This document shows, piece by piece, positions 1 through 50,772 of a DNA stretch of 50,772 bases. The DNA is from Thalassobaculaceae bacterium (GTDB taxonomy: Bacteria; Pseudomonadota; Alphaproteobacteria; Thalassobaculales; Thalassobaculaceae), in contig JARGOG010000026.1 of NCBI GenBank assembly GCA_029212785.1, forward strand, positions 1 through 50,772, written 5' to 3'. Every line of letters begins with the position of its first letter. Position 1 is the first letter of the stretch. The translations under genes and the position numbers were made by a program. The notes beneath the pieces were generated by a model. The model was given only the letters and a program-made list of their open reading frames with translations, searched no databases and had not been told where the DNA came from.

Positions 1-1037
1 TCCACGCGAAATACGCCAATCTGACGCCCCCCTCCGATGCCAGGCTCTACGCCCTGCTCGAACTGCACGAAGCGCTCTTGGGCGAAGCGGCGGCCAATCA
101 CCACCTCGGCTGGCGCCCGGCGGGCGGCGAGAGCCAGAAATACCGGTTCGAGCTCGACCGCGAGCGTCTGCGCCATTTCGCCGACTACGCCTATGGCGGC
201 ATCGGCTTCGAGGTGGTGAACGATTTCCTGGAGACGCTCCCATCTGCCGAGGATCTGGCACCGCGGATCGTCAAGGAGCCGCAATTGATCCATAACGCCG
301 GCCGACAAACCCTTAGCTGGATCAACGGCGAACTGAGAATCGCTCGGGAACATTTCCAGCAATATGAACAGGAATGGGCCGCCCTGCTGCACGAGCCCGC
401 CGAAATGGGCGGCATCTATGCCAACCTGACTTCCACCAAACCGCCGATACGGACGTCCAACCAAGCCACCCGGGTGAGCTGGCGGGCACCGATGCTGGCC
501 AAATCGCTTGGCCGGGCGCCGAGTTCCATTCTCGAAATCGGCGGTGGACACGGGAAGTTCACCCGGGACTGCGCGCTGTTCATGCCCGAGACCCGACTGT
601 TCCTGACCGACCTGCCGTTCAACCTGATCATCCAATCGCGCTATCTCGGCGAGTATTTCGGCGATGCCGTGAACCTCTGTCTGCTGGCCGATCAGGACGT
701 GGATCCGAACGCCCGGATCAACCTCGTCGCCCCCTGGCGTCTGGACAGGATTCCGGGTCCGATCGATGTCGTCGCCAATTTCCTGTCCTTTCAGCATATG
801 GATGCGGCCAACCTCGACTGGTACGGCGACGCGATCGAGGCTCTTGAAGCCGGCCACATCTTCCACCTGAACCGACTGACCAAACGCGATCCCCACGATT
901 TTGCCGCCGACGACTACCCCTTCCGCACCCGGTTTCGCCCAGACATGCGCACCGTTTCTCCCCTCGGACAGCTCGTCAAGGCGGACGGAACCGTGACCGA
1001 CATAAAAAGTGTCATGGAGCTCCTGACCAGGGCGTAA
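1..1037 (+). CDS. Putative sugar O-methyltransferase, 5' end outside the window
   Basis: The reading frame is open from the window edge (first whole codon at base 3), so the N-terminus is missing; 344 codons are visible. It contains a class I SAM-dependent methyltransferase core: motif I ILEIGGGHGKF lies near base 530, followed by an acidic LTDLPF strand, which would bind S-adenosylmethionine. The overall sequence resembles the putative sugar O-methyltransferase family found in surface-glycan clusters, where members methylate sugar hydroxyls in the cytoplasm. The substrate cannot be read from the sequence, and no other glycan gene is visible downstream, so this may be the edge of a glycan cluster lying to the left. 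The next gene starts 24 bases after the stop on the same strand but is unrelated. The methyltransferase fold is firm; the sugar specificity is inference from family resemblance. Confidence 0.75.
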   Translation, partial: HAKYANLTPPSDARLYALLELHEALLGEAAANHHLGWRPAGGESQKYRFELDRERLRHFADYAYGGIGFEVVNDFLETLPSAEDLAPRIVKEPQLIHNAGRQTLSWINGELRIAREHFQQYEQEWAALLHEPAEMGGIYANLTSTKPPIRTSNQATRVSWRAPMLAKSLGRAPSSILEIGGGHGKFTRDCALFMPETRLFLTDLPFNLIIQSRYLGEYFGDAVNLCLLADQDVDPNARINLVAPWRLDRIPGPIDVVANFLSFQHMDAANLDWYGDAIEALEAGHIFHLNRLTKRDPHDFAADDYPFRTRFRPDMRTVSPLGQLVKADGTVTDIKSVMELLTRA

Positions 1038-1061
1038 CAGTCACAGACCCGGAGACTGACG

Positions 1062-2252
1062 ATGACCGCAGCCGACCTGCCGGAGATGGCGGCGATTGAA
1101 GGAATACACACGGCCGTGGCCGCCTCCGCTACGGGGTATGAAGGCCGGCCCGACATGCTCCTGATGCGGTTCGACCCAGGCACCATCGCCGCCGGTGTGT
1201 TCACCCGCTCGAGCTGCCCCGCCGCCCCGGTGCGCTGGAGCAAGGCGCGGATCGCCGCCGGGGACGCCCCGCTCGGCCTGGTGTTCAATGCCGGCAACGC
1301 CAATTGCTATACCGGCCCGGCGGGTCATGAGCTGGTGCGGAAGTCCGCCGAGCGCGCGGCCGGCCAGTTCGGCTGCGCGCCCGAGAACATTCTGGTCCTC
1401 TCCACCGGCCGGATCGGCGTGCCGCTGGCGGAGGACGTGATCTTCGCCAGTATCGACGACATGGCGGGTCGTCTCGCGCCCGGCGGCTTCCAGCAGGCCG
1501 CGCACGCGATGATGACCACCGACACCCGACCGAAGGCGGCGACCCGCACGCTGGAGTTGGGCGGCACCACGGTCACCCTGCACGGGCTCGCCAAGGGCAC
1601 GCTGATGATCGCGCCGAACATGGCGACCACGATCAACCTGCTGCTGACCGACGCCGCCGTGGACCGGGAAGACCTGCAGGAGATGCTCGGCGACGCGGCG
1701 GCGCGCAGCTACAATCTGATCTCGGTCGACGAGACCACATCGACCAATGACAGCATGCTGGCCTTCGCCACCGGTACGGCCGGCAACCCGCCGCTTTCCG
1801 AGGGTGACAAGCGCAGCCTGCGCCGGGCGCTGCGCGACCTGACCATGGACATGACCGAGCTGATGCTCGCGGACGCCAAGGCCGACGGAAAGATCTTGCG
1901 GGTCGATGTGTCGGGCGCATCGGGCAACGCATCGGCCCGCCGGATCGCCCGGTCGGTCACCCGCTCGCTGCTGGTGCGGCGCATGGTGGCGCGCGAGGCA
2001 CTCGGCGATCCGGGCAAATCCTCGGTCGGCCAGGTCCTGGCGGCCGTTGGCGGCTCGACCGAGATGATCGATCCCGACCGGGTCGAGATCCGCATCGGCG
2101 GCGCGGTCGTCCTGAGCCAGGGCGCGGTGATCCAGGACATCCCGAAAGCCGCCACCGACAACGTCGCCTCCGACGACGTCGCCATCGCCATCGACTGTGC
2201 CATCGGCGCCGGAACCGGGACCATGCGCACGGTCCTGGAAAAGGGCGAATAG
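1062..2252 (+). CDS. argJ: ArgJ-family glutamate N-acetyltransferase / ornithine acetyltransferase, short C-terminus
   Basis: 396 residues of the ArgJ/OAT Ntn-hydrolase-like family. Known members move an acetyl group from N-acetylornithine (or acetyl-CoA) to glutamate in arginine synthesis and cleave themselves before a nucleophilic Thr. Seen here: the GNANCYTG block (about residues 78-85), an oxyanion-type LSTGRIG block (113-119), the cleavage site NMAT with Thr189 as expected nucleophile, and TSTNDS further on. Differences from typical members: KGTLMIAPNMATT in place of KGSGMI.PNMATML, and a C-terminus that stops at MRTVLEKGE, so the usual CDLT..Y..INA.Y tail is absent. That tail supplies active-site residues in studied enzymes. 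The adjoining gene, two bases on, is an FAD oxidase rather than an arginine gene. This is either a divergent ArgJ or a paralogue with another acyl substrate; the family call is secure, the function less so. Confidence 0.82.
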   Translation: MTAADLPEMAAIEGIHTAVAASATGYEGRPDMLLMRFDPGTIAAGVFTRSSCPAAPVRWSKARIAAGDAPLGLVFNAGNANCYTGPAGHELVRKSAERAAGQFGCAPENILVLSTGRIGVPLAEDVIFASIDDMAGRLAPGGFQQAAHAMMTTDTRPKAATRTLELGGTTVTLHGLAKGTLMIAPNMATTINLLLTDAAVDREDLQEMLGDAAARSYNLISVDETTSTNDSMLAFATGTAGNPPLSEGDKRSLRRALRDLTMDMTELMLADAKADGKILRVDVSGASGNASARRIARSVTRSLLVRRMVAREALGDPGKSSVGQVLAAVGGSTEMIDPDRVEIRIGGAVVLSQGAVIQDIPKAATDNVASDDVAIAIDCAIGAGTGTMRTVLEKGE

Positions 2253-2254
2253 CC

Positions 2255-3418
2255 TTGCGCGCGGACATCGCCATTCTCGGCGGCGGCATCATCGGCTCCA
2301 GCATCGCCTGGCATCTGGCGGAGAGCGGCCGGGCCGGGCGCGTCGTCGTGATCGAGCGCGATCCGACCTACGAGTTCGCCGCCACGCCCAGGGCGAACGG
2401 TGGCATCCGCCTGCTGTTCAGCCTGCCCGAGAACATCGCCATGGCGCGCTACGGTCGCGACTTCTATGCAGGCTTCGCCGACCGCATGGCCGTCGACGGC
2501 GCGCCCGCCGACATCGCCTTCCGCCGCCAGGGTTATCTGTTCCTGTCGGATACTGGCGGCGCGCGGCAGATGGAGGCGAACCACCGCTTCCAGGTCGCGC
2601 ACGGCGTGGAGGCCGACCTGCTGGACCCGGCCGGAATCCAGGCGCTGTTCCCCTCCATCGCCGTCGATGACGTGGACCTCGCCGTGTATTCGCCGAACGA
2701 CGCCTGGATCGACCCCTACTCCGCCCTGATGGGATTCCGGACCAAGGCGCGGGCGCTCGGCGTCGAGTATGTGAAAGGCGAAATCGTGGGCTGGGACGCC
2801 CGGCCGAACAAGGCCGGGGCGGTACGTCTCGCCGACGGTGAAACCGTGGACGCCGAGACCTATGTGCTCGCCTGCGGGGCCTGGTCGCGCGACGTCGCCG
2901 CGATGATCGGCCTCGACCTGCCGGTCGAACCGATGTCGCGGGAAAGCTATGTCTTCAAAGCGGAGGCGGAGATCGAGCCGTTGCCCTTCCTGAAGAGCGA
3001 GAGCGACCTCGCCATCCGCCCCGAGGGTGACGGCTTTGTCGGCGGCATCCCCGACTGGGCGCAGCCGGCGGGCTGGAATTTCGAACTCGACCCCGACCGG
3101 TTCGAGAGCGTGGTCTGGCCGGCATTGGCGCGCCGGGTGCCGAAGATGGAACGCCTGAAGCTGGTGCGCTCCTGGCGCGGACACTACGCGCGCAGCATCC
3201 TCGATTATTCGCCAATCATCGGCCCCTGGTCGGACGGCCTTGCCAACCTGATGATTGCCACCGGATTCTCCGGCCACGGGATCATGCATGCCCCTGCGAC
3301 CGGCCGCGCGGTCAGCGAACTCATCCTCGGTGGTCGGTTCGAGAGCCTGGATCTCACGTGTTTCGCCTGGGGCCGCATTCCGGCCAACAAGCCCTATCGG
3401 GAAAAGGGCATCGTCTGA
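2255..3418 (+). CDS. FAD-dependent oxidoreductase of the DAO family
   Basis: 387 residues, starting with TTG two bases after the ArgJ-family stop, so the two genes are almost certainly co-transcribed and translationally coupled. The N-terminus carries the Rossmann FAD motif ILGGGIIGSSIAWHL (residues 6-20) with an acidic residue at the end of strand 2 (VVVIERD). The C-terminal part has the GLANLMIATGFSGHGIMHAPATG stretch (split here as GLANLMIATG and FSGHGIMHAP), typical of glycine/D-amino-acid oxidase and sarcosine-oxidase relatives. Such enzymes oxidise C-N bonds of amino acids or N-alkyl amino acids and pass electrons to oxygen or a quinone. No signal peptide or membrane segment is seen. 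The substrate is unknown. Pairing with an acetyltransferase of the ArgJ family suggests a shared amino-acid-derived substrate, which is inference only. Confidence 0.85.
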   Translation: MRADIAILGGGIIGSSIAWHLAESGRAGRVVVIERDPTYEFAATPRANGGIRLLFSLPENIAMARYGRDFYAGFADRMAVDGAPADIAFRRQGYLFLSDTGGARQMEANHRFQVAHGVEADLLDPAGIQALFPSIAVDDVDLAVYSPNDAWIDPYSALMGFRTKARALGVEYVKGEIVGWDARPNKAGAVRLADGETVDAETYVLACGAWSRDVAAMIGLDLPVEPMSRESYVFKAEAEIEPLPFLKSESDLAIRPEGDGFVGGIPDWAQPAGWNFELDPDRFESVVWPALARRVPKMERLKLVRSWRGHYARSILDYSPIIGPWSDGLANLMIATGFSGHGIMHAPATGRAVSELILGGRFESLDLTCFAWGRIPANKPYREKGIV

Positions 3419-3426
3419 ACGCATAA

Positions 3427-3446
3427 GGGCGGCCCGAAGGCCGCCC
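3427..3446. terminator. Hairpin between convergent genes
   Basis: A perfect 8-bp GC-rich stem (GGGCGGCC / GGCCGCCC) closes a CGAA loop, 9 bases after the oxidase stop and 27 bases before the stop of the convergent peroxiredoxin gene. There is no long T run on either strand, so it is a probable bidirectional terminator or RNA-end stabiliser rather than a textbook Rho-independent one. Confidence 0.6.
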
Positions 3447-3472
3447 AAAGGCTCGCGATCCGAAAGGTCGGA

Positions 3473-3955
3473 TCAGAGATGGGCCAGCACGTTCTCGGCG
3501 CTGGAGACGTCATAGGCGCCCGCATCCTCGAGGAAAAGCTGGCTCACCGTGCCGTCGTCGACGACCATCGCGTAACGCTGCGAGCGCACGCCCAGGCCGC
3601 GTTCGGTCAGATCGAGTTCCAGGCCGATGGCCTTGGTGAACTTGGCGGAGCCGTCGGCCAGCATGGTCACCTTGCCGTCGGACGCCTGATCCTTGCCCCA
3701 CACGCCCATGACGAACGGATCGTTGACCGAGACGCAGGCGACGGTGTCCACGCCCTTCGCCTTCAGGGCATCGATGTTCTGCACGAAGCTCGGCACGTGC
3801 TTGGCCGAGCAGGTCGGCGTGAAGGCGCCCGGCACGGCGAACAGCACGACCTTCTTGCCGGCGAACAGGGCCGCGTTGTCCAGCGTGTCGATGCCTTCAG
3901 CGGTCTTGGTCTGAAGCCCGACATCGGGAAGCTTGTCACCAACCTTGATGCTCAT
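3473..3955 (-). CDS. Peroxiredoxin, Prx5 / glutathione-peroxiredoxin type
   Basis: 160 residues from the ATG at 3955, chosen because AGGGAGAGA lies just upstream with good spacing and because the protein then begins MSIKVGDKLPDV, as is normal for the family; the open frame extends 21 codons further but that part is not conserved. The peroxidatic Cys sits in PGAFTPTCSAKH (about residues 42-53), the Prx5 signature. A second Cys occurs in VACVSVND and is not at the classic resolving position, so reduction by an external thiol such as glutathione or glutaredoxin is likely. The enzyme reduces hydrogen peroxide and alkyl hydroperoxides in the cytoplasm. It lies immediately downstream of the DsbD-like gene on the same strand (gap 78 bases), a thiol-redox pairing. 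Confidence 0.92.
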   Translation of the reverse strand: MSIKVGDKLPDVGLQTKTAEGIDTLDNAALFAGKKVVLFAVPGAFTPTCSAKHVPSFVQNIDALKAKGVDTVACVSVNDPFVMGVWGKDQASDGKVTMLADGSAKFTKAIGLELDLTERGLGVRSQRYAMVVDDGTVSQLFLEDAGAYDVSSAENVLAHL

Positions 3956-4033
3956 CACCGTCTCTCCCTGTGAGGAACGGGGTCGGTCGATGCCGACCCC
4001 TTTGGAACTGATGGCCACCTACATAGGGCGGTT

Positions 4034-6178
4034 CTAGCGCGAGTCCAAGCGTGCGGTTTGCGCCGGGCCGCCGGCCTGGCCGATTGCCGCCCTCACAGCC
4101 GCGGTCGACAACAGCTCCGGCAGCGCAATGCCCTGCGGCGCGGCCGGACCATAGACCGCGTTGAACGGAATGCCGTAGCGCCCGAAAGAGGCGAGATAGT
4201 CGGAGATATCCCGGTCCGGATTGGTCCAATCCGCCTTCATCGCCGTCACGCGGTCACCGGAGAGCACGCCGGCCACCGGATCGACCTCGAGCACAAGTTG
4301 CTTGTTGACCTTGCAGGTGATGCACCAGTCGGCGGTCACATCGACCAGCACGACCGCCCCGTCCGCCACCATCCGATCGATCGTCTCGCGCTCGAACGGC
4401 ACCCAGGGAACCGCCTGCACAACGTTGTCGCCGACACCGATGCGGGAAGCCCTGTCGGTCGACGGCATTACCCCGGCGAGCACCAGCGCCGCCGCCAGGA
4501 CCGCCGCACCGGTCGGTCCGGCGCCGGAACGCCGCGTCCAACGCAGCAGAGCCAGAATCACGCCACCGGCGAGGAAGAGCCCGGCCAGCGCGACAGCGCC
4601 CATCTCGCCGATCTGTGCCGCCAGCACGGTCAACAGCCATACGCCGGTGGCCAGCAGCGCCAGCGCCAGGATGCGCTTGAACGTGATCATCCACCGCCCC
4701 GGCCGCGGCAGCGCCCGGGCGATCACCGGCAGCGCCGCCACCGCGAGATAAGGCAGGGCCAGCCCCACGCCCATCACCGCGAACACGGCCACGATCTCGA
4801 CCCAGCCACGCGCGAGCGCGAAGCCGACCGCCGTACCCAGGAACGGCGCCGAACAGGGTGTCGCCAGCAAGGCGGCGAACGCGCCGGTCAGGAAATGCCC
4901 GACCAGCCCTTGGCCGCCCGCCTGCCCGCTCGCTCCGCTCCGCGCCGGGAGCCTGCCGCCGAAATCGGCAAGGACACGCGGCAGGGCGACCTCGAACCAG
5001 CCCCAGAGATTGGCGGCGAACAGCAACACAACGCCCGTCATGGCCGCCAGGAACAGCGGCTGCTGGAACTGGATGCCCCAGCCGACGGCGACACCCGCGG
5101 ATTTCAGCCCGACAAGGGCGCCGGCAAGCAGCAGGAAGGAGACCACGATCCCCGCCGCCGTGGCGAGGAACCCGCGCCGGATCGCACCGCGCTCGGCTCC
5201 GCCATAGTCCAGCACCGAGACCAGTTTCAGCGACAGCACCGGCAGCACGCAGGGCATCAGGTTCAGCACCAGGCCACCCAGCAGGGCGAAGCCGAGAATG
5301 ATCCAGAGGCCGTCCGGGCCCAGAGGCGCCGCGCCGGCGGCGACGGCGACCGGGCGTTCGACGAAGCGGTCGCCATCGACCAGGGTCAGCCGCAGGGTCG
5401 CGCCACCCAGACGCGCGCCGCCACGGGTGCCGACCGGCACGCGCGCCGTGGCGGCCGTCCCGCTGTCCGAAAGAATGATCTCGGGCTTGCCGAAGGAAAG
5501 ACCGTCTGGCCCTTCCGGAAAGACGTCGAGGTCGCCGATCGGTGTCCCGGCGGAAATGGTAAGCACCAGAGTCGGGCTTTCGGGATCGCCGGTCGCCCGC
5601 GCCATCGTGACGTCGAGACCGACACCCGGGAGGTCGCGAGGCACCCGGGCGGTCCAGCGGTTCAGAAGCTGGGTATACGCCGTAGGCTGCGGCGGCGCGC
5701 CCGGGAGATCGAGAGTCAGCGCCGCCTCAAGCGGAACGCAGATCTCGCTGCAGGCGAGCGCGTTGACCGCTGCCGCGAGCCGCACCGGCGCGCCCGGCTC
5801 CGACAGCCGCGCGGTGATCGGATAGACGACCTGATCCTTGTAGCCGAATGTCTCGAGCCCGAAGAGCGAGAAGCGGTGCGGGACCGGGTAGCGGATCTCG
5901 GTCGCCGCCAGGTTCTCCGACCCATCCCAGGCCACCTGAGGCGGATATCCGGCATCGCCCGCCGAGCGCCAGTAGACCTTCCATCCTTCGGCGAGACGGA
6001 ACTCCAGGCCGAGCGGAATCTCCGCGCGCCCCTCGGTTCCGGCGACCGCCGAAATCAGCCTGACATCGGCAAACTCCGTGCTCACCCAGTCCGTCGCCGG
6101 TCCCGCCACTGCCGGTACGGCGGCGAGCGCGGCCCACAGGGTGGAGCCGAGGGCGAACAGATTGGCGCGGAATGTCAT
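4034..6178 (-). CDS. DsbD/ScsB-type protein-disulfide reductase
   Basis: 714 residues from the ATG at 6178, which puts a signal peptide at residues 1-26 (ends AVPAVAG). Order of parts: periplasmic N-terminal domain with Cys143 and Cys147 (ACSEIC); a membrane domain of about eight segments from residue 291 to 570, with the redox cysteines in LMPCVLP (Cys310) and ATPCSAP (Cys442); and a C-terminal thioredoxin domain with WCITC (Cys619, Cys622). The protein carries electrons from cytoplasmic thioredoxin across the inner membrane to periplasmic thiol proteins. The long N-terminal domain is closer to ScsB-like proteins than to E. coli DsbD. The start is the least certain point: no strong ribosome-binding site is visible, and an open stretch continues to a GTG at 6253, but that would bury the signal peptide. 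Confidence 0.9.
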   Translation of the reverse strand: MTFRANLFALGSTLWAALAAVPAVAGPATDWVSTEFADVRLISAVAGTEGRAEIPLGLEFRLAEGWKVYWRSAGDAGYPPQVAWDGSENLAATEIRYPVPHRFSLFGLETFGYKDQVVYPITARLSEPGAPVRLAAAVNALACSEICVPLEAALTLDLPGAPPQPTAYTQLLNRWTARVPRDLPGVGLDVTMARATGDPESPTLVLTISAGTPIGDLDVFPEGPDGLSFGKPEIILSDSGTAATARVPVGTRGGARLGGATLRLTLVDGDRFVERPVAVAAGAAPLGPDGLWIILGFALLGGLVLNLMPCVLPVLSLKLVSVLDYGGAERGAIRRGFLATAAGIVVSFLLLAGALVGLKSAGVAVGWGIQFQQPLFLAAMTGVVLLFAANLWGWFEVALPRVLADFGGRLPARSGASGQAGGQGLVGHFLTGAFAALLATPCSAPFLGTAVGFALARGWVEIVAVFAVMGVGLALPYLAVAALPVIARALPRPGRWMITFKRILALALLATGVWLLTVLAAQIGEMGAVALAGLFLAGGVILALLRWTRRSGAGPTGAAVLAAALVLAGVMPSTDRASRIGVGDNVVQAVPWVPFERETIDRMVADGAVVLVDVTADWCITCKVNKQLVLEVDPVAGVLSGDRVTAMKADWTNPDRDISDYLASFGRYGIPFNAVYGPAAPQGIALPELLSTAAVRAAIGQAGGPAQTARLDSR

Positions 6179-6294
6179 CACATATGCGTCCGGCTTACTT
6201 TGAAGTCGTAGCGTGACCCCAATATAGTAAGGCTGGGCGACGGGGAACGTCACAACCGCGGGACCAATGGTCGCGTGGGGTTTAGGGGAGCGAG

Positions 6295-6903
6295 ATGGAC
6301 CCGGACGATATCACACGGTCCGACGAGGATCCCGATGGGGGTGAAGGCTACCTGACGGGCCAGCTTCTGATTGCCATGCCGGCAATGCGCGACCCCCGGT
6401 TCACGCGCACCGTCATCTACATGTGCGTGCACAACGACAAGGGGGCCATGGGACTGGTGATCAACCGGCTGGTCGGATCGATCAAGTTCGCCGACCTGCT
6501 GGAGGAGCTGGAACTGAAATCGCCGCCGGTCTCGTCCAGCCGCTTCCCCGCCGTGCATTTCGGCGGACCGGTGGAGACCGGCCGCGGCTTCGTGCTGCAC
6601 AGCGCCGATTATCTGAGCGATGACAGCATGCAACTGAGCGGGGGCCTCGCCCTGACGGCGACCATCAATATCCTGCGCGACATCGCGCTGGGAACCGGGC
6701 CGACGAAGGCGATCCTGGCCCTTGGCTATGCCGGTTGGGGGCCGGGCCAACTCGACGACGAGTTGCAGGAGAATTCCTGGCTCTCCGTCGACAGCGACCC
6801 GGAACTGCTGTTCGGCACATCTCTCGACGACAAGTGGGACCGGGCGCTCGCCAAGATCGGCATCAGCGCCTCCCTGCTCTCGACCGATTCCGGCCACGCC
6901 TGA
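6295..6903 (+). CDS. yqgE: YqgE/AlgH family protein
   Basis: 202 residues, preceded by TTAGGGGAGCGAG, a good ribosome-binding site. The opening GYLTGQLLIAMPAM, then RTVIYMCVHN and GAMGLVINR, are the hallmark blocks of the UPF0301 (YqgE/AlgH) family, and the FGGPV block follows at about residue 84. Length matches the family (about 185-200), with an extra acidic N-terminal stretch (residues 1-17) that looks disordered. The molecular role of the family is not settled; AlgH was linked to alginate regulation in Pseudomonas and YqgE often sits beside ruvX. Here it is divergent from the DsbD-like gene with a 116-base gap that must hold both promoters. It is cytoplasmic by sequence. Confidence 0.93.
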   Translation: MDPDDITRSDEDPDGGEGYLTGQLLIAMPAMRDPRFTRTVIYMCVHNDKGAMGLVINRLVGSIKFADLLEELELKSPPVSSSRFPAVHFGGPVETGRGFVLHSADYLSDDSMQLSGGLALTATINILRDIALGTGPTKAILALGYAGWGPGQLDDELQENSWLSVDSDPELLFGTSLDDKWDRALAKIGISASLLSTDSGHA

Positions 6904-6909
6904 GACGCG

Positions 6910-7845
6910 TCAATAGCCGTCGCGTGGCTCCGACGGGCCCGTATCGATCCGCCAGGGCGGCACGCGCCAGATCTCGGCCAGGTAGTCGATGAACACCCGG
7001 ATCTTGGCGGAGACATGCCGGCTCTGGTGATGGACGGCATGCACCGCCAGGTCCGGCGTCTGCCAGTCGGGGAGAATCCGCACCAGGGTGCCGGCGGCAA
7101 AATGCGGGGCGAGTACAAAATCCGGCTGCTGCAGGATCCCGGCCCCGGCGATCGCCGCCTCGGTCAGGATCTCGCCGTTATTGGCCGACATCGGCCCGCG
7201 CGGGCGTACGCCGACGATCTCGCCTTTCGCGTCGGCGAAGCGCCAGGACGGCCCCTCGACCGAATAGGCATAGGCAAGACAGGCATGATCGACCAGGTCC
7301 GAGGGGTGCCGCGGGGTGCCACGAAGCGCCAGATAGTCGGGCGACGCCGCCAAGTGCAGGCCGACCGGAGCCAGTCGCCGGGCAATCAGCGTCGAATCGG
7401 TCAACCGCCCGATCCGCACGGCCACGTCATACCCCTCCTCCAGTAGATCGACCATGCGGTCGTTGACGGTCAGGTCGACAGACAGTTCCGGATAGCGGCG
7501 CAAGAACGGCGCGATCGCCGCCGCCAGATAGCCCCGCGAGAACGACACCGGCCCATTGACCCGGAGCAGCCCGGCCGGCGCCAACCGCTCGCCGCGCGCC
7601 TCGGTATCCGCCACCTCGACATCGTGAAGCAGGCGTCGGGCACGATCCAGGTAGCGCCGCCCTGCCTCGGTCAGCCGCACCCGACGCGTGGTCCGCTCCA
7701 GCAGCTTCACGCCGAGCCGGTCCTCCAGGCTCTGCACGTGTTTGCTGGCCATGGCGCGCGACAGGCCGAGCCGATCGGCGGCGACGGAGAAGCTCTCCGC
7801 CTCGGCGACGGCGACGAAGGTCGTGATGTGGGCGAGCCGATCCAT
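6910..7845 (-). CDS. LysR-family transcriptional regulator
   Basis: 311 residues from the ATG at 7845 (an in-frame TTG two codons upstream is the alternative). Residues 1-60 form the winged helix-turn-helix (MDRLAHITTFVAVAEAESFS, then AADRLGLSRAMASKHVQSLE) and about 90-295 the periplasmic-binding-like effector domain. This subgroup, with LLERTTRRVRLTEAGRRYL after the helix-turn-helix, is the CrgA-like branch common in proteobacteria. It is divergent from the doxX-dioxygenase-SDR genes, so it most likely controls them and itself. A perfect 7-bp inverted repeat with an 11-base spacer overlaps the start codon. No ribosome-binding site is visible upstream of either start, so the message may be leaderless. 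The inducer is unknown. Confidence 0.93.
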   Translation of the reverse strand: MDRLAHITTFVAVAEAESFSVAADRLGLSRAMASKHVQSLEDRLGVKLLERTTRRVRLTEAGRRYLDRARRLLHDVEVADTEARGERLAPAGLLRVNGPVSFSRGYLAAAIAPFLRRYPELSVDLTVNDRMVDLLEEGYDVAVRIGRLTDSTLIARRLAPVGLHLAASPDYLALRGTPRHPSDLVDHACLAYAYSVEGPSWRFADAKGEIVGVRPRGPMSANNGEILTEAAIAGAGILQQPDFVLAPHFAAGTLVRILPDWQTPDLAVHAVHHQSRHVSAKIRVFIDYLAEIWRVPPWRIDTGPSEPRDGY

Positions 7846-7867
7846 TGTCAATGATCATGAGACAATG
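7843..7867. promoter_or_regulatory. Perfect inverted repeat, candidate LysR operator
   Basis: CATTGTC and GACAATG are separated by 11 bases that themselves contain the palindrome ATGATCAT. The site spans the start codon of the LysR gene and lies about 115 bases upstream of doxX. Placement and symmetry fit an autoregulatory LysR-type site; binding itself is inference. Confidence 0.55.
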
Positions 7868-7981
7868 ATTTTCCGATCGCACCAATTATTTTCCCTGACC
7901 GACATCGTATCTCTGTCACACGAAATACGGCGGGGGCCCGTCGCCAGTACAGGGCCACCAACATCACAGACGGAGGACACC

Positions 7982-8422
7982 ATGTACGACACGACTCACA
8001 GCATCGACGCCCGGACCGCTCCCTACGCGGCCCTGGTCCTGCGCGTCACCCTCGGCATCGCCTTCCTGGCCCATGCGGCGCTGAAGATCTTCGTTTTCAC
8101 CCTTCCCGGCACCGTCGCCTTCTTCGAAAGCATCGGGTATCCGGGGTTCTTCGCTTATCTGGTCATCCTGGCCGAGTTCGGCGGCGGTCTTGCCCTGATC
8201 GCCGGCGCCTATACGCGACTGGTCGCCCTGCTGCTCGTGCCGGTGATGATCGGCGCCCTGCTGCAGCATGCCGGCAATGGCTGGCTGTTCACCAGCGAAG
8301 GCGGCGGCTGGGAGTTCCCGGCCATGTGGACGGCCCTGCTGTTCGTCCAGGCCGGGCTCGGCAACGGCGCCTTCGCGCTCAGGCTGCCGTTGCCCGCCCT
8401 TCTCAGGGCCGATCCCACCTGA
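7982..8422 (+). CDS. DoxX family membrane protein
   Basis: 146 residues from the ATG at 7982, which is preceded by ACGGAGGACACC; upstream open frame is not conserved and overlaps the LysR control region. Four hydrophobic segments (about residues 18-38, 55-77, 80-98, 112-135) and the family pattern LRVTLGIAFLAHAALKIF followed by FAYLVILAEFGGGLALI identify DoxX. Members are small four-helix inner-membrane proteins; a few are subunits of quinone-linked oxidoreductases or take part in membrane redox stress responses, but most have no known function. It leads a three-gene run with an extradiol dioxygenase and an SDR, divergent from LysR, a grouping that suggests response to an aromatic or quinone compound. 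Confidence 0.9.
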   Translation: MYDTTHSIDARTAPYAALVLRVTLGIAFLAHAALKIFVFTLPGTVAFFESIGYPGFFAYLVILAEFGGGLALIAGAYTRLVALLLVPVMIGALLQHAGNGWLFTSEGGGWEFPAMWTALLFVQAGLGNGAFALRLPLPALLRADPT

Positions 8423-8509
8423 CCGAACCCGCCATCGCCCCGAGAACGCCATGACGCGGGGGTTCGGCCGCTCGACGGCCGGGCCCCTTTTCGCTAGGAG
8501 GAAAGAACC

Positions 8510-9292
8510 ATGACATCGATTCCCGCGATCTTCGTCAGCCACGGATCCCCGACCCTCGTCCTCGACGACGTGCCGGCCCGCGCCTTCCTGCAGGGTCTCG
8601 GTGATTCTCTGCCGCGCCCGCGCGCCATCGTCGCCGTCAGCGCCCATTACGAGACGCCCGGCGTGCGGGTGAACACCGACGCCCAGCCACGGACGATCCA
8701 CGACTTCTATGGCTTCCCGAAAGCGATGTACGAGATGCGCTACGACGCGCCCGGCGATCCGGCGCTCGCCGCCGACATCGTCGGCCGGTTGACGGCAGCG
8801 GGTCTGGACGCCGACGGGGAAGAGCGTTGGGGCTTCGACCACGGCACCTGGGTCCCGCTGACGCTGATGTATCCGGAGGCCGACATTCCCGTCGTTGCCG
8901 TCTCCGTCGATCCCGAGGCGGGGCCGGACCACCACCGCCGGCTCGGTGCCGCCCTCGCGCCGCTGCGCGACGACAGGGTGCTGATCCTCGGCTCCGGCGC
9001 CTTCACCCATAATCTCGGCGAGCTGCGCCGCGGCGGCCGGGCCGAGCTGAACGCACCGGACTGGGTCGAGCGCTTCGTCGACTGGACCGCCGGGGCGATC
9101 GCCGAAGGCCGGACCGACGACCTGCTGCACTACCGCGAGAGGGCGCCCGACGCGGCGCGCAATCACCCGACCGAGGAGCATTTCCTGCCGCTGTTCGCCG
9201 CCCTCGGCGCCGGCGGCGGTGGCAACGGTCGGCGCCTGCACACCAGCACCACCTTTTCGGTGCTCTCGATGGATGCCTATGCCTTCGGCTGA
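8510..9292 (+). CDS. Class III extradiol dioxygenase, YgiD/DODA type
   Basis: 260 residues with TAGGAGGAAAGAACC just before the ATG. It matches the LigB superfamily branch that includes E. coli YgiD and plant 4,5-DOPA dioxygenase: IFVSHGSP near the N-terminus (His12), VSAHYE (His45), IHDFYGF (about residues 63-69) and WGFDHGTWVPL (about 106-116). Those histidines are the expected metal ligands and acid-base residue for ring opening of a catechol. The cytoplasmic enzyme would cleave a catecholic substrate next to one hydroxyl, using an iron or zinc centre; the physiological substrate in bacteria is unknown. The gene follows doxX by 87 bases and precedes the SDR by 15 bases. Confidence 0.9.
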   Translation: MTSIPAIFVSHGSPTLVLDDVPARAFLQGLGDSLPRPRAIVAVSAHYETPGVRVNTDAQPRTIHDFYGFPKAMYEMRYDAPGDPALAADIVGRLTAAGLDADGEERWGFDHGTWVPLTLMYPEADIPVVAVSVDPEAGPDHHRRLGAALAPLRDDRVLILGSGAFTHNLGELRRGGRAELNAPDWVERFVDWTAGAIAEGRTDDLLHYRERAPDAARNHPTEEHFLPLFAALGAGGGGNGRRLHTSTTFSVLSMDAYAFG

Positions 9293-9307
9293 CACAAGGA
9301 CCGCCCG

Positions 9308-10063
9308 ATGACCGAGACCACCCGACGCGTTCTGATCACCGGCGCCGCCTCCGGCATCGGCGCCGCCACCGCGCGGCGGCTGGCCGCACCGGGCACCGCC
9401 CTCCTGCTGCACACCCGCGGCAATTCGGACAAGCTCGAAGCGGTTGCGGAGGAGGCCCGAACAGCCGGATCGACGGTGGAGACGATGCTCGGCGATCTCG
9501 GCGACCCCACTCTGCCGGCGGCTCTCGTCGCTCGCGCGGCGGCGGCGTTCGGCGGGCTGGATGCGCTGGTCGCCAATGCCGGCTGGGCCCGCAAAGTCCC
9601 GCTGCTGAACTCGACGCTGGAGGAACTCGACGCGCCGGTCGACGCCATTGCCCGCGGGTTCGCGTTGATGGCCCAGGCCGCCGCCCCACACCTGAGGGCC
9701 AGCGCCTGCGGTCGGGTCGTCGCGGTCTCCGCCTTCGGGCCTCACGTCTACCGACCGGGCGTGATGACCTTCCCGGCGACCGCCGCCGCCAAAGCGGCGC
9801 TCGAGACCCATGTCCGCTCGCTCGCCTTCGAGCTGGCTGGCGACGGGGTGACGGCGAACGCGGTGGTGCCGGGCTTCATTCAGAAGGACGCGGGAACGAG
9901 CCGGGCCGTCACGCCGGACCTGGCGGCCAAGGTCACCTCGCAGATCCCCATGGGCCGGCTTGGGTCGTCAGACGAGGTGGCGGCGGTGATCGTCTTCCTG
10001 CTGTCGCCGGAGGCCGGCTACGTGACCGGCCAGTTGATCCACGTGAACGGCGGTCTGGTCTGA
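9308..10063 (+). CDS. SDR-family protein lacking the YxxxK tyrosine
   Basis: 251 residues of the short-chain dehydrogenase/reductase fold. Visible: cofactor motif TGAASGIG (residues 11-18), NAG at 90-92, conserved Ser141, and Lys162 in AAAKAALE. The catalytic Tyr normally sits four residues before that Lys, but here the position is Thr158 (codon ACC at 9779), and the Ser-Lys distance is four residues longer than usual. Tyr148 is the only Tyr nearby. The C-terminal part (NAVVPGFI, then GYVTGQLIHVNGG) is normal. So the protein should bind NAD(P)(H), but its catalysis is either rearranged to use Tyr148 or lost. It ends the doxX-dioxygenase unit. Substrate unknown. Confidence 0.88.
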   Translation: MTETTRRVLITGAASGIGAATARRLAAPGTALLLHTRGNSDKLEAVAEEARTAGSTVETMLGDLGDPTLPAALVARAAAAFGGLDALVANAGWARKVPLLNSTLEELDAPVDAIARGFALMAQAAAPHLRASACGRVVAVSAFGPHVYRPGVMTFPATAAAKAALETHVRSLAFELAGDGVTANAVVPGFIQKDAGTSRAVTPDLAAKVTSQIPMGRLGSSDEVAAVIVFLLSPEAGYVTGQLIHVNGGLV

Positions 10064-10079
10064 ACCCTCGTCACTGGCG

Positions 10080-10733
10080 TCAGTGGGGAGTGCCGAACAG
10101 ACGATCGCCCGCATCGCCGAGACCGGGCACGATATAGGCCTTCTCGTTCAGCCTCTCGTCCAGGGCCGCCACATAGATCGGTACATCCGGGTGGTCCTGG
10201 TGGAACCGGCGCACCCCTTCGGGGGCGGCGACCAGCGCCATGAATCGGATGCGGCTGTCCGGCACGCCGTGCTTGTTCAGCACATCGGCGGCATGGCTCG
10301 CGGAATTGCCGGTCGCCAGCATCGGGTCGACCAGCACGAAGACCCGTTCCTCGGCCGCCGGCAGCTTCACCATGTATTCGACCGGCTCGTGGGTTTCCGG
10401 ATCGCGGTACAGGCCGACATGGCCTTCATACGCGGTCGGAATGAGTTCGCGCAGCCCGTCCACCATGCCGAGGCCGGCGCGCAGGACGCCGACCATCACC
10501 AGCCGCGGCTCGGCCAAGGTCGGCGCCGACATCACCGCCACCGGAGTCTCGATCTCGCGGGTCGTGGCTTCCAGGGTGCGCGTAACCTCGTAGCCCAGGA
10601 ACAGCGCGATCTCCTTCAGCAAGACCCTGAATTTCGAGGTCGAGGTCTCCTTCTCGCGCATGATGGTCAGCTTGTGCTGCACCAGCGGGTGGTCGACGAC
10701 GAACAGATTCGGAAAAGCGGGATCGGTCTTCAT
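10080..10733 (-). CDS. upp: Uracil phosphoribosyltransferase
   Basis: 217 residues from the ATG at 10733, the point at which similarity to the family begins ([18 protein letters not shown]); the open frame upstream is not conserved. The PRPP-binding loop appears as [21 protein letters not shown] (quoted in two parts: [17 protein letters not shown]) around residues 133-152, and the uracil-binding end as [16 protein letters not shown]. The enzyme converts uracil and PRPP to UMP in pyrimidine salvage in the cytoplasm. Length is standard (about 208-217). It converges with the SDR gene (16-base gap) and is read in the same direction as rpmB, from which a terminator separates it. Confidence 0.97.
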
Positions 10734-10822
10734 GGCGCGGACTCTCGGCTCGGTAGGAAACGGCAGTGCAACGGGTCGCGAGCATAGCCCCAGCATTGCG
10801 ATGTGGCGACCGCACACGAAAA

Positions 10823-10844
10823 CGCCCGCCTTTTCAGGCGGGCG
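10823..10844 (-). terminator. Rho-independent terminator of rpmB
   Basis: On the minus strand CGCCCGCCT pairs with AGGCGGGCG (9 bp) around a short GAAA loop and is followed by TTTTCG. It lies 25 bases after the rpmB stop and upstream of upp, so rpmB is a separate transcription unit. Confidence 0.85.
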
Positions 10845-10869
10845 CGGTATGCGACGTGATCGGCTTGGA

Positions 10870-11163
10870 TCAGGCGGCGGCTTTCGCCTCGGCCGTGAGG
10901 ATCCGCTTTTTCAGACGCCGCGCCTGCGGCGACAGCTCGGAGGCCCGAGCGGTCTTTAGGAACGAGTCCAGACCGCCGCGATGCTCGACCGTGCGCAGCG
11001 CGCCGGTCGACAACTTCAGGCGAACCATTTCACCCAGAGCATCGGACAGCAGCGAGGTTTCCTGGATATTCGGCAGGAACCGGCGGCGGGTGCGGTTGTT
11101 CGCGTGGCTGACATTATTGCCGGTCAGCACACCCTTGCCAGTAAGATCGCAGCGACGGGCCAT
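10870..11163 (-). CDS. rpmB: 50S ribosomal protein L28
   Basis: 97 residues, full length for alphaproteobacterial bL28. The start [20 protein letters not shown] and the [13 protein letters not shown] segment are the family signature. GAGGAACGTGTC precedes the ATG. It binds 23S rRNA in the large subunit near the E site. It is a single-gene unit with a clear promoter about 105 bases upstream and a terminator downstream. The roughly 100-base leader contains CCCCGAGG twice (11195 and 11206), 11 bases apart. Confidence 0.98.
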
Positions 11164-11268
11164 GACACGTTCCTCGACTTCTTTGCTGGCCCCGCCCCGA
11201 GGTGACCCCGAGGCGATCGGCCGACGTAAAACAGCGGCGCCGCCGGGTTAAGGCGACGCGAGGCGCGG

Positions 11269-11297
11269 GATATACGTTAGGCAAACTCGGGCGTCAA
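11269..11297 (-). promoter_or_regulatory. Sigma-70-type promoter of rpmB
   Basis: Read on the minus strand: TTGACG, a 17-base spacer, then TATATC. Both hexamers and the spacing are close to the housekeeping consensus. Expected transcript start is near 11262, giving a leader of about 100 bases before the rpmB ATG at 11163. Confidence 0.75.
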
Positions 11298-11324
11298 GCA
11301 CCGAGAGCCCACGCTGGGGTGGAA

Positions 11325-11837
11325 TCAGCCGGTTTCCTCATAGGCCATCGGCGGCAACATCGGACCCGTCCGGACGCTCGGCCCGGCCAGCACCATCTTC
11401 GACTTCACCGGCGAGGAGAGCACGATCGACGTGGTCGTCTCGCCATAGGTGCGCAGTTGGGCGATCACATGCTCCAGATGGGTCATCGAGGAGACGATGA
11501 CCTTAATCATATAGCTGTCCTGCCCGGTGATGTGGTGACACTCCTGAACCTCGGAGAGAGTGTGGGCCACCGTGGCGATGCGGCCGTGATTCTCCCCGAT
11601 AGTCTTCAGATGAACGAAAGCGGTGGTCGGATAGCCTAGCTTCGAGGGGTCGACCATGGCGCGGTAGCCGGTGATGACCCCGGTATCCTCCATGCGGCGC
11701 ACGCGCTCTGCGATGGCGGGGGAAGACAGGCCGACCCGACGGCCGAGCTCGCTGTAGGACAGGCGCGCGTCCTCCTGCAGAACCCGCAGCAACTGCCATC
11801 CGACTTTGTCCAATTGGGCGTCCGCGTCACCGGCCAT
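11325..11837 (-). CDS. Lrp/AsnC-family transcriptional regulator
   Basis: 170 residues. Residues about 10-60 form the AsnC helix-turn-helix (LLRVLQEDARLSYSELGRRV, then PAIAERVRRME) and about 75-150 the ligand-sensing ACT-like domain, including CHHITGQDSYMIKV. Such proteins assemble into octamers and respond to amino acids, controlling amino-acid metabolism or export genes. The ATG at 11837 has only a weak GAGA upstream. The gene reads away from an unusual AT-rich intergenic stretch that also precedes the ribbon-helix-helix gene. Targets and ligand cannot be read here. Its C-terminus (about residues 150-170) is somewhat longer than usual. Confidence 0.94.
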   Translation of the reverse strand: MAGDADAQLDKVGWQLLRVLQEDARLSYSELGRRVGLSSPAIAERVRRMEDTGVITGYRAMVDPSKLGYPTTAFVHLKTIGENHGRIATVAHTLSEVQECHHITGQDSYMIKVIVSSMTHLEHVIAQLRTYGETTTSIVLSSPVKSKMVLAGPSVRTGPMLPPMAYEETG

Positions 11838-12190
11838 CAGCGTTTCTCACCGTTCTGTTCTGCCGATGCACATCCCAGCAATTCGGCGAGTTTTTTATGA
11901 ATATCAAGCTCTTGCGAAAAGTACGCGAATCTCTGCCGCCCGGCAAGGCCGCCAAGCGTGTGTCGGAAACCCCAGACCCGCGGCGGCGCCTACGACCACA
12001 ACCCCCATGGCGGGTATTTTAAATTACGGATTGCACCTCAGGTGGCAGCATGCAATCGTGTGCAACTTGCATGCATATGTGTGCATCATTGTATGTATAA
12101 GGGCGTTGAAGCCTCACTAGGTGCCATCCATCGGGCGGCGGCAATCCAAGCTCGCCGCGCTTACCCTCAGATCAGAAAGAGACAGCGGAC
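11838..12190. other. AT-rich divergent intergenic region
   Basis: 353 bases between the divergent Lrp and ribbon-helix-helix genes, with no convincing coding frame. Two patches are clearly poorer in G+C than the surroundings: around 11890-11925 (contains a run of six T and ATGAATATCAAG) and around 12010-12100. The second holds the phased TGCA array described separately and ends in TATGTATAAGGG, a possible minus-10 region for the downstream gene. Confidence 0.5.
12051..12085. promoter_or_regulatory. Helically phased TGCA array, candidate operator
   Basis: TGCA occurs at 12051, 12061, 12072 and 12082 (steps of 10, 11, 10 bases), with additional copies at 12032 and 12068. GTGTGCA is exactly repeated at 12058-12064 and 12079-12085, 21 bases apart, two turns of the helix. 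This pattern suits cooperative binding of a small dimeric protein such as the ribbon-helix-helix product encoded about 105 bases downstream. Binding is inference. Confidence 0.4.
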
Positions 12191-12550
12191 GTGGCGAAGG
12201 AGTTCAGCCGGAATCGGCAACGGAGAAACGTCACCTTGGGCTCCCGGCGGACCAGCGTCAGCCTGGAAGAACAGGTGTGGGACGGCCTGACTGAAATCTG
12301 CCGGCGGGAAGAGGTCGGCCTCGACCATTTATGTACGGCGGTCGAAGCGCGCCGCGTGGATTCCTCGATGTCGTCCGCGCTCCGGGTGTTCCTGCTGACC
12401 TACTACCGGCATGCGGCCGAGTTGCTGGAGGCGCCGCAATCCAGCCAGCCAGGCCTCGCCCAGGGACCGCAAGCGGCCTTCCCCGGCCTGCTCGACGCCA
12501 CGCTGGACCGGTTCCACAGCGAGCAGAAGAGCGCCGCCGGCCGGGACTGA
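12191..12550 (+). CDS. Ribbon-helix-helix domain protein
   Basis: 119 residues from a GTG at 12191. Residues about 12-80 resemble the RHH_4-type ribbon-helix-helix domain: RNVTLGSRRTSVSLEEQVWD would give the DNA-contacting strand and first helix, and SSMSSALRVFLLTYYRH the second helix. The C-terminal 35 residues are low in structure (QSSQPGLAQGPQ). Proteins of this type in alphaproteobacteria are small uncharacterised DNA-binding regulators; many family relatives are antitoxins, but no toxin gene lies beside this one. The region upstream contains a phased repeat that could be its own operator. No strong ribosome-binding site is visible. Confidence 0.8.
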   Translation: MAKEFSRNRQRRNVTLGSRRTSVSLEEQVWDGLTEICRREEVGLDHLCTAVEARRVDSSMSSALRVFLLTYYRHAAELLEAPQSSQPGLAQGPQAAFPGLLDATLDRFHSEQKSAAGRD

Positions 12551-12606
12551 ACCGGACGGAGCCTGATCGACCCGACCACCCACTCCCGCGACCGCCGCCC
12601 TGCCTG

Positions 12607-13494
12607 CTACCAGGAGAGCCGCGCCGCCACGTGGGTCGGTGCCGCTCCAGGCTCCGCCAGGAAGGCACCGAGGGCCGCGCGGTCGAGAGCCCCGTCCTTG
12701 AGCAGGCGCTCATGGTGGATCCCGTCGGCCAGCAGCAGAGAGGCCATGCCGGCCGCCTCCGCACCGGCAATGTCCGTGTCCCGGTTATCGCCGACCATGA
12801 TCAGCCGATCCCGCGGCAGGCCGAGGAGATCGGCAGCCCGCAAGAACACCGGGGCGTGGGGCTTGCCGTGATACCGCACCACCCCGCCCAAGGCCTCGTA
12901 ACGGGCGGCGAGCGCGCCCGCATGCACCTTCAGCCTGCCCTGGTCATAGACGGCGAGATCCGGATTGGCGCAGATCATCGGCACTCCGCGCGCCACGCCC
13001 GCCGCCAATCGGTCTTCATAGACATCGACCTGGTCGAACTCGCCGGCAGGACCGGCGTTCAGGATCCAGTCGGCCTCCTCGAGGCTGTCGGTCAGGGTGA
13101 AACGGGTTCCCGGCAGGATGTCGCCGAAGCGTTCGGGGGCGAAGGTGTAGACAACGGCGCCGAGCCTCGCGTGGAAGTCGTCCGTTCCCCGCGTCAGGTA
13201 GCGCCGGGCCTCGCCGCCGGAGGTGATCACGACCGAGTAGAGATCGCGCGCGACCCCGAGGCCGGTCAGCCGGTCCTCGACAACCGCCGGCTGGCGCGGC
13301 GAGTTCGACATGATGGCAACGGGCACGCCCCGCGCCGCGAGGTGCTGCAGCACCGCGCGCGCGCCCTCGAACACCGCACCGCCGTCGTAGATCGTGCCCC
13401 AGACATCCAGAATCCATCCCTCGTACCGGTCGGCCAGACCGGACACGCCGTCGGCCAGAAGCTCGGCACGGATCGGGGCCGCGTTCTCGGGCAT
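12607..13494 (-). CDS. HAD-superfamily class IIA hydrolase (TIGR01459-like)
   Basis: 295 residues. Motif I DVWGTIYDG (residues about 30-38) has the nucleophile Asp followed by W-G-T-I in place of D-G-T-L, as in the alphaproteobacterial TIGR01459 group. Motif II is IMSNSPRQP and motif III/IV is MVGDNRDTDIAGAEAAGM near residue 237. The cap sequence fits class IIA, the NagD/4-nitrophenylphosphatase type. It should be a cytoplasmic Mg-dependent phosphatase acting on a small phosphoester; the substrate is unknown. Motif I lacks the second Asp (DVWGT rather than DxDGT); the Trp there is a feature of this group. It follows the EAL gene by 24 bases on the same strand, suggesting one transcript with pyrD. 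Confidence 0.88.
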   Translation of the reverse strand: MPENAAPIRAELLADGVSGLADRYEGWILDVWGTIYDGGAVFEGARAVLQHLAARGVPVAIMSNSPRQPAVVEDRLTGLGVARDLYSVVITSGGEARRYLTRGTDDFHARLGAVVYTFAPERFGDILPGTRFTLTDSLEEADWILNAGPAGEFDQVDVYEDRLAAGVARGVPMICANPDLAVYDQGRLKVHAGALAARYEALGGVVRYHGKPHAPVFLRAADLLGLPRDRLIMVGDNRDTDIAGAEAAGMASLLLADGIHHERLLKDGALDRAALGAFLAEPGAAPTHVAARLSW

Positions 13495-13518
13495 CGGAAA
13501 CTCTCTTCGCTGTGACGG

Positions 13519-14706
13519 CTACTGTTTGTCGACCAGGGGGCGGGGTTCGCCGAAGAGGTACCCCTGCCCGAAATCCACCTTCAGTTCCAGCAGGTCGAGC
13601 AGCATGTCCTCGCTCTCGATCTTCTCGACGATCAGGTCCATGGCGTGGCGGTCGAGCGCGCCCTTGAACGACCGCATGTCGAGCACCGGATCGTCGCCCC
13701 GCGCCATCTCGTGCAACAGGTGGGCGTTGACCTTCACATAGCGGAAGCCCTGGCCCGAAAGATCCTCGAGATCGAGGTCCAGGTCGTGCACCTGATCCAC
13801 CGAGAACCGATACCCGGCACCGCGCAGACGCTGCAGGTTCATGCGGGTGATGTAGTCGCCGGAGGCGATGCTGGAATAGTCGAATTCGAAGACCAGGGTC
13901 TCGGCGAGCTGCCGGTTCTCGGCCATGAAGGTGATGAAGTCCTGGAAGAAGTCGACATCGGTCAGCGACGCATTGGAGATGTTGCAGAAGAAGCCGACAT
14001 CCAGGTGATCGCGGCGGGCGCGGCGCACCAGCTGGACGCAGCGCACCAGCAGCAGGTTGTCGATCGCCGCCACCAGCCCGGCCTGCTCGGCGACGGGGAT
14101 GTACTGTTCCGGCGTGATCACCGATCCGTTCGGCAGAACGATGCGCGAGAAGCACTCGTAGAACCGGCGCTTACGCTGCGGCAGGCTGACCACCGGCTGC
14201 AGATACAGCTCGACCGCCTCCTCGCGCAGCGCCTCCTCGATGGCCGCCAGCAGGGCCTCGCCATCCATGATCACGACCTTGCCGCCACGGTGGCCGGCCG
14301 TCATCTCGCCCGACTTGTCCGGCGCGGCGATCGCCGCCGTCGCGCCACCGGCCTGATCCTTGCGCGTCGCCAACTGCTTGAGCAGACCCTGAAGCACCTT
14401 CAACTCGCCGGACAGGCGCTCCGCATCGGGCAGGTCGTCCATGCGCGCGCGCAGGGCCTCGACCTCGGAGCGGGCGATGTCGGTCTCTTCCTGAAGCAGG
14501 GCGACGCGACGCGCCAATTCGCGCATGCGCCGCTCGGTCATTCCGGCCTTGCGACGCCCCGCGATGGCGACATGCAGGGACAGCATGATGCCGCCCAGCA
14601 GCACGAACACCACCGGTCCGGAGGCCAGCGCATAGGTCTCGGCCGCCCAGGCGGCAGCACCGACGGCACCGAGGTAGATCAGGGCGATCAGGAAGTGACC
14701 GAAAAT
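13519..14706 (-). CDS. Membrane protein with degenerate EAL domain, TipF-like; probable ATT start
   Basis: The frame is open from a TAG at 14722-14724. The first ATG, GTG or TTG is the GTG at 14613, which would cut a pair of membrane helices in half. An AGGGAG sits six bases before an ATT at 14706, so I place the start there (395 residues). Helices are about residues 3-20 and 31-48, a coiled coil 60-125, and an EAL fold 160-395. EAL key positions: E184 (in YECFSR instead of EAL), N242, E274, D304 kept but its partner Asp is Gln305 (VDQV for DDFG), K325, E361, Q381. Loss of the second metal-site Asp suggests c-di-GMP binding without hydrolysis. Two helices, coiled coil and inactive EAL match Caulobacter TipF, a c-di-GMP receptor for flagellum placement. 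The TipF assignment is inference. Confidence 0.75.
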   Translation of the reverse strand: MFGHFLIALIYLGAVGAAAWAAETYALASGPVVFVLLGGIMLSLHVAIAGRRKAGMTERRMRELARRVALLQEETDIARSEVEALRARMDDLPDAERLSGELKVLQGLLKQLATRKDQAGGATAAIAAPDKSGEMTAGHRGGKVVIMDGEALLAAIEEALREEAVELYLQPVVSLPQRKRRFYECFSRIVLPNGSVITPEQYIPVAEQAGLVAAIDNLLLVRCVQLVRRARRDHLDVGFFCNISNASLTDVDFFQDFITFMAENRQLAETLVFEFDYSSIASGDYITRMNLQRLRGAGYRFSVDQVHDLDLDLEDLSGQGFRYVKVNAHLLHEMARGDDPVLDMRSFKGALDRHAMDLIVEKIESEDMLLDLLELKVDFGQGYLFGEPRPLVDKQ

Positions 14707-14758
14707 GACCTGCTCCCTCGGCTACTCATTCGAAAATGACGTCCTCAACCAAGTGCAC

Positions 14759-15832
14759 TCAGCCATTGGCCAATACCGCCGCGTCGACCCCGACGGCCTC
14801 AGCGATCGAGGCATATCCATCCGCCGCCATCCGCGCGACGAGATCGTCACGGATGCGCCGGAACAACCCCGGTCCGTTATACACCAGTGCCGAGTAGAGC
14901 TGCACAAGTGACGCGCCGGCCCGGACCTTGGCATAGGCGGTCTCGCCGTTCTCCACCCCGCCGACACCGACCAGAACCAGCCGGTCCCCGGCCAGCAGAC
15001 GGGCCCGCGCCAGGATTCGGGTGGACGGCTCGAACAGCGGCCGACCGGACAGGCCGCCGGCCTCGCCGCGCGCCGGCGAGCGTAGCGACTCGGGCCGGGC
15101 GATCGTGGTGTTGGAGATGATCAGACCCGACACGCCGGCACGCACCGCCGTCTCGACGATCGTCTCGAGCTGCCCGTCGGCGAGGTCCGGCGCGATCTTC
15201 AGCAACACCGGCGGGCCATGCGGGCCACAGGCCCCCCCCCGTGCCTCCATCACCACGTCCAGCAGCCGGCCGAGCGCCCCCTCGCCCTGCAGATCGCGCA
15301 GGCCCGGGGTGTTCGGCGAGGACACGTTGATCGTCAGATAGTCGGCCAGGGGGGCGAGCATCCGCACGCCGTAGTCGTAATCGTCGACCGGATCGGCGGT
15401 GTCCTTGTTGGCGCCGACATTGATACCGACGATACCGGTGCGCCGGTCGTGGCGCGTCAACCGGCCAGCCGCCGCTTCCAGCCCGTCATTGTTGAAGCCG
15501 TTGCGGTTGATCACAGCAGCATCGCCCGGCAGGCGGAACAGTCTGGGGCGCGGGTTGCCGGCCTGCGGGCGTGGCGTGATCGTCCCGACCTCTACCGCGC
15601 CGACGCCCATATGCAGCAGGGCGTTCCAGCATTCGGCGCTCTTGTCGAACCCAGCGGCGAGACAGATCGGATGCGGAAAATCGAGCCCGAGCAGGTGTTG
15701 GGCAAGACCCGGCGGCGGCCGGGAGCGGTCGACCGGGCCGATCCCGGCGGCCAGCGCACGCACGGTGGCGCGATGCGCCGTTTCCGGGTCGAGGAGGCGG
15801 AGCAGCGAGGGAGCGAGATCGAACAGTGACAT
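14759..15832 (-). CDS. pyrD: Dihydroorotate dehydrogenase (quinone), class 2
   Basis: 357 residues from the ATG at 15832 ([17 protein letters not shown]), the normal start of class 2 enzymes with their membrane-associating N-terminal helices; the open frame runs far upstream but is antisense to other genes there. Conserved blocks: [31 protein letters not shown] (substrate), [16 protein letters not shown] with the catalytic Ser, and [18 protein letters not shown] for FMN phosphate. It oxidises dihydroorotate to orotate at the inner membrane and passes electrons to ubiquinone. A run of nine C (15232-15240, G on the coding strand) lies in the coding sequence. The EAL gene follows after about 52 bases. 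Confidence 0.96.
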
Positions 15833-15973
15833 GGCGCGAGACGGTAATCGGTGCTCCGGCCGCTCACAAGCGTTCGAATTGGCAACCGTGCTGACCATCG
15901 TGGCGCGTTGGCAAGCCCGAGGCCGGCGGGCTAAGGTCGGGGCAATCACAGGCAAATCCGACGGAGCTCCGCT

Positions 15974-16831
15974 ATGGCCACCCCACCCAAGGCCTTCACC
16001 TATGTCGACCAGGACAAGTCCTGGCACGAAGGCAATCCCATGGTTCTCGGCCCGATGACCCAGTCGACCTGGCTCGGCAGCCTGGTCTTCGACGGCGCGC
16101 GCTGGTTCGAAGGCACCATGCCGGACCTCGACCGACACTGCGCGCGCGCCTGCCAAAGCGCCCGCAACATGCTGCTCGAGCCGAAAATTCGACCCGAGGA
16201 GATCGCCGAGCTCGTCAAGGAAGGCGTGTCCAAGCACTCCGGCGACACGGCGCTCTACATCAAGCCGATGTTCTGGGCCGATGGCGGCTGGATCTACCCG
16301 GATCCGGACACGACCCGCTTCATGCTGACGATCTACGAGAGCCCGCTGCCGGAAGACACCGGCTTCAGCGTCAACATCTCCGACAAGATCCGTCCGATGC
16401 CGACGGCGGCGCCGGTCGATGCCAAGGCGGCCTGCCTCTACGCCAATGCCGGGCGCGCGCTCAAGATTGCCCACGAGGCGGGATACGAGAACTGCGTGGT
16501 GCTCGATCCGATCGGCAATGTCGCCGAGCTTGCCACCGCCAACCTGTTCTATGCCAAGGACGGCGAGGTCCACACGCCGGTTCCGAACGGCACCTTCCTC
16601 AACGGCATCACCCGCCAGCGCGTGATCAAGCTGCTGAGCAAGGCGGGCTACAAAGTGCATGAACGGGTGATCACCACACCGGAGCTGATGGAGGCCGACG
16701 AGATCTTCTCCTGCGGCAACCACGGCAAGGTGATGTCGATCACCAAGATCATGGAACGGGCGCTGCAGCCGGGGCCGATCACCGCCAAGGCGCGGGAGCT
16801 CTACTGGGCCTATGCCCACGGCGACGCATAA
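15974..16831 (+). CDS. Class IV aminotransferase, branched-chain amino-acid type
   Basis: 285 residues, with GACGGAG upstream of the ATG. It belongs to the fold-type IV PLP enzymes: the PLP Lys is expected at Lys151 in [11 protein letters not shown], phosphate-binding positions at [12 protein letters not shown] (about 181-192) and NGITRQRV (about 209-216). It would transfer an amino group between branched-chain or related amino acids and 2-oxoglutarate in the cytoplasm. Members of this length with the opening [11 protein letters not shown] are usually annotated branched-chain-amino-acid aminotransferase; an R-selective or D-amino-acid activity cannot be excluded from sequence alone. It begins a three-gene unit with DUF1028 and a lipoprotein gene. 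Confidence 0.88.
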
Positions 16832-16850
16832 GCGGACGGACGTACCAGCC

Positions 16851-17531
16851 ATGACCTTCACCGTAGGCGGCGTGTGTCGGCGCACCGGGCAGTTCGGCAC
16901 GGCGCTCTCCACCTCCTCGATCGGGGCCGGCGGGCGCTGCCCGCACGCCGTCCCCGGTCTCGGCCTTGTCGTCACCCAGGCGCGCACCGACCCACGTCTC
17001 GGGCCGATCGGCCTCGACCTGCTGCGCGCCGGCCGCAGTTCCGGCGAGACGGTGGCGGCCATCGCCGAGTCCAGCCCGAACAGTGCCTGGCGTCAGCTCG
17101 GCGTGCTGACCCCCGACGGCGATGCCGCGGTCTTCACCGGCGGTAGCTGCGCCCAACCGGCGGACGGCATGGTGCTGGCCGACGGTTTCGTCATCGGCAA
17201 TTGGGTGCAGAGCGAAGCGGTGCTGGCGGCCATCGCCGCCGGTTTCGAGTGCGACCCGATGGCGGAGCTGGCCGACCGGCTGCTGCAGGGCATCGAGGGC
17301 GGCGAGGCGGCGGGCGGCGAACTCGATCCGCTGCAGTCGGCCGCCCTTGTCGTCTGCGATCCGGCCTATACATTCCCGATCATCGATCTGCGGGTCGACA
17401 ACTCGCCGACGCCGATCGCCGACCTGCGCCGGACCTGGGAGCGCTGGTCCGCGATCATGGAGGGCTATCTGCTGCGCGCCGTCGATCCGGCCGCCGCCCC
17501 CGACACGAGAAGCCTGGAAGGCCACGCATGA
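16851..17531 (+). CDS. DUF1028 domain-containing protein
   Basis: 226 residues from the ATG at 16851. The opening [20 protein letters not shown] and [16 protein letters not shown] match the DUF1028 family, thought to have an Ntn-hydrolase-like fold. [11 protein letters not shown], then [19 protein letters not shown] and NWVQSEAV also fit. The function of the family is not established; neighbours in other genomes include amino-acid and peptide metabolism genes, consistent with the aminotransferase 19 bases upstream. No signal peptide is seen. The stop codon overlaps the start of the next gene (ATGA at 17528). Confidence 0.9.
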
Positions 17532-17836
17532 TCCGTCCGCTCGCCCTGCTCGTCCTGCTGCTGACCCTCGCCGCCTGTGGCGGTCTCGACCGCGCCCGCT
17601 CGATGCCGCAGGACGAGATCGCCGTGATGTCCGACGAGGATGTCTGCGGCTATCTGTCGACCTTCGCCTATAAGGGGCGGCTGCCGGAAGCCTGGGAGAA
17701 CGAGGCGGTGCGCCGCGACCTGACCCGGTGCATCGACGACGGCATCAAGAAGCGTGCGGTGGACACCAAGCTCGACCGCACCAAGCCGATCCTCTGCCCT
17801 CAGGGCAAGAACACCCAGGATTCGCGCTGCTGGTGA
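17528..17836 (+). CDS. Small putative lipoprotein
   Basis: 102 residues starting at the ATG that overlaps the DUF1028 stop by four bases, so translation is coupled. Residues 1-16 form a signal peptide ending in the lipobox LAAC, with Cys17 the expected lipidated residue. Glycine follows at +2 and +3, so sorting to the outer membrane is plausible. The mature part is charged and holds three further Cys (in DVCGY, TRCIDD, ILCPQG) plus one two residues before the end (SRCW), which could form two disulfides in the periplasm. I do not recognise the family. Confidence 0.75.
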   Translation: MIRPLALLVLLLTLAACGGLDRARSMPQDEIAVMSDEDVCGYLSTFAYKGRLPEAWENEAVRRDLTRCIDDGIKKRAVDTKLDRTKPILCPQGKNTQDSRCW

Positions 17837-17878
17837 TCTGACGCCGGCCCAGGTGACAAGTTCGGGTGTCGCTCGACT

Positions 17879-18598
17879 TTACCCCCGCCTCTCCGCGATC
17901 AGAGCCGCGAGGGCGCGCTTCTGACGGCCGTCGCCGTCGAAATTAGCGGAATCCAGCCAGCTCTGGAACGCCGCCTTGATGGCCGGCCACTCGCTGTCGA
18001 GGATCGAGAACCACGCGGTATCGCGGTTGCGGCCCTTGTACATGACCGCCTGGCGGAACAGCCCCTCATAGGTGAAGCCAAGCCGGGCCGCCGCCGCGCG
18101 CGACGGCGCGTTGAGATTGTCGCATTTCCACTCGTAGCGCCGGTAGCCGAGCTCGTCGAACACCCGGGCCATCATTAGATACATCGCCTCGGTCGACCCG
18201 GTGGTGCGCTGCATCAGCGGCGAGAAGGTGATGAAGCCGACCTCGATCACGCCGTTCGTCGGATCGATCCGCAGGTATGTGCAGAAACCGACCGCCTTGC
18301 CGGTCGCAAGGTCGATCACCGCGTGGAACAGCGGGTCCTCGCTTTTGGCGTTCGCAGCAAGCGCGGTGTCGAACGCGCCACGGTCGCCATAGGGGCCGAC
18401 GGGCAGATAGGTCCACATCTTCCCGGCCGTGTCCGAGGAGAAGGCCGCCCACAGGTCGTCGCCGTGTTTCGCCGGATCCAGCGGCTCCAGACGGACGGTG
18501 CGGCCTTCCATCGCGATGCGGGACGGGCGCTCGCAAGGCGTCCAGTCTGGAACGGCCCAGCCGATCGGCTGGCCGAGATCGTTGATGCGGGTGGTCAT
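17879..18598 (-). CDS. GNAT-family N-acetyltransferase, RimJ/RimL-like
   Basis: 239 residues from the ATG at 18598 (MTTRINDLGQPIGW); the upstream open frame is not conserved. It has the GNAT fold of the RimJ/RimL branch: RTVRLEPLD at about 33-41, IEVGFITFSPLMQRTTGSTEAMY (positions about 118-140; acetyl-CoA loop region R.TG.TEA), and YRRYEWKCDNLNAPSRAAA near 155-173, the WKCD.N..S motif of acetyl-CoA binding. The group acetylates small amines or protein N-termini using acetyl-CoA; substrate unknown. It stands alone, convergent with the lipoprotein gene, and divergent from nothing: the REP-like element and quiC lie upstream. Confidence 0.92.
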   Translation of the reverse strand: MTTRINDLGQPIGWAVPDWTPCERPSRIAMEGRTVRLEPLDPAKHGDDLWAAFSSDTAGKMWTYLPVGPYGDRGAFDTALAANAKSEDPLFHAVIDLATGKAVGFCTYLRIDPTNGVIEVGFITFSPLMQRTTGSTEAMYLMMARVFDELGYRRYEWKCDNLNAPSRAAAARLGFTYEGLFRQAVMYKGRNRDTAWFSILDSEWPAIKAAFQSWLDSANFDGDGRQKRALAALIAERRG

Positions 18599-18720
18599 GG
18601 CGGGCTCCGGCGGGTGGTTTGGACTCTCTCCATGCGCCTTTCCGACGGGCCAACGTAGATCCAAGGGAGAACCGGCCGACGGTCCATCTGTTCCAGGCTT
18701 GCCCTGTCTCTACATCTAGC

Positions 18721-18845
18721 GACTTCCCGGACGGCCGGCCTGCGCCGGATGATCCGGGATCCAGGTGTCGGGGATGGGTCCTGAATCGCGCGTCGCGCGT
18801 CCAGGAAGTCGAGTGTTGGGAGGGGGTTCTAGGGATGGTGAGGGC
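18721..18845. repeat. REP-like extragenic palindrome, copy 1
   Basis: Intergenic element directly after the quiC stop (minus strand). The outer arms GACTTCCCGGACG (18721-18733) and CGTCCAGGAAGTC (18798-18810) are inverted repeats with one mismatch. Inside is a second hairpin, TCCTG-AAT-CGCGCGTCGCGCG-TC-CAGGA. The right flank AGGGATGGTGAGGGC is shared with the element at 46.4-46.5 kb. It looks like a dispersed REP family rather than a gene terminator alone. Confidence 0.6.
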
Positions 18846-20750
18846 CTACCCCTTCGGCATCCCCTTGGGGCGCATCAGGCGGTGCTGGGCAGCAATCCGG
18901 AAAGGCGCGTTGGCCGCACCGTATCCGCGATACCCGTCACGGCGCTCCACCACCTCGAAGAAGAACCCGTCGCCATAGGTCCGGCTGTAGAGCTGAAGGA
19001 ACTCCCCCCTGTCGTCACGGTCATAGAGGATGTTGCAGGCCTTCAGCGAGGCGACGAAATCCGGATCGAGCCCGAACCGCGCCTCGACGTCGCCGTAGTA
19101 GTTCGCCGGGATCTCCAGCGCCTGGAAGCCGTTGCCGGCCAGCGCCTCGGCCGTCGCCAGAATGTCGGCGGTCTGGAACGCGATGTGCTGGACCGACGAG
19201 CCGAAGCTCTCGGCAACGAAGCGGCCGGCCAGTGTGCGGCGGTTCTCGGCCCCGTTCAGGGTGAGCCGCAGCGCCATGTCCGGGCTCTCGATCGCCTGGC
19301 TGCGCACCACGCCGGCCGGATCGATCACATCGACCATCGGCGCCTTCGCGGTATCGAAGATGGCTGTGTAGAACAGCATCCAGGTCAGCATCTCCTCGTA
19401 ATTCATGGTCTGGGCGAGATGGTCGATGCGGGTGAGCCCGACACCTTGGGGCTTGCCGCCCGACGCCGGATCGCCTGTCACCGGCTCGAACTCGATCTCC
19501 CAGACCTGGGCCAGTTCGGTCTTGTCGTCGATGAAATGCATCACGCCGCCGCCGACGCCCCGGATCGCCGGGATCTTCAACTCGCCCGGTCCGGCCGGCT
19601 GCTCGAACGGATCGGCCAGCAACGCGCGCGCCCGGCTTACCGTCGCCGTCGCATCCTCGACCTTCAGGCCGATATCGCATACCGACGTGCCGTGCATCAG
19701 GTAGGCGGAATGGGCGAAGCCTTCCTTCTCGGTGTTGATCACCAGGTTGATGGCGCCCTGGCGCCAGACCTCGACATCCTTGGAGACATGGCGCCCGGCC
19801 CGGGCGAAGCCGAGGCTGCGGAACAGACCCGCCAGGTCCCCCGCTTCGCGCTCGTCGGCGGTGAATTCGACGAACTCGATACCGGACACCGAGATCCGGT
19901 CGGGCATGGCCGGCGGCGCGATGGCGATCTCCGGCTCGGCGCGAGCGACCTCGTCCATCAGCGTGATCAGCGAGCGCCGTCCGTCGATCGAGATCGATTT
20001 CGGCGAACCGCCGCGGAACTGGTCATTGAAGATCTCCAGCGACAGCACGCCGTCATAGCCGGTCGCCGCCACCGCCCGCATGAAGCCGACGACGTCGAGG
20101 TCGCCCTGCCCCGGCATGTTTCGGAAATGCCGGCTCCAGTACAGCAGGTCCATGTCGATCAGCGGCGCGTCGGCGAGCTGGACGATGAAGATCTTGTCGC
20201 ACGGGATCGAGCGGATGGTGTTGACATCGGTCTTGCGGGCGAGCGTGTGGAAGCTGTCGAGGATCAGGCCGATGCTCGCATGATCGGCCCGGCGCACGAT
20301 CTCCCAGGCGTCGCGGTGATCGTTGACATGGCGGCCCCAGGCCAGTGCCTCGAAGCCGACCCGCAGGCCCCGCCTGGCCGCCCGCTCTCCCAGTTCCGCC
20401 AGGTCGTCGGCCGCCCGATCGATGCCGCCGAGCGCCGCCTGCGAGGTATTGGAGCAGATCAGCATCAGGTCGGTGCCGAGTTCCTGCATCACGTCGAACT
20501 TGCGCTCGGCCCGGTCGAAGGCGCGGCTGCGGTGCGGTTCCGGCATGCCCTCGAAATCACGGAACGGCTGGAATAGCGTGATCTCCAGACCGGCATCGCG
20601 GATCATCCGCCCGACCTCGCGTGGCCCGCCGTCATAGGCGAGGAAATCGTTCTCGAAGATTTCCAGCCCGTCGAAGCCGGCGGCGGCGATCGAGGCGAGT
20701 TTCTCCTGGAAGTCGCCGCTGATCGAGACGGTCGCGATTGAGGTCTTCAC
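18846..20750 (-). CDS. quiC: 3-Dehydroshikimate dehydratase, two-domain QuiC type
   Basis: 634 residues. Residues 1-290 are a sugar-phosphate isomerase/epimerase TIM barrel (MKTSIATVSISGDFQEKL at the start). Metal ligands appear at Glu134, Asp165, Gln191 and Glu239, the same positions I recall for the Pseudomonas QuiC1 enzyme. Residues about 290-634 form a 4-hydroxyphenylpyruvate dioxygenase-like VOC region with the candidate iron ligands in RIDHLAQ, SVQHIAF and FFFEVVE. The N-terminal domain converts 3-dehydroshikimate to protocatechuate; the job of the C-terminal domain in this family is uncertain. The gene starts 12 bases after the shikimate dehydrogenase-family stop, so the two form an operon for quinate/shikimate catabolism in the cytoplasm. 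The protocatechuate ring-cleavage genes are not in this window. Confidence 0.92.
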   Translation of the reverse strand: MKTSIATVSISGDFQEKLASIAAAGFDGLEIFENDFLAYDGGPREVGRMIRDAGLEITLFQPFRDFEGMPEPHRSRAFDRAERKFDVMQELGTDLMLICSNTSQAALGGIDRAADDLAELGERAARRGLRVGFEALAWGRHVNDHRDAWEIVRRADHASIGLILDSFHTLARKTDVNTIRSIPCDKIFIVQLADAPLIDMDLLYWSRHFRNMPGQGDLDVVGFMRAVAATGYDGVLSLEIFNDQFRGGSPKSISIDGRRSLITLMDEVARAEPEIAIAPPAMPDRISVSGIEFVEFTADEREAGDLAGLFRSLGFARAGRHVSKDVEVWRQGAINLVINTEKEGFAHSAYLMHGTSVCDIGLKVEDATATVSRARALLADPFEQPAGPGELKIPAIRGVGGGVMHFIDDKTELAQVWEIEFEPVTGDPASGGKPQGVGLTRIDHLAQTMNYEEMLTWMLFYTAIFDTAKAPMVDVIDPAGVVRSQAIESPDMALRLTLNGAENRRTLAGRFVAESFGSSVQHIAFQTADILATAEALAGNGFQALEIPANYYGDVEARFGLDPDFVASLKACNILYDRDDRGEFLQLYSRTYGDGFFFEVVERRDGYRGYGAANAPFRIAAQHRLMRPKGMPKG

Positions 20751-20762
20751 CCGGTGGTCCCC

Positions 20763-21623
20763 TTATCCAGGCCCGAAACTGTCGAATGTGCTCCGCATGG
20801 CATCCGGGTCGGCCGGCAGGCCGCTGAACAGCTCGAACGCCTTCACCGCCTGGAACAGGGCCATGCCGGCCCCGGTGGCGATCCGGCATCCGGCGGTCTT
20901 GGCGGCGCGCACGAACTCGGTCTCCATCGGAAAATAGATGATATCCACCACCCAGTGCCGAGCCTCCAAAAGCGCTGTCGGGATCGGCGTGCCCGGGTGA
21001 TCGGCCATGCCGACGGGCGTGGCGTTGACGATGCCGTCAACCGCGCCAACCACGGCCTGCGCACCATCGGCGACAATCGCTCGGCCGGTGCCGAACCGCG
21101 CCTCCAAGGCAGCGACGAGGGCTGTGGCGCCCGTCCGGTTGGTATCGGCGACGAGCAGGGTCCCGACCCCGCAGCCGAGCAGCGCGTTGGCCACCGCCGC
21201 TCCGGCGCCGCCGGCGCCGATCAGCACGACCCGATCCATCGGCTCGGTCTCCATGGTGCGCCGGAAACTCTCGGCGAAACCCCACATGTCGGTGTTGTGG
21301 CCGACACGCCTGCCGCCCTCGAAGACGATGGTGTTGACCGCTCCTACCGCCCGCGCCTCATCGGACATCTCATCGAGCCAGGCCAGCGCCTGCTGCTTGT
21401 AGGGATGGGTAACGTTCACGCCGGCATAGCCGCAGATCTCCGCCGCCCGCAGCATCGCCTCGAACGGCGGGGTCTCGGCCATCTCGGCCGGATCGATGCG
21501 GTTGTAGACGTAGCGCAAACCCTGACGCGCGCCCTCCACCTCATGCATGCGCGGCGTACGCGAAAGCGCCGTTCCCCGGCCGATCAGGCCGACCAGCACA
21601 GAGCGCCCGAGTTCGACCGCCAT
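20763..21623 (-). CDS. Shikimate/quinate dehydrogenase family protein
   Basis: 286 residues from the ATG at 21623, preceded by GGGGGAGGCAAGC; longer open frame upstream is not conserved. N-terminal substrate domain: LIGRGTALSRTPRMHE (the usual S.SP is S.TP), NVTHPYKQ with the catalytic Lys, and GAVNTIVF. The Asp partner is in GHNTDMWGF. The nucleotide-binding loop is GAGGAGAAVANAL and is followed by VADTNRT; an acidic residue at the end of strand 2 rather than a basic pair favours NAD over NADP. That and the operon with the dehydratase point to a catabolic quinate/shikimate dehydrogenase (YdiB/QuiA2-like role) rather than biosynthetic AroE. It oxidises shikimate or quinate to the 3-dehydro form. 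Confidence 0.88.
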   Translation of the reverse strand: MAVELGRSVLVGLIGRGTALSRTPRMHEVEGARQGLRYVYNRIDPAEMAETPPFEAMLRAAEICGYAGVNVTHPYKQQALAWLDEMSDEARAVGAVNTIVFEGGRRVGHNTDMWGFAESFRRTMETEPMDRVVLIGAGGAGAAVANALLGCGVGTLLVADTNRTGATALVAALEARFGTGRAIVADGAQAVVGAVDGIVNATPVGMADHPGTPIPTALLEARHWVVDIIYFPMETEFVRAAKTAGCRIATGAGMALFQAVKAFELFSGLPADPDAMRSTFDSFGPG

Positions 21624-21713
21624 GCTTGCCTCCCCCAGAATCTTTTCTTGTTGCCGCCGAGAGTGTCGGATTTGCGGGAGGCCATCAAGGATACCGTCAG
21701 TCGGCCAAGCCGT

Positions 21714-21746
21714 GTTCTCGCGGCGCGACGATCCGGCCGCGAGAAC
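21714..21746. promoter_or_regulatory. Perfect 11-11-11 inverted repeat upstream of the shikimate operon
   Basis: GTTCTCGCGGC and GCCGCGAGAAC are exact inverted repeats separated by 11 bases, so arm centres are 22 bases apart, about two helical turns. The site is about 90 bases upstream of the shikimate dehydrogenase-family start and about 120 bases upstream of the divergent SAM-fold gene. No gene ends nearby, so a terminator is unlikely and an operator for a dimeric or tetrameric regulator is the best reading. Confidence 0.5.
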
Positions 21747-21865
21747 GGAACGGCAGTGAGGCACGAAGATCTCGCTCTCACCCGCCGGGGTGACGTCGAT
21801 CACGCTGAAGTCTCCCCGGCAGGTCCGGCCGTCGCACCGCCGCTTGCGGCATGCTAAGAGTCCCC

Positions 21866-22585
21866 ATGAGCCCGATCTTCGAAGAACTGGACTACCGAGA
21901 GACGCCGATCGGCGCCCTCAGCCTGCGCCGCCGTCACGACCTGCGGCTTGGCGAGGACGTGCTGGAGATCAAACTCGGCGACGCCTTCCTGATGTCGAGC
22001 CGCTTCACCGCCTCGGAGATCGCGCTGGCAAGGCTCGGACTGGCCGATGTAACGTCGGACGCGCCGGATGTCGTGGTCGGCGGTCTCGGGCTCGGCTACA
22101 CCGCCGCGACCGTGCTGGAGGATGCCGGGGTCGGCTCGCTGGTGGTGGTCGACATGCTCGACGCAGTCATCGGCTGGCACCGCGACGGCCTGTTGCCGCT
22201 CGGCCCGGTGCTGACCAGCGATCCGCGCTGCCGACTGGTGCAGGGCGACTTCTTCGCGCTGGCCGCCGCCGACGCCGGCTTCGATCCGGATCGGCCGGGA
22301 CGGAAGCTGGATGCCATCCTGGTGGATATCGATCACGCGCCGGAGGATCTGCTGGACGACGGCAGTGCGGGCTTCTACACGACCGACGGTCTGACGGCGC
22401 TGGCCCGTCACCTGAAACCGGGCGGCGTGTTCGGATTGTGGTCGAACGAGCCGCCGGACGATGCCTTCACCGGCCGGCTTGCCGGGATCTTCGCCGCGGC
22501 CAGAGCCGAACCGGTGGTCTTCGACAACCCGTATCAGGGCAATATGGTGACCCAGACCGTCTATCTGGCATCCGTGGCCGCATGA
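21866..22585 (+). CDS. Spermidine synthase-like SAM-fold protein
   Basis: 239 residues from the ATG at 21866 (MSPIFEELDYRETPIGALSLRRR); an ATG five codons upstream is the alternative, and neither has a strong ribosome-binding site. VVVGGLGLGYTAATVLE (about residues 69-85) is the nucleotide-binding motif, followed by VVDMLDAVIGWHR and RCRLVQGDFF, and later ILVDIDHAP where spermidine synthase has its catalytic acidic residue. The protein resembles the stand-alone spermidine synthase-like family that lacks much of the N-terminal beta domain of true SpeE. Aminopropyl transfer is possible but unproven; it could be a small-molecule methyltransferase. Its stop overlaps the start of the next SAM-fold gene by four bases. 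Confidence 0.8.
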   Translation: MSPIFEELDYRETPIGALSLRRRHDLRLGEDVLEIKLGDAFLMSSRFTASEIALARLGLADVTSDAPDVVVGGLGLGYTAATVLEDAGVGSLVVVDMLDAVIGWHRDGLLPLGPVLTSDPRCRLVQGDFFALAAADAGFDPDRPGRKLDAILVDIDHAPEDLLDDGSAGFYTTDGLTALARHLKPGGVFGLWSNEPPDDAFTGRLAGIFAAARAEPVVFDNPYQGNMVTQTVYLASVAA

Positions 22586-23238
22586 CCCCCTGCCCCGTCT
22601 GTCGCGTGCCGGAGACACGGCCCTTCGAGACGATCGGCGAGCGCCGCTACCACCGCTGCGACACCTGCCTCGCCACTTTCCTGGACCGCGGCGACCTGCC
22701 GACCCTGGAGCAGGCGGTCACCCATTACGCCCATCATCGCAACGAGATCGCCGACCCGGCCTATCGCCGTTTCCTCTCGAAGCTCGCAACTCCGCTCGGC
22801 ACGGTACTGTCGGCCGGATCGCAAGGCCTCGACTACGGCAGCGGCCCGGGCCCGGCGCTGGCCGCGATGCTCGAAGCGGCCGGCCATCAAGTCGCGCTCT
22901 ACGACCCGATCTACGAGCCGAACCAGGATGCCCTGGAAGGCACCTATGATTTCATCACCTGTACCGAGGTGATCGAGCATTTCCACCAGCCAGCCGACGA
23001 GTTCGACCGTCTCGCCCGGTTGCTGCGGCCCGGCGGCTGGCTTGCGGTGATGACCTGTTTCCAGACGGACGACCCCAGTTTCGCCGGCTGGCACTACCGC
23101 CGCGACCCGACCCATGTGGTGTTCTATCGCGAGGAAACCCTGCGCCATGTCGCCGGCCAACGAGGCTGGTCCTGCACCGTCCCGGCCAGGGACGTGGCGC
23201 TGATGCAGTGTGTCGGGGGCTCGTCACCAACCGTTTAG
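22582..23238 (+). CDS. Class I SAM methyltransferase with N-terminal zinc ribbon
   Basis: 218 residues from the ATG at 22582 (ATGA overlap with the preceding stop), so translation is coupled. Residues 1-35 contain CPVC and CDTC (Cys4, Cys7, Cys27, Cys30), a zinc ribbon. The SAM-binding motif GLDYGSGPGPALAAMLEAAG follows at about 76-95, then VALYDPIY and ITCTEVIEHFHQPADEF, typical of the methyltransferase 23 family. Proteins with a zinc ribbon in front of this fold methylate sugars, lipids or small metabolites; the substrate is not clear. Coupled to the spermidine synthase-like gene, so the two may act on the same or sequential polyamine-like substrates, an inference. Confidence 0.88.
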   Translation: MTPCPVCRVPETRPFETIGERRYHRCDTCLATFLDRGDLPTLEQAVTHYAHHRNEIADPAYRRFLSKLATPLGTVLSAGSQGLDYGSGPGPALAAMLEAAGHQVALYDPIYEPNQDALEGTYDFITCTEVIEHFHQPADEFDRLARLLRPGGWLAVMTCFQTDDPSFAGWHYRRDPTHVVFYREETLRHVAGQRGWSCTVPARDVALMQCVGGSSPTV

Positions 23239-23587
23239 CCGCCCCTGGCCTAGTCGCCGGTACGGGCGACCACCCGTCCGGCGATCAGCGCTCCGATCCA
23301 GCACGATCCTGGCGAGGAATGTGGCGCGTCGGCGAAGGATCATGGCATCTTTCCCGTATTGATCGGACAATACGCTCAAGCCTCGGACAAGGGGCCGCAG
23401 TGCCCTGCGCCATGAGGAGAGGGCATCCGCCGGGTCGGTGCCGTCGCGTTGACGGATTGTCCCGCGGGTGGTTCCATAAATGCGGGCAAGCGGCCGGATC
23501 GGCAACGGGGAAGAGTGTTGAGATGCTGCAGCGATTGCGCCAGATAGCGCCGTCCATCTTCCCTGTCCGCGTCGCGGTGCGTGAACA
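23239..23587. other. Intergenic region before the response regulator
   Basis: 349 bases after the methyltransferase stop with no convincing coding frame. TTGACG at 23449-23454 is followed at 18-20 bases by TCCATAAA, a weak promoter candidate for the response regulator about 110 bases further on. I see no strong hairpin with a T run that would terminate the upstream pair and no clear ribosome-binding site before 23588. Confidence 0.35.
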
Positions 23588-24325
23588 ATGATCCGATCCT
23601 CCCGCCATGGCGGTTTCGATTTTCGCGATATCTACGTGCTCGTCGTCGAGGACGAGGAATTTGCCCGGGCCCTCACCAATCAGGTTCTGAGGGGCTACGG
23701 TTGCGCCGGCGTGATGGCGGTCGAGAACGGCAACCTGGCGCTGGACGTGTTGACCACCGCCACCCGGTCCTTCGACCTCATCATCTGCGATTTCCGCATG
23801 CCGAAGATGAACGGGCTGGAACTTCTGAAGGCGATCCGCAAGGGCGTGCCGGGTGTGGCGCGCGACATCCCCTTCGCCATGCTGACCAGCCACGCCGACA
23901 AACCGGTGGTCGGCCTCGCGTTCGAACTCGATGTCGATTGCTTCCTGATCAAGCCGATCACGGCAGCGACCATGCGGGAGCGGTTAACCCGGGTGATGGC
24001 GTCCGACCGGACGATCAAAAAGCCGTTCGACTATTACGAGATTGATACCGACCGCGCCGGGACCGGTGATGTCATGTCGGACATGGAGTCCGTGAGCCGC
24101 GCGGGCGCAACACCCGCGACGGTGGGCAAGGTGAGCCGGCCTGGCACCAAGATCGTCAGCCTAGCGAAAGTGCGACCGGGATCGGTGCTGGTCGACCCGG
24201 TGGTCACCAGCGGTGGCCAGCAGCTCCTACCCGCCGGATCAACCCTGGACACCCGCACGGTTGCGCGCCTGCGCGACCTCGCAGAAATGGACGCGAGCGT
24301 GCGCGAAGTGCATGTCGAGGATTAG
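23588..24325 (+). CDS. Response regulator with LRPG-type C-terminal module
   Basis: 245 residues. Residues about 15-140 are a receiver domain: acidic pair in VVEDEE, phospho-acceptor Asp in IICDFRMPKMNG, Thr in AMLTSHA and Lys in FLIKPI. After a linker rich in Ser, Ala and Gly (about 155-195), residues 198-245 contain SLAKVRPGSVLVDPVV, LLPAGSTLD and VARLRDLAEMD. That short module usually sits in front of or behind HD-GYP phosphodiesterase domains, but no HD-GYP is present here. It has no DNA-binding domain, so it likely works by protein contact, or as a phosphate sink in a relay. It converges on the REC-EAL gene with a 21-base gap. The start lacks a visible ribosome-binding site, so the true start could differ by a few codons. 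Confidence 0.85.
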   Translation: MIRSSRHGGFDFRDIYVLVVEDEEFARALTNQVLRGYGCAGVMAVENGNLALDVLTTATRSFDLIICDFRMPKMNGLELLKAIRKGVPGVARDIPFAMLTSHADKPVVGLAFELDVDCFLIKPITAATMRERLTRVMASDRTIKKPFDYYEIDTDRAGTGDVMSDMESVSRAGATPATVGKVSRPGTKIVSLAKVRPGSVLVDPVVTSGGQQLLPAGSTLDTRTVARLRDLAEMDASVREVHVED

Positions 24326-24346
24326 GCCCCACCCGGTGGTCGGGGA

Positions 24347-25552
24347 TCAGACGCGCGCCGCCAGCCGATCCAGAACGAAGGACACGAAATCCGCCGAGGG
24401 TACCGCGCGGGAATAGAGGAACCCCTGGGCAAGATCGCAGCCGAGGGCGCGCAGCGTGTCCGCCTCCGCCTCGGTCTCGACACCCTCGGCGACGACCCGC
24501 AGATCCATCGCCTTGGCCATGGCGATGGTGTTGGCGACGATCGCCCGGTTGTCCGCATCCCCGTCGAGCCCGATGACGAAGGCACGATCGATCTTCAATT
24601 CGCTGAACGGCAGGCGGCGTAGCTGATCGAGGGTCGCGTGGCCCTGGCCGTAGTCGTCGATCGCCAGACCGAATCCGCGCAGCCTGAGGCGCGCCGCGCT
24701 CTCGGTGAAGCGCATCTGATCGCGGCTGACGGCGGTCTCCACCACCTCGAAGACCAGGCGGTCGCGGGGCACGCCCGCCCTGTCGATCCGCGCCATCAGA
24801 TCGCCCATGATCGCCAGATCGTCGAACAGCATGGGCGTCAGATTGATCGACACGTTGAGCGGTGGCATCGCCTTCGGCCAGGCCGACATCGCTTCCAGCG
24901 TGCGGTCGAGGATCTGGACCGTGAAATCGGTCATCATCCCCCGCTCGGAGATGCGGCGCAGGAACACGGCCGGCATGTCGACGGTCCCGTCCGGCTGCAC
25001 CAGCCGTGCCAACGCCTCGGCCCCATGGACCGCCAATCCGGCGAGGGTCAGCTGTGGTTGGAAGAAGGGGATGAACCGGCCGCTGTCGATCAGGGCATCG
25101 ACCATTTCGGTGTCGGCGGGGGCCATCATCACCGGAACCGCTGGCCCTGCCTTGGTCAGGACGGCGAGAGTCGCCTCCAGCGTGTCGCGGGTCAGCGGCT
25201 TGCGCACGCTGCCCATCATGCGCAGACCATAGGCCTTGCCCATCCGTTCCACGCTGTTCAACAACCCGGACTCGTGACCGCTGAGAATCATCAGCGCCGG
25301 TGGCTGATCCAGGTCGGCCGCCCGGCGGATGAACTCCATTCCGTCCATTTCCGGCATGTCCAGATCGCACAGCACGAGGTCGGTCCCCCGCGACGATCCG
25401 GCAAGAGCCTCCAGCGCCGCGTGCCCGGATTCGAAGGTCGCCGCCTCCGGCAGTCCCATCGTCCGACACATCAGGGTGACGGCGAGCCGCTGCGTCGGCT
25501 CGTCATCCACCACCATCACCCTGAGCGTACCCGGCGGCCCCTCAGCCATCAC
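24347..25552 (-). CDS. Response regulator with EAL c-di-GMP phosphodiesterase output
   Basis: 401 residues from the GTG at 25552, eight bases after GGGGAGG (an ATG one codon later at 25549 is the alternative). Residues 10-130 form a receiver with phospho-acceptor Asp63 and the pair Asp16-Asp17; residues about 148-400 form an EAL domain. All catalytic positions look intact: E179 in GAEALARL, N in LNVSINLTP (233), E in FEVVE, Asp299-Asp300 in IDDYGQG, Lys320 in LKID, E356 in VVAEGVET, and Gln in AQGFLYSR. It should hydrolyse c-di-GMP to pGpG, controlled by phosphorylation. The hybrid kinase gene lies 66 bases upstream on the same strand and is the likely partner. Confidence 0.94.
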   Translation of the reverse strand: MMAEGPPGTLRVMVVDDEPTQRLAVTLMCRTMGLPEAATFESGHAALEALAGSSRGTDLVLCDLDMPEMDGMEFIRRAADLDQPPALMILSGHESGLLNSVERMGKAYGLRMMGSVRKPLTRDTLEATLAVLTKAGPAVPVMMAPADTEMVDALIDSGRFIPFFQPQLTLAGLAVHGAEALARLVQPDGTVDMPAVFLRRISERGMMTDFTVQILDRTLEAMSAWPKAMPPLNVSINLTPMLFDDLAIMGDLMARIDRAGVPRDRLVFEVVETAVSRDQMRFTESAARLRLRGFGLAIDDYGQGHATLDQLRRLPFSELKIDRAFVIGLDGDADNRAIVANTIAMAKAMDLRVVAEGVETEAEADTLRALGCDLAQGFLYSRAVPSADFVSFVLDRLAARV

Positions 25553-25618
25553 ATCTCAGCCCTCCCCAGGATATCGTTGCCGCAGCATCATAGCCAAATT
25601 AATGGCAAATGGCCGCAA

Positions 25619-28600
25619 TCATGACGCGGACATCCGCTCCAGATAGTCGAAGACCTCAGCGCTCCTGATTTCGACCTCCTCGAACAGTGCCACGATCGCG
25701 CCCGTCTCCTGCGCCGCCGCCGCACGCTCAAGCGCTTCCAGGGCCGTGCGCAGCCGGGTGGCGCAGGCATTGGCCGACGCCCCCTTGGCGGCGTGGGCGG
25801 ACTCGCGCAGCTCCGTCATCTCACCGGCTTCGACAGCCTCGCGCATGCGGCCATTGAGCTTGCGGAAAGAGTCCGCGAACAACGCCAGCATGGCGGACGC
25901 GAACTCGGGGTCGGCGCTGCCGAGGATCTGTCTCAGCTGGTCGAAGTCGATCGGGCCATCTTCGTCCGGTCCGGTGTCCCCCGGTCCGCCGGAGCGACCG
26001 TCGGGTGCCGAGCCCGGGGTCGCCGTATCCCGGTCGGAGGCATCGAGCCAGCGGTTCAGGGTCTCGCCCATGACGTCGAGGGTTACCGGCTTGGCCAGGT
26101 AGTCGTCCATGCCGGCCTCCAGGCACCGCTCCGCCTCACCGACCAGCGCATTAGCCGTCAGCGCGACGATCGGAACCCGCCCCCCGGTCCGCATCTCTTC
26201 CTCTCGGATCGCGGCGGTGAGCTGGTAGCCGTCCATGTTCGGCATGTGGCAATCGGTGAGGACCAGGCCGTATGGCTTCTCGCGCCACATTCGAAGCCCT
26301 TCCACGCCATCGACCGCGGTTTCTGCCGCGAGGCCGAGAATGGCGAGTTGCCGTTCGACCACCATGCGGTTCGTCGCGTTGTCCTCCACGACCAGGATCA
26401 GCCGACCGTGCAGGACCGCTTCGTCGACCGTCGGCATGCCGAGATCGCCGCCGCCCGAAACCTTGGGATCGGCGACAAAGGGAACCTCCGGGCTCGCCCG
26501 ACCGAGAATCGCGGCCACCGCCCGCACCAGCGGGTCGTGCCGGACCGGTCGCGATACCGCAATGGGAGCCAATTCCGGGGCCGATGGATTCGCCACCCAG
26601 AGCGATCGCGCCTCCGCGCCGGTCCTGTCGCCCCCCCAGTCGCCGCTCGGGACCAGCGTGCGCAGGAGGTCCGAACCGAGCCGCCCGTCGACAATCACCG
26701 CACCGGACATGCCCGGTGTCGGCGCTGCATTGCCATCGACCGCCCGGATCACCGCCATGCCCCGCCAGGAAAGCGTGACGGCGACCTGATCGCCCATCGG
26801 TCCCGGACGCGCCACCACCAGCGCCGACAGCCCGGTCAGGTCGATCGTGTCGAGGTCCGAGGCACCGACTAGGATCGACGGCTCGACCGGAACCTCGAAC
26901 CAGAAGGTGGATCCGGCACCGGGGGCGCTGTCGACGCCGATCTCGCCGTGCATCATGCCGACCAGACGCCGGCAGATGGAGAGGCCGAGACCGGTGCCAC
27001 CGAACCGGCGGGTGGTGGAGGCCTCGGCCTGGCTGAACGGCTGGAACAGAAGGTCGATCCGATCGGCCTCGATGCCCACTCCCGTATCGCTGACCTCGAA
27101 GCGCAGGCGCACGCCGGAGGGGAAGTCCGCATCGGGTCGGGCGGATGCGCGGATCGCGACGGCGCCCGAGTCGGTGAATTTCACCGCATTGCCGACCAGA
27201 TTCATCAGGATCTGGTGCAGACGCACAGGATCGCCGACGAAGACCGCCGGCGCCGACGGATCCATCTCCAGCACCAGGTCCAGATCCTTGCTGTCGGCTG
27301 CCGGCGCCAATGTATCGAGCACGGCTTCCGAGATCGCCCGCAGGTCGACCGGCTCGGCCTCGAGCTCCATCCGTCCGGCCTCGATCTTCGAGAAGTCGAG
27401 GATGTCGTCGATGATCCGTAGCAGCACCTGGCCGGATTCCCGGATCGTGCCGGTGATCCCGCGTTGATCCTCGTCGAGCCCGGTCTGCTCCAGCACCTCG
27501 GCCATGCCGATCACCCCGTTCATCGGGGTCCGGATCTCGTGGCTCATCGCCGCCAGGAAGGCGGATTTCGCCCGGGTCGCCTCCTCCGCCGCATCGCGCG
27601 CGTCGAGCGCCGTCCGTTCGGCCTGCTTCTGCTGCGAGATGTCGACGATGACGTTGACCCGGCCACCATCGGGCAGCGAGGCGACGATGTATTGCACGTC
27701 GAGGCCGGTCTTATCGAAGAAGAACTCCGAAGTGTACCTCCCGTCCGACTCGTAGACCCGCCGGCGGTACTCCATGAACTTCTGCAGGCTCATGTCCTTG
27801 CCGCGGTTATGACCCTCGAAGATATATTGCGAGTACTCGATGAAGTGCGGGTGGTGCTCGAGCGCCCGGTTGCTGAACCCGGTGAAATTGCAGTAGGCGT
27901 CGTTCCAGAACTCCACATGCATGGTCGGGTCGTAGACCAGTACGCCGACCGGAATGGATTGCAGGATGGCGCGGATGCGCTCGCGGGTCTCCTCGGCCTC
28001 CTCGCGGGCCGCCACCGCCTCGGCCTCGTCGCGCTTGCGCTCGGTGATGTCGGTGAGCGTGCGCACGGTCCCTCCGCCCTCGAGCTTGCGCCCGTAGACC
28101 AGCATCCAGTGGCCCCTCTTGAACTCGCGCTCATGGATGAAGATGTCGTTCGCCTCACTGTCGACCCAGTCGTTCCAGTGCGCCACATAGGCGACGACGT
28201 TCGGGTCGGACATGTCGAACTCGCCGATCCGCTGGCGCGCGGCGCGCAGTTCGTCGGTGGTCGGCAGTGCCTCCAGCGTGGAAGAGGACAGCTCCAACAT
28301 GTCGCGGGCCCGGTCGTTCCAGAGCGTAATGTGTCCTTCCGTGTCGGTCACCAGCACGCCCTGCTCCATCGAGCCCAGGACCGTCTCCAGGAACTCGGTC
28401 TTCTCGATCAGCGCCTGCTGGAACCGTCGGGCTTCCGTCATATCGCTGAAGGTCCGGATCTCGCGGCCGTCGGCCAGCGGCTGGAAGACAGCGTGGATCC
28501 AGGTGCCATTGGGACCGGGCCGATCGTATTCCAGCCGGCCGACCGGGATGCCCTGACGCCGGCGCTCCGTCCATTCCTCGATCCGGTGGAGCAGCTCCGG

Positions 28601-30259
28601 CGGCAGCTCGATGCCCTTCTGTTGGTCATGGAACGCGTACAGTTCGGCCGATGACGCGTTGGTCGCATACATCGCGCGCGGAACGCCGAGCAGTTCCGAT
28701 AGCCGATTGTTGAAGACCAGAATGTTGTCGTTGGCGTCCCGCATGATGACGCCCTGATCAATGCTGGCGAGGGTCGATTCCAGCAGTTCACGCCGTTCGG
28801 CCGCTGAGATCTCCGCCTCCTTGCGGCTGGTGATATCGGTGAAGGTGCGCACGTGCCCGCCCTCGGGCAGACGGTTGGCGACGACCAGCAGCCAGCCGCC
28901 GTTGGCCTGGCGGCGCTCGTAGGAGATTCGCGGCGACGGATCCTCACCCGCGTCCCACCTGTCGAGGCGCTCGTTCAATTCCGGCGGAAGGGTCGCCAAT
29001 TCCCCGCGCTCCCTCAGGGCGGCGATGACTTCGCTCTGCGGAATGACACGTCGGATATAGTCCTCCGGCAGCCCGACCAGCTCGCAGAACCGCCGGTTGG
29101 CCAGGACGTGATTGCCGTCGGCGTCGACGAAGGTCAGCCCCTGGTCGACATGGTCGAGAGTGAGTTGCAGCAACCGACTCCAGCGGGCCGTCTCGGCGGC
29201 GGCCGCACGTTCGTCCGACACGTCGATCCAGGAGCGCACCCAACCGCCATCGGGCATCGGGCGGTTGTCGACCCGCAGGATGCGGCCGTCCTTCAGGACC
29301 CGTTCGTAGCCGAAATCCTCGCCCGCCGCCTCCAGACGCTCCCAGTTCTGCAACTGCTTTCGCATCTCCGCCGGTTCGAGATGGTCGAAATCACCACGCT
29401 CGCGACGGAATGCATTGAAAGCGCGGTTGGTCAGCGTCCCATTCAGCAAGTGGTCCGGGACCTCGAACATCTGCTGAAAGCGGTCATTCTGATAGACGAA
29501 GCGCCCACCGTCCTCGACCACCGCAATGGCGTCGGGGATCGCCTGCATGACCGACCGCAACACCTCGCCCTGATGGGACATCCGGTCGGCCAGGTCGATA
29601 TTCTCCAGCCGGCTCTTGATCTGGCCGACCAGGGCGCGCTCGAAGCGGCGCGAGAATCGCAGGAAGTAAACCGCCATCATCGAAAACAGGACGGCGATGA
29701 TCATCAGATCCATGCTGTCGTCGAGGTGCCAGCATTGCAGCAGGCGCACGACCAGCGGAACCATCGCGGCCAGCATGTAATACTTGAAGGCGTTGGAATA
29801 CGCCGACAGGGTTCCGAGCGCGCCGCCCGACAGCCCGGCCATGATCAGCAGGATCCAGGCGGTGATCTCGAAATTCGTCGGTTCCAGGAACAGCACGGGC
29901 AACAGGCCGAAAGAGCCGCCCGACGCGAAGGAGATCGCCTCGAATCGACGACGCCAGCGCCGGACGTCGTGTGCCGCGAGATCACCGCGTGGGAATGCGC
30001 GATAGATCACCAGCCGCAGCCCGGCGACGATCAGCGCCCCGAACAGCCACCAGATCAGCGCCGTCCGGTTGACCGGTTGATTCAGCAGCAGCAGGAAAAC
30101 CGCAATCGACACCGCCGTGTGGCCGACCACGGCGTCGCGGGTCTGACCGAAGAAGAACTGCAGCTGCTCGCCGAGCACGCGGGTATCCATCGCTCGTTCA
30201 GGGTCAGGCCCGGGCGATCCGCCGCCACTCACCGCCTCAATGTCCTCCACCACCGCCAT
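25619..30259 (-). CDS. Membrane hybrid histidine kinase, five PAS domains, receiver and Hpt
   Basis: 1546 residues; GGGGGAGGATCGCG precedes the ATG. Residues about 43-200 contain six hydrophobic segments, a MASE-like membrane sensor. Five PAS domains follow at about 232-350, 360-478, 490-608, 622-742 and 762-878; PAS 2-4 share the DQG or EQG pattern and may derive from duplication. HisKA has His907 in AMSHEIRTPMNG. The HATPase spans about 1005-1127 (N box NLVGNAVKFTD, G boxes DTGVGI and GGTGLGLS). Residues 1144-1250 look like a receiver without the acidic pocket, 1285-1405 are a true receiver with Asp1336, and 1437-1546 an Hpt with His1489 in SAHAAKGAS. All stages of a His-Asp-His relay are thus in one chain; phosphate can pass on to an Asp such as that of the adjacent REC-EAL protein. 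Signal unknown. Confidence 0.95.
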   Translation of the reverse strand: MAVVEDIEAVSGGGSPGPDPERAMDTRVLGEQLQFFFGQTRDAVVGHTAVSIAVFLLLLNQPVNRTALIWWLFGALIVAGLRLVIYRAFPRGDLAAHDVRRWRRRFEAISFASGGSFGLLPVLFLEPTNFEITAWILLIMAGLSGGALGTLSAYSNAFKYYMLAAMVPLVVRLLQCWHLDDSMDLMIIAVLFSMMAVYFLRFSRRFERALVGQIKSRLENIDLADRMSHQGEVLRSVMQAIPDAIAVVEDGGRFVYQNDRFQQMFEVPDHLLNGTLTNRAFNAFRRERGDFDHLEPAEMRKQLQNWERLEAAGEDFGYERVLKDGRILRVDNRPMPDGGWVRSWIDVSDERAAAAETARWSRLLQLTLDHVDQGLTFVDADGNHVLANRRFCELVGLPEDYIRRVIPQSEVIAALRERGELATLPPELNERLDRWDAGEDPSPRISYERRQANGGWLLVVANRLPEGGHVRTFTDITSRKEAEISAAERRELLESTLASIDQGVIMRDANDNILVFNNRLSELLGVPRAMYATNASSAELYAFHDQQKGIELPPELLHRIEEWTERRRQGIPVGRLEYDRPGPNGTWIHAVFQPLADGREIRTFSDMTEARRFQQALIEKTEFLETVLGSMEQGVLVTDTEGHITLWNDRARDMLELSSSTLEALPTTDELRAARQRIGEFDMSDPNVVAYVAHWNDWVDSEANDIFIHEREFKRGHWMLVYGRKLEGGGTVRTLTDITERKRDEAEAVAAREEAEETRERIRAILQSIPVGVLVYDPTMHVEFWNDAYCNFTGFSNRALEHHPHFIEYSQYIFEGHNRGKDMSLQKFMEYRRRVYESDGRYTSEFFFDKTGLDVQYIVASLPDGGRVNVIVDISQQKQAERTALDARDAAEEATRAKSAFLAAMSHEIRTPMNGVIGMAEVLEQTGLDEDQRGITGTIRESGQVLLRIIDDILDFSKIEAGRMELEAEPVDLRAISEAVLDTLAPAADSKDLDLVLEMDPSAPAVFVGDPVRLHQILMNLVGNAVKFTDSGAVAIRASARPDADFPSGVRLRFEVSDTGVGIEADRIDLLFQPFSQAEASTTRRFGGTGLGLSICRRLVGMMHGEIGVDSAPGAGSTFWFEVPVEPSILVGASDLDTIDLTGLSALVVARPGPMGDQVAVTLSWRGMAVIRAVDGNAAPTPGMSGAVIVDGRLGSDLLRTLVPSGDWGGDRTGAEARSLWVANPSAPELAPIAVSRPVRHDPLVRAVAAILGRASPEVPFVADPKVSGGGDLGMPTVDEAVLHGRLILVVEDNATNRMVVERQLAILGLAAETAVDGVEGLRMWREKPYGLVLTDCHMPNMDGYQLTAAIREEEMRTGGRVPIVALTANALVGEAERCLEAGMDDYLAKPVTLDVMGETLNRWLDASDRDTATPGSAPDGRSGGPGDTGPDEDGPIDFDQLRQILGSADPEFASAMLALFADSFRKLNGRMREAVEAGEMTELRESAHAAKGASANACATRLRTALEALERAAAAQETGAIVALFEEVEIRSAEVFDYLERMSAS

Positions 30260-30521
30260 CGCGATCCTCCCCCGGCCGCCACTGCCGGACCCGCTTGCTT
30301 CCCTGGCCCGAAGAATACGTCATTCCGCCGGGCGCGGCACCGCAACCCTGGTCACGGCCGATGACAGGCCGGGAATGCCGCGGCGGAATACCCGGACGTG
30401 TGAACGTCGACTTGCCGCCCGCAGGCGTCTAGGCTCCTGGTGTGAAAAAGAATTTGATCAGAATATCGGGAATGCGCGGACGCACCGGCTCCGTCGAGCG
30501 TCCGGCAGGGAGTAAGCGGCC
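30260..30521. other. Divergent promoter region, hybrid kinase / divL
   Basis: 262 bases between divergent starts, so it must contain both promoters. An AT-richer patch at about 30440-30475 (GTGTGAAAAAGAATTTGATCAGAATATC) lies 50-80 bases upstream of divL. I found no TTAA-N7-TTAA CtrA site and no GANTC motif close to the divL start. Confidence 0.4.
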
Positions 30522-32468
30522 ATGACCCCGCTTCTATGGGGCATTCTGGCAATCCTGGGACTGGCCATCTGCCTGCTTGCCTGGGCCGTGCGGCAGCGGG
30601 GTATCCGCATTTTGAAGCTTGAGGTCGAGCTCCAACAGATGCGCGATTTCGGGCCCGATGTAACGCTCGCGACCCTGCCGGCGCCGGTATGGCGCCGCGA
30701 CGAGACCGGCGCCATCGCCTTTGCCAATTCCGCCGCCGAACCGCTCGTCACTGACCTGGAACGCTCCGCCGGCCTGGCGTCGCGGGCGAGAGAGACCGGA
30801 CGGGCGCAGAGCGAAAGCAGGAACCTTGTTATCGATGGCAAGCGCCGCCTGTTCGAGATCTGGGAGGCGCCCCAGGCGTCGGAAGCGGGCCTTGGAACCA
30901 TCGGCGCCGGGCGCGACGTGACGGCGCTGGAGCAGCTCCAGGGCGAACTGGCGCGCCACGTCGATGCCCATGCCGAGGTGCTGGAGAAGCTGAACAGCGC
31001 CATCGCCGTCTTCGGCCCCGACCGGCGCGTGGTGTTCGCCAACACCGCCTTCGCCCTGATGTGGGAGATCGAGCCGGAGCGCCTGGAAAGGGGGCCGACC
31101 CTTTCCGAGGTGCTGGATATGGCGCGCGAGAGCCGCCGGCTGCCCGAACAATCCGACTTCCGGGCCTGGCGCGACGACTTCAACCGGCTGTTCACGACGT
31201 TGATCGACGCCCACGAGGAGCTGCTGTTCCTGCCCGACGACAGCACCCTGCGCATGGTCGTCACGCCGCACCCGTTCGGCGGCCTGCTCATGACCTTCGA
31301 GGACGTGACCGACCGGCTGACCCTGGAGCGCTCCTACAACACACTGACCGCGGTCCAGCAGGAGACGCTGGACAACCTCTACGAAGGCATCGTGGTGTTC
31401 GGCGTGGACAGTCGCATGAAGCTGTCGAATCCGACCTTCCGCACCCAGTGGGGACTGACCGGTACGGAAGACCATCCGTTCTTCGACGAGTTGGAACCGC
31501 CGGCCGATTTGGTGTTCGACGCGATGCGGGCGAAGTTTCCCCTCGACCGTCCCTGGGCCGACATCAAAGCCGACTGGATCGGTTTTCTATCCAGGCGCGA
31601 GGTCACAAGCGGCACCGTGCACCTGACCGACGGTCTTGCCCTCGACTTCGCGGTCGTGCCGCTGCCCGACGGTGCCACCCTGCTGAACTTCCGCGACGTC
31701 ACCGACACCCTGGCGGTGCAGAACGCCCTGCAGGAACGCACCGAGGCGCTGGAGACGGCGGACCGCCTGAAGAGCGAGTTCCTGGCCAACGTCTCCTATG
31801 AACTGCGCACGCCGCTGAACGCGATCATCGGCTTCTCCGAGGTCCTGGAGCAGGAATATGCCGGACCGATGAACGAGCGGCAGAAGGATTACGCCAACGC
31901 GATCCTCGGGTCCTCCAACCGACTGGTACGGCTGGTCAACGACATCCTCGATCTCGCCTCCATCGAGGCCGGCTACCTGGAATTGGAGCGTCAGGAGATC
32001 GCCCCGTCCGCGCTGGCGAGTGCAGTGGAGGGGCTGGCGCGGGAGCGGGTACGGGCCCGTGGCGTCGGCCTGGAGGTCAGATGTCCGGCCGGCCTCCCAC
32101 CGATCGAGGTCGACGAGCGGCGACTCACCCAGGCACTGTACAACGTGGTCTCCAATGCCATCGCCTTCACGCCCGAGGGCGGCGATGTGGTCCTGACGAT
32201 CGAGGACCTCGGCGAAGTCGTCGCGTTTCGCGTCAAGGATACCGGCGTCGGCATTGCGTTGGACGACCAGACCAGGGTCTTCGAGCGCTTCGAGCGACGC
32301 GGCCGGTCCAGCGGCGCCGGGCTCGGCCTGGCGCTGGTGAAGTCGCTCATCGAGCTGCATGACGGGACGGTCACGCTGACCTCCGCGCCGGGCCGGGGAA
32401 CCGAGGTGGTATGCTCCGTCCCTCGCCATCCCGTCTCCGCGGCGACCTCCGGAGTCGGGACCAGGTGA
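30522..32468 (+). CDS. divL: DivL-type pseudo-histidine kinase (Tyr in place of His)
   Basis: 648 residues. A single N-terminal membrane helix (residues 3-23) is followed by PAS-like domains at about 48-135, 150-265 and 278-398, then a HisKA-like helix pair and an HATPase domain (about 530-635). The H box reads SYELRTPLNA: Tyr426 (codon TAT at 31797) replaces the phospho-accepting His. The HATPase retains N box NVVSNAIAFTP and G boxes DTGVGI and GAGLGLAL. Caulobacter DivL has the same substitution and architecture; it works by contacting the CckA kinase and DivK to control CtrA and the cell cycle, not by His phosphorylation. Gene order with tsaE directly behind also matches. Its stop overlaps the tsaE start (GTGA), so it heads a long operon. 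AGGGAG sits nine bases before the ATG. Confidence 0.88.
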   Translation: MTPLLWGILAILGLAICLLAWAVRQRGIRILKLEVELQQMRDFGPDVTLATLPAPVWRRDETGAIAFANSAAEPLVTDLERSAGLASRARETGRAQSESRNLVIDGKRRLFEIWEAPQASEAGLGTIGAGRDVTALEQLQGELARHVDAHAEVLEKLNSAIAVFGPDRRVVFANTAFALMWEIEPERLERGPTLSEVLDMARESRRLPEQSDFRAWRDDFNRLFTTLIDAHEELLFLPDDSTLRMVVTPHPFGGLLMTFEDVTDRLTLERSYNTLTAVQQETLDNLYEGIVVFGVDSRMKLSNPTFRTQWGLTGTEDHPFFDELEPPADLVFDAMRAKFPLDRPWADIKADWIGFLSRREVTSGTVHLTDGLALDFAVVPLPDGATLLNFRDVTDTLAVQNALQERTEALETADRLKSEFLANVSYELRTPLNAIIGFSEVLEQEYAGPMNERQKDYANAILGSSNRLVRLVNDILDLASIEAGYLELERQEIAPSALASAVEGLARERVRARGVGLEVRCPAGLPPIEVDERRLTQALYNVVSNAIAFTPEGGDVVLTIEDLGEVVAFRVKDTGVGIALDDQTRVFERFERRGRSSGAGLGLALVKSLIELHDGTVTLTSAPGRGTEVVCSVPRHPVSAATSGVGTR

Positions 32469-32944
32469 TCTCGCTACCGTTGGACGACCTCGACGCCACC
32501 GACCGCCTTGCCGCCGCTCTTGCCAGGACCGCCGAGACCGGGCTGTGCATTCTGCTGTCGGGACCACTCGGAGCCGGAAAGAGCGAGTTGGCCCGGTCGT
32601 TCGTCCGCGCCTGGCTCGGTGATCCGGATACCGAGGTGCCGAGCCCGACCTTCACCCTGGTGCAACCCTATGACGGCCCCCGCGGAACCATCTGGCACTG
32701 CGACCTGTATCGGCTCGGCGATCCGGGCGAGGTCGAGGAACTGGGCTTGTCGGAAGCGTTCGCCGATGCGGTGGTCCTGGTCGAGTGGCCGGACCGGCTC
32801 GGCACAGCCCTCCCCGTCGACCGTCTCGAACTGACGTTGGAAATATGCCATGGAAGTGACCGGCGGATCGCGCATCTGACGCCCCATGGGCGCTGGACGG
32901 GCCGCCTGGATGAGATCGAGACGGGAACCCTGCCGGGTGAATGA
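32465..32944 (+). CDS. tsaE: tRNA threonylcarbamoyladenosine biosynthesis ATPase TsaE
   Basis: 159 residues from the GTG at 32465 that overlaps the divL stop; a longer open frame upstream lies inside divL. The P-loop is GPLGAGKSEL (about residues 31-40), with PSPTFTLVQPY and HCDLYRLGDPGEVEELGL following, and VEWPDRLG (about 107-114), all diagnostic of TsaE. It is the ATPase that works with TsaB and TsaD to complete t6A at position 37 of tRNAs reading ANN codons. Length is normal. The next gene begins within its last codons. Confidence 0.95.
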   Translation: MISLPLDDLDATDRLAAALARTAETGLCILLSGPLGAGKSELARSFVRAWLGDPDTEVPSPTFTLVQPYDGPRGTIWHCDLYRLGDPGEVEELGLSEAFADAVVLVEWPDRLGTALPVDRLELTLEICHGSDRRIAHLTPHGRWTGRLDEIETGTLPGE

Positions 32945-33986
32945 CCGCGACGCCGAGATCAGTGCTTTTCTGGAAACCGCCGGCTGGCGCGGGGCTTCGG
33001 TCACGCTGCTGGCCAAGGACGCCTCCTATCGGGTGTATCATCGGGTGACCCGCGACGGCGCCCGTGCCGTGTTGATGGATGCCCCGCCGGCCCTCGAGGA
33101 CGTTCGCCCGTTCCTCGACATCGCCGCTCAGCTGCGCCGATTCGGGTATTCCGCCCCGGCGATCCTGGCCGAGGACGTCCCCGCCGGGTTGCTTCTGTTG
33201 GAGGATTTCGGCGACCGTACCTTCACCCGCATCCTCGCCGATCCGAGCGAACGGGAGTGGGACGAAGAGGCGCTGTACAGCCTCGCCGTCGACCTGCTGG
33301 CCGATCTGCACGCGCGCGCGCCGGAAATCGGCTTCTCCGCCCCGCCCTATGACGGCAACCGACTGGTCGAGGAGGCCGACCGGATGCTGCGCTGGTTCGC
33401 GCCGCTGGTGCTCGGCGATCTGGTCTCCAGCGACGTGGCCGAGGCCTACCGCGCGGCATGGCGCGCCGCCGTTCCGGTCATGACCGACGGGCCGGATACC
33501 CTGGTGCTGCGCGACTTCCACGTCGACAACCTGATGATCCTGCCGGGACGCGAAGGCCTCGCGCGCTGCGGATTGCTGGATTTCCAGGACGCGCTGTCCG
33601 GCAACCCCGCCTACGACCTGGTCTCGCTGCTGCAGGATGCGCGGCGCGATCTGGCGTCGGGGTTGGAGACGGCGATGCTCGCGCGCTACCGGAGCCGTCG
33701 GAACGTCGCCGATTGGAATGCCTTCCTACGCGCCTACCACGCGCTCGGCGCTCAGCGGGCGATCAAGATCCTGGGACAGTTCGGCCGCCAGCAGGGTTTC
33801 TTCGAGCGCACCAGCTATATGGTTCACATTCCGCGCTGCTGGGCGCATATCGAGACGAATGTCGCGCGGGCGGACCTTGGTCCGGTGGCCGACTGGCTCG
33901 ACCGGGAGATGCCGTCGGCATTCCGTCGGATCCCCGATCCGGACCGGCGACTGCCGGCCTCGGTCAGCCCCGAAATCAAGCGCTGA
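32937..33986 (+). CDS. amgK: N-acetylmuramate/N-acetylglucosamine kinase AmgK
   Basis: 349 residues from the GTG at 32937, which overlaps the tsaE stop; in-frame ATGs at 32886 and 32910 are alternatives. It has the aminoglycoside phosphotransferase fold: LRDFHVDNLMIL (about residues 184-195) supplies the catalytic Asp and Asn, and LLDFQDALSGNPAYDL the metal-binding Asp. The neighbour MurU gene decides the function: AmgK phosphorylates the anomeric OH of MurNAc in the cell-wall recycling route that rebuilds UDP-MurNAc without MurA. The FGRQQGFF and YMVHIPRCW stretches near the C-terminus fit AmgK-type proteins. Cytoplasmic. The family call is firm; the substrate follows from context. Confidence 0.87.
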   Translation: MNDRDAEISAFLETAGWRGASVTLLAKDASYRVYHRVTRDGARAVLMDAPPALEDVRPFLDIAAQLRRFGYSAPAILAEDVPAGLLLLEDFGDRTFTRILADPSEREWDEEALYSLAVDLLADLHARAPEIGFSAPPYDGNRLVEEADRMLRWFAPLVLGDLVSSDVAEAYRAAWRAAVPVMTDGPDTLVLRDFHVDNLMILPGREGLARCGLLDFQDALSGNPAYDLVSLLQDARRDLASGLETAMLARYRSRRNVADWNAFLRAYHALGAQRAIKILGQFGRQQGFFERTSYMVHIPRCWAHIETNVARADLGPVADWLDREMPSAFRRIPDPDRRLPASVSPEIKR

Positions 33987-34007
33987 AAGACCGGTGAGGA
34001 CCCTGTC

Positions 34008-34772
34008 ATGCTGCTGTCTGGACTGAGCCGCCGACCGACCTGGCTGCCGGACACCGCCATGGTGTTGTGCGCCGGCCGCGGCACACGCCTGGCGCCATTG
34101 ACCGACACGGTGCCGAAGCCACTCGTTCCGGTCTGCGGCGTGCCGATCGTCGACCGCACGCTGGAGCACCTGACCCGTGCCGGCGTCAAGCGCGCCGTCC
34201 TGAACGCTCACTATCTCGGCGAACAACTGGAAGATCATCTCAAGGACCGCGCGGCCCCGGAGATCACCGTCCTACAGGAAGACGTGGTGCTGGAGACCGG
34301 CGGCGGGGTGAGGAATGCCCTGCCCCATCTCGGCGACGCGCCGTTCTTCGTCATCAACGGCGACAGCGTGTGGCTGGATGGTCTGCGCAACGCCCTGCAC
34401 CGCTTCGCCGATACCTGGGACCCGGAGAGGATGGACATTCAGCTTCTCCTGTATCCCTTCGCCCGGGTGCTTGGCTGGCACGGCTATGGCGACTACACGA
34501 TGGATGAACTCGGCCGGATCTCGGGCCGGGAGGAGGGTCGAATCGCACCCTACGCCTATATGGGCGTGTCCATCGTCCATCCCCGCATCTTCAGGGCCGC
34601 GCCGGACGGGCCGTTCTCGATGAAGCGGCTCTACGACCACGCGGAAGCGCAGGGCCGGCTCTTCGGCGCGCTGCATGACGGGCTCTGGTATCATATTTCC
34701 ACGCCCGCCGATCTGGAGCAGGCCAACCAGCGCTTCGCCGGCGGCCATGTCGCCGACGTGCCCTTCTTCTGA
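34008..34772 (+). CDS. murU: N-acetylmuramate alpha-1-phosphate uridylyltransferase MurU
   Basis: 254 residues. The nucleotidyltransferase signature AMVLCAGRGTRLAPLTDTVP with PKPLVPV follows at residues about 17-43, then NAHYLGEQLEDHL, LETGGGVRNALP and VINGDSVW, where the Asp binds the metal. It transfers UMP from UTP to MurNAc-1-phosphate, giving UDP-MurNAc, after AmgK. Length is a little longer than Pseudomonas MurU (about 223 residues), the extra part being N-terminal (about 15 residues) and C-terminal. It follows amgK by 21 bases in the divL operon. Confidence 0.9.
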   Translation: MLLSGLSRRPTWLPDTAMVLCAGRGTRLAPLTDTVPKPLVPVCGVPIVDRTLEHLTRAGVKRAVLNAHYLGEQLEDHLKDRAAPEITVLQEDVVLETGGGVRNALPHLGDAPFFVINGDSVWLDGLRNALHRFADTWDPERMDIQLLLYPFARVLGWHGYGDYTMDELGRISGREEGRIAPYAYMGVSIVHPRIFRAAPDGPFSMKRLYDHAEAQGRLFGALHDGLWYHISTPADLEQANQRFAGGHVADVPFF

Positions 34773-34814
34773 CGACTGCGGGGCGCGCCCCGTGGGACCA
34801 GGTAACGCAGCCGG

Positions 34815-37800
34815 ATGACCGACCGCATCTATACGATCCCCATCGGCACGCCGTTCCTGGACCGGCTGGCGGCGGGCGTGTGGAACCGCGTGGACGGCGA
34901 CCCGATCGCGCTGACCGATGTCCGTCTGCTGCTGCCGACCCGGCGCGCGGTGCGCTCGGCGGCGGACGCCTTCCTGCGCTTCGGCGACGGTCGGCCGATG
35001 TTGCTGCCGAAGTTGTCGACCATATCCGATGTCGACGAGGATCTGCTCGACGTTGAGACCGGCGAGGAAGCGGGGGCGGCCGGCGCGCTTGAGATCCCGC
35101 CCGCCATACCGGACCTGCAGCGCCACCTCGAGTTGATGCGCCTGGTCACCGCCTATCTGCGCGCCGATCCGGACAGTGCCACCCCCGACACGCCGGAACA
35201 TGCCTACCGCCTCGCTGCCGCCCTGGCCCGGCTGATCGACGAAGTGCAGATGCACGGGCTCGACTTCGTCGCGCTGAACAGCCTCGCGCCCGATGCCTAT
35301 GCCGCCCATTGGGACAAGACCATCGCCTTCCTGAAGATCGTCACTGAGATCTGGCCCGGACGGCTGCAGGAACTCGCGGCGATCGACCCGATGGCCCGGC
35401 GCGATGCGCTGATGCGGGCGGAGGCGGCGGCGCTGGCGGCGAACCCTCCCACCACGCCGGTGATCGTCGCCGGCTCCACCGGCTCGATCCCCGCGACGGC
35501 CGAACTGATGCGGGCGGTGCTGGCGCTGCCGGCGGGCGCCATCGTGCTGCCTGGCCTCGACATGGAGAGCGACGCGGCGAGTTGGGCCGCCATCGGCGAC
35601 GACCCAACCCACCCGCAGCACGGGTTGCACAGCCTGCTCCGGACCCTCGGCCTCGACCGTAGCGACGTGCGGGAGTGGTCGCCTTCGGTCACCGGCGGGC
35701 GCGACCGGCTGATCCGCGAGGCCATGCGTCCGGCCGCCACGACCGAGGCATGGCGTGGGCTCTCGACCGCCGCCGACGCCCCCACGCCGGCCGCCTTCGA
35801 CGGGCTCACCCGGATCGACGCCGCCTCGCCGCGCGAGGAGGCCGGCGTGATCGCGCTGCTGATGCGCGAGGTGCTCGAGGTGCCCGGCAAGACCGCCGCC
35901 CTGGTCACGCCGGACCGCCGTCTCGCCCGCCGGGTCGCGGTGGAGCTTCGGCGCTGGCGCGTCGCCCGGAGCGACGGTGAGCGGCTGGAGGTCAACGATT
36001 CCGGCGGCGCGCCGCTGGCCAATAGCGGGGTCGCGGTGTTCCTGCGGCTACTGGCCCGCGCCATGGTCGACAGCGCGCCGGTTGCCCTGCTCTCTCTGCT
36101 CAAGCATCCACTGACCGCCTGCGGCCTGGCAGCGGACCGATTCGACCGGCTGGTGGAGCGATTGGACCGGGACATCCTGCGGGGCGCGCGCCCGGCGGCC
36201 GGACTCGCCGGTTTGCGCAAGGCGATCACCGCCTCGATGCTGGAACCGGAGCCGATGGCCGCATTGCTCGGCTTCTGCGACCGGCTGGCCGACGCGCTCG
36301 CCCCGCTGGAGACGGCGCTGAGCCGACGTTCGGTCGCCGTCCCCGAAATTCTCGACGCCCATCTGCGCGCCGCCGAGGCGCTGGCCACCTCCGACGACAC
36401 CCATGGCAGCCTGCGCCTGTGGGTCGGAGAGGCGGGGGAGGCCTTGGCGCGGCTGTCCAACGAGTTCGCCGACGGCGCTGCGGGAATGGAACCGATCGCC
36501 GGCGGCGACTGGCCCGGCCTGTTCGACGCCCTGCTGGAAGGGCGGGTGGTGCGGCCGCGCTACGGCAGCCACCCGCGCCTGCACATCCTCGGTGTCCTGG
36601 AGGCCCGCCTGCTCGCCTTCGACCGGGTCATCCTCGGCGGGTTGAACGAAGGCACATGGCCGGCCGAACCGAGACCGGATCCTTGGATGAGTCGGCCGAT
36701 GCGCCGGGACTTCGGCCTGCCCGCCATCGATCTCGCCATCGGCAAGGCCGCGCATGACGTCGCCATGGCCCTCGGCGGACGCGAAGTGTTCCTGACCCGG
36801 TCGCAACGGGTCGACGGCAGCCCGACCATCCCGTCGCGCTGGCTACTGCGGCTCGACACCGTGGCCCGTGCCCTGCACAGCGAGGAGCGGCTGATCTCCT
36901 GGGACGCCCCCGCCCGCTGGCACGCCCTGCTCGACACCCCGGCGACACCCGACCCCGGCCGCCCGCCGGAGCCGCGGCCGCGCCTGGACCAGCGGCCCCG
37001 GAAGCTTCCGGTCACCCGGATCGACACTTGGCTGCGCGACCCCTATTCGATCTATGCCCGTTACATTCTCAACCTCCGCAAGCTCGATCCGCTGGACATG
37101 GAGGTCGGCGCCATCGAGCGCGGCAATGCGATCCACGAGGCCCTCGACGCCTTCGTGCGGGATTTTCCCCGCGATCTGCCACCGACCCCGGCGGATGTCC
37201 TGATCGATTACGGCAAGAAGAGTTTCGCGGCACATATGGACCGGCCGGGCGTGTGGGCCTTCTGGTGGCCGCGATTCGAGCGGGTCGCCCGGTGGTTCGT
37301 CGAGGTGGAGCGCGAGCGCCGCAAGTCGCTCGACCACTCCGCCACGGAGAAAGAGGGGGCGCTGACCCTGCCGGGCCCGGCCGGCCCCTTCGTGCTGTTC
37401 GGCAAAGCCGACCGGATCGACAAGCGCGGCGACGGTACCTACGCCATCATCGACTACAAGACCGGTTCCAACCCGACCCTTAGCGACCTGAAATCGGGCC
37501 GTGCGCCGCAGCTTCCCCTGGAAGCGATGATCCTGATGGCCGGTGGCTTCGCCGAGCAGGGCCTGGCGGCAGGCGATGTGGCTTCCCTGGAATACTGGCG
37601 CGTCGGTGGCGGCACCCCACCGGGCAGGATCGACGGGGTCGATACCTCGGTGCCCGACCTGGTGGAGAGCGCCCGCGCCGGTCTGGAAGCGTTGATCGCC
37701 GCCTTCGACGACGAGAGCACCCCCTATCACGCCGCCCCGGACCCGCGCCGCAGCCTGCGCTTCAACGATTACGACCATCTGGCGCGCACCGGCGACTGGG

Positions 37801-37826
37801 CCGCCGGCGACGAGGGAGAGGGCTGA
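34815..37826 (+). CDS. addB: Double-strand break repair protein AddB
   Basis: 1003 residues of the alphaproteobacterial AddB type. Residues about 1-750 are a helicase-like body with a degenerate N-terminal nucleotide site (GTPFLDRLAAGV where other AddB proteins have a P-loop). The block RVILGGLNEGTWPAEP lies near 600-615. The C-terminal RecB-type nuclease has FGKADRIDKRGDG and AIIDYKTGS (about 862-885). No cysteines ring the nuclease, so the iron-sulfur cluster of Firmicutes AddB is absent, as usual in this class. It pairs with AddA to resect double-strand DNA ends for RecA loading. AddA starts one base after its stop. Confidence 0.94.
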   Translation: MTDRIYTIPIGTPFLDRLAAGVWNRVDGDPIALTDVRLLLPTRRAVRSAADAFLRFGDGRPMLLPKLSTISDVDEDLLDVETGEEAGAAGALEIPPAIPDLQRHLELMRLVTAYLRADPDSATPDTPEHAYRLAAALARLIDEVQMHGLDFVALNSLAPDAYAAHWDKTIAFLKIVTEIWPGRLQELAAIDPMARRDALMRAEAAALAANPPTTPVIVAGSTGSIPATAELMRAVLALPAGAIVLPGLDMESDAASWAAIGDDPTHPQHGLHSLLRTLGLDRSDVREWSPSVTGGRDRLIREAMRPAATTEAWRGLSTAADAPTPAAFDGLTRIDAASPREEAGVIALLMREVLEVPGKTAALVTPDRRLARRVAVELRRWRVARSDGERLEVNDSGGAPLANSGVAVFLRLLARAMVDSAPVALLSLLKHPLTACGLAADRFDRLVERLDRDILRGARPAAGLAGLRKAITASMLEPEPMAALLGFCDRLADALAPLETALSRRSVAVPEILDAHLRAAEALATSDDTHGSLRLWVGEAGEALARLSNEFADGAAGMEPIAGGDWPGLFDALLEGRVVRPRYGSHPRLHILGVLEARLLAFDRVILGGLNEGTWPAEPRPDPWMSRPMRRDFGLPAIDLAIGKAAHDVAMALGGREVFLTRSQRVDGSPTIPSRWLLRLDTVARALHSEERLISWDAPARWHALLDTPATPDPGRPPEPRPRLDQRPRKLPVTRIDTWLRDPYSIYARYILNLRKLDPLDMEVGAIERGNAIHEALDAFVRDFPRDLPPTPADVLIDYGKKSFAAHMDRPGVWAFWWPRFERVARWFVEVERERRKSLDHSATEKEGALTLPGPAGPFVLFGKADRIDKRGDGTYAIIDYKTGSNPTLSDLKSGRAPQLPLEAMILMAGGFAEQGLAAGDVASLEYWRVGGGTPPGRIDGVDTSVPDLVESARAGLEALIAAFDDESTPYHAAPDPRRSLRFNDYDHLARTGDWAAGDEGEG

Positions 37827-37827
37827 G

Positions 37828-40800
37828 ATGAGCCTGATCGAAGCCCGCAGCGCGATCGAGGAGGCGACCCGCAACCAGCGCGAGGCGGCCGATCCGTCCG
37901 TTTCCGCCTGGGTCGCGGCCTCGGCCGGATCGGGCAAGACCAAGGTGCTGACCGACCGGCTGCTGAACCTGCTGCTGGCCGGGACCCGACCACAGCGCCT
38001 GCTCTGTCTGACCTTCACCAAGGCGGCGGCGGCGGAAATGGCGACCCGGTTGTCGCGCACACTGGCCCAATGGACCGTGCTGGATGCCGAGGAACTGGGC
38101 CGCCAACTGGAGGCGCTGGACGGCCGGGTCGCCAGCCAGGACCGCATGGCCAAGGCACGGCGCCTGTTCGCCGAAGTGCTGGACGCGCCGGGTGGCCTGA
38201 AGATCCAGACTATCCACGCTTTCGCCCAATCCCTGCTCGGCCGCTTCCCGCTTGAAGCCGGCGTGCCGCCGAACTTCCGCCTGGCTGATGACCGGGCCGC
38301 CGCCACGCTGTTGGAGGACGCCGAGCGCGTCGTGCTGGAGCGCGCCCGCGGCGGGGCCGACGACGACCTCGCCGACGCGCTCGCCCTGGTGACGGAACGG
38401 GCGACGGAGCAGACCGTGCGCGACCTGCTGACAGGCATGCTGCTCCAACGCACCCGCCTGACCCGAGCGATCGAACTTGCCGGCGGGATCGACGCCATCA
38501 CCGCCCGCCTGCACGCCACACTCGGCACCGACCCGAGCGGGACCGACTGGAGCCTGCGCCGGGCGGCCGGCGACGACGGCGCCTTCGAGCGCGCCGTCCT
38601 GCACGATGCCGCCAGTGCACTCGCCGCCGGGTCGAAGACGGATATCGGCCGCGCGGAGACCCTGTTCGCCTGGCTCTCGCTGCCCGATGCCGATGCCCGC
38701 GCCCTGGGCTGGGACGACTACAAACGCGCCCTGCTGACCCAGGACGGTTCGATCCAGGCCCGGCTCGCCACCAAGGGCGTGCAGGAGCGGGCCTCCACCC
38801 TCCTCGCCGATCTGACCCGCGAGGCCAACCGCATCCTCGCCGTCGAGGAAAAGCGCAAGGCGCTCGACACGGCGCTGCGCAGCGCCGCCCTGATTCGTCT
38901 GTCGGCCGCCATCATCGACGCCTATGGCAGCGCCAAGGCGCGCCGAGCCCTGCTCGATTTCGAGGATCTGGTCGAGCGGGCCCGCCGCCTGCTCGCCGCG
39001 CCCGGAAACGCGGCCTGGGTGCTGTTCAAGCTGGATGAAGGGCTAGAGCACATCCTGATCGACGAGGCCCAGGACACCAGCCCGGCCCAGTGGGAGATCG
39101 TCCGCGCGCTCGCCGAGGAGTTCTTCGCCGGCCTCGGGGCGGCGTCGGAACGGGCACCGGACCGGCCGCGAACGATCTTCGCGGTCGGCGACGTCAAACA
39201 GTCGATCTACAGCTTCCAGGGCGCCGATCCGGCCGGGTTCACCGACGCGCGCGGCTATTTCGCCGGCCGGGTCGAGGCCGCCGAGCAAAGCTTCCGCGAT
39301 GTGCAGATGCAGGTCTCCTTCCGCTCCACATCGGCCGTGCTGCGCGCGGTGGATGCCGTCTTCGCCCGCGAGGATGCGCGCCAGGGTGTGGCCGAGATCG
39401 TCTCCGGCGTCACCCGCGAGATCGCCCACCGTGCCAGCCGGGAAGGTCAGGCCGGACGGGTCGAACTCTGGCCGGTGATCGAGCCGGAGGACGAGGAGGC
39501 GGGCGACCCCTGGTCGCCGCCGCTGACCCGCGCGTCCCTGGACGCCCCGGTAACCCGCCTCGCCCAGATTATTGCCGGCCGGATCGCCGCCTGGCTCGCC
39601 ACCGGCGAGATCCTGGAGGCGAAGAACCGACCGATACGGCCGGGCGACGTCATGGTGCTGGTGCGCCGTCGCGGCGCCTTCGTCGCCGAGCTGGTGCGGG
39701 CCCTGAAATCCGCCGGCGTTCCGGTGGCAGGTGTCGACCGCATGGTACTGACCGAGCAGATGGCGGTGCGCGACCTAATCGCCCTCGGCGAGGCGATGCT
39801 GCTGCCGGACGACGACCTCACGCTGGCCACCGTGCTGAAGAGCCCGCTTGTCGGCATGAGCGAGGAGGACTTGCTGGAGCTGTCCTACGGACGCCGGGAA
39901 CGCCGACTCTGGGCCGAGCTCCGACGCCGGGCGGATCAACACGAGGCCTTCGGGCGCGCCGCCGGCCGGCTGTCCCGCTGGGCGGCCCTCGCCCGACACC
40001 TCCCGCCGCATGCGTTCTACCAGCAGGTTCTGTCGGCCGATCGGGGACGCCAGCGGCTCGTCGCCCGGCTCGGCCCGGACTGCGAGGACGCGATCGATGA
40101 GTTTCTGGCCCAGGCGCTGGATTACGAGCGCGAGAACCCGCCGGCGCTCCAGAGCTTCCTGCACGCCGTCGTCGCCAGCGAACAGGAGGTGAAGCGCGAG
40201 CTGGAGGGCGGCGAGGTCGATCAGGTCCGGGTGATGACCGTGCACGGGGCCAAGGGCCTGCAGGCACCGATCGTCATCCTGCCCGACACGGTTCGCCCGC
40301 CGCAGCTGCGCGATCCCGTGGTGTGGCACCGTATCGGCGTCGAGATACCGCTGTGGGCACCGTCCAGCGCCAGCGCCGACCAAGTCTCCGCCAACGCCCG
40401 CGCCGCCGCCCGGCAGGCGATGGAGGAGGAGTATCGCCGCCTGCTCTATGTCGCCATGACCCGAGCCGAGGATCGGTTGATCGTCTGCGGCTGGAAGGGC
40501 AAGCGCGATCCCGTCGACAAGGGCTGGTTCGGCCATGCCCGCGCCGGCCTGCCGGAGGTGGCGGCGCCAGCGTCCCTGCCCGGCGTCACCCCGGACGGGG
40601 CCGACACCGCCCTGGTCCTCGCCACGCCTCAGGAGGCGGCGGTGCCGGCGCCCCGCGCGCCCTCCGGGTCCCGCGCGCCGGCACCGCTACCCGACTGGGC
40701 GACGGGCACCGCCCCGCGCGAACCGACGCCGCCACGCCCGCTGGCCCCGTCGCGCCCCGCCTCGGACGAGCCGCCGGTCCGCTCGCCGCTGCAGCGCGAC

Positions 40801-41319
40801 GGCACCGATCCGTTCAAGCGCGGCGTGCTGCTGCACCGTCTGCTCCAGTTGCTCCCCGACATGGCAGCCGACCGGCGTCGCGAAGCCGGACGCGCCCTGC
40901 TCGCCCGCCCGATCCATGCCCTGGCCGAGGAACAGATCGATTCGTGGCTCGACGAGGTGCTGGCGGTGCTCGATCACCCGGAATTCGCACCGGTCTTCGC
41001 GCCGGGTTCACGCGCGGAGGTCCCGATCGTCGGGCAGGTCGACGGACCGGAGGGTCCACAGATCGTCTCCGGACGCATCGACCGGCTCGCCGTGGCGCAG
41101 GACTCGGTGCTTATTGTCGACTACAAGACCAACCGGCCGCCCCCGGTCTCGATCGGTGCCGTATCGGATATGTACATGCGCCAGTTGGCGACCTATCACA
41201 CACTGGTGGCCTCCCTATATCCCGGTCGAACGGTGCGATGCGCCCTGCTTTGGACCGACGGGCCGACACTGATGCCTATTCCGGACGCGCTGCTTCAAGG
41301 GTTTGGCGCATTGCCTTGA
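37828..41319 (+). CDS. addA: Helicase-nuclease AddA
   Basis: 1163 residues of the UvrD/RecB superfamily 1 helicase type. Walker A is ASAGSGKTKVL (about residues 31-41), followed by LCLTFTKAAAAEM, and Walker B appears as ILIDEAQDTSP (about 409-419). Motif III is FAVGDVKQSIYSFQGADP, motif V VMTVHGAKGLQAP, and motif VI LLYVAMTRAEDRL. The nuclease domain at the C-terminus has GRIDRLAVA and LIVDYKTNRP (about 1083-1105). It unwinds and cuts double-strand ends with AddB. The last codons overlap the minus-35 element of the trxA promoter. Confidence 0.97.
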   Translation: MSLIEARSAIEEATRNQREAADPSVSAWVAASAGSGKTKVLTDRLLNLLLAGTRPQRLLCLTFTKAAAAEMATRLSRTLAQWTVLDAEELGRQLEALDGRVASQDRMAKARRLFAEVLDAPGGLKIQTIHAFAQSLLGRFPLEAGVPPNFRLADDRAAATLLEDAERVVLERARGGADDDLADALALVTERATEQTVRDLLTGMLLQRTRLTRAIELAGGIDAITARLHATLGTDPSGTDWSLRRAAGDDGAFERAVLHDAASALAAGSKTDIGRAETLFAWLSLPDADARALGWDDYKRALLTQDGSIQARLATKGVQERASTLLADLTREANRILAVEEKRKALDTALRSAALIRLSAAIIDAYGSAKARRALLDFEDLVERARRLLAAPGNAAWVLFKLDEGLEHILIDEAQDTSPAQWEIVRALAEEFFAGLGAASERAPDRPRTIFAVGDVKQSIYSFQGADPAGFTDARGYFAGRVEAAEQSFRDVQMQVSFRSTSAVLRAVDAVFAREDARQGVAEIVSGVTREIAHRASREGQAGRVELWPVIEPEDEEAGDPWSPPLTRASLDAPVTRLAQIIAGRIAAWLATGEILEAKNRPIRPGDVMVLVRRRGAFVAELVRALKSAGVPVAGVDRMVLTEQMAVRDLIALGEAMLLPDDDLTLATVLKSPLVGMSEEDLLELSYGRRERRLWAELRRRADQHEAFGRAAGRLSRWAALARHLPPHAFYQQVLSADRGRQRLVARLGPDCEDAIDEFLAQALDYERENPPALQSFLHAVVASEQEVKRELEGGEVDQVRVMTVHGAKGLQAPIVILPDTVRPPQLRDPVVWHRIGVEIPLWAPSSASADQVSANARAAARQAMEEEYRRLLYVAMTRAEDRLIVCGWKGKRDPVDKGWFGHARAGLPEVAAPASLPGVTPDGADTALVLATPQEAAVPAPRAPSGSRAPAPLPDWATGTAPREPTPPRPLAPSRPASDEPPVRSPLQRDGTDPFKRGVLLHRLLQLLPDMAADRRREAGRALLARPIHALAEEQIDSWLDEVLAVLDHPEFAPVFAPGSRAEVPIVGQVDGPEGPQIVSGRIDRLAVAQDSVLIVDYKTNRPPPVSIGAVSDMYMRQLATYHTLVASLYPGRTVRCALLWTDGPTLMPIPDALLQGFGALP

Positions 41320-41344
41320 CCATGACGAGCGGCGTTCCTAATCT
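41316..41344 (+). promoter_or_regulatory. Promoter of trxA
   Basis: TTGACC, a 17-base spacer, then TAATCT. The minus-35 hexamer overlaps the addA stop codon. Expected transcript start is near 41351, about 24 bases before the trxA ATG. So trxA can be transcribed apart from the long divL operon. Confidence 0.6.
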
Positions 41345-41374
41345 CCGCCGGAGGAACCGCGAAAGGAAGATTCG

Positions 41375-41695
41375 ATGACGACTAACCCGGTTTCCGACGC
41401 CTCGTTCGACGAGGACGTCTTGAAGTCCGACACCCCCGTGGTGGTCGACTTCTGGGCCGAGTGGTGCGGCCCCTGCAAGATGATCGGCCCGTCCCTGGAG
41501 AAGATCTCGGACGAGCTCGGCCAGCAGGTGAAGGTCGTGAAGCTGAACATCGACGACAATCCGAAGACCCCCGCCGCCTATGGCGTGCGCGGTATTCCCA
41601 CGCTCATGGTCTTCAAGGAAGGTCAGGTCCACGCCCAGAAGATCGGCGCCCTGCCCGAGAGCCAGCTCAAGCAGTGGATCGAGTCGTCGATCTGA
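41375..41695 (+). CDS. trxA: Thioredoxin
   Basis: 106 residues, the standard length. The active site WCGPC is at about residues 30-34 in VVVDFWAEWCGPCKMIGP, with the cis-Pro in RGIPTLMVF. AAAGGAAGATTCG precedes the ATG. It reduces cytoplasmic protein disulfides and would feed electrons to the DsbD-like membrane reductase encoded at 4-6 kb. It has its own promoter at the end of addA and is followed by a strong hairpin. Confidence 0.98.
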   Translation: MTTNPVSDASFDEDVLKSDTPVVVDFWAEWCGPCKMIGPSLEKISDELGQQVKVVKLNIDDNPKTPAAYGVRGIPTLMVFKEGQVHAQKIGALPESQLKQWIESSI

Positions 41696-41725
41696 GCACC
41701 TGAGCCAGACAGTTTGCCTGACAGG

Positions 41726-41749
41726 ACGGCCCCGCTTCGGCGGGGCCGT
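41726..41749 (+). terminator. Terminator hairpin after trxA
   Basis: A 10-bp stem ACGGCCCCGC / GCGGGGCCGT with a TTCG tetraloop, 30 bases after the trxA stop and followed by TTCGCTATT. Stem and loop are very stable; the T tract is poor. It separates trxA from the convergent folC. Confidence 0.8.
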
Positions 41750-41811
41750 TCGCTATTGGGCTCTTCGACACGCCCCAGCGTTGCTCAAGGCGAGGTCGGG
41801 GAAGTCGGGGT

Positions 41812-43155
41812 TTAGCCATTCTCCGCCAGCACCCGACCCGCGAGGTAGAGCGAGCCGGCGATCAGCACCCGGCCCTTGGCGTCGCCGGCGGCGATCACTT
41901 GGGCCAAGGCCGTGGCCACGCTGTCCCGCGCCGCCGCCGCCACGCCCGCCGTACTCGCCATCGCCGCCACCGCCTCGGCCGACAGGCTCGCGGTCTCGCC
42001 TGGAATGGTGACCGTCGACACGCTGGCGGGCAGGCCGGCGAAGGGTCGCAGATAGTCGTCCGCCGCCTTGGTGTTCAGCATGCCAACGATCAGATGCACC
42101 GGCTCGTCCGGCCGGTCGCGCCGCCAGGCGGCCAGCTCGGCCGAGATCGCGCGGCCCGCGTCGGCGTTGTGCCCGCCGTCGAGCCAGAGCGTCCAGCCCG
42201 CGGGCAGCATCGCCACCAGCGGTCCCTGGGTGAGGCGTTGCATACGGGCCGGCCAGGAGGCGGTCCGCACACCCCGTTGGCGGTGCTCGGCGGTATTGGC
42301 CAGGGTTCCGGCCACCGACCGGGCCACGGCGGCCGCCACGGCGGCGTTGTCGACCTGATGCGCCCCCGGCAGCGACGGCAGCGGCAGCGCCTCGACCCCC
42401 TCCTCCGTCTCGACCGTCATGCCATCGCCGTCGCGCCGGGCCACGTAATCGCGCCCGTAGACCCGCATCGGCGCGCCGAGCGCCGATGCCCGGTCGGCGA
42501 TGACCTTCAGGGCCGCCGGCCCCTGGGGCCCCACGGTCAGCGGGACGCCCGGCTTGATGATACCGGCCTTCTCGAAGGCGATCTTCTCGATCGTGTCGCC
42601 GAGGAACGCCACATGGTCGATGGAGACCGGGGTGATGACACAGGCCAGCGGCCGGTCGATGACGTTGGTGGTGTCGAACCGCCCGCCAAGTCCGACCTCC
42701 AGCAGCAGCACGTCGGCCGGCACCCGCGAGAAGGCCAGGAAGGCCGCCGCCGTGGTGATCTCGAACAGGGTGATCGGGGCGCCGCCGTTGATGCGCTCGC
42801 ATTCCTCGAGCACCTCGGAGAAGAGCGCATCGTCGATCACCTCCCCGGCCAGCCTGATGCGCTCGTTGAAGCGCACCAGGTGCGGCGAGGTATAGACGTG
42901 AACCCGATGTCCCGCGGCCTCCAGAATTGCCCGAAGATAGGCGATGACGGAGCCCTTGCCGTTGGTCCCGGCGACATGGATCACCGGCGGCACTGCGCGC
43001 TCGGGATTTCCCAGCCGCTCGAGCAAGGTCTGCACGCGATCGAGCGACAGGTCGATCGCCTTGGGATGCAGGGTCTGCAGGCGTGCCAGAATGGCGTCCG
43101 GGGCGGGGGTCCCCGCGGCGGCGCTGGGAATTGAAGACGGGGCGGTTATGGCCAT
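41812..43155 (-). CDS. folC: Bifunctional folylpolyglutamate/dihydrofolate synthase
   Basis: 447 residues. The ATP-binding loop is HVAGTNGKGSVIAYL (about residues 60-74), with YTSPHLVRFNERI (about 90-102) next; the Mur-ligase type second nucleotide-binding region is LEVGLGGRFDTTNV (about 150-163) and WLDGGHNADAGR (about 335-346), holding the catalytic His. It joins glutamate to dihydropteroate and adds further glutamates to folates in the cytoplasm. It ends the trpB-trpA-accD-folC run; the gap to accD is 50 bases. Full length. Confidence 0.97.
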   Translation of the reverse strand: MAITAPSSIPSAAAGTPAPDAILARLQTLHPKAIDLSLDRVQTLLERLGNPERAVPPVIHVAGTNGKGSVIAYLRAILEAAGHRVHVYTSPHLVRFNERIRLAGEVIDDALFSEVLEECERINGGAPITLFEITTAAAFLAFSRVPADVLLLEVGLGGRFDTTNVIDRPLACVITPVSIDHVAFLGDTIEKIAFEKAGIIKPGVPLTVGPQGPAALKVIADRASALGAPMRVYGRDYVARRDGDGMTVETEEGVEALPLPSLPGAHQVDNAAVAAAVARSVAGTLANTAEHRQRGVRTASWPARMQRLTQGPLVAMLPAGWTLWLDGGHNADAGRAISAELAAWRRDRPDEPVHLIVGMLNTKAADDYLRPFAGLPASVSTVTIPGETASLSAEAVAAMASTAGVAAAARDSVATALAQVIAAGDAKGRVLIAGSLYLAGRVLAENG

Positions 43156-43205
43156 GCCCTCCGCAAGAGGCGTGTCGTGACGTAGCTGAACGGATCCGCC
43201 CGCGA

Positions 43206-44177
43206 TCAGAGGGTCTTGGGTGCCGTCGTATCAGCGGTATGCGGCACCGCCGCATCGCCATCGTCGTCGCGGACCGGACCCGGAATGTCGAGATCCGGCT
43301 GCGGCAGGGCGACGACTTCGGCGGACGGCTCACGGAACATCATCAGACTCAGCAGACGGCCCAGCATCGCCTTGAGTTCGCGGCGGTGCACGACGGCATC
43401 GACCATCCCGTGGTCGCGCAGATATTCGGCTTTCTGGAACCCTTCCGGAAGCTGCTCGCGGATGGTCTCCTGAATCACCCGCTGGCCGGCGAAGCCGATG
43501 ATCGATCCGGGCTCCGCCAGATGCAGATCGCCCAGCATGGCAAAGGAGGCCGTCACGCCGCCCGTGGTCGGATCGGTCAGCACGACGATGAAGGGCAGTC
43601 CCTTCTCCTTCAGCCGCTCGACCGCGGCGACGGAGCGCGGCATCTGCATGAGGGAGAGGATACCCTCCTGCATGCGCGCACCGCCGGAGGCCGGAAACAC
43701 GATCAGCCCGGCATCCTGGGTCTCGGCCAGCCGCGCGGCGCGGACCAGCCCCTCGCCCACACCGGTGCCCATGGACCCGCCCATGAAGGAGAAGTCGAAC
43801 ACCGCGCAGACCGCCGGCGCGGTCTCGATCATTCCGTGCGCGACGATGATCGCGTCGCTGCGGCCGGTCTTCACCTGGGCCTCGCGCATGCGGTCGGTAT
43901 AACGCTTGCGGTCGCGGAATTTCAGTGGATCGGCGGCCGTCTTCGGCAGCTCGATCGTCTGGTACTCGCCCTTGTCGAACAGCATGGCGAGCCGGTCAGT
44001 GGCGCTCATCCGCAGATGATGGTCACAGGCGGTGCAGACCTGGAAGTTTTCCTCCAGATCGCGATGGAACAGCATCTGGCCGCAGGATGGGCATTTCTGC
44101 CAGAGATTGTCCGGCACCTCGCGGGCGCCGACCCAGGCCTTGATCTTCGGCAGGACCGAGCTGGTGAGCCAGTTCAT
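43206..44177 (-). CDS. accD: Acetyl-CoA carboxylase carboxyltransferase subunit beta
   Basis: 323 residues. The N-terminal zinc finger is CPSCGQM and CTACDHH (Cys positions about 29, 32, 48, 51). The crotonase-like core then shows FSFMGGSMGTGVGE, VFPASGGARMQEG and TDPTTGGVTASFAMLGD, where the oxyanion-stabilising glycines lie. It transfers carboxyl from carboxybiotin to acetyl-CoA with AccA, making malonyl-CoA for fatty acid synthesis. AGAGAGGCGGAA precedes the ATG. The C-terminus (about 280-323) is Pro- and Asp-rich and variable. The accD-trpA neighbourhood is typical of alphaproteobacteria. Confidence 0.98.
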   Translation of the reverse strand: MNWLTSSVLPKIKAWVGAREVPDNLWQKCPSCGQMLFHRDLEENFQVCTACDHHLRMSATDRLAMLFDKGEYQTIELPKTAADPLKFRDRKRYTDRMREAQVKTGRSDAIIVAHGMIETAPAVCAVFDFSFMGGSMGTGVGEGLVRAARLAETQDAGLIVFPASGGARMQEGILSLMQMPRSVAAVERLKEKGLPFIVVLTDPTTGGVTASFAMLGDLHLAEPGSIIGFAGQRVIQETIREQLPEGFQKAEYLRDHGMVDAVVHRRELKAMLGRLLSLMMFREPSAEVVALPQPDLDIPGPVRDDDGDAAVPHTADTTAPKTL

Positions 44178-44240
44178 TTCCGCCTCTCTCTGTCGCTTCG
44201 TTTGACCGGCCGCATCGGATGGCCGGCACTTTTCAATCGG

Positions 44241-45077
44241 TCAGGCGCGCGCCCCGCGCACGCCGGCCGCCAGCGTCTTCACGAAGCCGAGCGTATCCGA
44301 CACCGTCGTCGCCGTCGCCCCGCCATCGCCATCGAGCGACCCCTTGATCGCATTGACCACGGCCGTGCCGACGATCGCGCCGTCCGCCACCTTGGCCACG
44401 TCGGCCGCCTGTTCCGGCGTCTTGATGCCGAAACCGACGCAGACCGGCAGGTCGGTGTGGCGCTTCAGGCGTTCGACGGCGCCGGTGATCATGTCGTTGG
44501 ACGCCGACGCGGAGCCGGTAATTCCCGCGACCGCCACGTAATAGACGAAGCCGGACGTGTTGGTCAGCACCTTGGGCAGACGCTTGTCGTCGGTGGTCGG
44601 GGTGGCGAGCCGGATGAAGGCCATATCCCGCTTCAGGGCCGGCACGCAGAGCTCGTTATCCTCCTCCGGCGGCAGGTCGACGACGATCAGGCCGTCGGCC
44701 CCGGCATCCAGCGCGTCGGTGAGGAACGCATCCACCCCGTAGGAGTAGATCGGGTTGTAGTAGCCCATCAGGATGATCGGCATGTCCTGGTTGCCCTGGC
44801 GAAACTCCTTCACCAGAGCGAGCGTGCCCTTCAGCGTCATGCCGCCGCGTAGCGCGCGCTGGCTCGCCTCCTGGATCGCCGGACCGTCGGCCATCGGGTC
44901 GGTGAACGGCATGCCGAACTCGACCATGTCGGCGCCGGCCCCCGGCAGTCCCTTCAGGAGCGCCGCACTGGTCGCCGCATCCGGATCGCCGGCCGTGATG
45001 AACACACCCAGGCCCGCGCGACCCTCCTGCCTAAGCGATGCAAACTTGGCGTCGATCCGTCCCACACCAGCACCCAT
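44241..45077 (-). CDS. trpA: Tryptophan synthase alpha chain
   Basis: 278 residues from the ATG at 45077, which overlaps the trpB stop (TGATG), so the two are translationally coupled. Catalytic Glu is in [17 protein letters not shown] (about residues 50-66) with the Asp in that same block; [11 protein letters not shown] (about 130-140) and [13 protein letters not shown] (about 177-189) bind the indole-glycerol phosphate. It cleaves indole-3-glycerol phosphate to indole, channelled to TrpB. Length is standard. Confidence 0.98.
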
Positions 45078-46303
45078 CAGAGCAGACCCTTCGCCTCGAG
45101 CTTCGGAATGACGGCATCGACGTCCTTGTCGCCGCGCCCGCACAGATTCATCACCACGATATGGTCCTTCGGCAGGTCGCCTAGGATCTTACCCACATGC
45201 GCCAGCGCGTGGGACGGCTCAAGCGCGGGGATGATCCCCTCCTTGCGGGTGCACAGCGCAAACGCCTCCAGCGCCTCGTCGTCGGTGACCGAGACATATT
45301 GCACGCGGCCGAGCTCATGCAGCCAGGAATGCTCCGGACCGATACCGGGATAGTCGAGGCCGGCCGAGATGGAATGAGCCTCGGCGATCTGGCCGTCATC
45401 GTCCTGCAGCAGATAGGTGCGGTTGCCGTGCAGCACGCCCGGCCGCCCGCCGGTGAGCGAGGCGGCGTGCTTGTCGGTATCGACCCCGTGACCCCCGGCC
45501 TCGACGCCGATCAGCGCCACGTCGGTGTCGTCGAGGAACGGATGGAACAGGCCCATGGCATTGGAACCACCGCCGATCGCCGCGACCAGCGTGTCCGGCA
45601 GCCGGCCCTCGGCCTCCAGCATCTGCGCCTTGGCCTCGATGCCGATCACCGACTGGAAGTCGCGGACCATGGCCGGGTACGGGTGCGGGCCGGCTACCGT
45701 GCCGATGATGTAGAAATGGGTGTCGGGCTTGGAGACCCAGTAGCGCAGGGCCTCGTTCATCGCATCCTTCAGGGTGGACGAACCGGAGGTCACCGGATGG
45801 ACCTTGGCGCCGAGCAGGCGCATACGGTCGACATTCGGCTTCTGGCGGTCGACATCGACCGCGCCCATGAAGACCTCGCACTCCATGTCGAACAGCGCGC
45901 AGGCGGTGGCGGTGGCCACGCCGTGCTGACCGGCGCCGGTCTCGGCGATGATCTTGGTCTTGCCCATGCGCTTGGCGAGCAACGCCTGGCCGATGACGTT
46001 GTTGATCTTGTGCGCGCCGGTGTGGTTCAGCTCGTCGCGCTTGAAGTACAGCTTGGCGCCGCCGAAGTGGTCGGTAAGCCGTTCGGCGAAGTACAGCGGG
46101 CTCGGGCGGCCGATGTAGTGCTTCTGGTAGTACTCGAATTCGCGTTGAAACTCCGGATCCAGTTTTGCCGCGGTGTAGGCCGCCTCGACATCGAGGATCA
46201 GAGGCATCAGCGTTTCGGCGACGTAACGGCCGCCGAAGATGCCGAAATGACCGTTCTCGTCCGGCCCGGTTCGCAGGCTGTTCGCAGGGGCTGGACTGGC
46301 CAT
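45077..46303 (-). CDS. trpB: Tryptophan synthase beta chain
   Basis: 408 residues. PLP Lys is in [10 protein letters not shown] (about residues 92-101); [17 protein letters not shown] and [13 protein letters not shown] (PLP phosphate loop, about 236-248) are the other hallmark blocks, and CGRGDKD near the end. It condenses indole with serine to tryptophan. It opens the trpB-trpA-accD-folC transcription run; CGAGGTTCC lies upstream of the ATG. trpF, which usually stands before trpB in many alphaproteobacteria, is absent here; clpB lies on the other side of a REP-like element. Confidence 0.98.
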
Positions 46304-46419
46304 GACGGAACCTCGTGAAAGCGTTGGTGAGGCACGGTCTTAAGGCCGCTGGCGGGGGGATGCAAGGGGAGCGGCGTCATGGCCCAAACGCCTGCCGTGG
46401 TACAGGTCGAGCTCAGCGA

Positions 46420-46500
46420 GGGTTGGGGGCCCGGCCCGAGCGCCGCCAGAGTCCCGGAAGCGCGATCGCGCTGCCCGGGACCCAGGGATGTTGGTGAGGG
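46420..46500. repeat. REP-like extragenic palindrome, copy 2
   Basis: Between trpB and clpB (both minus strand). Hairpin GTCCCGG (46451-46457), then the perfect 14-bp palindrome AGCGCGATCGCGCT (46459-46472), then CCGGGAC (46475-46481). The right flank AGGGATGTTGGTGAGGGC matches AGGGATGGTGAGGGC beside copy 1 at 18.8 kb, again directly after a gene's stop codon. It may also help terminate clpB transcription. Confidence 0.6.
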
Positions 46501-46527
46501 CGAAGCAGACGCCTCCTACTCGGTCCC

Positions 46528-49143
<2,616 letters not shown>

Positions 49144-49391
49144 CGTTCGTTCTCCACGAGTACCGCGTTTCGCCAGTACGACCGTCAATGCCCCATGAGG
49201 CGGCATCGACAGCCTGGTCCGAGATACGGAAAGTATACCCCCGCTCCCGGCGTCCGGGCGGCCCAAAAGAGGCACCGCCCGTCTGCAGATGAGACATGGG
49301 TGTTGCAGTGCGGCCACACAAGGCGCCGACGCACGGCTCCGCGCGGCACGCCCGCGTTGACAGCGGGAGCGCGCGGGCGTTCTGTCAATTC

Positions 49392-50150
49392 ATGAGCGCG
49401 CGCGTCACATCGATCCATCGTTTTCCGGTGAAAGGGCTGTCCGCCGAGACGCTTGGGGCAGTTGATCTTGAGGCCGACCGGCTGATCCCGTTCGACCGCC
49501 GCTTCGCCGTCGCCCATGGGTCGGCGCCGGTCAATCCGGCCGCCCCCGACTGGCTTTCCAAGGCGCATTTCCTGCAGGTCATGACCGTGCCGAAACTGGC
49601 GGCGCTGGAGACCGTGTTCGACGACGCGACCGCGACCCTGGAAATCCGACGCAACGGTCGGCAGATCGCCCGCGGCGAGTTGACCAGCCGCACCGGCTGT
49701 ACGGTGATCGAGCAGTTTTTCGCCGCCTACGCCAAGAACGATCTGCGCGGCGCGCCGAAGATCGTCGACCTCGGCGGGCGCGGCTATACCGATGTCGACG
49801 CCCCGTTCCTGTCGATCATCAACCAGGCCTCGGTGACCGACCTGGCGCGGGTGGTCGGCAAGCCGGTCGACCCGATGCGGTTCCGCGGCAATCTGCTGGT
49901 CGACGGGCTGGAGCCCTGGGAAGAGATGGGGTGGGTCGGCAAGTCGCTCTCCATCGGACCGGCGACGCTCAAGGTCGAGCAGATCATCGGCCGGTGTGCG
50001 GCGACCAACGCCAATCCCGAGACCGGACAGCGCGACCTGACGATCCCGCACGATCTCCAGCGCGGCTTCGGCCATACCGATTGTGGAATTTATGTGCGCG
50101 TCACCGGCGGCGGACGAATCGCCGTGGGCAACGACGTTACGGTAGCCTGA
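49392..50150 (+). CDS. MOSC domain-containing protein
   Basis: 252 residues from the ATG at 49392 (MSARVTSIHRFPVKGLSAE); the frame is open further upstream but unconserved. Residues 1-115 match the MOSC N-terminal beta-barrel domain (YPVKS-like RFPVKGLS, DRRFAVAHG), and the MOSC domain follows with QASVTDLARVVG, MRFRGNLLVDG and the cysteine-bearing GRCAATNANPETG (Cys near 201), the sulfur-carrier/molybdenum-cofactor-binding site. YcbX-type enzymes reduce N-hydroxylated compounds using a molybdenum cofactor. No ferredoxin domain is attached, so a separate electron donor is needed. It diverges from clpB over a 248-base gap. Confidence 0.9.
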   Translation: MSARVTSIHRFPVKGLSAETLGAVDLEADRLIPFDRRFAVAHGSAPVNPAAPDWLSKAHFLQVMTVPKLAALETVFDDATATLEIRRNGRQIARGELTSRTGCTVIEQFFAAYAKNDLRGAPKIVDLGGRGYTDVDAPFLSIINQASVTDLARVVGKPVDPMRFRGNLLVDGLEPWEEMGWVGKSLSIGPATLKVEQIIGRCAATNANPETGQRDLTIPHDLQRGFGHTDCGIYVRVTGGGRIAVGNDVTVA

Positions 50151-50245
50151 GCCACTCCCGTCCCATCGGCCCCGTTCCCCATCCCAACAGCGTCATCGCC
50201 GGGACGCCACGGCGCTGTCATTTCCGAAGACCGTGGCGCAAAAAG

Positions 50246-50271
50246 AAGGCCCGATCGTATGACCGGGCCTT
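50246..50271. terminator. Bidirectional terminator between MOSC gene and downstream gene
   Basis: AAGGCCCGATC pairs with GACCGGGCCTT around GTAT with one mismatch. It is flanked by AAAAAG on the left and TTTCC on the right, so on the minus strand the stem is followed by CTTTTT. It lies between the convergent stops at 50150 and 50294. Confidence 0.7.
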
Positions 50272-50293
50272 TCCTGTCTGATTGTCTGCGGGG

Positions 50294-50772
50294 TCAGCTC
50301 GCGGCGGCGGCGCCGTCATCCTCGTTACTGGCCGGCTGATCGGTGCTGGCGGCGCGGCGACGGCGGCGCGGACGCGGCGCCTCCTCGCCGGACTCGGCAG
50401 CCTCCGCTGCGGCCGGAGCGCCGGCCTCGTTACTGCTGGCGACGCGGAGGGTGCGGCGGATGCCGTCCTCCTCGACCGCCGGTGCGGTCTCTTCCGGTGC
50501 GGCGGCGGCGGCGCGACGCGGACGCCCACGCTGGCGGCGCGGCGGAGCCGCCTCTTCCTGGTCCTGAGCCTGAGCGGAAGTCGACTGGGTCGCGTCGGGC
50601 TGGGACGGCTCGTCGATCTGGCTGTCACTGCCGCCGTCGGACGCCTGATCTTCAGCCGCACGTTTCTCGGGGCGCTCGGGGCGGCGCTCATCCCGGCCGC
50701 CGTCACGTCCACCATCCCGACCGCCATCGCGACCATTGTCGCCGCCACCGTTCCCGGCACGGAAGTCGTCGC
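50294..50772 (-). CDS. C-terminal part of a low-complexity basic protein, probably DUF4167 family
   Basis: The minus frame is open from the window edge to the TGA at 50294-50296; 158 codons are visible and the start lies beyond the window. Nearest the edge is a Gly/Arg/Asp stretch with four RDGG-type units (RDGG three times, then RDERR), then an Ala/Glu/Gln-rich segment, PPRRQRGRPRRAAAA, a short motif EEDGIRRTLRVA, APRPRRRRRAAS and an acidic-Ala end. This is disordered and basic. In many alphaproteobacteria a DUF4167 protein with such a tail lies beside clpB next to prmC, which is why I suggest that family. The conserved N-terminal domain that would prove it is outside the window. A ribonuclease E or RNA helicase tail is the alternative. 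Confidence 0.6.
   Translation of the reverse strand, partial: DDFRAGNGGGDNGRDGGRDGGRDGGRDERRPERPEKRAAEDQASDGGSDSQIDEPSQPDATQSTSAQAQDQEEAAPPRRQRGRPRRAAAAAPEETAPAVEEDGIRRTLRVASSNEAGAPAAAEAAESGEEAPRPRRRRRAASTDQPASNEDDGAAAAS

Follow-up and report, generated by a model that had tools for sequence, protein, structure and literature searches.

The window analysed here, a stretch of 50,772 nucleotides from a Thalassobaculaceae bacterium (contig JARGOG010000026.1), carries genes for a large hybrid kinase, a REC-EAL protein, a further response regulator and DivL side by side. Does this arrangement reflect a single signalling pathway, and does that pathway include DivL? A sequence-only reading had proposed that the kinase passes phosphate through its Hpt to the REC-EAL protein and so sets c-di-GMP, with DivL as a cell-cycle partner. 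The four ORFs were confirmed at 23588-32468 with their signature residues intact, and they are no chance ORFs because their whole domain architectures recur in other genomes.

Gene order and domain content

The features of the locus are as follows.

23588..24325, plus strand: RR245, second response regulator, 245 aa (Pfam Response_reg 79.2 bits)
24347..25552, minus strand: REC-EAL protein, 401 aa (Pfam EAL 206.4 and Response_reg 65.4 bits)
25619..30259, minus strand: unorthodox hybrid kinase, 1546 aa (Pfam HisKA, HATPase_c, Response_reg, Hpt)
30260..30521, no strand: divergent intergenic region between kinase and divL, 262 bases
30522..32468, plus strand: DivL, 648 aa (best PDB match 4q20, Tyr426 in the H-box)

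The stop of the kinase gene precedes the REC-EAL start by 66 bases on the same strand, exactly the spacing reported earlier. RR245 and the REC-EAL gene are convergent and 21 bases apart, and divL and the kinase gene diverge across 262 bases.

The kinase harbors PAS_7 (five stretches), HisKA, HATPase_c, Response_reg and Hpt domains, the last scoring 29.3 bits against a Pfam cut-off of 24.6. The relay residues His907 (HisKA), Asp1336 (REC) and His1489 (Hpt) are in place by sequence and are retained in kinase relatives, so that the complete His-Asp-His relay attributed to this protein is borne out; HisKA, HATPase, REC and an own Hpt are also what characterizes a Roc1-type kinase. Upstream of HisKA lie PAS families plus one sensor-domain match below its cut-off, and the periplasmic SBP_bac_3 sensors of the Roc1 type were absent from the kinase in the Pfam search. 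No Pfam stretch is listed for the first ~230 residues, and the N-terminus, judged by eye from residues 1 to ~230, looks membrane-bound. In one relative (G010), an in-frame TAA at L040 6934-6936 breaks the kinase gene into two ORFs.

Asp63 of the REC-EAL protein, previously named as its phosphoacceptor, was confirmed and is invariant in seven aligned sequences, as are all nine of E179, N237, E269, E272, D299, D300, K320, E356 and Q376, which we take from the RocR literature to be the catalytic residues. The best PDB match is RocR (3sy8, E 2.2e-51), and an adjacent RocR-type REC-EAL protein with intact acceptor and catalytic residues is a hallmark of Roc1-type systems. Judged from these residues, the protein is probably a c-di-GMP phosphodiesterase of the RocR/PvrR type, which destroys c-di-GMP. 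Its best NCBIfam match is PvrR (NF052596) at 274.5 bits, far under the curated cut-off of 580, which places it outside the PvrR equivalog. Elsewhere in the window (13519-14613, minus strand), a second EAL protein of 364 aa is encoded, its EAL domain starting at residue 124 and scoring 144 bits. It has an N-terminal part that resembles a membrane or coiled-coil region, and its motifs are degenerate, with ECF in place of EAL and DQ in place of DD; the protein resembles a TipF-type non-catalytic EAL protein. Next to it, a 767-aa ORF (14759-17062, minus strand) has a dihydroorotate dehydrogenase domain confined to residues 453-745, its first ~450 residues matching no Pfam family at E<=0.001.

RR245 had been described as receiver-only. 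The structure model corrects this: the receiver (Asp68) is followed by a low-confidence linker and a C-terminal domain of ~60 residues, predicted to consist of strands and one helix. The full-length model has a pLDDT of 82 and the C-terminal domain modelled alone one of 91. Response_reg is the sole Pfam domain of the protein, and the C-terminal domain belongs to no Pfam family; nor is RR245 recognisably DNA-binding (GerE/HTH), as the second regulator of a Roc1-type system would be. With the whole model, structure matches are receivers, mostly CheY, among the 50 matches listed. With the C-terminal domain alone, Foldseek returned nothing under E 0.001, the best match being an RNA polymerase at 0.029, while VIA-align gave middling Z scores for gephyrin (8.8, rmsd 1.4, 53 aligned), MoeA (8.0) and RNA polymerase beta' (7.9). 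A profile search matched RNA polymerase beta' sequences over 35 residues (E 6.7e-5), and a weak, non-significant MshEN match was obtained with one of eight RR245 family members (E 0.077). The fold common to the modelled domain and these matches may be a widespread small barrel-like module, from which no function is drawn. The domain is probably a protein-interaction output rather than a DNA-binding one.

Recurrence of the kinase, REC-EAL and RR245 genes

Conservation of gene order was assessed in a sample of the order comprising 36 genomes, all of one family. The kinase and REC-EAL genes stand in tandem on one strand in four genomes, namely that of the window (G000) and three others spanning two other genera: G010 (L040), G019 (L041, where the kinase start sits on another contig end, L032) and G009 (L042). 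G009 has the full triad of kinase, REC-EAL and convergent RR245 orthologue (49% identity); in G010 and G019, RR245 does not adjoin the tandem. None of these three tandems has divL beside it, the gene lying on other contigs. REC-EAL orthologues (E<=1e-80) were found in G000, G008, G009, G010, G019 and G020, six of the 36 genomes, and RR245 orthologues (E<=1e-29) in the identical six, with both thresholds chosen after the lists had been seen (the next genome, G018, scores 5.1e-74 for REC-EAL and 8.7e-23 for RR245). If the two were independent, an identical six would arise with a chance of 5e-7 among 36 genomes; counting only the 18 genomes of the order with a divL match raises it to 5e-5, and both values are too small since the genomes are related.

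A REC-EAL gene adjoins four of ten kinase relatives inspected (G000, G002, G003, G008, G009, G010, G019, two in G020, and G131 C22; weaker matches were left out). Those without one are G002, G003 and G131 C22 and, more distantly related, two in G020 and one in G008; the REC-EAL genes of G020 and G008 have no kinase beside them. In G131, which lies outside the order, a methyltransferase-like gene follows the close kinase relative. Across 385 genomes of the class, kinase relatives at E<=1e-45 occur in G000, G003 and G131 (two candidates per genome scored). REC-EAL matches at E<=1e-55 occur in 25 of 385 (at most four candidates per genome scored), none above 37% identity apart from the window's own, and close REC-EAL orthologues are therefore seen only in the order. 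Named genomes were also scanned with the REC-EAL alignment, using the best 80 of 222 relatives: 40 full REC-EAL proteins, 24 other EAL proteins and 16 that were neither and were dropped. A same-strand kinase lies within 300 bases at 14 of the 40 REC-EAL loci (seven of which have short flanks and were kept in the count) versus one of the 24 other EAL loci (Fisher p 0.005, indicative only as the species are related), and at one further REC-EAL locus the kinase is on the opposite strand. Pairing of a kinase with a REC-EAL protein is thus frequent and already known, the Aromatoleum loci L062 and L064 being examples from this set. Gene trees are compatible with shared inheritance of the pair, with patchy support (0.165 at one kinase node). 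Taken as gene order and sequence, these data support the kinase and REC-EAL protein as a recurring unit.

RR245-type proteins adjoin a kinase or REC-Hpt gene at seven of ten sites (G000, G009, G020, G131, G134, G146 and G228), or at six of nine without G228, which matches by its receiver only. The tandem pair in G131 C5 is counted as one site, and two proteins that match by the receiver only, G027 C104 (L169) and the second one of L168, are left out. The arrangements vary: the regulator follows the kinase by 10 bases in G131 and by 216 bases in G146 (where the kinase Hpt misses the Pfam cut-off by 0.1 bit), is overlapped by the preceding kinase in G134, comes after a kinase and one receiver ORF in G020, where no Hpt was seen, and is preceded by a REC-Hpt ORF in G228. 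A neighbouring kinase is absent at the other three sites, G008, G010 and G019, the RR245 gene of G019 having a contig end 338 bases away on one side. Because RR245-type genes adjoin a kinase or REC-Hpt gene at most sites, RR245 is likely to be targeted by the same kinase as well. In G131 (L150 10809-12312), an Hpt-bearing kinase is followed by two tandem RR245-type regulators, 45% and 41% identical to that of the window, which suggests duplication of this regulator type.

The divL row and the congeners

The best PDB match of DivL is the solved DivL structure 4q20 (E 4.3e-49), and Tyr426 replaces the H-box histidine, both as expected of a DivL. With its H-box tyrosine, PAS domains and best structure match, the protein resembles the Caulobacter type, and no difference that bears on the finding was seen. 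The gene opens a row, divL-tsaE-amgK-murU-addB-addA, that is kept in the family: in each of the 16 family loci inspected, and in one locus from outside the family, divL is followed by tsaE and amgK, with murU, addB and addA coming next in the longer family regions, and at four loci of other families the divL flank showed neither tsaE nor amgK. In the window, amgK and murU (cell-wall recycling) occupy 32886-34772 on the plus strand after divL-tsaE, with NCBIfam matches below cut-off.

On its upstream side, divL is adjoined by a kinase relative at only three of 21 loci (20 of the 34 divL-positive genomes plus G131, with upstream flanks of 0.4 to 1.5 kb). All three belong to one genus (G000, G002 and G003), with 245-262 bases between the genes. 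The intergenic region contains no CtrA box (TTAA-N7-TTAA) in any of four sequences (window, G002, G003 and the further congener G004), and GANTC occurs in two copies each in G002 and G004, in one copy in G003 and not at all in the intergenic region of the window. Its divL-proximal block, possibly the promoter, is shared by the window, G002 and G003 and also by G004, which has neither kinase nor regulators at divL. A tree of DivL, AmgK, MurU and AddB joins G002 with G003 and leaves G004 outside. Two further genomes of the genus, G001 and G005 (1.5 Mb, one contig, 99% complete, the congeners having 4.7-5.6 Mb), gave no divL match at E<=1e-60.

G002 and G003 amount to a natural experiment, being close relatives with the same kinase and without both regulators. 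Their kinases are 70-71% identical to that of the window, with relay residues intact. In G002 no REC-EAL protein was found, the three matches at E<=1e-10 covering the EAL part only (53 of 65 candidates scored); its kinase keeps an intact Hpt and can therefore live without a REC-EAL target. G003 has a distant REC-EAL protein (33%) about 0.5 Mb away. Matches to RR245 in both genomes cover the receiver only, among the matches listed, and a tblastn search (E<=1e-3) for remnants of either regulator after the kinase gave only the kinase's own receiver. The place of the two regulators is taken by two small, unrelated ORFs on the kinase strand (L037 12532-13448, L038 13218-14090). Judged by eye, one (127-142 aa) looks exported and the other (156 aa) membrane-like. 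The two genomes may have lost both regulators or may never have had them.

The genome also encodes, outside this locus, a ChpT-family protein and one resembling CckA (488 bits against a cut-off of 1000), and the usual DivL pathway is therefore probably available without the kinase. DivL as a partner of the kinase was rejected on synteny (three of 21 loci, one genus) and for want of a CtrA box. The cell-cycle role assigned to it by the sequence-only reading is not supported by this comparison, two of the three congeneric loci being in genomes without orthologues of both regulators. The four-gene order was met in G000 only within the genomes searched, an outcome that the earlier reading had itself named as counting against it. 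The best reading is that divL is a neighbour through local rearrangement, seemingly a chance adjacency, and adjacency confined to one genus should not be read as a cell-cycle link.

A proposed branched phosphorelay, its alternatives and known systems

We consider it fairly probable that the kinase, the REC-EAL protein and RR245 form one branched His-Asp-His-Asp phosphorelay working, by analogy, like RocS1/RocR/RocA1, with divL separate. A signal would be sensed by the membrane/PAS part of the kinase, and phosphate would pass from His907 to Asp1336 and on to His1489 of the Hpt. The Hpt would pass it on to two acceptors, Asp68 of RR245 and Asp63 of the REC-EAL protein, and the latter transfer would alter the phosphodiesterase output toward c-di-GMP. 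In one genus, the kinase unit would have arrived alongside the divL row, making the two adjacent. What we infer is each transfer of phosphate, the activity of the enzyme, the direction of the response and the service of two receivers by one Hpt. Observation has established the genes, domains and residues, the recurrence of pair and triad and, at the loci checked, the lack of divL adjacency outside the genus. The kinase-to-c-di-GMP half of the original model is supported—by the tandem in four genomes, the intact residues and the RocS1-RocR two-hybrid interaction described in the accessible text of PMC3083521—and its DivL half is not. Against the branched relay stand RR245 genes without a neighbouring kinase (G008, G010, G019), the split kinase of G010 and the kinase relatives without an adjoining REC-EAL gene, including that of G002 with its intact Hpt.

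RR245 might instead be the main cognate regulator, the neighbouring REC-EAL protein being only secondary or insulated. Proteins of the RR245 type do follow Hpt-bearing kinases without an adjoining REC-EAL gene outside the order (G131, G146, G134), but the kinase/REC-EAL tandem of G010 and G019 has no RR245 next to it, and we regard this reading as unlikely. That the kinase is a real cell-cycle input, in one pathway with DivL either directly or by c-di-GMP acting on CckA, with the adjacency selected, would accord with the pairing seen in three congeners at 245-262 bases, with the ChpT-family and CckA-like proteins and with Caulobacter, where according to the accessible part of PMC5189948 c-di-GMP binds CckA and DivL activates it. 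We regard it as quite unlikely in view of the single genus concerned, the conserved divL-proximal block of G004 without the kinase and the lack of a CtrA box; moreover, the two congeners that retain the adjacency, G002 and G003, lack a REC-EAL gene at this place, and none was found anywhere in G002, so that they are without the c-di-GMP route. In principle, c-di-GMP could affect the cell cycle indirectly through CckA (PMC5189948, in the portion available), but adjacency adds nothing to this route because it holds for any phosphodiesterase of the cell.

The four genes may also be mere neighbours, with phosphate going to an unlinked regulator. The kinases of G002 and G003, which keep the Hpt histidine with neither regulator adjoining, would fit; tandem and triad recur at unrelated sites of other genera, and REC-EAL and RR245 are present in the same six of 36 genomes, which makes this very unlikely. 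Finally, a Roc1-like kinase could have been captured by the cell cycle in this genus, feeding DivL-CckA-ChpT-CtrA in the congeners without REC-EAL and RR245 and serving both c-di-GMP and the cell cycle in the window species, which seems far-fetched.

The earlier statement that no described system has this layout was too strong: minus DivL, it comes close to roc1, although no paper on this gene layout itself was found in the open-access literature, most subscription journals being outside the scope of the search. RocS1/RocR/RocA1 of Pseudomonas aeruginosa is, by analogy, a close functional parallel. As far as the accessible text of two papers goes (PMC3083521, PMC12051241), Roc1 likewise combines an unorthodox kinase (HisKA-HATPase-REC-Hpt), an adjoining REC-EAL phosphodiesterase and a second regulator on the opposite strand, and one unorthodox sensor feeds both RocA1 and RocR; the first also reports that the RocS1 Hpt binds the RocR receiver in two-hybrid assays in P. 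aeruginosa. Several differences exist. RocS1 carries SBP_bac_3 sensors, whereas in the window kinase PAS_7 repeats follow an N-terminus that looks membrane-like; RocA1 belongs to the DNA-binding HTH proteins, to which RR245 does not recognisably belong; and in Roc1 an operon rocR-rocS1 has rocA1 divergent to it, whereas in the window the kinase gene precedes the REC-EAL gene and RR245 faces them convergently. For want of SBP sensors in the kinase and of a recognisable DNA-binding domain in RR245, the locus is not classed as a Roc1 member. A hybrid kinase is also paired with a REC-EAL protein in PvrS/PvrR of P. aeruginosa PA14. In contrast to the window kinase, which has its own Hpt, PvrS has none and acts on RcsB, and PvrS and PvrR gave no interaction in two-hybrid assays, as stated in the available sections of PMC3842833. 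Kinase/REC-EAL pairs are thus known already, and the locus described here adds an alphaproteobacterial example in which the unit includes a second regulator with an output domain unnamed in Pfam.
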